Assembly: GCF_001984155.1 (NCBI RefSeq)
Contig: NZ_MTQO01000052.1
Coordinates: 372,001-436,000 of the forward strand
DNA length: 64,000 bases
Reading direction: 5' to 3'
From: Actinosynnema sp. ALI-1.44
GTDB taxonomy: Bacteria; Actinomycetota; Actinomycetes; Mycobacteriales; Pseudonocardiaceae
The translations under genes and the position numbers were made by a program. The notes beneath the pieces are model-generated. The model did not search any database, was not told the origin of the DNA, and saw only the letters and a program-made list of their open reading frames with translations. Position 1 is the stretch's first letter. Every line of letters begins with the position of its first letter. Below, one piece after another: positions 1-64,000 of the stretch.

Positions 1-20
1 GTGCGTTGCCGCATGAGGTG

Positions 21-93
21 GTGAGTCGACGGCGGGAGTTTCACCCGCCGCCGCTCGCGGAACCGTGCGTGACACTCTCGCGTCACACGGCTC
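21..93 (-). mobile_element. 3' end of a group II intron (domains V and VI)
   Basis: On the minus strand, 93 down to 60 folds as a textbook 34-nt group II domain V: an 8-bp lower stem beginning GAGCCGUG and closing CACGGUUC, a 2-nt CG bulge, a 6-bp upper stem and a GAGA (GNRA) tetraloop. The AGC catalytic triad is in place. It is followed at about 58-25 by a second GC-rich hairpin matching the domain VI position, then a plausible 3' splice end near 21-24. Only about 135 bp separate domain V from the priA stop, too little for domains I-IV or a reverse transcriptase gene, so this looks like a truncated remnant. Confidence 0.75.
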
Positions 94-227
94 GTGTTGC
101 CGCGCCTGTGGGTAGTGCGCCGTGTCGCCAGTGAATGAACTGTTGGTTACCTTGGAGTGCGGCTTCCGGCCCGGGGTTTCGGTTTCCGGCGCTGGGTGCA
201 CTGTGTTGGTTACGTACCAGCCGTTTT

Positions 228-2225
228 TTACACTAGTTCCAGGGGGTCCAGGCGGACTCGGATGGATTCTGGTTCTTTGCGTGCTGTTCTTTCCTTTTGT
301 GCGACGGTGAGTGCCGCCGCCAGCGCGCGGCCGTCTGTCCGGGGTGTTCGGACTAGTGCTCGCTCGTCTTTTTCGCCTATTGGTACTGGGCCGAGGATTT
401 CCGCTGTTTCGGGAAGGGTCAGGTGGTCCAGGTATTCTGCCAGGGCTTCCGGGGATCCGTCGACGGATGCCATTCGTACCGCTGGGGGGAAGCCCAGTTC
501 TACGCGGGCTTCCAGTTCCTGTTCCGCGTGCCAGGCCGGGTCCCAGCGCACCAATGCCTGTACTGGGGCGAATGCCGACTCGGCCACCACGACCACGCGG
601 CCGCCGTCGGGTGCTGGGCGGACCAGTGCTGCCGCGCCCATCCAGCGGCGCAGGGTCTCCTCGGTCGCTCTCAGGTCCGCTCGACCGAGCAGTGCCCAGC
701 TGTCCAACAGAAGCGCTGCTCCGTAACCGCCTTCCGCCACCGGCTCGGCTCCTGGTGTGCACACCACCAGCGCCGGGGCGCTGGACACCGTGGCAAGGAC
801 TTCATCCGCGCCGGAGGTTCGCACGGGGATTCCCGGGAATGCGCGGCCCAGTTCTTCCGCTGTTCTCTTCGATCCGACGACCACTGCTCTCAGGCGCCGT
901 GATCCGCAGTTGCCACAACGGAATGCCGCCTCGGCCGCGCCGCACCAGCGACAGGCGGCAGGACGAGCCATGCCGTCGTCGTGCCCGCCTGGCAGGGCCA
1001 GTGGGCCCGCGCACCTCCGGCACCGCGCCGGTGCACGGCACTGCGCACACGCCAACGCGGGTACGTATCCGCGGCGTGGGACCTGGACCAGCACCGGCGC
1101 TCCTGCTGTCAGGGCATTGCGCGCCGCTTCGAAGCTGACCGACGGCAGCCTGGCCGCGCGGGCCGCCGGGTCTCTGGCCAGTTGGACGTCGGTCTCACCG
1201 ATCGCCGTCACCCGTGGGGCGGACTTCCTGACTTCGTCCCTTGCCGCGACCAGTTCGTGTGCCCAGCCCGTGTCCAGCAGCAGCTGGGCCTCCGCTGTTC
1301 TGGCGAACCCGCCGATCACCATCGCCGCGCCGGTCTGGTGGGCCCGGAGGGTCAGCACCTCACGCACGTGGGCGTACGGCGATCGTTGATCGGCGTGCAG
1401 GTCGTCGCCGTCGTCCCAGACGACGACCAGACCCGGGTCCTTGACCGGGGCGAACGCGGTCGCGCGGGTACCAAGGACGATCTTCGCCGAGCCACGCAGG
1501 ACCGAGAGCCAGCGTTTGTACCGCGTGGACGGGCCCAGGTCGGCCGAGAGGGCGACCACGGCCGACTCGCGCTCCTTGCCGACCAGGTCAAGGCACGCGG
1601 CGTGCAAACGTGCCACATCGCGGTAGTCGGGGACGACCATGACCACGCCCCGGCTGGTCGCCGCCACCGTCACCGCCAGTTCCGCCAGGCGGCGGGGCCA
1701 GTCCTCGTTCGGCAGCGCCTGCCAGACCGCGTGGGCGTTGCGGCCTGCTTTCAGCGCGTCCAGGAACGCCGATCCCCGCGGGTAACGGCCCCAGCCGGTC
1801 TCTGCCGGTGGGTCGACGTCGACCGGCTCCGGCGACGGCGCCGATTCGGCTCGGGCATGGCGCGGCGGGATCGCCAGGCGCAGCACATCCATCATCGCGC
1901 CCGCGTACCGGTCGGCCACCGCCCTGGCCAACTGGGCGACCTGCGGCGCGAGCACCGGCTCGGCGGACACGACCTTCTCGAGGAACATCGGCTTCGGGTG
2001 TTCGGACTCCGCCGCGCGCTCGATCACGTAGGCGTCGACGAGTCTGCCGGAGAACCGGACACGAACCCGACAGCCGGGTACCACTTGTTCGTCAAGATCC
2101 GACGGGATCAAGTAGTCGAACGTCTTGTCCAGATGCGCCAGCGGCACGTCGACGTAGACACGGGCAACCGGAAGGGCCTCAGCTGGATGCCGTTCGCCTC
2201 TGTTCCGCTTACCTGCGTTGACCAC
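228..2225 (-). CDS. priA: PriA-like primosomal protein N', helicase-degenerate
   Basis: Replication-restart protein of the PriA family, about 665 aa from a GTG at 2225. The N-terminal DNA-binding domain (PVARVYVDVPLAHLDKTFDY) is well conserved, as is the GTRATAFAPVK segment of the helicase core. The zinc-binding region keeps its cysteine pairs (CAQC, CRRC, CRWC, CGNC). The Walker A motif is gone (GRNAHAVW where GxxGxGKT is expected) and the DEEH box reads DDGDD, so ATP-driven unwinding is unlikely, as known for actinobacterial PriA. The open frame runs on to 2375, but that extension lies in a dispersed repeat, so I prefer the internal GTG; no strong Shine-Dalgarno supports either. It is last in the metK side of the block. 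Confidence 0.88.
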   Translation of the reverse strand: MVNAGKRNRGERHPAEALPVARVYVDVPLAHLDKTFDYLIPSDLDEQVVPGCRVRVRFSGRLVDAYVIERAAESEHPKPMFLEKVVSAEPVLAPQVAQLARAVADRYAGAMMDVLRLAIPPRHARAESAPSPEPVDVDPPAETGWGRYPRGSAFLDALKAGRNAHAVWQALPNEDWPRRLAELAVTVAATSRGVVMVVPDYRDVARLHAACLDLVGKERESAVVALSADLGPSTRYKRWLSVLRGSAKIVLGTRATAFAPVKDPGLVVVWDDGDDLHADQRSPYAHVREVLTLRAHQTGAAMVIGGFARTAEAQLLLDTGWAHELVAARDEVRKSAPRVTAIGETDVQLARDPAARAARLPSVSFEAARNALTAGAPVLVQVPRRGYVPALACAQCRAPARCRRCAGPLALPGGHDDGMARPAACRWCGAAEAAFRCGNCGSRRLRAVVVGSKRTAEELGRAFPGIPVRTSGADEVLATVSSAPALVVCTPGAEPVAEGGYGAALLLDSWALLGRADLRATEETLRRWMGAAALVRPAPDGGRVVVVAESAFAPVQALVRWDPAWHAEQELEARVELGFPPAVRMASVDGSPEALAEYLDHLTLPETAEILGPVPIGEKDERALVRTPRTDGRALAAALTVAQKERTARKEPESIRVRLDPLELV

Positions 2226-2287
2226 GCACTGAGGTTTACCAGAGGCTCGAAAGAAGACCATCTCCGCCCAGCCCAAGCCAGCCCCGC

Positions 2288-2577
2288 GCAACCACAGCCC
2301 CAGCCAGCAGCGCGCAAGCGCAGAGTGGGGCTTCGGGGGTGTCTCCTGCCCGTCGGCCTGGGCGAAGCCAACCACGGGCTGTCAAGAGGTCGGCCTCCCC
2401 AAAGAGCCCCAGCGACAGCCATACCGATCCTCTTGATAGACCGTGGTTCCCTGGGGCAGGTCGACGGGCAGGAGGCGCCCGCGCCTCACAACCCCGGGAC
2501 AAGAAAAGCATGCGCCGGGAGAAACACGACGCGAAGAACCTCCTGCCCAGAGGTCAGCCCCCGGCGAGGGCTTCTTT
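2288..2577. repeat. Intergenic modular repeat, copy A
   Basis: Fills most of the 435-bp gap between priA and metK. It holds the module CGCGCAAGCGCAGAGTGG (from 2311) followed by GCTTCGGGGGTGTCTCCTGC, a middle hairpin, then a second module with GACGGGCAGGAGGCG, AAAAGCATGCGC and ACACGACGCGAAGAACCTCC leading to GGCGAGGG. The same modules recur at 15968-16106 (inverted) and 27088-27182. No supported gene lies here. Confidence 0.8.
2371..2447. repeat. Imperfect 19-bp inverted repeat inside copy A
   Basis: Arms 2371-2389 (ACCACGGGCTGTCAAGAGG) and 2429-2447 are complementary at 17 of 19 positions, with a loop of about 39 nt. It separates the two outer modules of repeat copy A and is absent from the other two copies, so it may be an element inserted into a repeat or a variable module. 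Confidence 0.65.
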
Positions 2578-2611
2578 CAACCGGCGAAAGCTCCTTCAAA
2601 AAGGCGCAACA

Positions 2612-2644
2612 AAGCAAAACGGCGCGAGCAAAGCCCGCGCCGTT
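2612..2644 (-). terminator. Rho-independent terminator of metK
   Basis: Perfect 9-bp stem, 2618-2626 with 2636-2644 (AACGGCGCG paired with CGCGCCGTT), 9-nt loop. Read on the minus strand it starts 16 nt after the metK stop and is followed by a T-rich run (TTTTGCTTTGTTG). It suggests that priA is largely transcribed separately from metK. Confidence 0.8.
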
Positions 2645-2660
2645 CGTGTGGCTGTAACCG

Positions 2661-3866
2661 TCAGAGACCGGCGGCCTGCTTGAGGGCCTCGGCGCGGTCG
2701 GTGCTCTCCCACGGCAGGTCGAGCTCCGGGCGGCCGAAGTGGCCGTACGCCGCGGTCGGCGCGTAGATCGGCCGCAGCAGGTCCAGGTCACGGATGATCG
2801 CGGCCGGACGCAGGTCGAAGACCTGGGAAATCGCTTCCTGGATCTTCGTCGGGTCGACCACCTCGGTCCCGAAGGTCTCCACGAACAGACCCACCGGGGC
2901 CGCCTTGCCGATCGCGTAAGCCACCTGCACCTCGACACGCGTGGCCAGCCCCGCCGCCACCGCGTTCTTGGCGACCCAGCGCATCGCGTACGCCGCGGAG
3001 CGGTCCACCTTCGACGGGTCCTTGCCCGAGAACGCGCCACCACCGTGCCGCGCCATCCCGCCGTAGGTGTCCACGATGATCTTGCGGCCGGTCAGGCCCG
3101 CGTCACCCATCGGACCGCCGATGACGAACCGGCCGGTCGGGTTCACCAGCAGGCGCACGTTCGACGTGTCCAGGGTCAGGTCCGCGAACTCCGGCTCCAT
3201 GACCTGCTCGCGGATGTCCACGCCGAGCAGCCGCTCCAGGTCGATGCCCTCGGCGTGCTGCGAGGACACCACGACGGTGTCCAGCCGCACGGCCTGGTCA
3301 CCGGCGTACTCGATGGTCACCTGGGTCTTGCCGTCCGGCCGCAGGTACGGCAGCACGCCGTCCTTGCGGACCTTGGTCAGCCGCTTGGAGAGCCGATGCG
3401 CGAGCGCGATCGGCAAGGGCATCAGCTCTGGCGTGTCGTCGCACGCGTAGCCGAACATCAGGCCCTGGTCACCGGCGCCCTGGCGGTCGATCTCGTCGTC
3501 GGCCGACTCGACACGGGATTCGTAGGCGGTGTCCACACCCTGCGCGATGTCGGGCGACTGCGACCCGATCGAAATGTTCACACCGCAGGAATTGCCGTCG
3601 AAGCCCTTGGCCGACGAGTCGTAGCCGATCTCGAGGATCTTCTCCCGCACGATCGCCGGGATGTCCGCGTATGCCTCGGTGGTCACCTCACCGGCGACGT
3701 GCACCTGGCCGGTGGTCACCATCGTCTCGACGGCGACGCGGCTGCGTGGGTCCTTGCGCAGCAGGGCGTCCAGGATCGAGTCGCTGATCGCGTCACAGAT
3801 CTTGTCCGGGTGCCCCTCCGTGACCGACTCCGACGTGAACAGCCGGCTGGCCTTGTTTTGTGCCAT
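2661..3866 (-). CDS. metK: S-adenosylmethionine synthetase
   Basis: Forms S-adenosylmethionine from methionine and ATP in the cytoplasm. The 401-aa length is normal for the family. Visible signatures are GHPDK (residues 18-22), the hexapeptide GAGDQG (130-135) and the P-loop-like [16 protein letters not shown] near 276-291. ATG start at 3866 with a purine-rich GAGGGG just upstream. It follows coaBC after 51 bp and is followed by a strong terminator. The coaBC-metK-priA order matches mycobacteria and streptomycetes. Confidence 0.98.
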
Positions 3867-3917
3867 TACCCCTCACTTCATCACGGATGAGCTGCATGGA
3901 TCAGACTACTGAAGGAT

Positions 3918-5171
3918 TCAGCCAACCGTTCGAGAAGTGCTCGACTTCATGACGAAGTCCCAGATACCGGCCGCCATTTGCGCCTTTGACCCCAGTGCGA
4001 TAGGCCTTTCGGAGCCGTCCGCCGCGAGCAGCCACCCGGCGTTGTCCTCGACCTCGAAGGCCTTGCCGTCCCCGACGGCGTTGACAACCAGCAGGTCACA
4101 GCCCTTGCGGGCGAGCTTCGCACGCGCGTGCGTGAGCACGTCGCCGCTCTCGTCCCCGGTTTCGGCGGCGAACCCGACGATGTACGGGTCGAACTTGCCG
4201 TCCGACCGGGCCACGACGAGTTCGCGCAGCACATCCGGGTTGCGGGTGAGCGCGACCGGATCGGGGTCCTTGTCGGTCTTCTTGATCTTGTGGGTGGCCA
4301 GGCTGACCGGGCGGAAGTCGGCGACCGCGGCGGCCATCACCACGATGTCGGCCTCGGCGGCGGCCTTGTGCATGGCGTCCCGCAGTTCCAGGGCCGTGCC
4401 CACGTTGACGACGTCCACGCCCGCGGGCTCGGGCAACGCGACAGTGTGCGCGGAGACCAACGTGACCTGCGCGCCGCGCTGGGCAGCGACCCGCGCGAGG
4501 GCGTAGCCCTGCTTGCCGGACGATCGATTGCCCAGGTAACGGACGGGGTCCAAGGGCTCTCGTGTCCCGCCGGCGGACACCACGACCCGCTTGCCCGCCA
4601 TGTCACGAGGCAGCGCGTCGGCACGGGCCAGCAGCAGCCGGGCGAGGTCGACGATCTCGGTGGGGTCGGCCAGGCGGCCTTTGCCGGTGTCGGTGCCGGT
4701 CAGCCGTCCGCTGGCGGGTTCGGTGACCACGATGCCGCGGGACCGCAACAGCGCGACGTTGTCCTTCGTCGCGGGGTGGTCCCACATCTCGGTGTGCATC
4801 GCCGGGATCATCAGCACCGGGCACCGCGCGGTCAGCAGGGTGCCGGTGAGCATGTCGTTGGCGTTCCCGTGCGCGGCCCTGGCCAGCAGGTCCGCGGTCG
4901 CGGGGACGACGACGACCAGGTCGGCCTGCTTGCCGATCCGGACGTGCGCCACCTCGGGAACGTCCTCGAAGACGCCCGTGTACACGGGGTTGTGCGACAA
5001 CGCCTCGAAAGTGGCCTTGCCGACGAAGTTCAGCGCCGACTCGGTCGGCAGCACCTGCACGTCGTGACCGGACTCGGTCAGCCTGCGCAGGACCTCACAG
5101 GCCTTGTAGGCGGCGATGCCGCCGCCGACCCCGAGCACCACCCGGGGACGGGCGGAAGACGGGGTGGTCAC
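3918..5171 (-). CDS. coaBC: Bifunctional CoaBC: phosphopantothenoylcysteine decarboxylase / phosphopantothenate-cysteine ligase
   Basis: Catalyses two successive steps of coenzyme A synthesis. The N-terminal half (about 1-185) is the flavin-dependent decarboxylase CoaC, with [11 protein letters not shown] at the start and PAMHTEMW in place of the usual PxMNxxMW; the His variant is common in actinobacteria. The C-terminal half is the CTP-dependent ligase CoaB with [20 protein letters not shown]. 417 aa is usual. The GTG start overlaps the rpoZ stop by 4 bp (GTGA), so the two are translationally coupled. Confidence 0.97.
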
Positions 5172-5449
5172 TCGCCTTCGGTGTGCTCGAGCAGGCCGGA
5201 GTGGATCTCGCGAAGCGCGATGGACAGCGGCTTCTCGCGGGGGCCGGGCTCGACGAGCGGGCCGACGTACTCGAGCAGGCCCTCGCCGAGCTGCGCGTAG
5301 TAGTCGTTGATCTGACGGGCGCGCTTGGCCGCGTAGATCACCAGCGCGTACTTCGAGCTGACCTTGTCAAGCAGGTCGTCGATCGGCGGGTTGGTGATGC
5401 CTTCCAGGTTGGTGGTCGGCTCGCCCAGTGCGCCCAGCTCGGTGGTCAA
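5168..5449 (-). CDS. rpoZ: RNA polymerase omega subunit
   Basis: Small 93-aa omega subunit that assists assembly of the beta' subunit. The typical core [20 protein letters not shown] and AAKRARQIN is at residues 21-48, with an acidic C-terminus (LLEHTEGE). It lies 18 bp after gmk and overlaps coaBC by 4 bp, the classical gmk-rpoZ-coaBC order. Confidence 0.97.
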
Positions 5450-5467
5450 GTGAAACTCCAGGGGTTT

Positions 5468-6073
5468 TCAGACAGCGGTACCAGTCATCAAGGTTAGCAA
5501 CTCGGCCGCGGCCTGCTTCACGTCGGTGTTCACCACCAGCGCGTCGAACTCGCCCTGCGCGTCCAGTTCCTTCTCGGCCACGGCCAGCCGATGCCGGACG
5601 ACCTCGGGATCCTCGGTCCCCCGGCCGGTCAGCCTGCCGACGAGGGTCTCCCACGACGGCGGAACGAGCATCACCAGCTGAGCTTCGGGCATCGCGACAC
5701 GCACCTGTCGCGCGCCCTGCAGCTCGATCTCGAGGATCGCCGGTTTGCCCGCGGCCAGCGCGTCGAGCACCGGCTGACGGGGTGTGCCGTAGCAGTTGCC
5801 CGCGTACTCGGCCCATTCGAGCAACTCGCCACGCCCGGCCATCTCGTCGAACCGCGCGCGGTCGACGAAGTGGTAGTGGGCGCCGTCGACCTCGCCGGGG
5901 CGCTGCTTGCGGGTGGTCATCGAAACACTGAAGAAGACCGTCGGGTCCATCCTGCGCAGCTCGGCCACCACAGTGGACTTGCCGACACCGGACGGGCCCG
6001 ACACGACAGTGAGCCGGGGCCGGGCGCGCACACCCGTCCCCGGCTCTCCTGTGCTCAAGTGACTGCCAGTCAC
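5468..6073 (-). CDS. gmk: Guanylate kinase
   Basis: Phosphorylates GMP to GDP. P-loop GPSGVGKST lies near residues 26-34, followed by the GMP-binding region [13 protein letters not shown] and [10 protein letters not shown]. 201 aa. The GTG start shares 4 bp with the mihF stop. The first ~19 residues (glycine- and threonine-rich) are a variable extension, so a slightly later start is possible. Confidence 0.97.
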
Positions 6074-6387
6074 TCGCCGCTGAACTCAGCGAGCAGCGCT
6101 TTGCGCTGCCGGTCGCCGAGACCCCTGAGACGGCGGCTTGGGGCGATCTGCAAGCGCTCAATGATTTGGTTGGCACGCACCTTGCCGACGCCGGGGAGGG
6201 CCTCCAGCAGTGCGGTTACCTTCATCTTGCCCAAGACCTCGTCGCTGTCGGACTGGGCGAGCACGTCCTTGAGGGTCGTGCCGCCTCGCTTCAGGCGCTC
6301 TTTGAGCTCAGCCCGGGCCCGACGAGCGGCAGCCGCCTTCTCCAGCGCTGCGGCCCGCTGCTCCTCGGTCAGCTGGGGAAGGGCCAC
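6070..6387 (-). CDS. mihF: Actinobacterial integration host factor mIHF
   Basis: Nucleoid-associated DNA-binding protein restricted to actinobacteria, 105 aa. The basic alanine-rich N-terminal helix ([20 protein letters not shown]) and the helix-two-turns-helix region [20 protein letters not shown] are recognisable. It lies between pyrF and gmk as in mycobacteria and streptomycetes. The 111-bp gap upstream (6388-6498) probably holds its own promoter, but I could not fix -35/-10 boxes with confidence. Confidence 0.96.
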
Positions 6388-6498
6388 GATTTCCTCCGTG
6401 GGGTGGGTGTTTCCGGATCGGGTGCTGGCGACCGTACCGACACGCCCGGGTCAAGGACAACGTGGGTCTGCGATCCTGCGCAGATCACGCGTGGTACA

Positions 6499-7331
6499 TC
6501 AATGGTGACCCGCGGCCGACACGATCGCGTCACGGGTGCGCAGAGCCTCACTACGCAGCGCGAACACGTCCGGGCCCGCCTGGAGTACCCCCCTCGACGA
6601 CGTGGGAAGCACGCTACGCAGGGATTTTCCGAAGAGTGTCCGCATATCGGACAGCGTGCCCCCTTGTGCCCCGAACCCCGGCACCAGCAGGGGTCCGTTG
6701 AGCGTGCCCAGGTCCACGCCGAGCGACCCGATGGTGGCCCCCACAACGAGACCGATTCCCCCGATCGGCCGAACGCCCGCGTTGCGTTCGGCGGCAGCGT
6801 CCACGACCGTTTGCGCGATGCTGCGTGCGCCGTTGAGCGCACGCTGCACCTCCGGCGCCTCAGGGTTCGAGGTCAGAGCAAGGACGAAAACGCCCCGCCC
6901 GGACTTCTCCGCCGCCTGCAACGCGGGTTCGAGAGAACCGAAACCGAGGTAGGGCGACAGTGTTACGGCGTCAGCCGCGAGCGGGGACCCGTCGGTCAGG
7001 TACGCCGCGGCGTAGGCCGCCATCGTCGAGCCGATGTCGCCGCGTTTGACGTCCAGCAGGACGAGCGCGCCTGCCTGCTGGGACTCCGCGATGACCCGCT
7101 CGAGCACCGCGATCCCCTTGGACCCGTGGCGCTCGAAGAACGCCGACTGGGGCTTGAGGACGGCGATCTCCCCCGCCATGGCCTCGACGCAGGTCATGGC
7201 GAACCGTTCGAGACCGTCGGGCGTGTCGGCCAGGCCCCACTGCTCCAGCAGGCCCGGGTGCGGGTCGATGCCGACGCAGAGCTGACCGCGCTGCGACACC
7301 AGCGCGGTCAGCCGGGCGCCGAACGATTCCG

Positions 7332-7335
<4 letters not shown>
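6499..7335 (-). CDS. pyrF: Orotidine 5'-phosphate decarboxylase (type 2)
   Basis: Last step of UMP synthesis, decarboxylating OMP. 278 aa, of the longer mycobacterial/myxobacterial type. The catalytic motif [11 protein letters not shown] and the substrate region [13 protein letters not shown] are present. It overlaps the carB stop by 4 bp (ATGA), making it the last gene of the pyr operon proper. Confidence 0.97.
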
Positions 7336-10658
<3,323 letters not shown>

Positions 10659-10661
10659 CGC

Positions 10662-11771
10662 TCAGGCCTCATCCATCAACGTCACGAACTGGTCGAACAG
10701 GGGCGCGGCGTCGTGCGGACCCGCCGCCGCCTCGGGGTGGTACTGGACGCTGAACGCGGGCACGTCCACACAGCGCAGGCCCTCGACGGTGCCGTCGTTC
10801 GGGCAGTAGTGGCTCACCTCGGCCACGCCGTAGGGCGTGTCCAGTTTCTGTCCAGCCTCGCCTTCCAGCGCGAAGCCGTGGTTCTGCGCGGTGATCGCGA
10901 CGCGGCCGGTGGCCGCCTCGATCACCGGCACGTTGATGCCGCGGTGGCCGTACTGCATCTTGTACGTGCCCATGCCCAGCGCCCGGCCGAGGATCTGGTT
11001 GCCGAAGCAGATGCCGAACAGCGGGATCCGGCGCTCCAGCACCTGCTGGGTCAGCTCGATCGCGTGCGCCTGGGTCTGCGGGTCACCGGGGCCGTTGGCG
11101 AGGAAGACGCCGTCCGGCTCGACCGCCAGCAGGTCGTCCAGCGTGGACCCGACCGGCAGCACGTGCGTCTCGATGCCGCGGTCGGCCATCATCCGCGGCG
11201 TGTTGAACTTGATGCCCAGGTCCAGCGCGGCAACCCGGAACCGCCGCTCGTCCGCCGCGGGCACGACGTAGGTCTCCTTGGTGCTGACCGCGCCGGACAG
11301 GTCGGCGCCCTTCATCTTCGGGCTGTCCTTGACCGCCTGGACCATCGTGTCCACGTCGGTCAGCGCGTCACCCGCGAAGATCGCGGCGCGCATGGCGCCC
11401 TGCTCGCGGATGTGCCGGGTGACCGTGCGGGTGTCGACGCCCGCGATCCCGACGATGCCCTGGCTGACGAGCTCGTCGTTCAGCGAACGGCGCGACCGCC
11501 AGTTGGACGGGATCCGCGCCGGGTCGCGGACGACGTACCCGGCGACGTGGATCTTGCGCGACTCGTCGTCCTCGTCGTTCCACCCGGTGTTGCCGATCTG
11601 CGGGGCCGTCGCCACCACGATCTGGCCGTGGTAGGACGGGTCGGTCAGCGTCTCCTGGTAGCCGGTCATCGCCGTGCAGAACACGACCTCGCCGAGTGTC
11701 GACCCGGTCGCGCCGAACGCCTCTCCCCGGAAGACCCGGCCGTCCTCAAGCACCAATGCAGCTGGTGTCAT
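10662..11771 (-). CDS. carA: Carbamoyl-phosphate synthase small subunit
   Basis: Glutamine amidotransferase subunit feeding ammonia to CarB. 369 aa: N-terminal CPSase small-chain domain (LVLEDGRVFRGEAFGA) and a class I glutaminase domain with the nucleophile in FGICFGNQILG and the His-Glu pair in YHPEAAAGPHD. The start overlaps the preceding membrane-protein stop by 4 bp (ATGA). Confidence 0.99.
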   Translation of the reverse strand: MTPAALVLEDGRVFRGEAFGATGSTLGEVVFCTAMTGYQETLTDPSYHGQIVVATAPQIGNTGWNDEDDESRKIHVAGYVVRDPARIPSNWRSRRSLNDELVSQGIVGIAGVDTRTVTRHIREQGAMRAAIFAGDALTDVDTMVQAVKDSPKMKGADLSGAVSTKETYVVPAADERRFRVAALDLGIKFNTPRMMADRGIETHVLPVGSTLDDLLAVEPDGVFLANGPGDPQTQAHAIELTQQVLERRIPLFGICFGNQILGRALGMGTYKMQYGHRGINVPVIEAATGRVAITAQNHGFALEGEAGQKLDTPYGVAEVSHYCPNDGTVEGLRCVDVPAFSVQYHPEAAAGPHDAAPLFDQFVTLMDEA

Positions 11772-12271
11772 TTCGCCGCCCCTCCTTTGGCCAGGCCAGT
11801 CAGTGCCTCGACCCAGTCCGCGTACACGTCTTTGTCATCTCCCCTGAAGCCGGTGTCGAGCTCGTGCTCGCCCAGGCGCCAGCGCACGACGAGCAGCCCG
11901 TCGCGCTTCATCACCTTCCCGGCGATCGCCCGGTCGGTCCTTGCGCTGACCACGGACTCCGCCGGAATCCACACCCGGTCGGCGCCTTCCCGGTCGAACA
12001 GCACGCCGTCGCCGGTCAGCCGCACGGTCGCGGCAGCGCGGAACCCGACGTCCCCGACCGCCACCCGGTCCTGCCAGCTCTTCGCGGTCGTCGTGCTGAT
12101 GTACACGCCGGTCACGGGTTCGAGCAGCTCGTCGGTGAGGTTTTCCGGCGGCGCCGGGAACTCGGGCAGCACAGGGCGCTGCCTGCGCGCGCGGTTGCGG
12201 TAGCCCCACCACATGGCCAGCACGCACAGCAGGAAGAACGCCACGACCGCGAGCGTCAGCCAGATCCTCAT
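11768..12271 (-). CDS. Single-pass membrane protein of the pyr operon
   Basis: 167-aa protein of unknown function. One N-terminal transmembrane helix (residues 2-23, starting [14 protein letters not shown]) is followed by a cytosolic globular domain of about 130 aa with no motif that I recognise. ATG at 12271 overlaps the pyrC stop and its own stop overlaps carA, so it is translated within the pyrimidine operon. A similar small membrane protein sits between pyrC and carA in many actinobacteria, including mycobacteria, so a role tied to this pathway is plausible but unproven. Confidence 0.85.
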
Positions 12272-13551
12272 CGGACGGCCTGCCCGTCCCGCGCGGTGAG
12301 CTTGCCGCGCAGCATCGTCGCCTTGACGACGCCGGGGAGCTCCATCCCCTCGTACGGGGTGTTGCCCGCGAGACTGGCCAACCGCGCGCCATTCACTGTC
12401 CACGTCGCCTTCGGGTCGACCAGGACGAGGTTCGCCGGTTCGCCCGCCGCGATCGGACGGCCGTGGTCGGGCAGTCCGGCGATCTCCGCGGGCCGCTCGC
12501 TCATCACCCTGGCCACGCCGCGCCAGTCGAGCAGCCCGGGCTGGACCATCGTCCGGACCACCACGGACAGCGCCGTCTGCAGGCCGAGCATGCCGGGCCG
12601 CGCCGCGGACCACTCACAGTCCTTGTCCTGCGGGGCGTGCGGTGCGTGGTCCGTGGCGACGCAGTCGATCACGCCCTCGGCCAGCGCTTCCCTCAGCGCC
12701 TTGGCGTCCGACGACGTGCGCAGCGGCGGGTTGACCTTGTTGACCGGGTCGTAGGTGTTGAGCCGGTCGTCGTCCAGCAACAGGTGGTGCGGGGTCACCT
12801 CGGCGGACACCTGCGTCCCGCGTGCCTTCGCCCAGCGCAGCACGTCCGCGGTTCCGGCGGTGGACACGTGGCAGACGTGCAGCCGGGCGCCGACGTGCCC
12901 GGCGAGCAGGCAGTCACGGGCGACGATCGACTCCTCGGCCGCCGCGGGCCACCCCGCGAGACCGAGGCGCGCGGCCGTCTCGCCTTCGTGCGCCTGCGCG
13001 CCGACGGTCAGGCGAGGCTCCTCCGCGTGCTGCGCGATGAGCACGTCCAGGCCCCGGCTGTACTCCAGCGCGCGTCGCATGATCAACGGGTCCGCGACGC
13101 ACAGGCCGTCGTCGGAGAAGATCCGCACGTTCGCGTCGCTGCGTGCCATCGCGCCGAGCTCGGCCAGGCGCTCGCCCTTCAGGCCGACCGTCACCGCACC
13201 GATCGGGTGGACATCGACCAGGCCGACCTCACGTCCGCGCCGCCACACGTGTTCGACGATCACCGGGTTGTCGGCGACCGGGTCCGTGTTGGCCATGGCG
13301 AACACCGCCGTGTAGCCGCCGAGCGCGGCCGCCGCCGACCCCGTCTCGATGGTCTCGGTGTCCTCACGACCAGGCTCGCGCAGGTGCGTGTGCAGGTCGA
13401 CGAAACCGGGCAATGCGATGAGGCCGTGGGCGTCGATGACCTCGCCGCCATCGGATTCCGGCGTTCCGATCTCGGAGACGAAGCCGTCCTCGATCAGGAT
13501 GTCGACCGGATCACCCTCGCCGTACGGCACGGCGCCCTTGAGCAGCGTCAT
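12268..13551 (-). CDS. pyrC: Dihydroorotase
   Basis: Cyclises carbamoyl aspartate to dihydroorotate. 427 aa from the ATG at 13551 ([14 protein letters not shown]); the open frame extends to 13881, but that part overlaps pyrB and is not family-like. Zinc ligands are visible in [10 protein letters not shown] and in the HVCHVST and ATDHAPH segments. It overlaps pyrB by 4 bp (ATGA). Confidence 0.97.
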
Positions 13552-14480
13552 GCGACTTCCTCTTCTCCGGCGAGCAGGTGGTACAGCACGGCCATGCGGA
13601 CGTGGACTCCGTTTCGTACTTGGTCGGTGATCGCGGCGCGTGGCGAGTCCGCGACGACGGACGCGATCTCCATGCCGCGCAGCATCGGTCCGGGATGCAG
13701 CACGACAGCGTGGTCGGGGAGCAGGCGCATGCGCGCCTCCGACAGACCGTAAGCGATGGAGTACTCGCGTGCCGAGGGGAAGAAGCCGCCGTGCATCCGT
13801 TCGGCCTGCACGCGCAGCATCATCACAGCGTCCACAGCGGACAGTTCGGCGTCGAGTTCGTGCGAGACCGTGACAGGCCAACCGGAAACGCCGGTCGGCA
13901 GCAGAGTCGGCGGTGCGACGAGCACGACCTCCGCGCCGAGCGTTGTGAGCAAATGCACGTTCGACCTGGCCACACGGCTGTGCAGCACGTCACCGACGAT
14001 CGCGATCCGCCTGCCGTCCAGACCGCCGAGCCGCTCCCGCAACGTGGCGGCGTCGAGCAACGCCTGCGTGGGGTGTTCGTGCGTGCCGTCGCCCGCGTTC
14101 ACCACCGAGGTGTGCGTGTGCGACAGCCACCCGGCCAGCCTGTGCACCGCACCGGAGGCCGGGTGGCGGACGATGACGCAGTCCGCGCCCGCGGCGGCCA
14201 GCGTGAGAGCCGTGTCACGCAGCGACTCGCCTTTGCCGACCGACGACCCGCTCGACGACACGTTCACGACGTCCGCGCTCATCCACTTGCCCGCGATCTC
14301 GAACGAGACACGGGTGCGGGTCGAGTTCTCGTAGAACATCGTGATGACCGTGCGGCCCCGCAGGGTCGGCAGTTTGCGTACCTCGCGGCCCAGCAACGTC
14401 TGCTTGAGCGAGTCCGCTGTGTCCAGAACGGCAGTCGCCGCGTCACGGCTCAGGCCGTCGCAGCTGAGAAGGTGTTTCAT
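13548..14480 (-). CDS. pyrB: Aspartate carbamoyltransferase catalytic chain
   Basis: Condenses carbamoyl phosphate and aspartate. 310 aa. Carbamoyl-phosphate motif [12 protein letters not shown] lies near residues 50-61 and HPTQALLDA near 136-144; the C-terminal [12 protein letters not shown] is typical. No regulatory chain (pyrI) is present. It overlaps pyrR by 4 bp. Confidence 0.98.
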
Positions 14481-15049
14481 CCCACAAGCTCCACGGCGTC
14501 GCGGCCGTCCAGTTCCTCGAGCAGCACCTCGATGCCCTCCGACCGCGCGGTGGGCACGTTCTTGCCCACGTAGTCGGCTCGGATGGGCAGTTCGCGGTGG
14601 CCGCGGTCGACAAGGACCGCCAGTTGTACCGCCCGTGGCCTGCCATGGTCACGCAGCGCATCCAAGGCAGCACGGACGGTTCGACCCGAATAGAGCACGT
14701 CGTCGACCAGGATGACCAGTTTGTCCTCGATGCCGCCGTCGGGCAGGCTCGTCGGTTCGAGCGGGCGGTTGGGGTGGCGGCGCAGGTCGTCGCGGTAAAG
14801 CGTGACGTCGAGCACGCCCGTGGGGACGTCGGCTCCGCTGAACTCCGCGATCCGCGCGGCCAATCGCTTGGCCAGAGGTGCGCCCCTGGTCGGTATGCCG
14901 ATCAGCACGACTGGAGCAGCGTCGGTACCACCGAGAGTCGTCTTCTCGATGACCTGATGGGCCATTCGGGCGACAGTGCGCGCGACGTCCCCGGCCGAAA
15001 GCAGCTCGCGCCGCTCGCCGGGATCCGCCGCGCCACGGGTGCGTGGCAC
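14477..15049 (-). CDS. pyrR: PyrR bifunctional pyr operon regulator / uracil phosphoribosyltransferase
   Basis: Senses UMP/UTP and binds pyr mRNA; also converts uracil to UMP. 190 aa from a GTG at 15049, with AAGGAGG nine nt upstream. The PRPP-binding motif [18 protein letters not shown] and the hood motif [10 protein letters not shown] are present. First gene of the operon; a candidate PyrR target loop lies directly before its ribosome-binding site, which fits autoregulation. Confidence 0.97.
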
Positions 15050-15056
15050 TGGCGTG

Positions 15057-15084
15057 GACCTCCTTCCCCGCCTCTCCGGACGGG
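15057..15084 (-). promoter_or_regulatory. Candidate PyrR-binding RNA loop next to the pyrR ribosome-binding site
   Basis: On the minus strand, 15084-15067 reads CCCG, then the loop TCCGGAGAGG, then CGGG. The loop matches the PyrR-binding consensus (UCCnGAGAGGC) known from Bacillus. It runs straight into the AAGGAGG ribosome-binding site at about 15059-15065. This layout fits the translational repression proposed for mycobacteria rather than an attenuator; no terminator hairpin with a U-run is visible here. Confidence 0.7.
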
Positions 15085-15203
15085 TCGTTAAAGGATGTCA
15101 AGGACCCTTGTTACCAGGGTCATCAGGCACGTTACCAGGGCACATGGGTACACCGTCCGGGTGGTATTGGCGCCCATCTCGATACTGCAACTGAGCGAGG
15201 TGC

Positions 15204-15232
15204 TTGACCTGGTGGCCACGGCAAGTAACCAT
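15204..15232 (+). promoter_or_regulatory. Possible bldD promoter
   Basis: TTGACC at 15204-15209 followed after 17 bp by AACCAT (15227-15232), about 80 bp before bldD. The -35 box is good, the -10 poor. No clear BldD operator was identified. Confidence 0.3.
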
Positions 15233-15311
15233 TACTCTGCGTATCGATCTCAGCAGAGACCCGACGGCTCGCCTTCCCGGCCGTCGGGCGAAGGAAATGG
15301 AGAACCGCCAC

Positions 15312-15800
15312 ATGGGCGATTACGCCAAGGCGCTAGGGGCCAAGCTCCGTGGCATCCGCCAGCAGCAAGGCCTGTCGTTGCACGGCGTCGAGCAGAAGTC
15401 CGGCGGACGCTGGAAGGCAGTCGTCGTCGGCTCGTACGAACGCGGCGACCGTGCAGTGACCGTGCAGAAGCTGGCCGAGCTGGCTGACTTCTACGGGGTA
15501 CCGGTGGTCGAGCTCCTGCCTGAGGGAAGGGTCCCCTCCGGTGCCGAGCCCGCCACGAAGATTGTGATCAACCTGGAGCGACTGCAGCAGCTTCCGGCCG
15601 AGAAAGTCGGCCCGCTGGCACGCTACGCGGCCACCATCCAGAGTCAGCGAGGAGACTACAACGGCAAGGTTCTGTCCATCCGGACCGAGGACCTGCGGTC
15701 ACTCGCCATCATCTACGACATGACCCCCGGCGAGCTGACCGAGCAGCTCATCGACTGGGGCGTGCTCCCGCCGGAAGCAAGGCCGTCCAAAGAGGACTGA
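15312..15800 (+). CDS. bldD: Developmental regulator BldD (c-di-GMP-responsive)
   Basis: 162-aa homologue of the Streptomyces master repressor of development. N-terminal XRE-type HTH (about 3-75: LGAKLRGIRQQQGLSLHGVE, then SGGRWKAVVVGSYERGDRAV) and a C-terminal c-di-GMP-binding domain with RYAATIQSQRGDYNGKVLSI. The R-G-D and nearby R-x-D elements used for c-di-GMP binding in Streptomyces BldD appear kept (RGDYN; RTED). ATG at 15312 is preferred because GGAG lies 9 nt upstream; an ATG at 15297 is possible. It is divergent from pyrR. Confidence 0.95.
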   Translation: MGDYAKALGAKLRGIRQQQGLSLHGVEQKSGGRWKAVVVGSYERGDRAVTVQKLAELADFYGVPVVELLPEGRVPSGAEPATKIVINLERLQQLPAEKVGPLARYAATIQSQRGDYNGKVLSIRTEDLRSLAIIYDMTPGELTEQLIDWGVLPPEARPSKED

Positions 15801-15805
15801 GGAAC

Positions 15806-15857
15806 ACCGGCTGCGCGTTGGGGGACCCATAGGGCAGAAGGGTGACGCGCAGCCGGT
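15806..15857 (+). terminator. Hairpin downstream of bldD
   Basis: Perfect 13-bp stem, 15806-15818 (ACCGGCTGCGCGT) with 15845-15857, loop 26 nt, starting 6 nt after the bldD stop. No T-run follows, as is common for actinobacterial terminators. Confidence 0.6.
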
Positions 15858-15967
15858 CGGCGCTGAGTACTTCGGTGTCGTGGGTCGCCCCTGCGCGGCC
15901 TGATCTCTCGCCTGGACGTCGGTCGGCAACGCCGCTGGCCTTCCGGGTTTCGATCTTCGGGCGGAAA

Positions 15968-16106
15968 GACAGCCCCTCGCCGGGTGGCAGACCTCTGGGC
16001 AGGAGGTCTTCGCGTCGTGTTGCTACCCGCGCATGCTTTTATGCCCCGGGGTTTCAGGGCGCGGGCGTCCCCTGCCCGTCGAAGCACCACTCTGCGCTTG
16101 CGCGCG
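15968..16106. repeat. Intergenic modular repeat, copy C
   Basis: Most of the 15858-16137 space. In the plus direction it reads CCCTCGCCGGGTGGCAGACC, a self-complementary AGACCTC-TGGGCAG-GAGGTCT, CTTCGCGTCGTGTTG, GCATGCTTTTATGCCCCGGG, then CCTGCCCGTCGAAGCACCAC and TCTGCGCTTGCGCGC. It is the complete, uninterrupted version of the modules seen in inverse orientation in copy A, and shares both ends with copy B. Confidence 0.8.
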
Positions 16107-16137
16107 GCTGTTTCGGGCTGGCTTCGGACTCGCGGTT

Positions 16138-16299
16138 TCATCCGGCGAGGCGGGTGAGCCAGGCTTCGAATTCCACGGCGCCGTACAGCCAGGCCCGGTC
16201 GGTAGTCGGTGCGTCGGCGCCGGTCAGAGCGGTCAGCTCGCGGTGTTTGTCGATGATCGGCTGCCGTGGCGAGGATACCGCGCTGCCTCCCTCGTTCAG
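16138..16299 (-). CDS. Possible small protein downstream of nusB
   Basis: A 53-codon frame with strongly GC-biased third positions, ending in the hydrophobic-acidic tail VEFEAWLTRLAG. It has no ATG/GTG near its apparent start: the only boundary codon is a CTG that overlaps the nusB stop (CTGA). Either it uses that CTG by coupling, or it starts at a GTG far inside nusB (16443), or it is a decayed gene end. No family recognised. Confidence 0.3.
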   Translation of the reverse strand: MNEGGSAVSSPRQPIIDKHRELTALTGADAPTTDRAWLYGAVEFEAWLTRLAG

Positions 16300-16715
16300 A
16301 GAGTCGCGCGCAGTCTGTCCGCGATCGTGGCGATCCGGCCGAGCAGGCCGTTGACGAACCGGGGTGAGTCGTCGGTCGACAGCATCTTGGCGAGCTGGAC
16401 CGCCTCGTCGATGGCCACCGCGTCCGGCACGTCCGACGCCCACAGCAGCTCGTACAGGCCGAGGCGCAGCACCGCGAGGTCGACCGCGGGCATCCGGTCC
16501 AGCGTCCAGCCCTCGGAGTGCTCGGCGAGCAGTTCGTCGATGCGGGTCATCTGCGACTGCACGCCCTCGACCAGCGTGACGGTGTAGTCGTTCACCGGTG
16601 GCACGTCGGGTGAGCCGACCCGGTCGGCCAGCAGGCTGACCGGGTCGACTTTCCTGAGCTGCGCTTCGAAGAGGAGGTCGACGGCGCGTTTGCGGGCTTT
16701 GCTCCGTGCGCCCAT
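16296..16715 (-). CDS. nusB: Transcription antitermination factor NusB
   Basis: Binds boxA RNA with NusE in rRNA antitermination. 139 aa from the ATG at 16715 (MGARSKARKRAVDLLFEAQL); the frame extends upstream into efp but that part is not NusB-like. The C-terminal block DAVAIDEAVQLAKMLSTDDS and FVNGLLGRIA is typical. It starts 1 bp after the efp stop. Confidence 0.96.
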   Translation of the reverse strand: MGARSKARKRAVDLLFEAQLRKVDPVSLLADRVGSPDVPPVNDYTVTLVEGVQSQMTRIDELLAEHSEGWTLDRMPAVDLAVLRLGLYELLWASDVPDAVAIDEAVQLAKMLSTDDSPRFVNGLLGRIATIADRLRATL

Positions 16716-16716
16716 C

Positions 16717-17283
16717 TCAGCTGGAGACTCGGCCGAGGTAGCGGCCGTCCCTGGTGTCGACCTTGACCTTCTCGCCGGTCGAGAGGAAGAGCGGAACCTG
16801 GATCTCCGCACCGGTCTCCAGCGTCGCGGGCTTGGTCCCCCCCGTCGAGCGGTCGCCCTGCAAGCCGGGGTCGGTGTGCTGGATGACCAGCTCGAGCGAG
16901 GTCGGCAGCTCGACGTAGAGCGGCACGCCCTCGTGCTGGGCCACGGTGACCTCGGTGTTCTCCAGCAGGTAGTTCGCGCCGTCGGCCACGACCTCCTTGC
17001 TCACGTGGATCTGCTCGTAGGTCTCGCCGTCCATGAACACGAAGTCGGTGCCGTCGGCGTAGAGGTACGTCATCGAACGGCGGTCGACGGTCGCGGTCTC
17101 CACCTTGGTGCCCGCGTTGAACGTCTTGTCGACGACCTTGCCGGACAGCACGTGCTTGAGCGTTGTCCGGACGAACGCCGGGCCCTTGCCGGGCTTGACG
17201 TGCTGGAACGACACGACCGTCCACAGCTGGTTCTCGAGGTTGAGAACCATTCCGTTCTTCAGGTCGTTGGTGGTGGTGGCCAC
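16717..17283 (-). CDS. efp: Elongation factor P
   Basis: Rescues ribosomes stalled at proline runs. 188 aa, normal. GTG start at 17283 with GGAGAG about 8 nt upstream; the longer frame to 17316 lacks support. The tip loop reads [10 protein letters not shown], with a lysine at the position modified in other bacteria; no epmA/epmB modification gene is in the window. Order pepQ-efp-nusB is the usual actinobacterial one. Confidence 0.97.
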
Positions 17284-17341
17284 GGGTTCGACTCTCCTGT
17301 TTTCAGCAGTGTTCAATTCTTGGCCAAGGGCGTGCTTGCGT

Positions 17342-18451
17342 TCACACGACCATGAGTTGCTTGGTGGTCAAGGTGAGGAGTTCGGGACCGGCCTCCCGCA
17401 CGACAAGCGTGTCCTCGATTCGGACACCGCCCTTGCCTGCGAGGTACACGCCAGGCTCCACGGTGACCGCCATGCCGGCCGAAAGTGTACCTTCACCGGT
17501 CCTTGCCAGGCTCGGGGCCTCGTGAATCTGCAGGCCAACGCCGTGTCCGAGACCGTGCAGGAACTCGGCGCCGCGCCCGGCGCGGTCGATCACGTCACGG
17601 GAGGCCGCGTCGATGTCCTTCACGTCCGCGCCGGGCTTCAGCGCCGCGCGGCCCGCCGCCTGCGACTCCGCGACGAGCTCATAGATCTCCTTCTGCCAGT
17701 CCTCGGGTTCGCCGAGCACGACCGTGCGCGTCATGTCCGAGTGGTAGCCGTCGACCAGCGCGCCGAAGTCCATCTTCACGAAGTCGCCGGGCTTGAGGAC
17801 CGCGTCGGTGGGCCGGTGGTGCGGGATCGCGGAGTTCGCGCCCGTGGCGACGATCGTCTCGAACGACGGCTTCTCGGCACCGTTGGCCAGCATCCGGTCC
17901 TCCAGCTCCCGCGCCACCTCGCGCTCGGAGCGCCCCGGGCGCAGGCCGCCGTTCTCCACCAGCTCGGCCAGTGCCCGGTCCGCGGCGGCGCACGCCATCC
18001 GCAACGCCTCGACCTCGGTGTCGTCCTTGACGATCCGCAGCTTCTCGATCATCCCCGGCGCACGGATCAGCTCGATCCCCCCGGCCGCGTCGGCCAGACC
18101 GTCCAGCTGCTCGACGGACACGTGGTGGCTCTCGTACCCGGTCCTGCGGTGCTTGCTCTTCTGCGTGGCCATCTTGTCGACCAGCGCGGTCGCGCTCGGC
18201 CGGTCGATGAGCCGTTCCAGGTCGGGTACCTGCTTCTCGGCCTGGGTCAGGTAGCGGCCGTCGGTGCAGAAGACGGTGTTCTTCTCGTCACCGGGGCTGT
18301 CGGTCGCGTTCACCGCGAGCGCTGCGTTCGATCCGGTGAACCCGGTGAGGTAGCGGATGTTCAGCAGGTCGACGACGAGCAGGGCGTCCAGCCCCCGCTC
18401 CCGGAGCTGGGTACGCAGGGCTTCGCGGCGGCGGGCGTAGAGCTCAGACAT
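17342..18451 (-). CDS. pepQ: Xaa-Pro aminopeptidase/dipeptidase (M24 family)
   Basis: Dimetal peptidase that cleaves X-Pro bonds. 369 aa: N-terminal creatinase-like domain (1-135) and a C-terminal pita-bread catalytic domain. Metal ligands are visible as Asp in MDFGALVDG and YHSDMTRT, His in GLGHGVGL and Glu in TVEPGVYL and VRIEDTL. It lies 58 bp upstream of efp in the same direction. Confidence 0.93.
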
Positions 18452-18518
18452 GGGACAACCTTAACGTTGGCGGATGTCGGTGAATCACCGTTCCGGCGCA
18501 CGCTCGTTATAGGGTCTT

Positions 18519-18938
18519 GTGGTGCGGTTCTGGCTGATCCGAGGTGGCGTGCTCGCGTTCGTGCTGGCAGGCGCGGATGTCGGGCTCGCGGCTGTCGCCG
18601 TGCACGTCAGCTCGCTCGGTGTGATCCGCTCGGTCGTGCTCGGTGTCGTGGCCGGTCTCGCCGCCCTGTGGGGCGCGCTCGACGGATGGCACAGACTCGA
18701 CGACCGGGCGCGGATCTGGGTGCTCGCGGCGGTCGTCGCCGGTTTCGCCAGCGGGGTGCTGCGTGTGGTCGGCAAGGCGATCCTCGTCGACGAGACCGGC
18801 ATGAGCTCGCTCGGCAGTGCGCTGACCGGGGACGCGGCGTTCGGCGCGTTGGTGATCCTCGTGCCCGCGGGTCTGGGGCTGCTGGTCGGCGGGCGGCTGA
18901 CTCAGCGCGCGAAGGCCAACGCAGGCCCGACGGAGTAG
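18519..18938 (+). CDS. Four-helix membrane protein (B-4DMT-like)
   Basis: 139 aa, four hydrophobic segments (about 7-28, 34-56, 66-86, 107-129), resembling the actinobacterial B-4DMT transporter family that is found beside pepQ. Substrate unknown. GTG at 18519 or 18522. Its last 37 bp overlap the convergent lipoprotein gene. Confidence 0.75.
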   Translation: MVRFWLIRGGVLAFVLAGADVGLAAVAVHVSSLGVIRSVVLGVVAGLAALWGALDGWHRLDDRARIWVLAAVVAGFASGVLRVVGKAILVDETGMSSLGSALTGDAAFGALVILVPAGLGLLVGGRLTQRAKANAGPTE

Positions 18939-20377
18939 CCGTCCCACGCCGACGAGGTGATGTCGGTGATCTTCGACGAGTTCGCCCCGATCACGCCGGG
19001 CGTGACCGGGTAGACGCGGTTGCCGTCCAGCAACAGCCCCGCTCCCCTGCCTTCGGCGCGTAGCACCTCAGCACCCGCTTTGACGTGCGCGGTCACCGGC
19101 ACGCCGTCCAGCGTCGTGGTCCGTTGCCCGATCACGATGGCGCCCATGGCTTCCGCGACCGAACGGCGGTCGACGCGGAAGACCTGCCCGCCCAGCACCA
19201 TGTCGAGCGTGCGCTGCGGCGACGGCATCGCGAAGCCCTCCAACGTGACGAACGCCGACTGCTTGGTCGCGCACCCGTCGACGGTCCGCAGGTCCAGCCC
19301 GAACCGGCGCAGGTCGGTCGGTTCGGCCTTGTCGCGGGTGGCCCGGACGACGTCGACCGGGATCCGGCCGCACGGGTCGGCCGCGGAGATCGGCGCGTGC
19401 CCGTCGGGCCGCCTGGCCAGGCCAGGTCCTTCCTCCCACGGCCCCGCGATCAGCACCGGCTGGTACGGGTGCGCGGTGAACTCCCTGTTCCAGAAGGTGA
19501 TCGTGGTGCCGCCCCCGGTTTCATGGGCGATGGCGAACGCGTCGAGCGCGTCGATCCACATCCAGTCGGCGCTGAACGCGTCCGCCACGGATCTGTCCCG
19601 GCCGGTACCGGGTTCGAAGCCGTGCACACCCAGTGCCTCCACACCGGTGGCGAACGCCGGGTCCTTGGCACGCAGCACGAACTGGCCCGCGCCGTTGTCG
19701 TGCGCGCCTTTCGCGTTCGTGTCGGTGAACATCAGGTAGAACCAGCCGTCGAGATACAGCGCCGACGGCTGTCCCGCACCATATGTGTTGCCCCTGGCGA
19801 CTTCGTACGACGAACCGACAATCGGCTGGCCGCCGTTCGCGCGGGCCCAGGACAGGCCATCCGCGCTGGTGGCGAGGCCGATCGCGTTGCCGGAGTTGTG
19901 GTCGTTCGGCGCGCCGGTGTAGTACAGGTAGTACGTTCCGTTGACCTTGATCACCGAGGGGTCACACGTGTGCCGACCGTCGAACCCTTGTCCCGCACCG
20001 CCGAACACGGCTCGTGCGGTCGTGAACGGCCCCGCTGGTGTGCCTGCCTCGGCGTAGACCACGTCGTCGCCTGGCGGTGGATTGCTGACCAGTTGACTGC
20101 ACCACCACATACGGGTGCGGTTGCCTTCGACCATCACCGACGGCGCGTAGTTGTACTGCGCGTTCTCACCCGATGCCGCGACAACACCGCCGTCGAGCCG
20201 TTGGTTTTCCGGGGTCAATGTCCTCGGTTGCGGCGGAGGAGCACCGGCGGGAGCAGGCGCGGGTTCCTCGGACCCGCCGCCGATGACCGGGGCTCCTGCA
20301 CCGTCAGCCTGCGGCGATGTGTCCGTGCACGACGACAACAGCGCCGCACTCAGCAACAGCAACACCAAACGACGCAC
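18902..20377 (-). CDS. Lipoprotein with five-bladed beta-propeller (GH43/62-like)
   Basis: 491 aa. A signal peptide ends in the lipobox LLSSC (Cys at about 16), then a Pro/Ala/Gly-rich linker to about residue 55, then a propeller fold with repeated NxxYAPSVMVEGNRTRMWWC and HTCDPSVIKVNGTYYLYYTG segments like those of arabinan/xylan-active glycosidases. The acidic residue in DPSVIKV fits a GH43-type site, but substrate and activity are uncertain. Probably anchored on the outer face of the membrane. It overlaps the convergent membrane-protein gene by 37 bp. Confidence 0.75.
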   Translation of the reverse strand: MRRLVLLLLSAALLSSCTDTSPQADGAGAPVIGGGSEEPAPAPAGAPPPQPRTLTPENQRLDGGVVAASGENAQYNYAPSVMVEGNRTRMWWCSQLVSNPPPGDDVVYAEAGTPAGPFTTARAVFGGAGQGFDGRHTCDPSVIKVNGTYYLYYTGAPNDHNSGNAIGLATSADGLSWARANGGQPIVGSSYEVARGNTYGAGQPSALYLDGWFYLMFTDTNAKGAHDNGAGQFVLRAKDPAFATGVEALGVHGFEPGTGRDRSVADAFSADWMWIDALDAFAIAHETGGGTTITFWNREFTAHPYQPVLIAGPWEEGPGLARRPDGHAPISAADPCGRIPVDVVRATRDKAEPTDLRRFGLDLRTVDGCATKQSAFVTLEGFAMPSPQRTLDMVLGGQVFRVDRRSVAEAMGAIVIGQRTTTLDGVPVTAHVKAGAEVLRAEGRGAGLLLDGNRVYPVTPGVIGANSSKITDITSSAWDGYSVGPALAFAR

Positions 20378-20428
20378 GAAGCATGCCTTCCGTCACCCGA
20401 TCGGGCGACAGTCTAAGGCCCTCCGGTG

Positions 20429-21471
20429 TCAACGAGACACGGTTCGTGGCAACGCCACATACACCTGGTGCGGCCCGCCGTAGTGCGTGCCGGTGCCGAC
20501 GTCGACGAACCCGAGACGCCCGGCGAGGCGATGACTGGCCTCGTTCCCCTTGTGGATCAGCGCCCAGACGGCGGGCAGGCGAAGTGTGTGCAGGCCGTGG
20601 TCCCGCACAGCGACGGCGGCTTCCGTGGCGAGGCCACGGCCCTGGTGCTCGCGGCCGAGGTACCAGCCGATCTCCGCGACATCGCCCGCGAGTTGCGCGG
20701 ACGGCCGCAGGTGGCCGATCCCGACGAGGATGTCGTCCTCGACGAACGCCCAGTGCCCCATGCCCTTCGGCCCGTCGTACGCCAGGCGGCGGTCGATCAT
20801 GTCGTCGATCCACGTCGCCGGTTCGCTGTTCGCGGCGAGGAAGTTCGACACCTCCGGGTCGCCGAAGATGTCCCGCACGTCACGGCGGTCGTCCTCGCGC
20901 AACGGCCGGATCACCAGGCGTTCCGTGCGCAGCGTGGGCTGCTGGGCGTAGCCGTTGGCAGTGGCGTCGTGACCCGGGAGCAGGACGTGGATCCGGTGCG
21001 GTCCAGCCGGTTGGTAGTGGTCGGCGATGTCGAGGAAGCCCAGCGACTTCGCCAGCCGGACACTCGGTTCGTTGGCCGCGTGGATCAACGCCCAGATCGC
21101 GGGCAGGCCCAGCACCCGGATGCCGTAGTCCAGCAGGGTCCGCAGCGCCTCGGTCGCGTAGCCCTGGCCGACGTGGGTGCGGGCGACGAACCAGCCGACC
21201 TCGACCACCTTGCCGGGCAGGCGATCCGACGGGGTGAACCGGCCGATGCCGATCACCAGGCCGTTCAGGTCGAGCAGCCACGTGCCCATCCCGTTCGGCG
21301 ACCCCCAGCCCAGCCACCGCTCGAAGCTGGTCACCGCGTTGACCGGGTCGGACATGTCCCTGGTCAGGTACTTGCTGCTGGCCGGGTCCGCGAAGATCCC
21401 GACCACCGCGTCCCGGTCTTCGGCGCGCATCGGCCGCAGCGTCAACCGGTTGGTCTCGAACGTGGGCCGGC

Positions 21472-21475
<4 letters not shown>
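20429..21475 (-). CDS. Tandem GNAT acetyltransferase (RimJ/RimL type)
   Basis: About 348 aa with two GNAT domains in one chain: residues ~1-165 ([20 protein letters not shown], then [18 protein letters not shown]) and ~175-345 ([17 protein letters not shown], then [16 protein letters not shown]). Each has the acetyl-CoA loop R/Q-x-x-G-x-G/A. Likely acetylates a protein N-terminus or small amine; substrate unknown. The ATG at 21475 overlaps the aroQ stop by 4 bp, so it is coupled to the shikimate genes. Confidence 0.85.
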
Positions 21476-23000
<1,525 letters not shown>

Positions 23001-23516
23001 TCACCTCACCGGCATCGCCGCGAGGACATCTTCGAGGATGTCCTGGGGGTCGCGGCCGTTCGTCTCCACAGTTGCGTCCGCGACCCGGGTGTAGATCGGT
23101 CGCCGGTCGGTCAGCATCTGCCGCAGGTGCGCCCGCGGGTTGGGCATCAGCCACGGGTGCAGCGCGACCAGGCCCTCCCGCTTGAGCAGGTGGTCCAGGT
23201 CGACGTCGAGGAACACCACGTGGAAGGGCGCCAGCAGGTCCGGCACGCCGGGCGCGGTCGGGGTGCCGCCGCCGAGCGCGAGCACGCCGTCGTGCTGCGG
23301 CAGCACGCGGACGAGCAGCTCGTGCTCCAGTTCCTGGAACCGCTCGCGGCCGAAGTCGACGACCAGGTCGCCCGCTTCCTTGCCGTGCTCGGTCCTCATG
23401 TCGTCGTCGAAGTCGCGGAACCCGACGCCGAGCCGCTCCGCGGCCAGCCTGCCGATGGTGCTCTTGCCCGATCCGGGCGGCCCGACGAGGACCAGCACCG
23501 GCCCGTTGGTGCTCAC
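23001..23516 (-). CDS. aroK: Shikimate kinase
   Basis: Phosphorylates shikimate. 171 aa with P-loop [11 protein letters not shown] (12-22), DFDDDMR for substrate binding, and [14 protein letters not shown] start overlapping the aroC stop by 4 bp. Confidence 0.97.
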
Positions 23517-24700
23517 CAGCGCTCCTCCAGTGCCTTCAGGTACCCGGCCGCGTTCGCCGTCGTCTCACGCATCGAGTCGCCGCCGAACTTCTCCAGCGCC
23601 GCGTCCGCGAGCACCAGCGCGACCATCGACTCGAGCACGACACCGGCCCTCGGCACCGCGCACACGTCCGACCGCTGGTGGATCGCCACGGCGGGCTCGC
23701 CGGTCGTCACATCCACAGTGGACAGTGCTTTCGGGACGGTCGAGATGGGCTTCATGGCCACGCGGGCCCGCAGCGGCTCGCCGTTGGTCACGCCGCCCTC
23801 CAGACCACCGGCGCGGTTGGACCGGCGGGTCACGCCCTTCGGGCCGCTGCCGCGGTCGATCTCGTCGTGCGCCTTGCTGCCCCAGCGCCGCGCCGTGGTG
23901 AACCCGTCACCGATCTCGACGCCCTTCATGGCCTGGACGCCCATCAGCGCACCGGCCAGCCGCGAGTCGAGGCGGCGGTCCCAGTGCACGTAGCTGCCCA
24001 GGCCGGGCGGCAGGCCGTACGCGACCACCTCGATCACGCCGCCGACCGTGTCGCCCGCCTGCTTGACCGCGTCCACCTCGGCGATCATCGCGTCGGTGGC
24101 TTCCTGGCCGAACGCCCGCACCGGGCTCTCGTCGATCGCGGCGAGGTCGGCGGGGGTGGGCTCGGGTCCTTCGGGGGCGACGGCCGCGCCGATGGACACG
24201 ACATGGCTGATGATCTCGACGCCCAGCAACTGCCGCAGGAAGCTCTTGGCGACCGTGCCCAGCGCCGTGCGTGCCGCGGTTTCCCGCGCGCTGGCGCGTT
24301 CGAGCACGGGACGGGCCTCGTCGAAGCCGTATTTCTGCATGCCGGGCAGGTCCGCGTGACCGGGGCGGGGCCGCGTGAGGGGCTCGTTGCGCGCCAAGCC
24401 GGCCAGCTCGTCCGGGTCGACCGGATCCGCGGCCATGACCTTCTCCCACTTCGGCCACTCGGAGTTCTCGATCTTGACGGCGATCGGGCCGCCCTGGGTG
24501 CGGCCGTGCCGGACGCCGCCGAGGAACTCGACAGCGTCGGTCTCGAAGCCCATCCGGGGGCTGCGCCCGAAGCCGAGGCGGCGACGGGCCAACTGACCCG
24601 TCAGGTCCTCCGTGGTGACCTCGACCCCGGCCACCATTCCCTCGAGCACGGCGACAAGGGCAGGGCCATGCGATTCCCCAGCGGTTATCCAGCGCAGCAC
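23513..24700 (-). CDS. aroC: Chorismate synthase
   Basis: Last common step of aromatic synthesis, using reduced FMN. 395 aa. Signatures [14 protein letters not shown] (8-21), the [14 protein letters not shown] region, and [14 protein letters not shown] are present. First gene of the aroCKBQ-GNAT operon; the 145 bp upstream (24701-24845) shows no recognisable site. Confidence 0.98.
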
Positions 24701-24845
24701 AGTCGGATCCTTTCACGTCGCGGGACCTCAGCCATTCCCTGGGGGTCGTTGTCCAGCTGCGCGGTCGATGGCGGTCTCGACGTGGAATCGTTCGTCCCTG
24801 ACATGCTCAGTACGACACCGCGCGGCCCTCTCATCCCGGTACTCC

Positions 24846-25544
24846 TCACGCCCACGCTTCGCGGTGGCGTCGCAGGCCGTCGATGATCAGGTCCAGCCCG
24901 ATGTCGAACTCCTCGGTGTAGTCGTAGCCGGGTTTCATGGCGTGGTCGGCGATCATCTCGGCGAGGTGCGGGAACTCGTCGCGGGGCAGTCCCTCCAGGA
25001 TCGGGCCCGCCACGTCCTCGACGCTGTCCGGTGCCGCGAACGGCAGGCTGAGCTGCTGGAGCACGTATCCGTAGATGTAGCTGTCGAGCACTGACAAGGC
25101 GTGTGCCGCACCGGCGATCGAGAAGCCCGCTGACCGCAGGCAGCCGATCACCGCGTTGTGGTGGCGCAGCGTCGCGTGGCCGGGGCTCGTCCGCGAGTCC
25201 ATCAGACTGACCGCCCACGGGTGACGGATCAGCGCGTCACGCATCGAGCCCGCACGTCGCCGCATCGCCTCCGGCCAGTCGGCGGCGGCGCGGTCGGCGG
25301 CGGTGTAGTCGACGGGCGGAGGCAGTTCGACCTCGCCGAAGACGTGGTCGACCATGCCGTCGAGGATCAGGTCCTTGGTGCGGAAGTGGTGGTAGAGCGA
25401 CATGGCCTCGACGCCGAGCCGGTCGGCGAGTTTGCGCATGCTCGGCACAGCCGCACCCGCCTCGTCCGCCAACGCGACGGCCGCACGGAGCACGACCTCC
25501 TTGGTGAGCGCGGCGCGGTGCGACACGTCCTTCTGCGCGGCCAC
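24846..25544 (-). CDS. TetR-family repressor (TetR_C_1 type)
   Basis: 232 aa. N-terminal HTH (residues ~12-58: VVLRAAVALADEAGAA, then MRKLADRLGVEAMSLYHHFR) and a C-terminal ligand domain of the TetR/AcrR type (ADWPEAMRRRAGSMRDALIRHP, DIGLDLIIDGL). GTG start. It is divergent from the reductase gene with two dyads between, so it probably represses both. Ligand unknown. Confidence 0.9.
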   Translation of the reverse strand: MAAQKDVSHRAALTKEVVLRAAVALADEAGAAVPSMRKLADRLGVEAMSLYHHFRTKDLILDGMVDHVFGEVELPPPVDYTAADRAAADWPEAMRRRAGSMRDALIRHPWAVSLMDSRTSPGHATLRHHNAVIGCLRSAGFSIAGAAHALSVLDSYIYGYVLQQLSLPFAAPDSVEDVAGPILEGLPRDEFPHLAEMIADHAMKPGYDYTEEFDIGLDLIIDGLRRHREAWA

Positions 25545-25569
25545 AGGCTCCCTTTCGGTTCGGAACGAC

Positions 25570-25610
25570 TTGACAAGCTTACAGCGTAAGGCTGTACCTT
25601 ACATCGTAAG
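25570..25610 (+). promoter_or_regulatory. Promoter with two TetR-type operators
   Basis: TTGACA at 25570-25575 and TACCTT at 25595-25600 (19-bp spacer) form a candidate promoter for the reductase operon. Two 13-bp dyads, CTTACAGCGTAAG (25578-25590) and CTTACATCGTAAG (25598-25610), each CTTAC-N3-GTAAG, start 20 bp apart, close to two helical turns. They cover the spacer, the -10 and the region just after it. Confidence 0.75.
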
Positions 25611-25638
25611 GGTAACGGTGAGCCGAGGGAGCCAGGAC

Positions 25639-26343
25639 ATGGAAAACCCAGCGAGGCGAAGAAGAATCTGCATAGTCGGCGCGTCGGGAAAACTCGGCCG
25701 CCACATGGTCCGGCACGCGTTGGACCGAGGCTACGAGGTCGTGGGCGTGTGCCGCGAAAAGAGCGTGGGCAAGCTCGCCGAGTTCGACAACCGGATCACG
25801 GTGATCCCCGGGCCGACCAACAACCGAGAGGTCATCGCACGAGCTGTGCACGAATGCGACGCCGTACTCACCGTGCTGGTGCCCTGGGGCATGAACCACT
25901 ACGCGTCCGGCACAGCCCAGGCAGTGCTCGACCACGCACGCCCCGGCGCCCGCCTGGTGTTCTCCTGCGGCTGGCACATCTCCCGCGACGGGAAGGACGT
26001 GTACTCCCGGAGGTTCAAGGCGTACGCGGCCGTGTTCGGGAAGGTGGCGAAGTTGGTCCGCGTGGTGGACGTCGACGACCAGGTGGAGGCGTGCCGCCGG
26101 ATCTTCGCCAGTGACACCCGGTGGACTGTGGTGCGCGGCAGTGACCTGGAGGAAGGCGAAAGCCAGGGACTGCCGGTGTGGAGCAGGCACGTGGGCGACC
26201 CGGTTCTGGCGAGCAACCTGACCCGCCGCGTGGACTACGCCCGTTTCATGGTCGAGGCAGTGGACGACGACACCCTCGTCCAGGAAGCACCAGCCATCGT
26301 CGGCAGACTGACCCCGTCGGCCCTCGCCCACGCACAGGCATGA
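25639..26343 (+). CDS. NAD(P)-binding protein (NmrA/SDR-like)
   Basis: 234 aa, Rossmann protein of the atypical short-chain reductase/NmrA group, nucleotide motif VGASGKLGRHMVRHA (GxxGxxG, about residues 11-25). No Tyr-x-x-x-Lys catalytic pair is obvious, so it may be a redox sensor or an isomerase-like enzyme. ATG at 25639 with GGGAG upstream. Overlaps the next gene by 4 bp (ATGA). It is the likely target of the divergent TetR protein. Confidence 0.8.
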   Translation: MENPARRRRICIVGASGKLGRHMVRHALDRGYEVVGVCREKSVGKLAEFDNRITVIPGPTNNREVIARAVHECDAVLTVLVPWGMNHYASGTAQAVLDHARPGARLVFSCGWHISRDGKDVYSRRFKAYAAVFGKVAKLVRVVDVDDQVEACRRIFASDTRWTVVRGSDLEEGESQGLPVWSRHVGDPVLASNLTRRVDYARFMVEAVDDDTLVQEAPAIVGRLTPSALAHAQA

Positions 26344-27086
26344 ACGCCGGACAAGCGCGGCAGCTCGCCAGGACCGCGGGCGCGCTGTACCTGGTTGTCG
26401 CCGTGACCACGATCTTCGCCGGACTGGTGAACACCCATGTCGTCGAGCCGGGCAACGCGGCGGCCACGGCCACCAACCTCGCCACCTCAGCCACCCTGTA
26501 CCGCGTAGGTCTCGTCAGCGAACTGGTGGGAGCCGTCTCCTTCCTGTTGACCGGCATGACCCTGTACAGGTTGCTGAAGCACGTCAACCAGATGGCCGCC
26601 GCCGCGATGGTCACCTTCGTCGCGGTGAGCGTCGCGATGCAAAGCCTCAACCTCCTCAACCAGCACACAGCACTGACGATCGCCACGAGTCAGGACGGTC
26701 CCGCAGACCTGGCAGCGCTGTTCGCCGACATGCAGAACACCGGATTCCTGATCTCCCAGACGTACTTCGGCCTCTGGCTGCTACCGCTGGGCTACCTGAT
26801 CACACGGTCGACCTACTTCCCCAAGCCCCTGGGCATCCTGGTGGTGATCGGGTGCGCCGGTCACCTCGTTGACGTCTTCACGCGCTTGCTCGCACCAGGC
26901 CTGGGCGCGGACATCTCGCCGTTCGCCATGACCCCGGCGGCGATCGCGGAACTCTCGTTCATCGCATGGCTGCTGATCAAGGCCGTCAAAGTCCCCCAAC
27001 CAGCCACGCGGGTGCCCTGCAAGCGGTTGAGCAGCGCCACAATCGGGTCGACGGGAAAGACCGGACCGAGTCGCCGGGAAGCGTGA
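26340..27086 (+). CDS. DUF4386-type membrane protein
   Basis: 248 aa with about six transmembrane segments (starting LARTAGALYLVVAVTTIFAG). The N-terminal ARTAGALYL and the FGLWLLPLGYLITRS motif are typical of DUF4386 proteins, whose function is unknown. Translationally coupled to the upstream reductase. The C-terminal ~25 residues (basic, Ser/Thr-rich) are unlike the family and run up to the repeat at 27088, so the natural stop may have been altered. Confidence 0.8.
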   Translation: MNAGQARQLARTAGALYLVVAVTTIFAGLVNTHVVEPGNAAATATNLATSATLYRVGLVSELVGAVSFLLTGMTLYRLLKHVNQMAAAAMVTFVAVSVAMQSLNLLNQHTALTIATSQDGPADLAALFADMQNTGFLISQTYFGLWLLPLGYLITRSTYFPKPLGILVVIGCAGHLVDVFTRLLAPGLGADISPFAMTPAAIAELSFIAWLLIKAVKVPQPATRVPCKRLSSATIGSTGKTGPSRREA

Positions 27087-27087
27087 A

Positions 27088-27182
27088 GCAACCACGGCCC
27101 CAAGCGCCCGCGCGCAAGCGCAGAGTGGTGCTTCGGGGGTGCCTCCTGCCCATAGGTCTGCCACCCGGCGAGGGACCGTCTT
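27088..27182. repeat. Intergenic modular repeat, copy B
   Basis: Begins 1 bp after the DUF4386 gene stop. Reads GCAACCACGGCCCCA, GCGCGCAAGCGCAGAGTGG, TGCTTCGGGGGTGCCTCCTG, then CCCATAGGTCTGCCACCCGG and CGAGGGACCGTCTT. It is a short form: the central part found in copies A and C is missing and the two end modules are joined directly. Confidence 0.8.
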
Positions 27183-27238
27183 GAAAGACCCAAGATCCCC
27201 ACGACGAACGCAAGACCCACCGCGCAAACGCCATAGAG

Positions 27239-27850
27239 CTAAGCAAAAGCCGACGGAATTCCCGTACCAGCAGGCAAGAAGGCCAATAACCAAGTAGCAG
27301 CAAGCAAACCAGGGCCATGTGGTACGCGATCCGAATACCGGCCAAGGGAAACAGCCCGAAGAGCCAGCGTGATCACGGCCGCGAGAGACAACCCCACCGA
27401 CAACGCGAACCAGCTCACCGACCCGAGGATCGCCCCCAAGCTCCCGGACAGCTTGACATCACCACCACCCAACGCGGACGGCGCGAACCAGCGGACAATC
27501 GCATGGAGACACAAGAACAACGCGGCGCCGACCAGTGCTCGCTCCCAGCCGCCCGCGAAAGCAAGCAGAACACCGAAAACCGGGTAGGCGGCGTACGTCA
27601 ACGCGTCCGGGAGCCTGCCGTGCAGGAGATCCGTCGCGGTCAGCACGACTGTGAACCACGACAGCGCCAGGATCACCAGCAGCCACGACACAGGCACGTG
27701 CGCCAGACCGGCCAAGGCCCACAGGATCGCGCACGTGCCTTCGCACCAACCCGGTCTCACCCGCGCACCGCGTCGCAACTTGGCCAGCAACCAACGACCG
27801 AGGGCTCCGGCGAGGAACCCACCGGCGAGGAGGGAGATGACGAGTGCCAT
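27239..27850 (-). CDS. Prepilin peptidase (A24 aspartic protease)
   Basis: 203 aa, multi-pass membrane protease that cleaves type IV/Tad-type prepilin leaders. First catalytic Asp in TATDLLHGRLPDAL, second in GGGDVKL (the GxGD motif). It lacks the N-terminal methylase domain, so it is of the short TadV/CpaA-like type. ATG at 27850. No pilin, ATPase or secretin gene is adjacent, so it is an orphan that must serve prepilins coded elsewhere. Confidence 0.85.
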   Translation of the reverse strand: MALVISLLAGGFLAGALGRWLLAKLRRGARVRPGWCEGTCAILWALAGLAHVPVSWLLVILALSWFTVVLTATDLLHGRLPDALTYAAYPVFGVLLAFAGGWERALVGAALFLCLHAIVRWFAPSALGGGDVKLSGSLGAILGSVSWFALSVGLSLAAVITLALRAVSLGRYSDRVPHGPGLLAATWLLAFLPAGTGIPSAFA

Positions 27851-27932
27851 GACTCCACTTTGCCCAGCGGTTGGCCGTGAAGGCCAGCGAATGTGGGGAT
27901 GAGTGTTGGGCGGTGGCACCACCGCTTCGATG

Positions 27933-28514
27933 TCAGCGCGGCTTCCGCCAGGTCAGGGAGTAACGCCAGAGGACGTGCCGCCGGTATTCGACGCCGGGGA
28001 GCAGGTCGGTGGCCAACCGGCGCATCGACGAGTACGTCTCCGGCGGCGGCCAGCACGTGGGCGAAGGGTGGTTCCAGTAGCCCTTCACGCGCCGGTGGAC
28101 GCGATCGGCCACCAGCCCGGCGAGTTCGTACGGCAGGTCCCGCGCCTCCGACCGCGCACACCCCACGATCACCATGGTCCCGCCAGGCCGCAGCAACGAC
28201 CTGAAGCGGGTGAGCGCTGCTCTGGCGTCCATGTGGTGCAGTGTGGCCACGGACGAGATGAAGTCGAACGACGACGGGAACTCGTGCTCCAGCACGTCCG
28301 CGACAAGGTAGGAGATGTCGTCGCCGGACTGCCTGGCCAGCTCGACGCTCGGCCGGTCGAGATCGATGCCCGTCACCGCGGGCACTCTCGCGCGGAGGGC
28401 ACGGGCGAGCATGCCTTCGCCGCATCCCACGTCCAGCGCGGTGCGCGCGGACGCGGGCACCGCGGACAGGACCACGGGGTGGTAGTGGATGTTGTGGTTC
28501 CAGCGCTCTCGCAT
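27933..28514 (-). CDS. Class I SAM-dependent methyltransferase
   Basis: 193 aa. SAM motif [15 protein letters not shown] (about residues 27-40), acidic [12 protein letters not shown] and [12 protein letters not shown] motifs. Methyltransf_11-like; substrate unknown. ATG at 28514, 2 bp after the EIIA stop. Confidence 0.85.
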
Positions 28515-28516
28515 GA

Positions 28517-28972
28517 TCAAGGGTTCCACAGGAACAACTGGTCCCCGGCTGTCACGGGCCCGCCGGGCGCGAAGCCGGTCAGCGCGTCGCCTCGCGCGTC
28601 GAGCGCCACGACCGGACAAATCGGCGAATACCCCGCAGCCGACACGGCGGCGGGATCCCATCCGATGACGGGCTGACCGGATCGCACCGATTCACCTTTC
28701 ACCACGTGCGGTAGGAAACTCTCACCCTTCATCTTTACCGTGTCAATTCCCAAGTGAACCAATACGGCATGCCCGTTCGCACCCGCCACGACGAATGCGT
28801 GCGGGTGCAACGTCACCACGACGCCGTCGATAGGTGCGACGACGTCACCAGCGGCCGAAATGGGTTCGACGGCGACGCCGGGACCCACCATCGCCTTGGC
28901 GAACACCGGGTCGGGCACGGCGGAGAGCGGGACGACCACCCCCGTCGCCGGGCTGAGCACCCGCAGTGTCAC
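28517..28972 (-). CDS. crr: PTS EIIA component, glucose/GlcNAc family
   Basis: Cytosolic phosphocarrier of the sugar phosphotransferase system. 151 aa from a GTG at 28972. Phosphorylated His lies in HAVLVHLGIDTVKMKG; the partner His is in TLHPHAFVV. GTGA overlap with the EIIB gene. It passes phosphate from HPr to EIIB. Confidence 0.9.
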   Translation of the reverse strand: MTLRVLSPATGVVVPLSAVPDPVFAKAMVGPGVAVEPISAAGDVVAPIDGVVVTLHPHAFVVAGANGHAVLVHLGIDTVKMKGESFLPHVVKGESVRSGQPVIGWDPAAVSAAGYSPICPVVALDARGDALTGFAPGGPVTAGDQLFLWNP

Positions 28973-29205
28973 AGCAGGTCCTCGATGTCGCTGGCGATCA
29001 CGTCGGCCTCGGGCCCGACCACGATCTGCACGGCCCCGCCCATCCGGACAACACCGTGCACGCCCAATGCACGCAATGCCGCCTCGTCGACCAAGGAATC
29101 GTCTTCCAGTTCGCACCGCAGACGCGTGATACACGGTTCCAGTTCGACCACATTGTCAGCGCCGCCGATAGCTGCGAGTATCTTCGCCGCCCGCTCGTCT
29201 GCCAT
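28969..29205 (-). CDS. PTS EIIB component, GlcNAc/glucose type
   Basis: 78-aa free-standing EIIB domain with the phosphocysteine motif ELEPCITRLRCELED (Cys about residue 25). Resembles Streptomyces NagF. Coupled to the EIIA gene and divergent from the EIIC gene with which it must act. Confidence 0.9.
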   Translation of the reverse strand: MADERAAKILAAIGGADNVVELEPCITRLRCELEDDSLVDEAALRALGVHGVVRMGGAVQIVVGPEADVIASDIEDLL

Positions 29206-29296
29206 CCTTCAGATCCCTCTCCGTTGTCCACCCTGCGCAATTTGTACGCGTTATATACCGACCGAGTCACGCATCGACACGAAGCTGTAACGGACG

Positions 29297-29352
29297 TTGA
29301 CACCTAACACCCGTCAGGCGCATAGTCCCGCACCTACCTGGTCTAGACCAGG
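29297..29352 (+). promoter_or_regulatory. EIIC promoter with DasR-type dre operator
   Basis: TTGACA (29297-29302), 18-bp spacer, CATAGT (29321-29326). At 29337-29352 there is a perfect 16-bp palindrome CCTGGTCTAGACCAGG containing TGGTCTAGACCA, the core of the DasR (GntR-family GlcNAc repressor) site. Predicted to lie at about +4 to +20, a position that would block transcription. A TATATA near 29251 could belong to the divergent EIIB promoter. Confidence 0.8.
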
Positions 29353-29401
29353 ACCGTTATGAACGCGTCAGGACACCCGGCCCCGACACGGGAGACATCC
29401 A

Positions 29402-30694
29402 GTGAGCGCACCACAGATCCAACAATCCGGCCGTGGCCTGGCCGGTTTACAACGCTTCGCACGAAGCCTCATGCTGCCCATCGCCGCGCTGCCCGCCGCG
29501 GCGTTGCTGTCACGCCTCGGCTACATCGACGGCAGCGGCAAGGGCCAGGGTGAGCTGATCGCGGCCATCCCCGGCAAGTTCTTCGACGAGGCCGCACGGG
29601 TGATCGGCGCGGGCGGCGACGCGTTGTTCCAGTTCCTGCCGCTGCTGTTCGCCATCGGCATCGCGATCGGTTACGCCCGACGCGCGGACGGCTCGGCCGC
29701 ACTGGCGGCGGCCGTCGGGTACCTGGTGTTCCACAACGTGCTGATCGCGATCGTCGACCCGGCGCTGACCGAGGGTCGCAACTTCATGAACGGCCCGTAC
29801 GGGGTGCTCGGGGGCATCGTGGCCGGTCTGGTCACCGCGGGCCTGTGGTCGAAGTTCCACCGCATCAAGCTGCCGCCGTATCTGGCGTTCTTCGGCGGCA
29901 GGCGGTTCGTGCCGATCATCACCGCCGTGACCATGCTGGTCGTCGGTGTGCTCCTCGGCCTGGTCTACAGCTGGTTCAACAGCGGACTGACCCATGTCGG
30001 TGAGGCGGTTTCCGGGTCGACTGTCGTCGGGGCGGGGATCTACGGTGCGCTCAACCGCTTCCTGATCCCGTTCGGCCTGCACCACATCATCAACTCGTTC
30101 GTGTGGTTCGTGTTCGGGGAGACCAACGGTGTCACCGGCGACCTCAACCGGTTCTTCGCCGGTGACCCGAACGCGGGCACGTTCATGTCCGGTTTCTTCC
30201 CCATCTTCATGTTCGCGTTGCCCGCGGCGGCGCTGGCGATCTACCACACGGCCCGGCCGGAGAACCGCAAACTGGTCGGCGGCCTGATGCTGGCCGCGGC
30301 GCTGGCGTCGTTCCTGACCGGTGTGACCGAGCCGCTGGAGTTCGCGTTCATCTTCGTGGCGTGGCCGCTGCTGATCGTGCACGCGGTGCTGACCGGCGTC
30401 TCGCTCGCGGTGACGAACGCGCTGGGGGTGCACGACGGGTTCGGGTTCTCCGCCGGGGCCATCGACTACGCGTTGAACTGGAACCTCGCCACGAAACCGT
30501 GGCTGATCATCCCGATCGGTCTGGTGTTCGCGGTGATCTACTACACGGTGTTCCGGTTCGTCATCACCAAGTGGAACCTGCGCACGCCGGGCCGGGAAGC
30601 CGAACCGCTCGACACCGAGACGACAATGGACGCACCGACCGAACGGGTGAGGATGACGCACAACCCACCGCCGTCCCCGGGCCGACGTGCTTGA
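29402..30694 (+). CDS. PTS EIIC permease, N-acetylglucosamine/glucose type
   Basis: 430-aa multi-pass membrane permease without fused EIIB or EIIA. Family segments RSLMLPIAALPAAALL, FLIPFGLHHIINSFVW and FLTGVTEPLEFAFIFVAWP are present. GTG start with GGGAG 8 nt upstream. The dre operator and the separate EIIB make it NagE2-like, so GlcNAc is the best-supported sugar. No EI gene is in the window. Confidence 0.88.
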   Translation: MSAPQIQQSGRGLAGLQRFARSLMLPIAALPAAALLSRLGYIDGSGKGQGELIAAIPGKFFDEAARVIGAGGDALFQFLPLLFAIGIAIGYARRADGSAALAAAVGYLVFHNVLIAIVDPALTEGRNFMNGPYGVLGGIVAGLVTAGLWSKFHRIKLPPYLAFFGGRRFVPIITAVTMLVVGVLLGLVYSWFNSGLTHVGEAVSGSTVVGAGIYGALNRFLIPFGLHHIINSFVWFVFGETNGVTGDLNRFFAGDPNAGTFMSGFFPIFMFALPAAALAIYHTARPENRKLVGGLMLAAALASFLTGVTEPLEFAFIFVAWPLLIVHAVLTGVSLAVTNALGVHDGFGFSAGAIDYALNWNLATKPWLIIPIGLVFAVIYYTVFRFVITKWNLRTPGREAEPLDTETTMDAPTERVRMTHNPPPSPGRRA

Positions 30695-30956
30695 GATCAG
30701 AGTCCGGGTGGCCAGCAAGGTGGGCCTGCACGCCAGGCCCGCCGCGCTGATCGCCCGGCTCGCCGCCGAACAGCCGGTCGCCGTGACCATCCGCAAGGAG
30801 GGCGGCGAGCCGGTGCCCGCCGCGAGCCTGCTCAACCTGATGACGCTCGGTGCGATGCACGGCGACGAGGTCATCCTCGCCGCGGAGGGCGACGACGCAC
30901 AGTCCAGCCTGGACAAGCTGGCCGAGCTGATCGCGACCGACGAGGACTCGCCGTAG
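30687..30956 (+). CDS. ptsH: PTS phosphocarrier HPr
   Basis: 89 aa. Active-site His15 in GLHARPA; the ASLLNLMTLG helix carries the position of the regulatory serine. GTG start overlaps the EIIC stop by 8 bp, so it is co-translated with the permease. Receives phosphate from EI (not in the window). Confidence 0.93.
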   Translation: MLEIRVRVASKVGLHARPAALIARLAAEQPVAVTIRKEGGEPVPAASLLNLMTLGAMHGDEVILAAEGDDAQSSLDKLAELIATDEDSP

Positions 30957-30967
30957 GGTCACGGCTC

Positions 30968-31459
30968 ATGACGACATGGCATGAGTTCAGCGCGGCGGCG
31001 CCCAGGATCGCGTCGGTGTTCAGCCGCAGGCACACCGCCACCGGCAACCTGTGCATGCTCGCGACCACCCGGTCGGACGGGTCACCGCGGATCAGCCCGA
31101 TGGAACCCCGGTTCTTCGAGGACCAGCTCTGGCTCGTCGGGATGCCGGACACCACGAAGTTCCGGGACCTCGCCCGTGATCCCCGGTTCTGCCTGCACAC
31201 GGCGACTGTCGACACACAGGTGAGCGACGGCGACGCGAAACTCTTCGGTGTCGCGGAGGACGTCCAGGACAAGGCGCTGCACCAGCGGTTCGCGCAGGAC
31301 CTGTTCGACAGGACCGGTTTCGACCTGCGCGGCCGGGACTTCAGCCCCTTCTACGCGGCGAACCTGACCGGTGCGTCGGCCGTCGAGATCACCGACGGGC
31401 ACCTGGAGATCACCATCTGGAAGCTCGGCGAGCCCGAACGCGTCGTACGCAAGCACTGA
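30968..31459 (+). CDS. Pyridoxamine 5'-phosphate oxidase-like flavin-binding protein
   Basis: 163 aa, split-barrel fold typical of PNPOx-like/F420-binding proteins (GNLCMLATTRSDGSPRISPM, LWLVGMPDTTKFRDLARDP). Cofactor could be FMN or F420; function unknown. Lies 11 bp after ptsH, probably in the same transcript, before a terminator. Confidence 0.8.
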   Translation: MTTWHEFSAAAPRIASVFSRRHTATGNLCMLATTRSDGSPRISPMEPRFFEDQLWLVGMPDTTKFRDLARDPRFCLHTATVDTQVSDGDAKLFGVAEDVQDKALHQRFAQDLFDRTGFDLRGRDFSPFYAANLTGASAVEITDGHLEITIWKLGEPERVVRKH

Positions 31460-31477
31460 GCCGCCAATACAGCGAAA

Positions 31478-31518
31478 ACTCCTCCCGACAGGCCGTTCTC
31501 CAGGCTGTCGAGAGGAGT
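31478..31518 (-). terminator. Hairpin terminator between convergent genes
   Basis: Arms 31478-31494 and 31503-31518 pair over about 15 bp with one mismatch and one bulge. On the minus strand it is followed by TTTTCGCTG, so it ends transcription from the small membrane-protein gene and may also act on the PTS operon from the other side. Confidence 0.7.
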
Positions 31519-31527
31519 CGACGACTG

Positions 31528-31686
31528 TCAGCGCCCGAGTTTGCGCCGAGTGGTGGTCCGCTGGGCCGCCGCCGCGACCGTGCCGACTGCCGCGACCGCG
31601 CCGAACAACAAGAAGAAACCGGCAAAGAACACGGCCATCACAACAGCCACGGCCGCCAGCATGCCGATGGTCAACGCTGTACCCAC
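31528..31686 (-). CDS. Small membrane protein
   Basis: 52 aa, below most size cut-offs. GTG at 31686 with GGAGG 6 nt upstream. A single long hydrophobic stretch (about residues 5-38: LTIGMLAAVAVVMAVF onward) is followed by a basic tail TTTRRKLGR. Function unknown; likely a one- or two-helix inner membrane protein. Confidence 0.6.
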   Translation of the reverse strand: MGTALTIGMLAAVAVVMAVFFAGFFLLFGAVAAVGTVAAAAQRTTTRRKLGR

Positions 31687-31757
31687 GCACACCCTCCGTT
31701 CACCGACACCCACCGCATCGTGAGCATCACCTACCTGTGTATCACGGATCACGTGAC

Positions 31758-32618
31758 TCAGGCCAGCGGCAACGGGACGGTGCCTCCCGTCGCCTCGAAC
31801 AACGCGTCGCGCATGGCTTCTTCGGGCGCTGGTCGGCCGGTGAATTGGGCGAATTGGCCGAAGGCCTGGTGCAGCAGCATGTCCAGCCCGGTGCCGATCC
31901 GGCCGCCATGGTCGCGCACGGCGGTGGCGAGCGGAGTGGGCCACGGGTGGTAGACCACGTCCACCACACACGGCGCCTCGGCCAATTCGGACACGTGTGC
32001 GTCGGCGACACCGGCTGGAACTGTGCTCACCACGACGTCCGACGACGCGGCGAGGTCACGGAAGTCCGTGTCAGCCCAGCGATGCACTTCGAGTTTCACG
32101 CCAAGGCGTTCCGCGCAACGGAAAGCATCGATCGCCCCCGCTGGATCCCTGACAACCAGGGCGAAAGAGTCGATGTCCACACTGGCCATGGCGACCAGGG
32201 CCGCCAACGCCGTCCCACCCGCGCCGAGCAGCAGCGCCTGCGCGCTGGGCTTGCGCTGGTAACCCCCCGCGTACAACAGCGCGCCCACGACACCGTCGAC
32301 ATCGGTGCAGTCCACCCGCCAGCCGCCGTCCGGCAACTGGACGAGCGTGTTTCCCGCGCCCACAAGCGATGCGCGCTCGGTGACCTCAGTGGCCACCGTC
32401 AACGCGGCGTGCTTGCCCGGCATGGTCACGGACAACCCCGCCCATTCCGGCCCCAGACCGGCGACCAGGGCGGGCAGTCCTTCCGCGTCACAGCTGATCC
32501 GCGAGTACGTCCACCCGGTCAGTCCCTGCGCGGCATAGGCAGCCGAGTGCAGCACGGGCGACAGCGAGTGCTCGACGGGCTTCCCGACGACAGCGGCCTT
32601 GCGATCAGTAGGCGCCAC
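31758..32618 (-). CDS. aroE: Shikimate dehydrogenase
   Basis: NADPH-dependent reduction of dehydroshikimate. 286 aa: substrate motif VGKPVEHSLSPVLHS (residues ~11-25), catalytic Lys in SVTMPGKHAAL, and nucleotide motif LLGAGGTALAAL. GTG start; 14-bp overlap with mltG. Separate from the aroCKBQ cluster as in mycobacteria. Confidence 0.95.
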   Translation of the reverse strand: MAPTDRKAAVVGKPVEHSLSPVLHSAAYAAQGLTGWTYSRISCDAEGLPALVAGLGPEWAGLSVTMPGKHAALTVATEVTERASLVGAGNTLVQLPDGGWRVDCTDVDGVVGALLYAGGYQRKPSAQALLLGAGGTALAALVAMASVDIDSFALVVRDPAGAIDAFRCAERLGVKLEVHRWADTDFRDLAASSDVVVSTVPAGVADAHVSELAEAPCVVDVVYHPWPTPLATAVRDHGGRIGTGLDMLLHQAFGQFAQFTGRPAPEEAMRDALFEATGGTVPLPLA

Positions 32619-33825
32619 GGGCCTTGGCGTCTCTGATGTTCTGGTTGTGCTCCGCGTCCGTCACCGCGAAGCACGAAGTGCCGTCCTTGTAGCACTTCAC
32701 GAAGAACACCCACGGCCCGTCTTCCGGCTTCGACGCGGCGAGCAACGCGTTCTTGCTGGCAGCCGCGATCGGCGTCGGGGGGAGCCCGAAGTTCAGATAG
32801 GAGTTGTACGGCCCCGGCGTGTTGCGCACCGAGGCGTTGGTCGTGACGACCGGGGCGTCCAGCGGGTAGTTGATCGTCGAGTCGAAGCCGAGCTTGATGT
32901 TGTCGGCCAACCGCCGGTAGATGACACGGGAGATCTTCCCGAAGTCCTTCTCGATGCCCTCGCGTTCGACCAGCGACCCCATGATCAGCAGCTGGTACGG
33001 CGTGTAGCCCGTTTTCTCGGCCAGCCTGGGCATCCCCCAGCCGTCCAGCATCGTCGCGGCGTCCTTGACCACCTTGGTCAGCAGCTCCTGCGCGCCAAGG
33101 CCGGGCTGCACGTCGTAGACGCCCGCCGTGATCAGGCCTTCCAGTCTGCGCTTCGGCTCGGCCGCCGAGGCGAACGGCACCGCCCACGCGGGCGCGCCGA
33201 GCTGCGTCAGGTCCACGGTCTCGGCGACCTTGCGCAGGTCCTCGACCGACGGGCCGGTCTTCTTGCCGTTCATCGTCACGGTGCCCGCGTTCGAGATCAG
33301 CGTGAAGATGCCCGGGTTGATCTTGTTGCCCGGCAGCTTGATGTCGTCGAGCTGCGTGCCCGGCCGGATCTGCAACTGGCCGACGCGGGCGTCCTTCGAC
33401 GTCATCCGGTCGACGGCGGCCTTGCCGGACATCTTGGTCTTCATCAGGTAGAAGCCCGGCTGGATGGCCTTGACCTTGGGGTTGTCGTCGCCCCCCGAGG
33501 TGAACGCGCGCGAGCTGGCCACGACGTCCTTCTCCTCCAGCGTCGCGCCGATGCTGGCCGTGCCCTGGCTGGGCTTGACCTCGACCACGATGTCGCTCTC
33601 GCCCGCGCCGTCGTAGTCGCTGAAACCGCCGATGCCCAGCACCTGCGTGACGCCGAACCACACACCGCCCGCGATCAGCGCGACGATGACGACCGCGATC
33701 ACCCAGAACGTGGGGCCGCGGCGTTTCCCGCGTCTGGGTCGGCGCGGTTCTTCGTCGTAGTCGTCGTGGTCGTCCTGGTCGTGACCACGCGAGTTGTCGA
33801 ACAGTCCGAGTCCGTCGGTCGTCAC
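32605..33825 (-). CDS. mltG: Endolytic murein transglycosylase MltG
   Basis: Cuts nascent glycan strands and sets their length. 406 aa: cytosolic acidic/basic N-terminus ([19 protein letters not shown]), one transmembrane helix (about 36-58), LysM-like region, then the YceG domain with the catalytic Glu in SLVEREG. Conserved mltG-ruvX-alaS order; 4-bp overlap with ruvX. Confidence 0.95.
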
Positions 33826-34349
33826 TCCGCACCCTCCGGTGAACTATCCCCGACCCGGTCGTTGTCCCTGCGCACGGCGGCCGCGCGCGTGTCCAGCCAC
33901 GCCTGCAGGATCTCCACGGCGGCGGCCTGGTCGACCACCGCGCGCTGCTTTTTGCCCCGCACCCCGCGCTGCGACAGCATCCGCGACGCCGTCACAGTGG
34001 TGAGCCGCTCATCGCCGAACCGGATCGGCACGTGCCCGACCCGCTCGGCGAGCTGCTCGGCGTAGGCGACCGCGCCGATCGCCGCCGGGCCGTGTCTGCC
34101 AGCCAGTGTCTTCGGCAAGCCGACCACCACCTCGACCACTTCGTGCTCCGCGACAAGCCGGGCGATCTGGTCCAGATCGCTACCGGCCTTTTCGTCACGG
34201 AACAGAGTAACGAGTGGGCTCGCGAGCATCGGCGCTGGATCGCTCAGCGCGACGCCGACCCGTACCGAGCCGACGTCCACACCGAGTCTCCGGCCCGGCC
34301 CGGGGTCGTCGTCACCCGGGCGGTGCGCGGCCGGACCGTCCTGCGTCAC
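33822..34349 (-). CDS. ruvX: Holliday junction resolvase-like RuvX (YqgF)
   Basis: 175 aa RNase H-like nuclease implicated in 16S/23S rRNA processing and recombination. Catalytic acidic residues in [27 protein letters not shown] and FGDERLTT. The N-terminal 18 residues are a Pro/Gly/Asp-rich extension. Overlaps alaS by 4 bp. Confidence 0.94.
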
Positions 34350-37009
34350 GTGCCGCCCAGCTCCTTGCGCAACAGGGCGATGGCGTCGTCCAGACCAGCG
34401 GGTTTGGTACCGCCGCCCTGGGCCATGTCCGGCTTGCCGCCACCCCGGCCCTCGATGGCCGGGGCGAACGAGCCGACCAGCTTGCCCGCGGCCAGCCCCT
34501 TGTCCCTGGCGGCACCGTTGGTGGCCACGACGAAGCTGACCTTGTCACCGGCCGGGGCGAACAGGGCGACCACACCGGACTCGCTGTTGCCGAGCCGGTT
34601 GCGCACGTCCGTGGCCAGGGCACGCAGGGCACCGGCGTCCACGCCTTCGGGCACCTGCTCGGCGACCAGCCGGACGCCATCCAGGTCCTGGGCCTTGCCC
34701 GCCAGGTCACCGGCGGACTGCAGCACCTGGGCGATGCGCAGCTGCTCGATCTCCTTCTCGGCGCTCTTGATCCGGCCGAGCAGGCCCTCGATCCGGCCGG
34801 GCAGCTCGGCCGACGGGACCTTCAGCTGGTCGGCGAGCTGCGAGACCAGCAACTGCTCCTTGCGGACGTAGCGCAGGGCGTCCGAGCCGACCAGGGCCTC
34901 GACGCGGTGCACGCCGGAGCCGATGGACGAGTCGGCGACCAGTTTGACCAGGCCGAGCTGGCCGATGCGGCCGACGTGCGTGCCACCGCACAGCTCACGG
35001 GAGTACTCGCCCATGTCGACCACGCGCACGTTGTCGCCGTACTTCTCGCCGAACAGGGCGACAGCGCCCAGTTCGAGTGCCTTGGCCTTGGTCGTGGTGA
35101 ACGTCTGGACCTCGACGTCGGTCTGCAGGTAGTCGTTCACCTCCTGCTCGACCTCGGTGAGGATGTCGGCGGAGACCGAACCGGGCGTGGTGAAGTCGAA
35201 CCGCATCCGGCCGGGCGAGTTCAGCGAACCGGCCTGGGCGGCGCGCTGGCCGTAGGCACCGCGGACGGCGGCGTGCACGAGGTGCGTGGCCGAGTGGGCG
35301 CGTTCGATGGCCTTGCGGCGGTCGCGGTCGACCGACCCGGTGACCTCGGCGTCCAGGCCGATCTCGCCGGACAGCACGGTCACGCGGTGCACGAACAGGC
35401 CGGGGACGGCCTTCTGCACGTCGTCGACCTGGATCTCGGCGCCGGACCCGACCAGCAGGCCGCTGTCGGCGATCTGGCCACCGCTCTCGGCGTAGAACGG
35501 GGTGCGGTCCAGCACCAGCTCGGCGTGCTGTCCCGCCGTCACCTTCGACACCGGCTGGCCCTCGACCAGCAAGCCGATCACGCGGGCGGTGGACTGCAGG
35601 TCCGTGTAGCCGAGGAACTCGGTCTCGCCGTGCTGCTCGAGGACCTTGCGGTACTCCGAGAGGTCGCCGTGGCCGGTCTTGCGGGCGGCGGCGTCGGCCT
35701 TGGCGCGCTGCCGCTGCTCCTCCATCAGCTCGCGGAAGCGGGTCTCGTCGACCTGCAGGCCCTGCTCGGAAGCCATCTCCAGGGTCAGGTCGATCGGGAA
35801 GCCGTACGTGTCGTGCAACTGGAAGGCCTTGTCACCGGCCAGGACCTTGCTGCCGCTGTCCTTGGTCTGCGAGGCTGCGACGTCGAAGATCCGGGAGCCC
35901 GTGGTGAGGGTGGCGCGGAAGGCCTCCTCCTCGGTCTTCATCACGGCCGAGATCCGGTCGAAGTCGCGGACCAGCTCCGGGTACGACGGGCCCATGGCGT
36001 CACGCACGACGGCCGCGAACTCGGGCAGCACCGGCTCGTCGACACCCAGCAGGCGCACCGAGCGCACGATCCGGCGCAGCAGGCGGCGCAGCACGTAGCC
36101 ACGGCCCTCGTTGCCCGGGGTCACGCCGTCGCCGATCAGCATCACGCCGCTGCGGGCGTGGTCGGCGATGACGCGGAACCGCACGTCGTCGACCTGGTCG
36201 GCGCCGTAACGGCGGCCGGACATCTGCTCGGCCGTGCTGATCACGGGGCGGACGAGGTCGGTCTCGTAGACGTTGTCGACGCCCTGTAGCACGTAGGCGA
36301 CGCGCTCGACGCCCATGCCGGTGTCGATGTTCTTCTTCGGCAGGGTGCCGATCGGCTTGTGGCCGTACTTCGGGCTCTGCTCGCCGCGGACGTCCTGCAT
36401 GAAGACCAGGTTCCAGATCTCGAGGTACCTGTCCTCGTCGACGACCGGGCCGCCTTCCTTGCCGAACTCGGCGCCGCGGTCGTAGTAGATCTCCGAGCAG
36501 GGACCGCCGGGGCCGGGCACGCCCATGTCCCAGTAGTTGTCCAGGCCGTCCCGGCGCTGGATCCGCTCGTCGGGCAGGCCTGCGATCTTCTTCCACAGGT
36601 CGATGGCCTCGTCGTCGTCGAGGTAGACCGTGGTCCAGATCCGGTCGGGGTCCAGGCCGTAGCCCCCCTCGTCCTGCGAGGAGGTGATCAGGTTCCAAGC
36701 GTGCTCGATGGCACTGGCTTTGAAGTAGTCGCCGAACGAGAAGTTGCCCGCCATCTGGAAGAACGTGTTGTGCCGGGTGGTCTTGCCGACCTCGTCGATG
36801 TCACCTGTGCGCACGCACTTCTGCACGCTGGTGGCGGTCGGGTACGGCGGCGGGGCCTCGCCGAGGAAATACGGCTTGAACTGCACCATGCCGGCGTTGA
36901 CGAACAGCAGGTTCGGGTCGTCCAGGATCAGCGAGGCACTCGGTACCTCGGTGTGCCCGGCGTTCTTGAAATGGGTCAGGAAGCGGTTGCGGATCTCATG
37001 CGTTTGCAC
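34346..37009 (-). CDS. alaS: Alanyl-tRNA synthetase
   Basis: 887 aa, full length. Aminoacylation core starts [19 protein letters not shown]; editing domain has the zinc motif [11 protein letters not shown] with [12 protein letters not shown]-terminal DHHA1 domain ends [12 protein letters not shown]. Second enzyme with editing activity not seen nearby. Follows two small proteins after a 68-bp gap. Confidence 0.99.
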
Positions 37010-37077
37010 GGCTCATCCCAAGGAGAGGTGGAACAGGTCGGTGGGCGGGCACGGCGGAAGACCGGGCTGGAAGCGAC

Positions 37078-37344
37078 TCAGTCGTCCGCCCGTCGCGCTC
37101 GCGCGCCGTAGAGGCGCACGCCCGACCGCTCGGTCACCACGTCCTGCAACTCCTTCTCACGTTCCTGCATCCCCGCGCGCACGTCCGCACCGAACGCGCC
37201 CACGGCGCCCGCCAGCTCACGCACCGCGTCGCTGACGTTCTCGGCCACACCCGCAGGCGTGGCCTGATACGCCTTCTGCCTCAGTTTACGTGACAGCGCA
37301 ACTCCGGCCGCGACGCCGACGCCCATCCAGAACAGCCTGCTCAT
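37078..37344 (-). CDS. Small DUF6167-like protein
   Basis: 88 aa, begins with a short hydrophobic segment (RLFWMGVGVAAGVALS) and continues as a helical, charged domain (REKELQDVVTER). This protein, of unknown function, lies upstream of alaS in many actinobacteria. Its ATG overlaps the DUF948 gene stop (ATGA). Confidence 0.85.
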   Translation of the reverse strand: MSRLFWMGVGVAAGVALSRKLRQKAYQATPAGVAENVSDAVRELAGAVGAFGADVRAGMQEREKELQDVVTERSGVRLYGARARRADD

Positions 37345-37748
37345 TTGCGGCCCCTGCGGATGCCACGACGCGCGTGCTTGCCCTCGCGCTCTTCCTTGCG
37401 CTTGCGGCGGGCCTTGATCGCTTTGCTCAAGCCGTACGACACGGCGGCGACCTTGACGAGCGGACCACCCAGCGTCGCGGTGAACACCGAGGTCAACGCG
37501 GACACGTTGCCGCTGACCGCCTGCGCGTTGGCGGTGATGCCGTCGACCCGCTCAAGCTGCGTGTTGACGTGGGTGAGCGTGGTGTTGGCGCCGTCGAACA
37601 GCGGGTCGGAGTTCTCATGCGCCTTGCGGATCGCGATGGTGGCCTCGTCCAGCGTGCGCCCGAGTTTGAACAATGGGCGCGCCACCAGAATCACCAGCAG
37701 CAGGAACACGGCTACAGCCGCAGCCGCGATCCATTCCCCTGCGGACAC
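37341..37748 (-). CDS. DUF948-containing membrane protein
   Basis: 135 aa: N-terminal transmembrane helix (EWIAAAAVAVFLLLVILVA), a helical coiled region with LDGANTTLTHVNTQLERVD-type heptads, and a very basic tail (KARRKRKEEREGKHARRG). Family function unknown. 232 bp upstream (37749-37980) hold no supported gene; promoter assumed there. Confidence 0.85.
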   Translation of the reverse strand: MSAGEWIAAAAVAVFLLLVILVARPLFKLGRTLDEATIAIRKAHENSDPLFDGANTTLTHVNTQLERVDGITANAQAVSGNVSALTSVFTATLGGPLVKVAAVSYGLSKAIKARRKRKEEREGKHARRGIRRGRK

Positions 37749-37980
37749 GAAGCCTCCCGGTAAGGCGGTTGCTCGAATTGGGTGAGGGAAAGGTTACCGG
37801 TGCGCCGTCAGTCGTCGGGCAGCGCCTCAAGCCCGAGGTCCGCGCGGTGTCACGCATCGTGTCCTTGATGCGCTGAGGGGCGAACATATTCACCGGTCCG
37901 AGTGACAGCCTCAGTTCCTCGCGGGCCCGCCACACGTCGGCCTTGTTCACGTCGCGCTCGCGGTTCCAGTTCGTGCCCCG

Positions 37981-39510
37981 TCACGCGTCGCCGATGTCGG
38001 CACCGAGGGTGAGGCTGCCGAAGTGGAAGCCCGCCGTGCGTTCCAGGACGAATCGGTCGATCTCCGCGCCGGTCGCGGTGAGCACGCGGACGGTGAGGCG
38101 GGTTTTGCGGCCGGGGAAGGCGGGCTCGGAGTCGACGGCCAGGAAGGCGTAGCCGGTGAACCGCACGCGCGACCACGGAACAAGCTCGGTGACCTTCTGC
38201 TTGCCCGGCGCCCAGTGGTAGGAGGGCACGTCGGTGTGCGGGATCTCATGGCCCGCGTAGGTGTCCGGTGCCGGGAAGTTGTAGAGGCTCTTGCCGCCAC
38301 CGCCGCATGTGGCGTAGACGGTTCCGTCCGTGTCCGGTCGGATCGCGCTGCCGATGGGGACCTGTTTGGTCACACGGCCGGCTCGCAACGCGTCGCTGCG
38401 TTCGTAGACGTGGTTGTGGCCGTTGACGACAAGGTCGACCTTGTACTTGTCGAACAAGGGGACCCAGTGGTCGCGGACGCCGCCTTCGGACGCGTGGCTG
38501 TTGGTGGTCGAGTAGGCGCAGTGGTGGAAGAAGACGACGATGAAGTCGACGTCGGGTTGTGCGCGCAGGTACGCGAGGCGTTGTTTGAGCCAGCGGGTCT
38601 GCTCACCTCCGCTGTAGCCGAGGTTCGCGGGGATCTCATAGGACACGTCGTTGGCGTCCAGCGAGACGACGCCGACGTTGCCGTAGATGAACGAGTACGC
38701 CCCCGGGCACGAGCGTGGCCCTGAGCCGGGGAAGTCCCAGCGTGCGGTTTGGCCGCCGTAGCCGTTGTGCGGGTACAGCGCTTCCATGTCGTGGTTGCCG
38801 GTGGTGACCATCCACGGCACGTTGGCGGCGACCGGTTCGATCTGGCCGAAGTACGCGTCCCAGACTTTCGGGTCGAACGTGTCGTGTCCCGTGTCCGGTT
38901 CGCTGCCGATCGGCAGTCCCGCGCCGTTCGGGTCGGCGTACGCGATGTCCCCGGCGAGCAGGTGGAAGGCGGGGTTCTGCTTGGCGACGGCGCCGTCGTT
39001 GGCCAGCGCGGCGGTGGTGACACCCTGGTCGCCGAACGCGGTGAACGTGAACTTGTGCTGTAAGAAGCCGCGCGGCGGTGCGGTGTGGAACTTCGCGTCG
39101 GCGTGCTTCGGGTCGTAGTCCTCGTGGCCGACGGCGTAGTAGTACTCGCCGCCCGGCCGTAGGTTCCCTACCTCGGCGTGCAGGTAGTACTGGTCCAGGG
39201 GCGCGATCACGCCCTTGACCTCGGAGTGCAGCGGCTGGATCTCCGCGGGCACGCGGTGGCCGAGGTCGTGCGGGTCGCAGCCGACACGCACGAACGGTTT
39301 GCGCACGAGCGCCGGGACCTGCCACGCGATACGCATCTGCGTTCGCGGGTTGCGGCCGAACGCCAGATGCCGTCCCGTCGGTGTTACCCGGTCACCGGAC
39401 GCGTATGCCAAGCCAGGCAGCAAGGTGGGACCCGCGACGGTCAGTGCCGCCACCGCCGCACCGCGCCCCAGCAGGGAACGGCGGCTGAGGTACTCGTGCT
39501 GCTCCGCCAT
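37981..39510 (-). CDS. Exported purple-acid-phosphatase-like metallophosphoesterase
   Basis: 509 aa from the ATG at 39510. Tat signal with SRRSLLGRGAAVAAL and cleavage near AYASG. A fibronectin-like N-terminal domain precedes the calcineurin-like phosphoesterase core with metal motifs FGDQG, HLLAGDIAYAD, TTGNHDME, FFHHCAY and VNGHNHVYERS, all intact. Probably releases phosphate outside the cell. Upstream starts at 39561 and 39624 are possible but the signal sequence fits 39510 best. No Pho box was identified. Confidence 0.88.
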   Translation of the reverse strand: MAEQHEYLSRRSLLGRGAAVAALTVAGPTLLPGLAYASGDRVTPTGRHLAFGRNPRTQMRIAWQVPALVRKPFVRVGCDPHDLGHRVPAEIQPLHSEVKGVIAPLDQYYLHAEVGNLRPGGEYYYAVGHEDYDPKHADAKFHTAPPRGFLQHKFTFTAFGDQGVTTAALANDGAVAKQNPAFHLLAGDIAYADPNGAGLPIGSEPDTGHDTFDPKVWDAYFGQIEPVAANVPWMVTTGNHDMEALYPHNGYGGQTARWDFPGSGPRSCPGAYSFIYGNVGVVSLDANDVSYEIPANLGYSGGEQTRWLKQRLAYLRAQPDVDFIVVFFHHCAYSTTNSHASEGGVRDHWVPLFDKYKVDLVVNGHNHVYERSDALRAGRVTKQVPIGSAIRPDTDGTVYATCGGGGKSLYNFPAPDTYAGHEIPHTDVPSYHWAPGKQKVTELVPWSRVRFTGYAFLAVDSEPAFPGRKTRLTVRVLTATGAEIDRFVLERTAGFHFGSLTLGADIGDA

Positions 39511-39661
39511 GGACAGGCGACCGGCCAGGTGATCGGGAACGCCGACGCGAGGTATTTCCATGCCGACATGCTTGTCCGGTGATATGCCCGCCCGGTCACG
39601 CCGACATGAACAGCAGCCATCCACTATGGATGGTGGCGGTCAAGGGGTTCCGAAGAGTCCT

Positions 39662-40132
39662 TTACCTTCCGGCGCGGAACCTCAGCCGGGTGCGCGCGTC
39701 GGGCAGTTCGGTCTCCGCGACCAGGTCGGCCGCCATCGACCGCCAGAACGCAACCGCGGGTTTGTTGACGTGGTCGTAGTTCAGCGTCCAGGTTCCCGGG
39801 TGCCGTGCGAACAGGAGCGTGGCGGCCTCGCGCGCGATGCCGTTGCGCCGCCGGGCTCGTACGACGAAGAACTCGGCGACGTTCCATGACCCGTCGTTGT
39901 CGACATCGCACCGTGCCATCGCAAAGCCGACGAGCTCACCGTCGGCCATGATGAGGTACGCCTCGCGCGTCGCCGACTCCGTGAAGTACGGGTCCAGGTA
40001 GTTGTACGTGTACGTGCCGTGGGGCGTCAGCGCCGCGAACCGAATCTCGGCGAAGTCGTGCAGGTACAACTGGAGCAGGTTCGCCAGTACGGGTTTGTCG
40101 TTCTCACCGGTGAGAACGAGATCGACCTTCAC
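39662..40132 (-). CDS. GNAT family acetyltransferase
   Basis: 156 aa, one GNAT domain: [21 protein letters not shown] carries the acetyl-CoA pyrophosphate loop (R-R-x-G-I-A). Substrate unknown. GTG start with a 4-bp GTGA overlap with rarA. Confidence 0.85.
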
Positions 40133-41508
40133 TCGCCCCGGATCGCCTTCCTGAGCTTCGGCACCCGGTCGGCCAGGGCGCGTTCCGCGCCGCGCGTGGT
40201 TGGTTCGTAGTAGTCGCGGCCGACCAGCTTGTCCGGTGGATACTGTTGCGCCAGAACGCCTTCCGGGACGTTGTGGGGGTAGCGGTACCCCTTGGCGTTG
40301 CCCAGGCGCGCGGCACCGGCGTAGTGACCGTCACGCAGGTGCGGCGGGACGGTTCCGGCGCCACCGGAGCGGACGTCGGACAGCGCGGAGTCGATGGCCG
40401 TGATCACCGCGTTGGACTTCGGCGCGGTCGCGAGGTGGATGGTCGCCTGGGCCAATGCCAGCCGCCCCTCGGGCATCCCGATGAACTGCACCGCCTGCTG
40501 GGCGGCGACGGCGATCTGCAGCGCGGTCGGGTCCGCCATGCCGATGTCCTCGCTGGCGTGCACGACCAGGCGCCGCGCGATGAACCTCGGGTCCTCCCCC
40601 GCCTCGATCATGCGCGCCAGGTAGTGCAACGCCGCGTCGACGTCGGAGCCGCGGATGGACTTGATGAACGCGCTCGTCACGTCGTAGTGCTGGTCACCTT
40701 GCCTGTCGTACCGGACGGCCGCCTTGTCGACCGTTGCCTCGACGGTCGCCAGATCGATCTCCGGCAGGCCGGTGGACGCCGCCGAGTCCGCCGCTGCCTC
40801 CAGCGCCGTCAGCGCGCGCCGCGCGTCCCCACCGGCCAGCCGCACGAGATGGTCCTCGGCGTCCTCGGCCAAGCCGAGTTGTGCGTCCAGGCCACGCGGG
40901 TCGGCGACCGTCCGCCGGATCAGCACGCGGACGTCCTTGTCGGTCAACGGGTGCAACTGGAGCACGAGCGACCGCGACAGCAACGGCGACACGATGGAGA
41001 AGAACGGGTTCTCCGTCGTGGCCGCCACCAGCAGCACGATCCGGTCCTCGACCGCGCCGAGCAACGCGTCCTGCTGGGTACGGGAGAAGCGGTGCACCTC
41101 GTCGATGAACAGCACGGTCGACTCGCCGGACCTGGTCAGCCTGCGCTTGGCCTCCTCGATCACCGCGCGGACCTCTTTGACACCGGCCGTCAACGCCGAC
41201 AACGCGACGAACCGGCGGCCGATCGACTGCGAGACGAGGGTGGCCAGGGTGGTCTTGCCGGTCCCCGGCGGGCCGTAGAGCAGCACCGACGCCGGTGCCG
41301 CGCCCTCCACCAGGCGACGCAACGGCGACCCGGCGCCCAGGAGGTGGTCCTGGCCGACGACCTCGTCGAGCGACTGCGGGCGCATCCGCACAGCCAGTGG
41401 GGCGTTCGCGGCGACGCTGGCAGCCGATCCTGGGTGCGCCGGTGCTCCCGAAGGCACCGAGTACTCGGGTTCGGTTGGTTGCGAAACGTCGAACAGGCCC
41501 TCGTCCAC
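40129..41508 (-). CDS. rarA: Replication-associated recombination protein RarA (MgsA)
   Basis: AAA+ ATPase acting at stalled forks, related to clamp-loader subunits. Walker [10 protein letters not shown], Walker [10 protein letters not shown], sensor region ATTENPFFS, and the conserved tail ([26 protein letters not shown]). 459 aa from a GTG at 41508 (residues DEGLFDVS follow); GTG at 41517 or TTG at 41526 are alternatives. Confidence 0.95.
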
Positions 41509-41596
41509 GGGAAACACGCTACCCAATCAGGCCTGGCCCACCGGACCGGTGGGTAACGGCTTGAAACTGCGCTCGGCGAAGCTCATGACCCGCACA

Positions 41597-42397
41597 TTAG
41601 CGAGCGGGTCCGACAACTCCCTTCACCATGATCGACAACGCGTATGGCACGAGGTCACGGCCACGCCGCCACAGCCACGGGATGCCCTTGACGACCAGCC
41701 AGACGAGGTGCCCGGCCGCGCCGACCTGCCGCCCGCCGGAACACGTGAGGCTCACCGGGTGCGGGATCGCGCAGTCGCGGTCGGCGAGCAGGGCGGCGAA
41801 ACCCTGGGCGAGCATCCGGTGGCCGAGCTCCGACGGGTGCAGCCGGTCCACGCTCCACGCGCTCATCTCGTAGGCGCCGGGCAGCAGGTCCAGGTCGAGG
41901 CACCCGGCGTCGTGCGCCTCCGACACCGAGTCGATCACCGAGTTGAGCGCGGTGATCCGGCTGCGCAGCGCGCGCCGCAGCGGTCCGGGCAGCCGGAAGA
42001 CCTTCGCGTGGTCGTGGAACCGGACGGTCAGCACGATCGCGCCCGCCGCCCGCAGCTCACCGACGACGTACCCGAGGTCGTCCCGAATGCGCCCGGGGTC
42101 GAAGTCCGAGCGCAACGTGTCGTTCATCCCGACGATGATCACGGCGACCTCAGGCGCCATGGCCAGCGCCTGGGGCAACTGGATCGCGCGCACGTCGCCC
42201 ATCCGGGCACCGTTGATCGAGACGTTGGCGAACCGCACCTGTTCGGTGCCGCTGAGCGCGTCGGCGAGAAACGGGCCGACGCCACGCCAACCTCCGCCGG
42301 GCAACGGATCGCCCAGCCCCACCGCAGTCGAATCTCCCAGCACGACGAGGCTGCGTACCTGCCGCAGCCCCTGAGGTGCGTACTCCAGCACGGTCAC
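41597..42397 (-). CDS. SGNH/GDSL hydrolase
   Basis: 266 aa. Block I LVVLGDSTAVGLGDP (Ser nucleophile), block II Gly in NVSINGARMGD, block III VGMND, block V DRLHPSELG with Asp and His. No signal peptide visible, so probably cytoplasmic or peripheral; the C-terminus (HLVWLVVKGIPWLWRRG) has an amphipathic Trp-rich helix. Substrate unknown (ester, acyl or acetyl group). Confidence 0.88.
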   Translation of the reverse strand: MTVLEYAPQGLRQVRSLVVLGDSTAVGLGDPLPGGGWRGVGPFLADALSGTEQVRFANVSINGARMGDVRAIQLPQALAMAPEVAVIIVGMNDTLRSDFDPGRIRDDLGYVVGELRAAGAIVLTVRFHDHAKVFRLPGPLRRALRSRITALNSVIDSVSEAHDAGCLDLDLLPGAYEMSAWSVDRLHPSELGHRMLAQGFAALLADRDCAIPHPVSLTCSGGRQVGAAGHLVWLVVKGIPWLWRRGRDLVPYALSIMVKGVVGPAR

Positions 42398-42468
42398 GGC
42401 ACAACGATCTATGCCGTTCGCTCACCAGCGGTGACTTCGGGTTAACCGTGCGAAGACGCCTGCCTGAA

Positions 42469-43659
42469 CTATCGGAACGCCGGGTACATCGGCAGGTCCA
42501 GATCGGGCCCGAACTTCTTGGTCAACGCGTCGACCACGGCCTTGGAGTGCTCCACGATGTTGTGCGCGCCTGCTCGTGCGGCCTCGTCGGCCAGGTGCCG
42601 CCAGCGGGCGGCCAGCGAGACGCTGCGGCGCGGCGACGGCAGGTGGCTGTCGATCGGCGCGTCCGGCTCGCCCGGCCTCGGCAGGAACCAGAAGGTCGAC
42701 GCCCAGACCCAGAACAGCTGCGCGTCCAGCATCCGCGGCAGCACGACCGAGTCGTCGGCCAGGTCCGGCCACATCACCTTGACCTCGGCGCGCCACGCCG
42801 CGAACATCGCCTCGGTCATCCCGGCTGGCAACGCGAACGCGCACCAGCACGACGGGAACGGCACACGCAGGTACGCCGCGTCGAGCATGATGTTTCGGAC
42901 GCAGCCGCCCTCGAAGTCCAGGAACCTGACTCCCCTGCTGGTGATCAGGTTGTTGTCGGGGCACAGGTCCGACGGGCTGAAGCCGCGGTGCCTGCTGGTG
43001 GCCAGCAGCCAGCGGGTCCGCTCGGCGCGTTCGAAGACGTGCGCGGGGGTCGGCACGCCGAGGACGTCCTCGATCAGCTGCGGCAGGCGCTCGATGGCCG
43101 CGGGCCCGTTGACCGCCAACGGGTCGCCCTTCACCTTCGCCGAGGACAGGCGGCGCATCAACGCGTCGAAGTCGGCCTCGCGGCCCGCGGTCGTCGCGTG
43201 CAGCCGCCCCAGGGAACGGGCCCACGACAACAGAGCACGTTCCGCGGCGCGTGCGTCGTCGCCGAGGAGCTTGTCGGCCAGGGTGGGAGCGCGTCCCAGA
43301 TCTTCGATAACGATCACGCCCGCGTTGCCGTCGTGTGCATAAAGCTCGGGGCACATGCGTTCGTCCGCCGTCAGCGCGGTGAACAGCTGGTAGCTGACGG
43401 CTTCGCGGACGAACGCCTCCGACGGCGTCGGCTGGTTGTAGCGCTTGACCACGAGCGTGCGCGGCAGCGAGAACGGTGTCACGGCGACACGGACGCGCAC
43501 CACGGTGGAATGGGTGCTGCCGCCGAGATCCTCCGGCTCCGCGAGCTGGATCTTGGCTCCGTACCTGCGCCTGAGCACCGCTTCCGCCGCGTTCACCGCC
43601 TCGGTGATGGCCTGGTCCGGCGGCTGGTCGAGATCGGGCGGGTCGGCGGCGATGTCCAC
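42469..43659 (-). CDS. Aminoglycoside-phosphotransferase-fold kinase-like protein
   Basis: About 396 aa. N-lobe with TLVVKRYNQPTPSEAFVREA (ATP Lys), C-lobe with SPSDLCPDNNLITSRG in place of the usual HGDxxxxN and FLDFEGG for the DFG-like Asp. The catalytic Asp, Asn and metal Asp are kept, although the usual HG before Asp reads PS. Phosphate acceptor unknown; a resistance role is not implied. GTG at 43659 has AGGAG 7 nt upstream; ATG at 43665 is also possible. Confidence 0.75.
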   Translation of the reverse strand: MDIAADPPDLDQPPDQAITEAVNAAEAVLRRRYGAKIQLAEPEDLGGSTHSTVVRVRVAVTPFSLPRTLVVKRYNQPTPSEAFVREAVSYQLFTALTADERMCPELYAHDGNAGVIVIEDLGRAPTLADKLLGDDARAAERALLSWARSLGRLHATTAGREADFDALMRRLSSAKVKGDPLAVNGPAAIERLPQLIEDVLGVPTPAHVFERAERTRWLLATSRHRGFSPSDLCPDNNLITSRGVRFLDFEGGCVRNIMLDAAYLRVPFPSCWCAFALPAGMTEAMFAAWRAEVKVMWPDLADDSVVLPRMLDAQLFWVWASTFWFLPRPGEPDAPIDSHLPSPRRSVSLAARWRHLADEAARAGAHNIVEHSKAVVDALTKKFGPDLDLPMYPAFR

Positions 43660-43756
43660 ACTCATCTCCTCTGACCCTACTCCCGCGTCATCGCGGCCCC
43701 GACAGTAGTCACAACCAACGATAGAGACGCGCAGTCAGCCCGAACAGGTCACGATC

Positions 43757-44698
43757 TCACCCAGTGGACAGGGGGCGGCCGTTGTCCGCCCTCGTCCACG
43801 TCCGTTTCCGGACAAGCAGGACCAATGCGGCGGCGACCACGATCCCGACCAGGTTGACCACCAACTGACCGAACGACCACAGACACCGTTGCCATTCCCC
43901 GAGTACCGCGGCGACCGCCGCGTAACCCGCGGCGGGGATGGTCGTCACCGAGATGAACACCCCCACGAGCGCGGCGGACTTGGCCGACGTCATCGACAGC
44001 ATGCCTGCCGCTCCGGCCAACAATGCCACGATCAGCGAGAACACGCCCACGTCGTAGACGAAGTCGACGGCGTGTCCGCCGCGGACGGCGGTCACGTCCA
44101 GCAGCCCGGCCCATTCGCCGAGCAGCGTCCCGCCCGCCGTGACCACCATCGCCAGCGGGAACCCGATCGCGAGCGCGACCGCCGCCCGGTTGACCAGGTC
44201 CCACCTGCGGCGCACGAGGCCGACGGCGATCGCCGCCAGCGGCCCGAACTCCGGCCCGACGACCATGGCGCCGACGACCGTGACGGCTGAATCGGTCACG
44301 ACGCCGACCGCCGCCAACAGGCAGGCGATGATCATGAACCCGAGGAACGTGACGTTGAGCCGGGACTCCTCGCCGGTACGGCCGAGCAGTTCCTCCCAGA
44401 CGACCGCGTCCGCGCCCTCACCGGGCGCCGCCTCCTCGGCCTTGTCGGCCGCGTCGGACAGCGCGGTGTCGATCTGCTCGAGCGTGATGGCACCGACGTG
44501 GTCGAGGTCGAGCGCGCACAGCCGCTCGATCACGGCGTCGGCCGCTTCCCTGGCCACGTCGGCCTCGACGACATCGCCCGCAGGCGCGACCGCCACGCCA
44601 CGCAGGACGATCAGGTGCGTCGCGCCCGGCTCGTCCTCGAGCAGACCGATCACCCGGGTGGTGTGCTCAGGCGGGCACACCACCCGCAAGTGCAGCAC
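43757..44698 (-). CDS. DUF389 membrane protein
   Basis: 313 aa. N-terminal cytosolic ferredoxin-like region (LHLRVVCPPEHTTRVIGLLE) to about residue 120, then five or six hydrophobic helices with the family motif VGAMVVGPEFGPLAAIA. Function of the family is unknown. It lies 3 bp after aspS, in the same direction. Confidence 0.88.
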   Translation of the reverse strand: MLHLRVVCPPEHTTRVIGLLEDEPGATHLIVLRGVAVAPAGDVVEADVAREAADAVIERLCALDLDHVGAITLEQIDTALSDAADKAEEAAPGEGADAVVWEELLGRTGEESRLNVTFLGFMIIACLLAAVGVVTDSAVTVVGAMVVGPEFGPLAAIAVGLVRRRWDLVNRAAVALAIGFPLAMVVTAGGTLLGEWAGLLDVTAVRGGHAVDFVYDVGVFSLIVALLAGAAGMLSMTSAKSAALVGVFISVTTIPAAGYAAVAAVLGEWQRCLWSFGQLVVNLVGIVVAAALVLLVRKRTWTRADNGRPLSTG

Positions 44699-44701
44699 GG
44701 G

Positions 44702-46492
44702 TCACGCCTCGGCGGGCGTGTTCTGGGCCGGGGGCTTGGGCTTGAAGTCGACGCCCGCTTCCTTGCGCTGCGCGGCGGTGATCGGGGCGGGCGCGCCGGT
44801 CAGCGGGTCGTAGCCGCCGCCGGACTTCGGGAACGCGATCACGTCGCGGATCGAGTCGGCCCCCGACAACAGCATGCAGATCCGGTCCCAGCCGAACGCG
44901 ACGCCGCCGTGCGGCGGCGGGCCGTAGGAGAACGCGTCCAGCAGGAAGCCGAACTTCTCCTGCGCCTCCTCCGGGCCGATGCCCATCACGTTGAACGCGC
45001 GCTGCTGCACTTCCCGGTTGTGGATACGGATCGAGCCACCGCCCAGCTCGTTGCCGTTGCACACGAGGTCGTACGCGTAGGCGTTGGCGTTGCCCGGGTC
45101 CTCTTCGAAGCGGTCGATCCACTCCGGCGTTGGCGAGGTGAACGCGTGGTGCAGCGCGGTCCACTTGCCCGACCCGACGGCGACGTCGTCCGAGCCCTCG
45201 ACGGCCTGGAACATCGGGAAGTCGACGACCCACACGAACGACCAGGCGGACTCGTCGATCAGGCCGCACTTGCGGCCGATCTCCAGCCGTGCGGCGCCCA
45301 GCAGCGCCCGCGACGACCCCAGGTCGCCCGCGCCGAAGAAGATGCAGTCGCCGGGGTTGGCGCCGACGGCCTTGGCCAGGCCCTCGCGCTCGGCGTCGGA
45401 GATGTTCTTGGCGACCGGGCCGCCCAGCGTGCCGTCCTCGCCGACCAGCACGTAACCCAGGCCCTTGGCGCCACGGGTCTTGGCCCACTCCTGCCACGCG
45501 TCGAGCTGGCGCCGCGGCTGGCTCGCGCCGCCGGGCATCACGACCGCGCCGACGTACGCGGCCTGGAACACGCGGAACGGCGTGTCCTTGAAGTACTCGG
45601 TCAGGTCGGTCAGCTCGACGCCCAGCCGCAGGTCCGGCTTGTCCGAGCCGTAGCGGGACATCGCCTCGGCGTAGCTGATCCGCGGGATCGGCAGCGTGAT
45701 CTCGTGGTCGCCGAGCTCACGCCACAGCGCCGAGACGACCTTCTCCGACAGCGCGATCACGTCGTCCTGGTCGACGAAGCTCATCTCGATGTCCAGCTGG
45801 GTGAACTCCGGCTGGCGGTCGGCGCGGAAGTCCTCGTCGCGGTAGCAGCGCGCGATCTGGTAGTACCGCTCCATCCCGGCGACCATCAGCAACTGCTTGA
45901 ACAGCTGCGGCGACTGCGGCAGCGCGTACCACGAGCCCGGCGCGAGACGGGCGGGCACGACGAAGTCACGCGCGCCTTCCGGCGTGGAACGGGTCAGGGT
46001 GGGGGTCTCGATCTCCAGGAAGCCGTCGGCGTGCAGCACGTCGCGGGCGATCCGGTTCGCCTCGCTGCGCAGCCGCATCGCCGCGGCCGGGCCGGCCCGG
46101 CGCAGGTCGAGGTAGCGGTGCTTGAGGCGGGCCTCTTCGCCGACGGTCAGGTGCTCGTCCAGCGGGAACGGCAGCGGCGCGGCCTCGCTGAGCACGTCCA
46201 ACTCGGTCACGAGGACCTCGATCTGCCCGGTCGGGATGTCCGGGTTCTCGTTGCCCTGCGGCCGCACGGACACCTCGCCGACGACCCGGACGCAGAACTC
46301 GCTGCGCAGCTTGTGCGCGCGCTCGGCCATCTCGCCCTCGCGGAACACGACCTGGGACACGCCGGAACGGTCACGCAGGTCGATGAAGATGACACCGCCG
46401 TGATCGCGCCTGCGCGCCACCCAGCCGCTGAGTGTGACGGTCTGCCCGGCGTGCTCGGACCGGAGCGTCCCAGCCTCATGGGTGCGGATCAC
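44702..46492 (-). CDS. aspS: Aspartyl-tRNA synthetase
   Basis: 596 aa, bacterial type: OB-fold anticodon domain ([21 protein letters not shown]), class II motif 2 [23 protein letters not shown] insertion domain, and motif 3 [15 protein letters not shown]. Whether it is discriminating or also loads tRNA-Asn cannot be decided here; no gatCAB gene is visible. 178-bp gap upstream shows no clear leader RNA. Confidence 0.98.
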
Positions 46493-46691
46493 GGGTAGTG
46501 CACTCCATTCACGATCAGCTCAACACCTGAGGGCCCACGGATCAGGCCCAGGTGAAAAGGCTAGCCAACGCGCCGGTGGCCTTCACCGTCGGCTACCGCG
46601 TGGTGCCTGGATCACCAACTCTTGTCGGTACCACAGCGGGTTACCGCGACGTAGTGTCGTGTAACGGTTCATGACCCAGGGGAGCCTGACT

Positions 46692-47645
46692 ATGGGAGGC
46701 TGGCCGGTTGGGGACTCCGGTGCGATCGACGAGGTCGACGCGCTGGCAGGTGACGCATTCCCGATCGCCTTACGTGCGGCGATTCGCGCGAGCGGACTGA
46801 GTCTCGACCGGATCCAGTACCGGCTCAGAGCCCGCGGCCTGACGATCAGCGTGACGGCGTTGAGCTACTGGCAGTCGGGCAGGCGCAGGCCGGAACGGCC
46901 GGAGTCGATGAGCGCGCTCAAGCACCTCGAGGAAGTCCTGGGGGTCGAGTCCGGCTCGTTGACGGCGTTGCTCGGCCCGCCGCGGCCGCGTGGCCGCGCG
47001 CAGCGCACGCCCACGGCCATCCCGATCGACGCGCTGTGGGACAACCGCGAGCAGTTGGCGCCGCTGCTGTCGAGGATGGATCTGGCGTCGGACACGTCGT
47101 TGACGCGGATCAGCCAGCACGACCGGGTAGAGATCGCCGCCGACCGCGGCGAGCACAGCATCCGCGTCCGCCAGGTGCTGCGCGCCGAGCACGACGGCGC
47201 CGACCGGTGGATCTCGGTGTACGACGTGGCACGGCCCGGCAACCCGCTGCCCCGGATCGTCCCGCTGCAGTCGTGCCGCCTCGGCCGCGTCGCCAAGGAC
47301 CAGGCCGCCGGTCTGATCGTCAGCGAGCTGCTGTTCGACCGGGCGCTGGCGCGGGGTGAGACCGTGATCATGGAGTACGAGGTGGCCATGGCCGGGCCGC
47401 CGTACCCGCGTGGGGACGACTCGTTCTGCCGCAAGTTCCGGTTGCCGGTCCGCGACTACGTGGTCGAGATGCGGTTCGACCCGTCGAACCTGCCCGCGTA
47501 CTGCCACCAGGTCAACACGCCTGCCGACGACCCCGACGCCGCGACCCGGCGTGATCTCGTGGTCGACAGCGCCGGGCGGACGCACGCCGTCGTGCTCGGC
47601 TTCGGGCCGGGCACGTTCACCGTCGAGTGGGGTTGGATCCCCTGA
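46692..47645 (+). CDS. HTH-containing conserved actinobacterial protein
   Basis: 317 aa from the ATG at 46692, preferred because GGGGAG lies about 8 nt upstream (an ATG at 46671 lacks one). The N-terminus (to about residue 85) looks like an XRE-type HTH (GLSLDRIQYRLRARGLTISV, then SYWQSGRRRPERPES). The C-terminal 200 residues form a beta-rich domain that I do not recognise. Possibly a regulator that senses a ligand. It overlaps the next convergent gene by 29 bp. Confidence 0.7.
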   Translation: MGGWPVGDSGAIDEVDALAGDAFPIALRAAIRASGLSLDRIQYRLRARGLTISVTALSYWQSGRRRPERPESMSALKHLEEVLGVESGSLTALLGPPRPRGRAQRTPTAIPIDALWDNREQLAPLLSRMDLASDTSLTRISQHDRVEIAADRGEHSIRVRQVLRAEHDGADRWISVYDVARPGNPLPRIVPLQSCRLGRVAKDQAAGLIVSELLFDRALARGETVIMEYEVAMAGPPYPRGDDSFCRKFRLPVRDYVVEMRFDPSNLPAYCHQVNTPADDPDAATRRDLVVDSAGRTHAVVLGFGPGTFTVEWGWIP

Positions 47646-48741
47646 TTTCGTCCCGTGCGGGCGGGGTGGCCGCGCGATTGTTCGACGTGACGCGTTTCAA
47701 CGCGATGGCCAGCTGGTCGATCGTGTCGGCCGTGGTGGAGACGTGGGGCGACAGCCGGACGTGCTCCGGGCGGGTGGTCGCGCTGATGCCCTCGGCGTTG
47801 AGCGCCGCGCCGACCGTTTCCGCCGGGTTGCCGGGGACGGTGAACGCGAGGATGCCCGCTCGCCTCGCCGGGTCGAAGGACGAGACGATCTGCCCGCCCG
47901 CGCGCCGCACGACCTCGCCGAGCTCGTCGACCTTGGCCGAGATCTCGGCTTCGATGCGCGCGATCCCGGCCTGTTCGACCAGTTCGAGCGCGACGTTGAG
48001 CGCTCCGGCGGCGATCGGGCTGAGGTTGGTCAGCGACCACGCGGCCGCGAGCGGCGCGGGCTGGTGGACGCTGTCGTCGAACAGGCCGGGATCCTCCGCG
48101 CCGGTCCAGCCGGACAGCACCGGGTCCAGCCGTTCGAGCGCGCGGTCCGACAGCACCATGAACCCGGTCGACCAGCCCGCGCGCAGCCACTTCTGGCCGC
48201 CGACCACGAGCACGTCCGCGACTTCCCACGGCTCGTCCACGACACCGAAACCCTGGATGCCGTCCACGATCAGCACCCGGTCGCCCGCGACCTCGCGCAT
48301 CGCGGCCAGGTCCGCGCGGTAGCCGGTGCGGAAGTCGACCGCGCTGAGCGAGATCGCGGCGGTCTCACCGGTGACCGCCTCGGGGATCTCGCACACGTGC
48401 GACACCCAGCGCGGCCGTGCGTCCGCGGCGCGAGCCCAGGGGTAGGTGTTCGACGGGAACTCCGCCGCCGAGACGACAACTTCGCCTCGCACACCGAACG
48501 CCGCCTGGAACAGGCCGGTGCTGGTGTTCGGCAGCAGCACGACGTGGTCGGTGTCCGTGCGGCACAACCGCGCGACCGCCGCACGGGCACGCAGGTCCTG
48601 CCGCATCAGGTCGTCGACCGTGGTCGGCCCGGCGACCGCCGCGTACTCGGTCAGCCGTGAGCGCTCGGCGAGCACCGCGTTGGACGGCGGGCCGAACCGG
48701 GCGAAGTCGAGGTAGCCGGTCGACTCACGAAACAACGCCAT
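47617..48741 (-). CDS. Class V aminotransferase-family PLP enzyme
   Basis: 374 aa. PLP lysine in VLVVGGQKWLRAGW, PLP-contacting Asp in LIVDGIQGFG, and NTSTGLFQAAFG near the cofactor phosphate site. Closest in look to cysteine desulfurase/isopenicillin N epimerase-like enzymes, but no active-site Cys loop of SufS/IscS type is apparent, so the reaction is open. ATG at 48741; the TTG at 48753 is less likely. Confidence 0.8.
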   Translation of the reverse strand: MALFRESTGYLDFARFGPPSNAVLAERSRLTEYAAVAGPTTVDDLMRQDLRARAAVARLCRTDTDHVVLLPNTSTGLFQAAFGVRGEVVVSAAEFPSNTYPWARAADARPRWVSHVCEIPEAVTGETAAISLSAVDFRTGYRADLAAMREVAGDRVLIVDGIQGFGVVDEPWEVADVLVVGGQKWLRAGWSTGFMVLSDRALERLDPVLSGWTGAEDPGLFDDSVHQPAPLAAAWSLTNLSPIAAGALNVALELVEQAGIARIEAEISAKVDELGEVVRRAGGQIVSSFDPARRAGILAFTVPGNPAETVGAALNAEGISATTRPEHVRLSPHVSTTADTIDQLAIALKRVTSNNRAATPPARDEIRGSNPTRR

Positions 48742-48760
48742 CACCGTGAGCAAGCTACAA

Positions 48761-50224
48761 CTATTCGCTGAGGCTATCCACGTTCTGTTGAAGCATCAGC
48801 TCCAGTTGCTCCGACGCCACCGGCGGCGCCTCGACCGTGGGCTTGCTGCTACGCGGGAAGCTGCTGCCTTCGAGCCCGTACTTGCGCACGAGCGGCCGCG
48901 CTCGTTCCGCGAGCCGGTCGCGGTAGGAACGGCTGGCGTAGCTGCCGCGTGCGTAGATGTCCCGGTAGTCGTCAAGCAGGTCCGGGCGCTCGCGGGCGAG
49001 CCACGCGGCGAACCACTCCTTCGTTCCGGGACGCAGGTGCAACGGGATCATCGTGGCGCCGGTCGCACCCGCGGCGGCGATCTCCGCCAGCACCGCTTCG
49101 AGCTGGTCACGGGAATCGGTCAGCTTCGGCAGCACCGGCGCGACGAGCACTCCGCACGGCAGCCCCGCGTCCGTGACCCGCTTGATCATGTCCAGCCTCG
49201 CCTGGGGGCTCGGCGTGCCCGGCTCCAGCCGTTGCTGCAGGTCCCGGTCGACCAGGGCCAGTGACACCGACACACCCACCGGCACCTGCTTGCTCACCTT
49301 CGCCAGCAACGGGATGTCCCGCACCATGACCGTGCCCTTGGTCAGGATCGAGAACGGCGTCCCCGAGTCCGCGAGGGCCTCGATGATCCGCGGCATCAGC
49401 TTGTAGCGGCCCTCGGCACGCTGGTACGGGTCGGTGTTCGTGCCCATCGCGACGTGTTCGCGCTGCCATTTCGGCGACCGCAACTGCTTGGCGACGACCT
49501 CGGGCGCGTTGACCTTCACCACCACCTGGGTGTCGAAGTCGCGTCCCGCGTCGAACTCCAGGTACGTGTGCGTGTTGCGGGCGAAGCAGTTGTGGCTCAC
49601 GACGCCGTTGGCGATGAAATCGCCCGTCCCGGTAGTGATGTCGTACATCACCACGGGGTCGCCGAGCGGCTCGATGGCCACGACCGCGAGCCGCGGCCGG
49701 ATCACGCCATCGACGTCCGTGACGAGCGTGGTCCCGTCGGTCAGGAACGGCTGCCCGGTGATGCCTTCGGTCACCTGCTGCCAGCCCTGGTCGGTCAGCA
49801 GCCGGTGATCACCGCTGGCCACCAGCGCGGTGCCGTCCTGCAGCCGGACGCGGAACGCCGGTTTGACGGTCGTCCAATGCGCGAGGACCTTCGTCGGCAC
49901 GCGCTGGCGCTGGTTGCCCAGCCTGCCCGTGCCGTAGATCTCGTCGCCGACTTTCAAGTCCGCCAGCGGCCTGGTCGTGCCGTCGAGCATCAGGATCTCG
50001 GTCTCGCCCGCAAGGCAGTACGCGCAGGCGTGCGAGCAGCCGCGGTACGGGTTGATCGTCCACTGGAACGGCAACGCCGAACGGCCGCCCGGCAGCCGGT
50101 TCAGCACGGATTTCGCGTACACCTCATGGAAGGTGATGTCGGCGAACTCCGGGGTCTGGACCGTACGCACCAGTCCAGGCAGGGCCAGTTGCCCGCGATC
50201 GGCCCGTTGAGCGTCCCAGCGCAT
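48761..50224 (-). CDS. Rv2578c-family radical SAM protein interrupted by an intein
   Basis: 487-aa precursor from the ATG at 50224. The host is a radical SAM enzyme of the mycobacterial Rv2578c/SPL-like type: its CxxxCxxC motif reads GCSHACAYC, and after removal of residues 70-212 it continues FARNTHTYLEFD. The intein sits exactly before the third cluster Cys, so no cluster can form until splicing. The C-terminal part (MGTNTDPYQRAE, VSVSLALVDRDLQQRLEPG) is family-like. Function is unknown; a DNA-damage role is suggested by the LexA-type box. The longer frame to 50287 would put that box inside the gene. Confidence 0.9.
   Translation of the reverse strand: MRWDAQRADRGQLALPGLVRTVQTPEFADITFHEVYAKSVLNRLPGGRSALPFQWTINPYRGCSHACAYCLAGETEILMLDGTTRPLADLKVGDEIYGTGRLGNQRQRVPTKVLAHWTTVKPAFRVRLQDGTALVASGDHRLLTDQGWQQVTEGITGQPFLTDGTTLVTDVDGVIRPRLAVVAIEPLGDPVVMYDITTGTGDFIANGVVSHNCFARNTHTYLEFDAGRDFDTQVVVKVNAPEVVAKQLRSPKWQREHVAMGTNTDPYQRAEGRYKLMPRIIEALADSGTPFSILTKGTVMVRDIPLLAKVSKQVPVGVSVSLALVDRDLQQRLEPGTPSPQARLDMIKRVTDAGLPCGVLVAPVLPKLTDSRDQLEAVLAEIAAAGATGATMIPLHLRPGTKEWFAAWLARERPDLLDDYRDIYARGSYASRSYRDRLAERARPLVRKYGLEGSSFPRSSKPTVEAPPVASEQLELMLQQNVDSLSE
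49589..50017 (-). other. Mini-intein within the radical SAM gene
   Basis: 143 codons. It begins with Cys1 (CLAGETEILMLDGT, block A), has a block B-like ASGDHRLLT, and ends with block F MYDITTGTGDFIANG and block G VVSHN followed by Cys+1 of the host. The penultimate His and final Asn needed for splicing are intact. There is no room for a LAGLIDADG homing endonuclease, so it is a minimal, non-mobile form. Confidence 0.95.
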
Positions 50225-50231
50225 GGCCATG

Positions 50232-50260
50232 ATCCGAACATATGTTCGAGTTGCTGTCAA
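50232..50260 (-). promoter_or_regulatory. SOS-type promoter (LexA box) of the radical SAM gene
   Basis: On the minus strand TTGACA (50260-50255), a 17-bp spacer and TCGGAT (50237-50232) form a promoter. The dyad TCGAACATATGTTCGG (50249-50234) lies in the spacer and -10; it differs at one position from the actinobacterial LexA consensus TCGAAC-N4-GTTCGA. The predicted start of transcription falls at the ATG at 50224, implying a leaderless mRNA. Confidence 0.75.
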
Positions 50261-50267
50261 ACCGGCG

Positions 50268-51638
50268 TCACCCGGATGCCGCGACACGGCCGAGCGTGCG
50301 GTCGAAGACGGTCACCAGTAGGTAGACCACGCCGGAACCGAGCATGATCCAGGTCAGGTGGTGCAGGCCGCCGGTGTCGGCGTGTTGCCCGAAGGACGCG
50401 GCGGTCGCGGAGGACGCGACCATCGAACCGATGTAGGCGAAGGTGCGCAGCAACCCCGCCGACGACGCGGTGCGCGCCGGATCAGCCTGGAAATAAACGG
50501 AGTTCTGCAGCGCCAGGTTGTTCAACCCCTGTGGCACACCGAAGATCAGGGCGAGGAGCAGCAGTGTCCACAGCGGACTCGCGTCGGTCAGCGTCAGCAT
50601 CAGCAGGCACGCGGCGATCTGCCCGATCGCGCCCACCAGCAGCTTGCCGCGCACGCCCGCGCGCCGCCCGGCGAACACCGAGACGCCGATCGCCAGCAGG
50701 AACATGGGGACCTGCACCAGCCCGGCGTGGAAGGGCGTCAGTCCATAGCCTTCCTCGGACCATTGGCTGAAGCCGTAGAGGAACGCGTACGCCACGACAT
50801 AGGCCACGAGCGCACGTGCGTAGGTGGCCACCAGCGGAAGGTTGCCGCCGAGCACCCGCAGGTCGATGAACGGTGTCGTCGCCCGCAGTTCCCGTACCAC
50901 GAAACCAGTTCCCAACACGACAGCGATCACCAGCAGGTACCAGTCACGCAGGTGCAGGTTCATCAGGAACAGCAACAGCGACACGAGCATCGCGGCGAAC
51001 AGCCCCATCCCGGGAAGGTCAAGCCGAGCAGCGAGTCCACCTCGCTGCGGTGAGTCATCCGACTTGGGCATGCGCCACAGCCCGAGCACCACGGCAACGA
51101 CAGCCAGCGGCACGTTCAGCGCGAAGGTGGTACGCCACCCGCCTGCGGCGATCAGCACACCGCCCAGCAGCGGGCCGACGACAGCGATGGTCTGGTTGGC
51201 GACCGCCAGCGCGGTCAGCACGCCGCCGGGACTGTCCCGCCCGGTCCGGGTGGCTTCGCTGCGCAGCAGCGCCATCGCGGCGGGATAGCCCGCACACGTG
51301 CCGAAGCCGAGCAGCACACGGGCGACGATCAGCACTCCCAGGTTCGGCGCCAGGGTGCCGACGACTCCGGCGAGACCGACGAGGCCGGTGCTGAGCAGGA
51401 ACGGCCTGCGCGGTCCGTAGATGTCGATGAGCCTGCCGACAATCGGCTGCCCGAGCGCGGTCGCCAGGTAGAGCGCGGAAACCAGCCACGCGGTCTCCGC
51501 GGGCGGCGCACCCAGCGCGGCACCGATGGGCACGAGAGCGACCGAGATGATCGTCGAGTTGATCGGGTTCAGGACCGAGCCCAGCAGCATCGGCGGCAGC
51601 AGTCGCCGGTCGAACCCCGGCTTGTCCGGTTCAGTCAT
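50268..51638 (-). CDS. Major facilitator superfamily drug-type exporter
   Basis: 456 aa, about 12-14 transmembrane helices, DHA2/EmrB-like look. Motif A GRLIDIYGPRRPF lies after helix 2, and motif C-like GPLLGGVLIAAGGWR in helix 5. It overlaps the marR-type gene by 8 bp and is its probable target. Efflux substrate unknown. Confidence 0.88.
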   Translation of the reverse strand: MTEPDKPGFDRRLLPPMLLGSVLNPINSTIISVALVPIGAALGAPPAETAWLVSALYLATALGQPIVGRLIDIYGPRRPFLLSTGLVGLAGVVGTLAPNLGVLIVARVLLGFGTCAGYPAAMALLRSEATRTGRDSPGGVLTALAVANQTIAVVGPLLGGVLIAAGGWRTTFALNVPLAVVAVVLGLWRMPKSDDSPQRGGLAARLDLPGMGLFAAMLVSLLLFLMNLHLRDWYLLVIAVVLGTGFVVRELRATTPFIDLRVLGGNLPLVATYARALVAYVVAYAFLYGFSQWSEEGYGLTPFHAGLVQVPMFLLAIGVSVFAGRRAGVRGKLLVGAIGQIAACLLMLTLTDASPLWTLLLLALIFGVPQGLNNLALQNSVYFQADPARTASSAGLLRTFAYIGSMVASSATAASFGQHADTGGLHHLTWIMLGSGVVYLLVTVFDRTLGRVAASG

Positions 51639-52077
51639 GGGTCAGCCGTGCCAACACGCCCATGGCGGCGATCACGGCCTGCCGCTCCTCTTCGGTGCAC
51701 TTGTCCTGCAACTGGCGGGCGAGCCACTCCGACCGGGCCTGCCGCCCTTCCTCCACCCGGCGCCGCCCGGCAGCGGTCAGCGTGACGAGCACGCGTCGCC
51801 GGTCGTCCGGATCAGGACTTCGACTCACCAGGCCCGCCTCGGCCAGAGACGAGATCATGGCGGTCATCGACTGGTGCCTGACTCCGTCGGCGGAGGCCAG
51901 TTCACTCGCCGTGGCCCGCCCTCGGCTGGCCAGATGAGCCAGGACCGACGCCTGCCCCAGCGTGATGTCCTCCGGTTTGGCGGCGTTCAGGATTCGGCGC
52001 CGCAGGCGGCTGATGACCGCGCGGACCTCGTTCGACGCCTGGATCGCCGTGGACGACACATCCTCGTTCGCACGCAT
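51631..52077 (-). CDS. MarR-family transcriptional regulator
   Basis: 148 aa from the ATG at 52077. Winged HTH with TLGQASVLAHLASRGRATAS, recognition helix VRHQSMTAMISSLAEAGLV and wing DPDDRRRVLVTLT. First gene of a two-gene operon with the MFS exporter, with two overlapping dyads directly upstream. Confidence 0.93.
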   Translation of the reverse strand: MRANEDVSSTAIQASNEVRAVISRLRRRILNAAKPEDITLGQASVLAHLASRGRATASELASADGVRHQSMTAMISSLAEAGLVSRSPDPDDRRRVLVTLTAAGRRRVEEGRQARSEWLARQLQDKCTEEERQAVIAAMGVLARLTHD

Positions 52078-52095
52078 GGCACCGACGGTAGTATC

Positions 52096-52125
52096 TACAG
52101 TTTTAGCTGTACAGGTGAACCTGTA
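52096..52125 (-). promoter_or_regulatory. Overlapping MarR operators
   Basis: Two 16-bp dyads: TACAGTTTTAGCTGTA (52096-52111) with 5-bp arms and TACAGGTGAACCTGTA (52110-52125) with perfect 7-bp arms. They share two bases, so the centres are 14 bp apart. They lie 19-48 bp upstream of the MarR start and would autoregulate the operon. Beyond them, 52150-52173 holds a direct repeat of TTTGTGCAGG-like units whose role is unknown. Confidence 0.7.
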
Positions 52126-52280
52126 TGACTTGGCGCACGTCGAACCCCGCCTTTGTGCAGGTTTTGTGCAGGGATGCGGCACAGTCCCGTTGTGCCGGCG
52201 GCGCACAACCCCCCAGGCGTCGCCGGCCGCAATACTCCCGGTCCCCGGACTCCGGGCCGGACGACTGACATGATCACGGC

Positions 52281-52922
52281 ATGTCGTTACTGGACACGCT
52301 CCTGGTGCCGTTCCACACGCCGGCGATCACGCTCGGCGCCACCAGCACGAGCTGGGGCGAGGTGGCCGGGTTCGTCACCGGCGCGTTGTGCGTGTGGCTG
52401 GTGGCCAGGCAGAACGTGTGGAACTGGCCGATCGGCATCCTCAACAACATCGCGTTCCTCGCCCTGTTCATGACCAGCGGTCTGTACGCGGACGGGTGGC
52501 TCCAGGTCGTCTACATGGCACTCGCCGTGTTCGGCTGGTGGTCGTGGTTGCGTGGTGGCCAGGCACACACGCACCTGCCGGTCAGCAAAACGACCAGGAG
52601 CCAGTGGTGGTCGCTTGTGGGCATCGGCGTCGTCGCGACGGCCGCGCTGACGTGGATCCTGGACAGCCTGACGGACTCGACCGTGCCGTTGCCCGACGCC
52701 GTGACGACCGTGCTTTCGCTGCTGGCCACATGGGGCCAGGCGCGCAAGAAACTGGAGTCGTGGTGGCTGTGGATCACCGCCGACATCATCTACATCCCGC
52801 TGTACGCCTACAAGCAGCTGTGGCTGACCGCGATCCTCTACATCGGATTCCTGGCGTTGTGCGTGCTCGGGTTGCGCAACTGGCGAGCCGACGTGCGGGG
52901 ACGGGAGCTGGTGACAGCATGA
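52281..52922 (+). CDS. pnuC: Nicotinamide riboside transporter PnuC
   Basis: 213 aa, about seven transmembrane helices. Family segments SWGEVAGFVTGALCVWLVAR, NVWNWPIGILNN and ESWWLWITADIIYIPLYAYK are present. Coupled to the following NadR-like gene by a 4-bp overlap, so import and phosphorylation of the riboside are linked. No NAD riboswitch was recognised upstream. Confidence 0.95.
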   Translation: MSLLDTLLVPFHTPAITLGATSTSWGEVAGFVTGALCVWLVARQNVWNWPIGILNNIAFLALFMTSGLYADGWLQVVYMALAVFGWWSWLRGGQAHTHLPVSKTTRSQWWSLVGIGVVATAALTWILDSLTDSTVPLPDAVTTVLSLLATWGQARKKLESWWLWITADIIYIPLYAYKQLWLTAILYIGFLALCVLGLRNWRADVRGRELVTA

Positions 52923-54004
52923 AACGGTTCCGGCACGCGCTTGTCCTCGGCAAGTTCTACCCGCCGCACCGCGGCCACCACCTGCTCGTCCGGGCCGCCG
53001 CGGCGGCGAGCGAACGGACCACGGTCGCCGTTCTCGCGTCCAGCGTCGAGTCGATCCCGGTGGCCGACCGGGTCTCCTGGCTCGCCGAGGAGCACCGCGG
53101 CGACTCCGGCGTCGTCGTGCTCGGTGACATCGACGAACACCCCACGGACTTCGATGACGACGAGATCTGGCAGGCACACGTCGCCATCGCCCGGTCGGTG
53201 TTGTCGCGCCGGGCGATCCTGGACGGCGATCCGGCCACAGCGGCGGTCGACGCGGTGTTCACGTCCGAGGAGTACGGCCCCGAACTGGCCAAACGCCTTG
53301 GCGCCGACCACGTTCCGGTCGACCCCGAACGATCGGCCCACCCGGTTTCCGGCACAGCGGTCCGTGCCGACCCGCAAGGGCGCTGGCACGATCTCGCGCC
53401 TGCCACCCGCGCCGGTCTCGCCGCCCGGGTCGTCGTCGTCGGCGCGGAATCCACCGGTACGACAACGCTTTCCCGTGCATTGGCCGAGCACTACCGAGCC
53501 GCGTGGGTCCCGGAGTACGGCCGCGTGCACACCGAGGAGAAACTGGCCGCCGCCCAGGCGTTCGACCCTGCCGCGGACCTGGACAGTCTGGTGTGGACTG
53601 TCGGCGACTTCGTCGACGTCGCCGCCCGGCAGGCACGCGTCGAGGACGAGGCCGCGTCGCTCGGCCCGGTTCTGGTGTGCGACAACGATCCGTGGGCCGC
53701 GACCGTGTGGTGCGAACGCTACCTCGGATGTGCCTACTCCCAGGTCTCGGACGCCGTCGGCACGCGACGCCCCGCGTTGTACCTGCTCACCGACCACGAG
53801 GGCGTGCCGTTCGAACAGGACGGTTGGCGCGACGGCGAGCACCTGCGCGAATGGATGACCGGTTTGTTCGTTCAGCGGCTGGGTGAGCGCGGGGTTCCCT
53901 GGGTGCGTGTCACCGGCAGTCGAACCGAGCGCCTCGCGCAGGCGGTCGCGGCGTGCGAGGACATGTTCACACGGCACTTCCGCTACACCGATCCCCTGGG
54001 CTGA
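52919..54004 (+). CDS. nadR: NadR-like NMN adenylyltransferase / ribosylnicotinamide kinase
   Basis: 361 aa. N-terminal nucleotidyltransferase with LGKFYPPHRGHHLL (HxGH type) and the late PVSGTAVRADP (ISGTxVR type). C-terminal kinase domain with a P-loop-like GAESTGTTTLSRAL in which the usual Lys of GK[ST] is Thr; EYGRVHTEE and DNDPWAATVW follow. No HTH, so it is an enzyme rather than a repressor. Makes NAD from riboside taken in by PnuC. Confidence 0.92.
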   Translation: MKRFRHALVLGKFYPPHRGHHLLVRAAAAASERTTVAVLASSVESIPVADRVSWLAEEHRGDSGVVVLGDIDEHPTDFDDDEIWQAHVAIARSVLSRRAILDGDPATAAVDAVFTSEEYGPELAKRLGADHVPVDPERSAHPVSGTAVRADPQGRWHDLAPATRAGLAARVVVVGAESTGTTTLSRALAEHYRAAWVPEYGRVHTEEKLAAAQAFDPAADLDSLVWTVGDFVDVAARQARVEDEAASLGPVLVCDNDPWAATVWCERYLGCAYSQVSDAVGTRRPALYLLTDHEGVPFEQDGWRDGEHLREWMTGLFVQRLGERGVPWVRVTGSRTERLAQAVAACEDMFTRHFRYTDPLG

Positions 54005-54033
54005 TCCACTGGGCTGATCAACCGGAGTGCAGG

Positions 54034-55320
54034 ATGGGCCCCGTGCACGACGACACCGTTCCGATCCCCCGCGTCACCGACGAACCGGAGAAACCCACCG
54101 GGCACGGACATGGCCACGGGCATGGGCACGGTCCGGCGCAACCGGCGTCACCGAAGGTCCGGCGGCTGCTGACCTGGTTGCTGCTGCCGTTCGCGCTGGC
54201 GTCCGTGATCGGGGTCGTGCTGCTCTACCCCACCGGTGACACGCCGAAGCCCACAGGCGGCCAGCAGGACCCGGTACGCGGCGAGGTCGTCGCGACGTCA
54301 CTCGGGTCGTGCGACGGCGGCGTGCAGGTCGGTACGCCCGACCCCGCGTGCCTGGTGGTCACGGTCCGGATGAGCGACGGTCCCGCGCCCGGCAAGAACA
54401 TCATCAGCCGGTCTCCCAACGAGCCCAGCACGCCGCGGTTCGCCGTCGGCGACAAGATCGTGATGGCGTACTCGGGCGACGACCCGGCCAAGGGCGAGTC
54501 GTACCGGGTCGTGGACTTCCAGCGCGGCATGCCGCTCGCGGTCCTCGCCGTCGTGTTCGCGTTGGCCATCCTCGTCCTCGGCCGGTACCAGGGCCTCGCC
54601 GCGCTGATCGCGCTCGGGCTCAGCTTCCTCGTCCTGCTGCTGTTCGTCCTGCCCGCCATCCTCACCGGTGAGAACCCGCTGGTGGTGGCGGTCGCGGGCG
54701 CCGGGCTGATCATGTTCGCCGCGCTGTACCTGACCCACGGGTTCTCCGCGCGGACGTCGACGGCCGTGCTCGGAACGATGATCAGCCTGGTCCTGATCGG
54801 AGTGCTGGGCGCGTTGTTCTCGGCACTGACCGACCTGACAGGGCTTGATGAGGACACCGCGCTGCTGCTCGGATCACTCGGGCACGGACTCGACACGCGC
54901 GGGTTGTTGCTCGCCGGGTTAGTCATCGGCGCGCTCGGTGTTCTCGACGACGTGACCGTCACGCAGGCGAGCGTGGTCTGGGAGTTGCGGCGCGCGAACC
55001 CGTTGCTGAGTTGGCGTGAGCTGTACGCCGCCGGGTTACGCATCGGCCGTGACCACGTGTCGTCCGCGGTGAACACGCTCGCGATGGCCTACGCGGGCGC
55101 CGCGCTTCCCGTGCTGCTGTACTCGTACGTGTCCGGTGCCGACCTGGGCACGATCCTGGGGTCGCAGTCCATCGCGCAGGAGATCGTGCGCACGCTCGTC
55201 GGCAGCATCGGGCTCGTCGCGTGCGTGCCCGTGACCACGTTGGCCGCGGCTCTCGTGGCCAGCCGCGAACCGGCTACTGCTCCAGCGAAGCCACGAACTT
55301 CGTCACGGCCTCGGGCTTGA
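54034..55320 (+). CDS. YibE/F-like membrane protein with His-rich N-terminus
   Basis: 428 aa from the ATG at 54034. Residues 24-33 are alternating Gly-His (GHGHGHGHGHG), a possible metal-binding tract. One transmembrane helix near 45-66, an extracytoplasmic domain of about 100 aa, then about seven helices of the YibE/F family (LGVLDDVTVTQASVVWEL, GRDHVSSAVNTLAMAYAGA). Function unknown; the family has been linked to transport. The last 47 bp overlap the convergent gene. Confidence 0.85.
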   Translation: MGPVHDDTVPIPRVTDEPEKPTGHGHGHGHGHGPAQPASPKVRRLLTWLLLPFALASVIGVVLLYPTGDTPKPTGGQQDPVRGEVVATSLGSCDGGVQVGTPDPACLVVTVRMSDGPAPGKNIISRSPNEPSTPRFAVGDKIVMAYSGDDPAKGESYRVVDFQRGMPLAVLAVVFALAILVLGRYQGLAALIALGLSFLVLLLFVLPAILTGENPLVVAVAGAGLIMFAALYLTHGFSARTSTAVLGTMISLVLIGVLGALFSALTDLTGLDEDTALLLGSLGHGLDTRGLLLAGLVIGALGVLDDVTVTQASVVWELRRANPLLSWRELYAAGLRIGRDHVSSAVNTLAMAYAGAALPVLLYSYVSGADLGTILGSQSIAQEIVRTLVGSIGLVACVPVTTLAAALVASREPATAPAKPRTSSRPRA

Positions 55321-55909
55321 GCCGGACGGCCAGTTTGCCCGGCGGGGCGGCCTTGGCCAGCTGGTACAGCGGGCGGCCGTCGAGGCCTTCGCCCCGTGCC
55401 TCCGCCCTGAGCTGGGCCACCAGCAGTTCGGAGATCACGAGCGACCCGGAGTTCGCACTGGCCGCCAGCGCGTCGGCGAGCTTGCGCAACGCCATGATGC
55501 CCAGTTCGGCGCCGCCCGTGCCGGAGTAGGACGCGACAGCCATGTTGATGCCACGGCTGCGGGGCGTGTCGGCGACCAGCATGCTGACGGTGCGCACGCT
55601 GCGGACGTCCATCACGACCATCTCGAGCCGTTCCGCCTTGGACAGGTCGACCGCGCGGCGGCCGAACGTCCGCAGGACGACCTTGGTGCCGTCCAGCCAC
55701 AACGTGCGCCGGGCCTGCGACCAGCTGAACAACAGCAGCGGCACGGCGACCGCGGCCGCCGTGACCAACGCGGCCGTCTGGTCGAAGATCAGGCCGACGA
55801 CACCGCCGATCGCGGCGGCGAGGACCAGGATCGCGACGATCGCCATCCGGAAGCGCTTGCGCACACCGGCCCGGTCGAGCAGGTCGAGCGGCAGGTGTTC
55901 GGTCGCCAT
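55274..55909 (-). CDS. Two-helix membrane protein of unknown function
   Basis: 211 aa. Two adjacent transmembrane helices (about residues 22-42 and 46-64) are followed by a soluble domain with a possible PH-like strand order (RRTLWLDGTKVVLRTFGRRAV). Not recognised further. The start touches the stop of the upstream hydrolase (TGATG); the end overlaps the YibE/F gene by 47 bp. Confidence 0.75.
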   Translation of the reverse strand: MATEHLPLDLLDRAGVRKRFRMAIVAILVLAAAIGGVVGLIFDQTAALVTAAAVAVPLLLFSWSQARRTLWLDGTKVVLRTFGRRAVDLSKAERLEMVVMDVRSVRTVSMLVADTPRSRGINMAVASYSGTGGAELGIMALRKLADALAASANSGSLVISELLVAQLRAEARGEGLDGRPLYQLAKAAPPGKLAVRLKPEAVTKFVASLEQ

Positions 55910-56616
55910 CACAGCCCCCGCAGCGGACCAGGCACAGTCGAGTCCTCGTCGAGTCCGGCCAGGAACGGGTTGGACGCGCGCTCCCGGCCGATGGTCGTGG
56001 TCGGCCCGTGCCCCGGCAGTACGACGGTGTCGTCGGGCAGGGTGAGGATCTTGGTGCGCAACGACTGCGCCATCTTGCGCATGTCACCGCCCGGCAGGTC
56101 GGTCCGGCCGATCGACCCGGCGAACAACGTGTCACCGGCGAACAGCAACCGGCCGCCTTCCTGCGTGTCACACCGGAACGTGACCGAACCCTGGGTGTGG
56201 CCGGGCGTGTGGTCGACGGTGATGCTCAGCCCGCCGAGGTCGAGCACGGCCTGGTCGGTGAGCTCGCGCACCTCCCGCGGTTCACGCATCTCCAGCTTGC
56301 CGCCGAAGAACGCCGCCGACTCCGCGCTGATCCCCTTCAACGGGTCGGACAGCAGCGCGCGGTCGTCCGGGTGGATCCACGCGGGGATGTCGTCACCGTC
56401 GCAGATCGGCGCGACCGCGAAGCAGTGGTCGAAGTGGCCGTGGGTCAGCACGGCGGCGACCGGCGTCAGCCCGTGTTCGGCGATGGCCGCCGCGACCGGC
56501 TCCGCGGCGTCCTGACCGGGGTCGACGATCACGCAGGCCTCGCCTTTCCCCGGCGCGATCAAGTAGCAGTTGGCCTGCAGGGCCCCGGTGGGAAAGCCGA
56601 CGACAAGCACGCGCAC
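55909..56616 (-). CDS. Metallo-beta-lactamase-fold hydrolase (glyoxalase II-like)
   Basis: 235 aa from the GTG at 56616 (GAGAGG upstream). Metal motif THGHFDHCFA, then DHTPGHTQGS, LFAGDTLFAGSIGR and VLPGHGP. Equivalent in position to Rv2581c of M. tuberculosis, next to ppiB and relA. Substrate probably a thioester; not proven. Confidence 0.9.
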   Translation of the reverse strand: MRVLVVGFPTGALQANCYLIAPGKGEACVIVDPGQDAAEPVAAAIAEHGLTPVAAVLTHGHFDHCFAVAPICDGDDIPAWIHPDDRALLSDPLKGISAESAAFFGGKLEMREPREVRELTDQAVLDLGGLSITVDHTPGHTQGSVTFRCDTQEGGRLLFAGDTLFAGSIGRTDLPGGDMRKMAQSLRTKILTLPDDTVVLPGHGPTTTIGRERASNPFLAGLDEDSTVPGPLRGL

Positions 56617-56752
56617 GTCCTCTCGGTATGCACACCGCGTGGATACGGCCACCCTACTGGGCGTCCCCTCTACACAGTTCTTACCGGGGGTGCAAATAGA
56701 CTGCGCCAGCTAGCAGGTGAGCTAGCGGACGTGAGGGCCAGGGAGGGTGCAG

Positions 56753-57571
56753 GTGCCGACGAATCAGCAACGCCGGGAGGCGGCCAAGCGCAAGCTGGAA
56801 CGCCAGATAACCCGCAGGGCCGAGCGCGCCAAAAAGCGCCGGATAGTCGCCACCGCGCTCACTGTCGGTGGCGTGGTGGTGGTCGTCGGGCTGATCTATC
56901 TCTTGGTCGTGCTGAACAGCGGTGACAGCAACTCGACAGCCAACCCGCCGAGCGACACGCCGCAGGAGGCGAAGACCACCAGCGGGCCGTGCAAGTTCTC
57001 GTCGAACCCGGCCAAGCCGGCGTCCAAGCCGGTCGACGCGCCGCCGGACGTCGACCCGACGCCGAACGCGGGCACGGCGAAGGTCGCCATCAAGACCAAC
57101 CAGGGCGACATCCCGCTGACCATCGACCGCGCCAAGGCACCGTGCACGGCCGAGGCGATCGAGCACCTGGTGAAGTCCAAGTTCTACGACGGCACCACCT
57201 GCCACCGCCTGGTCGGCTCGCCGAGCCTGAAGGTGTTGCAGTGCGGTGACCCGACCGCGCAGGGCTCCGGCGGCCCCGGCTTCGAGATCAAGGACGAGCT
57301 GGCCAGCCTGCCCAAGCCCGCCGCGGGCCAGGAGACCATCCCGTACCCGAAGGGCACGCTGGCGATGGCCAACGCGGGCCCGAACACCAGCGGCAGCCAG
57401 TTCTTCATGGTCTACGGCGACAGCCAGCTGCCGCCGAACTACACGGTCTTCGGCACGATCGACGCGGCCGGTCTGACCACGCTGGACAAGATCGCCGCGG
57501 GCGGCATCACCGAAGGTCAGGACGGTGCGCCCAAGAACCCGGTGAACATCGAGACCGCCACGGTTTCCTGA
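56753..57571 (+). CDS. ppiB: Membrane-anchored cyclophilin-type peptidyl-prolyl isomerase
   Basis: 272 aa from the GTG at 56753, which has GGAGG 6 nt upstream. Basic N-terminus (REAAKRKLERQITRRAERAK), one transmembrane helix (about 33-55), a Ser/Pro/Thr-rich linker, then a cyclophilin domain with HRLVGSPSLKVLQCGD, GTLAMANAGPNTSGSQFFM and NYTVFGTI. Fold faces the cell exterior. Same context as Rv2582. Confidence 0.93.
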   Translation: MPTNQQRREAAKRKLERQITRRAERAKKRRIVATALTVGGVVVVVGLIYLLVVLNSGDSNSTANPPSDTPQEAKTTSGPCKFSSNPAKPASKPVDAPPDVDPTPNAGTAKVAIKTNQGDIPLTIDRAKAPCTAEAIEHLVKSKFYDGTTCHRLVGSPSLKVLQCGDPTAQGSGGPGFEIKDELASLPKPAAGQETIPYPKGTLAMANAGPNTSGSQFFMVYGDSQLPPNYTVFGTIDAAGLTTLDKIAAGGITEGQDGAPKNPVNIETATVS

Positions 57572-57585
57572 CCCGCGTTCGCTTG

Positions 57586-57638
57586 GCAACCAATGTGGCC
57601 TTCGTTGCGTTTTTCGCAACGAAGGCCACATTGGTTGC
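57586..57638. terminator. Perfect 24-bp-stem hairpin after ppiB
   Basis: Arm 57586-57609 (starting GCAACCAATGTGGCCTTCGT) is exactly complementary to 57615-57638 with a TTTTT loop (57610-57614). It starts 15 bp after the ppiB stop. It could serve as a terminator, but the perfection, length and lack of a following T-run also fit a mobile palindromic repeat. Confidence 0.8.
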
Positions 57639-57674
57639 ACGGGGAGTGTCAGAGGCGACCAGTACGCTGGACGT

Positions 57675-58349
57675 ATGTACCGGGAGTTCGAGCCTGCTCG
57701 GACCGACGCCGTGCGCTGCTTGTGGACGAGTACGAAGGTCGGAGCGCAGCGGGTCGTCCCGGACACGTGTGTGGACATCATCTGGAACGGCACCGACCTG
57801 CTCGTAGCCGGCCCGGACACCGAAGCGTTCGTCACCCAGTCCACCGGAACCGGCTTCGGTGTGCGGTTCCAGCCTGGGGTCGCGCCGGGGTTGCTGGGTG
57901 TCCCGGCGCACGCGATCGCGAACGCGCGAGTGCCGTTGGCGGAGTTCTGGCCGCATGACCGCGTGCAACGACTGCTCGACGAGGTGCACGGCGGCAACCC
58001 CGGCCAGGCATTGCTGAACTCGGTGCGGTCAGCCGAACCGGACGACTTCGCCGCACTGGTCACGCGGCTCGTCACCGACCACGACGTCCGGCACATCGCC
58101 GAGGACCTGGGCATCACCGAACGGCACCTGCACCGCAAGTGCCTGGCCACGTTCGGCTACGGACCCAAGACCCTGCACCGGATCATGCGGTTCTCCGACG
58201 CGCTGGAACTCGTCTACGCCGGGAAACCGTTCACCGAGGTCGCGTACGCGTGCGGCTACGCCGACCAGGCGCACCTGTCCCGCGACGTGAAGGCGTTGGC
58301 GGGCGCGACGCTCACCACGCTGGTTCAGGAAGCCGACGTCACCCTGTAG
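57675..58349 (+). CDS. AraC-family transcriptional regulator
   Basis: 224 aa. N-terminal cupin-like domain of the DUF6597 type ([31 protein letters not shown]), C-terminal AraC DNA-binding domain with [34 protein letters not shown] and [18 protein letters not shown]. Target genes unknown. Overlaps the convergent relA gene end by 25 bp. Confidence 0.88.
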
Positions 58350-60640
58350 ACGTCGTACACGCCCTCGACGCTGCGGACCGCCTTCAGCACGTGCCCGAGG
58401 TGTTTCGGGTCGCCCATCTCGAACGAGAACCGCGACACCGCGACCCGGTCACGGGATGTCTGCACCGACGCGGACAGGATGTTGACCCGCTCGTCAGCCA
58501 GCACCTTGGTCACGTCCGACAGCAGCCGGTGCCGGTCGAGCGCCTCGACCTGGATGGCCACGAGGAACACCGAGGACGCCGACGGCGCCCACTCCACGTC
58601 GACCAGCCGCTCGGGCTCGGCCAGCAACTCGTCGGCGTTGGTGCAGTCCGTGCGGTGCACGCTCACACCGCCGCCGCGCGTGACGAACCCGAGGATGTCG
58701 TCACCCGGCACCGGGGTGCAGCAGCGGGCGAGCTTGACCCACACGTCCGAGGCGCCCTTGACGACCACACCGGCGTCACCGGACGCGCGTCGGCGGGTGA
58801 CGGTCGACGGGGTCGCGCGTTCGGCGAGCTCCTCCTCCGCGTGTTCGACGCCGCCGAGCAACGCGACCAGCCGCTGCACGACGTGCCGCCCGGAGGTGTG
58901 CCCTTCGCCGACGGCCGCGTACAGCGAGCTGATGTCCGGGTAGCGCAGTTCACGCGACAGCGCCGTCATCGCGTCCACCGACACGAGCCGCTGCATCGGC
59001 AGGCCGACCCGGCGGACTTCCTTGGCGATCGAGTCCTTGCCCGCCTCGATCGCCTCTTCCCGGCGTTCCTTGGCGAACCACTGCTTGATCTTCGCCCTGG
59101 CCCGCGGCGACGCGGCGAACTGCAGCCAGTCACGCGACGGTCCGGCGCCCTCGGCCTTCGAGGTGAAGATCTCGACGACCTCGCCGTTCTCCAGCTTGCG
59201 CTCCAGCGCCACCAGGCGGCCGTTGACGCGCGCGCCGATGCAACGGTGACCGACCTCGGTGTGCACGGCGTAGGCGAAGTCCACCGGCGTCGACCCGGCC
59301 GGCAGCGTGATCACGTCACCCTTCGGGGTGAACACGAAGATCTCGCGGGTGGAGAACTGGTAGCGCAGCGACTCGAGGAACTCACCCGGGTCCGCGGCTT
59401 CACGCTGCCAGTCGAGCAGTTGGCGCATCCAGGCCATCTCGTCGACCTCGACGCCCTTGCTGTCGTGGGTGCCGCGGGTCTCCTTGTAGCGCCAGTGCGC
59501 CGCGATGCCGTACTCGGCCGTGTGGTGCATGTCGTGCGTGCGGATCTGCACTTCCAGCGGTTTGCCGTCCGGGCCGATGACCGTGGTGTGCAACGACTGG
59601 TACACGCCGAACCGCGGCTGGGCGATGTAGTCCTTGAACCGGCCCGGCATCGGCTGCCACATGGCGTGCACGACACCCATCGCCGCGTAGCAGTCACGGA
59701 CGTCCTCGACCATCAGCCGGACGCCGACCAGGTCGTGGATGTCGTCGAAGTCGCGGCCGCGCACGATCATCTTCTGGTGGATCGAGTAGTAGCGCTTCTG
59801 CCTGCCCTCGACCGTGCACTTGATCTTCGCGTCGCTCAGGTGCTTGTCCAGCTCCTCGATCACCGCGTTGAGGTACTCCTCGCGGGACGGGGCGCGGTTG
59901 GCGACCAGGCGGACGATCTCGTTGAACTTCTTGGGCTGCAGGATCGCGAACGCGAGGTCCTCCAGCTCCCACTTGACCGTGGCCATGCCCAGCCGGTGCG
60001 CCAGCGGCGCCAGCACCTCGAGGGTCTCCTTGGCCTTGCGGGCCTGCTTCTCCGGCGGCAGGAACCGCATGGTGCGCATGTTGTGCAGCCGGTCGGCCAG
60101 CTTGATCACCAGGACGCGCGGATCCTTGGCCATCGCGATGATCATCTTGCGGATGGTCTCGGCCTCCGCGGCCGTGCCCAGCTTGACCTTGTCCAGTTTG
60201 GTCACGCCGTCGACCAGGTGCGCCACCTCGTCGCCGAAGTCGGAGCGCAGCAACTCGAGCGAGTAGTCGGTGTCCTCGACCGTGTCGTGCAGCAGGGCCG
60301 CGACGAGTGTCGTGGTGTCCATGCCCAGCTCGGCGAGGATCGTCGCGACCGCGAGCGGGTGCGTGATGTACGGGTCGCCGGACTTGCGGCGCTGGTGGCG
60401 GTGCTTCTCCTCGGCGACGTCGTACGCCTGCTGCAACAGGCCCAGGTCGGCCTTGGGGTGCAGCTCGCGGTGCACCGCGGCCAGCGGTTCGAGGACCTGC
60501 TTGACCGGGGCCGCGCGCTGGGCGGTGATCCGCCGGGCCAACCGTGTGCGGACACGACGGGTCGCCGATGGTGGCCTGGGTACTGCCGCCTGTTCCGAGG
60601 TCGGCTTCAGGCTCGCCGCGGACTCCACGTCATGACTCAC
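58325..60640 (-). CDS. relA: Bifunctional (p)ppGpp synthetase/hydrolase Rel
   Basis: 771 aa, stringent-response enzyme that makes and degrades (p)ppGpp. Hydrolase HD motif [12 protein letters not shown] near residue 120 with [12 protein letters not shown]; synthetase domain with [18 protein letters not shown] and [20 protein letters not shown] (the RxKD type of bifunctional enzymes); TGS domain ([20 protein letters not shown]) and C-terminal zinc-finger and ACT domains. Conserved apt-relA order. Confidence 0.97.
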
Positions 60641-60751
60641 TCACACGCTCCCGCACATCACCAGAGCCGTCCGGGCCCCGACTGAGACCCGTGTATTGAG
60701 AGTAACGCGTTAGCCCTGGTAACCATGCCGTTTCGCGGCAGGCGGCCGTCC

Positions 60752-61270
60752 TCACACGGTGAGCAGCGTGTCGAGCTTCCGCCCGGCGAGTCGGTCCCGA
60801 CCGCCCAGTGCGCCGATCTCCAACAACACTGTGATTCCCGCCACTTCGACCTCGGCGAGCTCCACCAGCTCGCACGCGGCCGCCGCGGTACCGCCGGTGG
60901 CCAGCACGTCGTCGATGACCGCGACCCGCTGGCCGGGCTCGATGATGCCCGCGGGGATCTCGATCTCGGCGGCGCCGTACTCGAGCGAGTACGCCGCCTT
61001 GCCGCCGACCACGGGCAGTTTGCCCGATTTGCGCACCGGGACGACGCCGAGGCCGCGTGCGTACGCCACGGCCGCGCCGAAGAAGAAGCCCCGCGCGTCG
61101 ATCGCCACGATCGCGTCCACGTCGCCGGGCAGGGTGTTCGCCATCGCGTCGACCACGGCCTTGAACGCGGCCGGGGTGCCCAGCACGGGCGTGATGTCCT
61201 GGAACACCACGCCCGGCTCGGGGAAGTCGGGCACTCGCCTGATCAGGGCGAGTGCCTCGGTCAGTTCCAT
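60752..61270 (-). CDS. apt: Adenine phosphoribosyltransferase
   Basis: Salvages adenine to AMP. 172 aa from the ATG at 61270 (ELTEALALIRRVPDFPEPGV); longer frames run into secF. PRPP motif VAVIDDVLATGGTAAAACE and the DARGFFFGAAVAYA loop are present. 1 bp after the secF stop. Confidence 0.95.
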   Translation of the reverse strand: MELTEALALIRRVPDFPEPGVVFQDITPVLGTPAAFKAVVDAMANTLPGDVDAIVAIDARGFFFGAAVAYARGLGVVPVRKSGKLPVVGGKAAYSLEYGAAEIEIPAGIIEPGQRVAVIDDVLATGGTAAAACELVELAEVEVAGITVLLEIGALGGRDRLAGRKLDTLLTV

Positions 61271-61271
61271 G

Positions 61272-62513
61272 TCAGTGCTTGCGCTTCCCGGTGGGCCGCT
61301 TGCCCTGCGGCTGGCCCTGGCGGCGCCGCTGTTCGGCGGCGCTCGGGTTGCGGACCGGCACACCACCGGCCGCGCTGAGCGCACGCTCCTTGCGCAGTTC
61401 GGACGCCAGCGACTCCTCGTCGAACGACTCCGGCTTGTCGCCGATGGCCGCACCGCTCGCACCGGCGGCCTTGGCCGCGATGTTGGCCCGGCGGGCCTGC
61501 ACGCGCTTGGCCTGGGCCCGGAACTTCGGGTCGCGCATGGTGAAGTCCACCAGCAGCGGCGTGGCCAACGCGATCGACGACACCACACCGGCGACCATGC
61601 CGGCGATCTGCACCAACGCGAGGTCCTGCAGCGTGCCGACACCCAGGAGCACGGCACCGACCACGAACAAGCCGATGACCGGCAGCAACGCGATCAACGC
61701 GGTGTTGATCGACCGCATCAGGGTCTGGTTGACCGCGAGGTTGGCCGCCTCGCCGTACGTGCGGCGCGTCAGGCCGAGCAGGCCTCGGGTGTTCTCCTTG
61801 ACCTTGTCGAACACCACCACCGTGTCGTACAGCGAGAAGCCGAGGATGGTCAGCAGACCGATCGCGGTCGCCGGCGTGACCTCGAACCCGACGAGCGAGT
61901 ACACACCCGCGGTCACGATCACGTCGTGGAACAGCGTGATCAGGGCCGCGAGCGCCATCCGCCGCTCGAAGTACAGCGCGAGGAAGATCGTGACCAGCAC
62001 CAGGAACACGACCAACGCGATCAGGGCCTGCTGGGTGACCTCGCCACCCCAGGTCCCGCTCACCGCGCTGTCGCTGACCGCGCCGTTGGGCTTGAGCTGG
62101 CTGGTCAGCGCGGCCTTCAGGCGGGAGATCTCGTTCTGGTTGAGCGTTTCGGTGCGGATCTGGATGGACGCGGTGCCGCCGACGCCGACGCTCTGCGTCG
62201 ACTCCGGCAGTGTGCCGAGGGTGTCCTGGTAGACCTTCTGGACCTGCTCGGTGGTGATGGTCCCGTTGGCGCCGGTGGCGTCGAGCTGGATCTTGGTCCC
62301 GCCCTCGAAGTCGATCCCGAAGTTGAAGCCGCGGAACACGATCGACGCGAGGCACACCAGGACGAGCGCCGAGAAGAAGATGTACAGCCGCTTGCGCTTG
62401 CCGACGATGTCCAGCGCGCCGTTGCCGGTGTAGAGGCGCTGGAAGAACGACCCCTGCTTGGTGGGGGCCTGCTTGGCGGGGGTTGCTGGCTGAGTCGTGT
62501 CGTCGCCGGCCAC
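61272..62513 (-). CDS. secF: Protein translocase subunit SecF
   Basis: 413 aa, six transmembrane helices with a large extracytoplasmic loop between the first two. FGIDFEGGTKIQ follows helix 1, and the conserved YSLVGFEVTPATAIGLLTIL and LGFSLYDTVVVFDKVKEN are intact. Drives late steps of Sec export with SecD. 1 bp after secD. The C-terminus is long and basic. Confidence 0.97.
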   Translation of the reverse strand: MAGDDTTQPATPAKQAPTKQGSFFQRLYTGNGALDIVGKRKRLYIFFSALVLVCLASIVFRGFNFGIDFEGGTKIQLDATGANGTITTEQVQKVYQDTLGTLPESTQSVGVGGTASIQIRTETLNQNEISRLKAALTSQLKPNGAVSDSAVSGTWGGEVTQQALIALVVFLVLVTIFLALYFERRMALAALITLFHDVIVTAGVYSLVGFEVTPATAIGLLTILGFSLYDTVVVFDKVKENTRGLLGLTRRTYGEAANLAVNQTLMRSINTALIALLPVIGLFVVGAVLLGVGTLQDLALVQIAGMVAGVVSSIALATPLLVDFTMRDPKFRAQAKRVQARRANIAAKAAGASGAAIGDKPESFDEESLASELRKERALSAAGGVPVRNPSAAEQRRRQGQPQGKRPTGKRKH

Positions 62514-62514
62514 C

Positions 62515-64000
62515 TCAGGCCTCCTTCACTGTGGGACCGGTGCCGCCCGCGGCCGACTTCGACCGTTCCGCGGCGTGACTCTCGCGGTGCGCCGCACCCA
62601 GCCCGACGAGCTTGGGGTTGGACAGCCGCTTGGACTTGGAGACGATCGCGACGAGCGGGTGCGTCACCAGGAACACCACGATCAGGTCGAGCACCGTGGA
62701 CATGCCCAAGGTGAACGCGAAGCCCTTCACCTGGCCGACCGCCAGCAGGTACAGCACCGCGGCGGACAGGAAGAGCACCGCGTCGGCGGACAGGATGGTG
62801 CGGCGGGCACGGGCCCACGCGCGTGGTACGGCCGACCGGAATGTTCGGCCTTCCCGCATCTCGTCCTTTAGTCGTTCGAAGAACACGACGAACGAGTCGG
62901 CGGTGAACCCGATCGCGACGATCAGACCGGCCACACCGGCCAGGTCGAGGCTGTAGCCGATGACCCGGCCGAACAGCACGATGATCGCGTAGACGATCGC
63001 GAACGACAGCACCAGCGACAGGATCGTCAGCACGCCGAGCAGGCGGTAGTAGAACAGGCAGTAGATGAACACGAGGCCGAGGCCGATCGCGCCCGCGATC
63101 AGACCGGCCTGCAGCGACGCGAGGCCCAGGGTCGCGGACACCGTCTCGGCGTCGGACGACTGGAACGACAGCGGCAGCGAACCGTACTTCAGCACGTCGG
63201 CGAGCGCGGTCGCCGAGCGCTGGTTGAAGTTGCCGCTGATCTCGGTGTTGCCGCCGGGGATCGGGCCCTTGATCTCGGGCGCCGAGACGACCTTGGTGTC
63301 GAGCACGAACGCGGCGCGCTTGCCGACGTTGGCGGCGGTGAACTTGGCCCAGATGTCCGCGCCCGTGCCGTCGAAGGTCAGGTTGACGACGTAGCCCGCG
63401 CCCTGGGAGTTCGGGCCGGAGGTGGCGTCGCTGATCTCCTCGCCCTTGAGGAAGACCTTGCTGAGCACGTACTTCTCGGCCTTGTCCTGGTCGCAGGCGA
63501 CCAGCGGGAGGTTCGGGTCGTCGTTGCCGACCAGCGGGTCGTCGGCCTCGCAGTTCAGCGACGCCAGCGCGGTCTGCATCGCGTTCGTGTCGGGCTGCTG
63601 CGCGGTGCCGCCGTCCTCGGGGGTGGCCAGTGCCGGGTTCTGCCGGATGTCACGCGCCTGCTTGATCTGCGCGGCGACCTCGGGGCTGACCGAGCCGGAG
63701 TTGTTGTTGCCGGACGGCGGCGCGGGCTGCTGCGAGCTCGGCGGCGGGGTGCTCGGGCTGCTGGGTGTGGTGCTGCCGCTGGGCGGCTGCTGCTGCAACT
63801 GGGGCGCGGGGCGGCCCTGCGGCTTGTTGTTGCCGGACGCGGGTGGCTGCGCGGTCTGGCTGCCCGAAGGCGGGGCAGGCGGCTGGCTACCGGACGGCGG
63901 CGGGGGCTGGGTCCCGCTCGTCGGCGGCGTCTGCGACGCCGGGGGCTGCTGCGGCGTGTTGGGGACCGCCTCGATCACCTTGCGGAAGCCGAGAGTCGCG
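62515..64000 (-). CDS. secD: Protein translocase subunit SecD (N-terminus beyond window)
   Basis: C-terminal ~495 residues; the gene continues past 64000. The extracytoplasmic P1 loop carries a low-complexity Pro/Gln/Ser/Gly tract of about 90 residues (63691-63963), of a kind seen in other actinobacterial SecD proteins. Membrane part has [20 protein letters not shown] and [20 protein letters not shown]. It is coupled to secF (1-bp gap). Frame remains open to the window end. Confidence 0.97.

Follow-up and report, generated by a model that had tools for sequence, protein, structure and literature searches.

What kind of sequence appears in related form between the genes of this region, and how did it reach its present positions? 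The window which we have analysed has 64 kb and corresponds to C49:372001-436000 of the 11.71-Mb, 54-contig host genome. The original prediction described three copies, A, C and B, in positions 2288-2577, 15968-16106 (inverted) and 27088-27182. They are present there and their relatedness is far above chance: E=6e-31 for A vs C, E=1e-15 for A vs B and E=2e-9 for C vs B (blastn in the 64-kb window). The shared end modules are found in the copies, as are the core motifs CCTCCTGCCC and GGGCAGGAGG. However, this is not a family of three. Copy C alone gives at least 127 partial matches in the host genome, about 45 of them covering most of the core; the family has at least about 40 loci in the host, a lower bound with 40 of the 87 candidate regions scored. 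In its relative G002 at least 30 loci were fetched (40 of 126 candidate regions scored). With copy A as query, all congeners except G006 have matches at E<=1e-5; at the same threshold there is none in the 52 genomes of other genera in the sample.

The unit and its three forms

A complete unit, such as copy A (about 270 bp), has a constant order: a 5' tail, a hairpin of 144 bp which we call H1, a core of about 110 bp, the 3' motif CCCGGCGAGGG and usually a short T run. The tail is made of repeats similar to GCGCNNGCGCAG, variable between copies and degenerate farther out than the innermost unit. The middle of the core has at least two types. The T run is found in most host units listed, not in every genus read. 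In the host genome we have located 46 oriented cores, 40 of which were aligned; the host stretches fetched contain 51 H1 hairpins, and 51 units are listed. The features of copies A, C and B are collected in Table 1.

Table 1. Features of the repeat in the window (positions counted from its first nucleotide)
Feature	Position	Strand	Description or basis
Copy A	2305-2578	+	Single complete unit, from tail unit through H1, core and 3' motif to T run; blastn and genome copies
Neighbours of copy A	priA 228-2147 or slightly upstream; metK 2661-3866	- (both)	Gene calls
Innermost tail unit GCGCGCAAGCGCAGAGTGG	2310-2328	+	Copy A
H1 hairpin of copy A	2329-2478	+	Covariance model R1 and covariation
H1 outer stem, copy A	2343-2360 with 2457-2474
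H1 small hairpin GGGCGAAGCC, copy A	2360-2369
H1 inner stem, copy A	2370-2393 with 2424-2448
Core of copy A	2461-2570	+	Ends in hairpin ACCTC..GAGGT (2538-2554), then CCCGGCGAGGG (2560-2570)
T run TTCTTT of copy A	2572-2577	+	Directly after the 3' motif
Copy C	15964-16106	-	Unit without most of H1; junction GCTTC/GACGGG
Neighbours of copy C	15297-15800; 16296-16715	+; -	Convergent genes
Copy B	27108-27189	+	Minimal form with tail unit, CTTCGGGGGTG, CCTCCTGCCC, CCACCCGGCGAGGG and GTCTTGAAAGAC; flanking genes convergent

Each copy in the window represents a different form: A is a complete unit on its own, C is one without most of H1 and B is a minimal form. Copy C had been taken as the whole 139-bp unit, but the complete one is A, with tail, H1 and core, whereas C is without most of H1. 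Copy B had been described as a central deletion. It is an internally deleted unit, without H1 and most of the core, but the full unit is A and not C. The seam of B is found at CTCCTGCCC, which is a direct repeat within copy A. The junction of C is absent from six other printed cores; those without a full H1 break elsewhere, and their different breakpoints make them look like separate deletions or truncations. We have read 16 minimal forms, five in the host and 11 in G002; all but one have 63-71 bp. Most of those in G002 have their own 3' ending in common, so they have probably spread as minimal forms.

Units are also found as doubles: two non-identical units in inverted orientation (tail-H1-core-centre-core'-H1'-tail'), forming a palindrome of about 600-650 bp with a centre of 103-132 bp (10 doubles measured). 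Taking a BLAST span of at least 330 bp, 21 of the 40 host loci and 11 of the 30 loci in G002 are doubles, some with a diverged second arm. Their spans are 375-679 bp; the shorter ones are probably partial. In the host 15 inverted H1 pairs were confirmed. Homogenisation of the arms inside doubles was not seen for H1 in these 15 pairs: identity is 0.904 within the element and 0.898 for all pairs, and 943 of 2000 permutations are as high. An "inverted centre segment" was merely the orientation of the whole element and has been withdrawn. Eight host copies lie less than 1 kb from the ends of contigs (C12, C14, C16, C26, C34, C35, C36 and C46): long palindromes may therefore break the assembly, and the copy number may be underestimated.

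Tails differ among genomes. In G247 (L312-L317) the 5' tails are long and consist of degenerate tandem repeats, each of about 22 bp; from the outer end inwards the type of repeat drifts. Some of these tails begin soon after a terminator-like hairpin or the stop codon of a gene. Saccharothrix algeriensis (G302) has tails with repeats of about 31 bp.

Two observations concern the priA neighbour of copy A. About 130 bp downstream of its stop codon, in positions 20-95 of the window (- strand), there is a match to group II intron domain V-VI (Rfam RF00029, 51 bits). It is probably a remnant of such an intron, since it is too near priA for a whole one. The PriA protein in JOAA01000015.1 (L187), labelled as Rhodococcus rhodnii NRRL B-16535, is 92% identical to that of the host; this entry is apparently mislabelled.

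Pairing and distribution of the H1 hairpin

An alignment and a secondary-structure model had been suggested as a check. With MAFFT we have aligned 34 H1 hairpins, which come from every genome of the host genus but G006 (seven of eight). The alignment was not fitted to the structure, and in roughly one third of the rows one helix is one base out of register, which lowers the scores. Covariation is nevertheless strong. Paired cells reach 90.0%, with a mean of 82.6 in shuffled alignments; the covariation score is 0.247 vs 0.135, and 91 cells are changed on both sides vs 31.7. In these three measures no shuffle out of 500 is as high. Sliding the partner by one column reduces pairing to 46-54%. Two other counts do not stand out: the pairs changed on both sides (13 of 41 vs 11.0 shuffled, 49 of 500 shuffles as high) and the 40 further pair types (79 of 500 as high). 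The fold of H1 is kept by paired changes.

From this alignment we built the covariance model R1, used with E<=0.001 and at most 10 candidates scored per genome. Copy A, which is among the 34 sequences of the model, has 150.4 bits on the + strand and 72.6 on the other. R1 matches 83 of 297 genomes of Pseudonocardiaceae, in 22 of 46 genera, including the eight genomes of the host genus. Over the class, the host is the only one matched among 246 genomes sampled (21 of the 246 rows are listed, one for the host and 20 for genomes of its order that belong to other families). The matches viewed in other genera keep GGCCTG-like letters, the small GGC..GCC hairpin and mostly ..GGCAGGCC round the junction; many of them also have a related 3' motif. 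They are thus not merely generic hairpins. The behaviour of the latter is illustrated by Rfam: seven loci gave only microRNA-precursor matches, far under the cut-off, and in the window Rfam had no match at copies A, C and B.

Gene neighbourhoods and empty sites

No locus tabulated overlaps a called gene. We have counted the gene pairs around each locus as convergent/tandem/divergent. The counts are 15/16/2 in the host (33 resolved loci, seven of 40 unresolved), 13/15/1 in G002 (29 loci, one of 30 unresolved) and 12/4/0 for the 16 minimal forms, compared with 9/37/22 in 68 background gaps longer than 60 bp. When the three sets are pooled, convergent gaps are enriched (Fisher, P=1.3e-6) and divergent gaps are avoided (P=4e-6). 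The 13 loci from other congeners (3/10/0) are not clearly enriched in convergent gaps and only lack divergent ones; when they are added the values become P=6e-6 and P=7e-7. The background comes from gene calls in 129 kb of the host and 39 kb of G002, obtained with a simple codon-score caller instead of a standard gene finder. The convergent test is conservative, since part of this background was fetched because it bears elements. The family has a preference for the 3' ends of genes. On the chromosome of G002 only one of the 35 listed full or near-full loci is found in 3.0-7.5 Mb (P=1e-6, for an interval chosen post hoc); the minimal forms show no such depletion (5 of 13).

Empty sites in close relatives, another suggested check, were found in several cases: the A site and the sites of two doubles. 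The ortholog of positions 1600-17400 in G002 is 95% identical over its longest stretch. Between the flanking matches the A site has about 340 bp in the host, about 50 in G002, 85 in G001 and 15 in G006; the element is absent from these three, by coordinates and in the aligned sequences. In G003, G004, G005 and G007 the gap measures 0.4-1.7 kb and gives no match to the element at E<=1e-10. As for the other two copies, G002 has only a tail-like remnant at the C site, and 1.4 kb without an element match at E<=1e-10 at the B site. The double at C35:125.7 kb is missing from all four relatives read by sequence (G001, G002, G003, G004). In its place there is a GGCCC..GGGCC-type hairpin in G001, G003 and G004 and another short hairpin in G002. 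The double at C51:304 kb, which together with its tails measures about 1.15 kb, is absent by coordinates in G001, G002, G003, G004 and G007; for G002, G003 and G004 the sequence was read. Two sites are not clean: at C51:290 kb the element is present in G002, and at C35:109 kb the site is occupied in relatives by other sequence of about 1-2 kb. Target-site duplications are limited to one imperfect 17-bp candidate at C51:304 kb, with none clear at copy A.

The element is present or absent at orthologous intergenic sites, and copies cluster separately in each of two species. In a tree of 100 H1 hairpins (FastTree, midpoint-rooted, no support values considered) 50 of the 51 host copies fall into one shallow group, separate from those of G002; the remaining one is found at a site common to both species. 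Six copies in G247 differ in their flanks and are near-identical over about 250 bp. Sequence could also pass from one existing site to another by gene conversion, but sites which are empty in several relatives speak for gain. Some of the turnover may be loss, since four host loci share flanks with an element-bearing locus among 43 fetched from relatives (L009, L011 and L043 with G002, L027 with G005).

Mode of spread

The original prediction suggested a mobile palindrome of REP or MITE kind. Mobility and palindromic nature agree with the copy number, empty sites, species clustering, covarying hairpins and the location outside genes. That the family belongs to the REP-RAYT system is not supported, with no Y1 match in the host or its closest relative and no common GTAG/CGTC tag read. 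We consider it probable that these are non-autonomous, gene-less mobile palindromes of Pseudonocardiaceae, similar to REPINs and MITEs and moved in trans by an enzyme. Such an enzyme would recognise a folded single strand, either DNA or RNA, and would copy the element into gaps downstream of genes. Insertions might survive mainly where no promoter is hit. The arms of the stems may stay complementary partly through template switching of a polymerase between them.

A companion transposase, which had been suggested as a further search, was not found; the genome-wide search covered one transposase family, Y1_Tnp (PF01797), in the eight genomes of the genus, and as a control it found this family in 5 of 14 known genomes. 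There was no match in G000, G001, G002 and G007, which include the host and its closest relative, and all four have H1 hits. The trans-acting enzyme need not be of the RAYT kind, since these genomes have no PF01797 match, despite some in G003-G006. REPIN-like genome residents thus extend to genomes of Pseudonocardiaceae in which the known REP enzyme did not turn up, and a further mobility system can be sought. A search which covered part of the literature found no description of this repeat family.

The palindromes might instead serve the host: between convergent genes they would terminate transcription in both directions or stabilise RNA, selection would keep them and recombination would spread them. 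This is rather unlikely, but several features point to it. Convergent gaps are enriched, relatives have short hairpins of terminator type at C35:125.7 kb where the host has the element, and most host units end in the sequence form of a hairpin followed by a T run. However, the copies read in G247 and G089 have no T run. Nor do single units in tandem gaps clearly favour the sense orientation (same/opposite: 5/2 in the host, 7/4 in G002, 2/2 for minimal forms and 4/6 in other congeners). Moreover several orthologous gaps lack the element, and copy A adjoins a hairpin retained after metK.

The counts of G-U and A-C pairs are divided. On the sense strand of the unit the arm-by-arm comparison of 50 representatives gives 120 G-U to 56 A-C, which speaks for this host-serving reading. 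By set, each clustered separately, the ratios are 19:3 in the host, 29:10 in other congeners, 34:10 in other genera and 38:33 in G002; taken by itself G002 has no bias. The alignment of 34 congeneric H1 hairpins has 84 G-U to 14 A-C cells, 23 against 12 by pair columns. Whole folds of 49 representatives have no strand bias (169 to 175), and the sense strand folds better in 30 of them, the other strand in 18 (P=0.11). All these sequences are kin and nominal P values overstate. With such mixed evidence we have set aside an RNA-only reading.

Bacterial MITEs are gene-less, dispersed and have inverted ends, as the double form does. We find it quite unlikely that the family consists of MITEs of an ordinary DDE transposon whose terminal inverted repeats are the tails or the outer arms. 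In favour of it, the outer arms are inverted, several Saccharothrix algeriensis copies have ACCGGT at both outer ends, and there is the imperfect 17-bp flanking duplication. But terminal inverted repeats are present in double elements and absent from single and minimal units, copy A has no clear duplication, and neither a parent transposon (with PF01797 as the one family searched genome-wide) nor a fixed target duplication was found; no gene between the arms was noticed in the fetched loci, which were read incidentally in this respect. The foldback transposons of eukaryotes also have long inverted arms with variable tandem sub-repeats; they belong to another domain of life and there is no evidence of a common origin. 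A comparison with integron attC sites did not fit.

The REP-RAYT system proper is very improbable. As described in PMC3116915 and PMC3733652, REPINs and REPs are extragenic, high-copy palindromes located at 3' ends, which form families within a genome and inverted doublets as a larger unit, in gaps between convergent and unidirectional genes; our family agrees in all this, and a Y1_Tnp match does occur in half of the eight congeneric genomes (G003-G006). However, its units are several times longer (about 65-270 bp instead of 20-40 bp), with an internal-loop/junction hairpin, and H1 is found in the four genomes without a PF01797 match. There is no common GTAG/CGTC tag either: on inspection by eye, GTAG is missing from copy A and the CGTC of this copy is part of a paired arm, and the minimal forms share no such tag. 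CGTC-tagged REPs, as reported in PMC3733652, are also palindromic repeats without a dedicated transposase, but they differ in sequence class, size and host group, and CGTC is not a shared unpaired tag here. An artefact (chance similarity, decayed genes or misassembly) has next to no likelihood: eight host copies do lie near contig ends, but it is refuted by the covariation of H1 and by the presence of the family in G002, a genome in one contig, and in G302, on a single contig of 6.88 Mb.

Within the preferred reading of mobile palindromes moved in trans, the stems of Saccharothrix deserve attention. The contig of S. algeriensis has 41 forward and 40 reverse pattern matches (none in the control), which correspond to about 41 hairpins. 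We have read 34 loci (L274, L292-L300 and L353-L372 among them); three places were read twice and there are 25 distinct hairpins. Their inner stem has 11 consecutive variable pairs, each with two to four Watson-Crick types. This block has 17 alleles among the 25 hairpins and no half-changed cell out of 275. Outside it, the same stems have one-sided changes, with G-U at four pairs and A-C at one. Lockstep changes of this kind are what template switching would produce; PMC8794818 describes it as a route to change both arms at once. The alternative is strong selection for pairing. The 25 hairpins are a natural data set to compare stepwise compensatory mutation with template switching as ways of keeping long stems paired. 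We also suggest, as a tentative reading with the odds against it, a non-RAYT class of self-templating mobile palindromes: a folded single strand would move and one arm would be regularly rewritten from the other, so that variation enters both arms together. If this is true, a population of hairpins could persist across a bacterial family without a transposase of its own. The right-hand hairpin of the same species agrees with the lockstep pattern on fewer data: in 10 sequences, which have no more than four stem alleles, six variable pairs are all changed on both sides, and at the base of the stem one pair is half-changed (A-C) in two of the 10.
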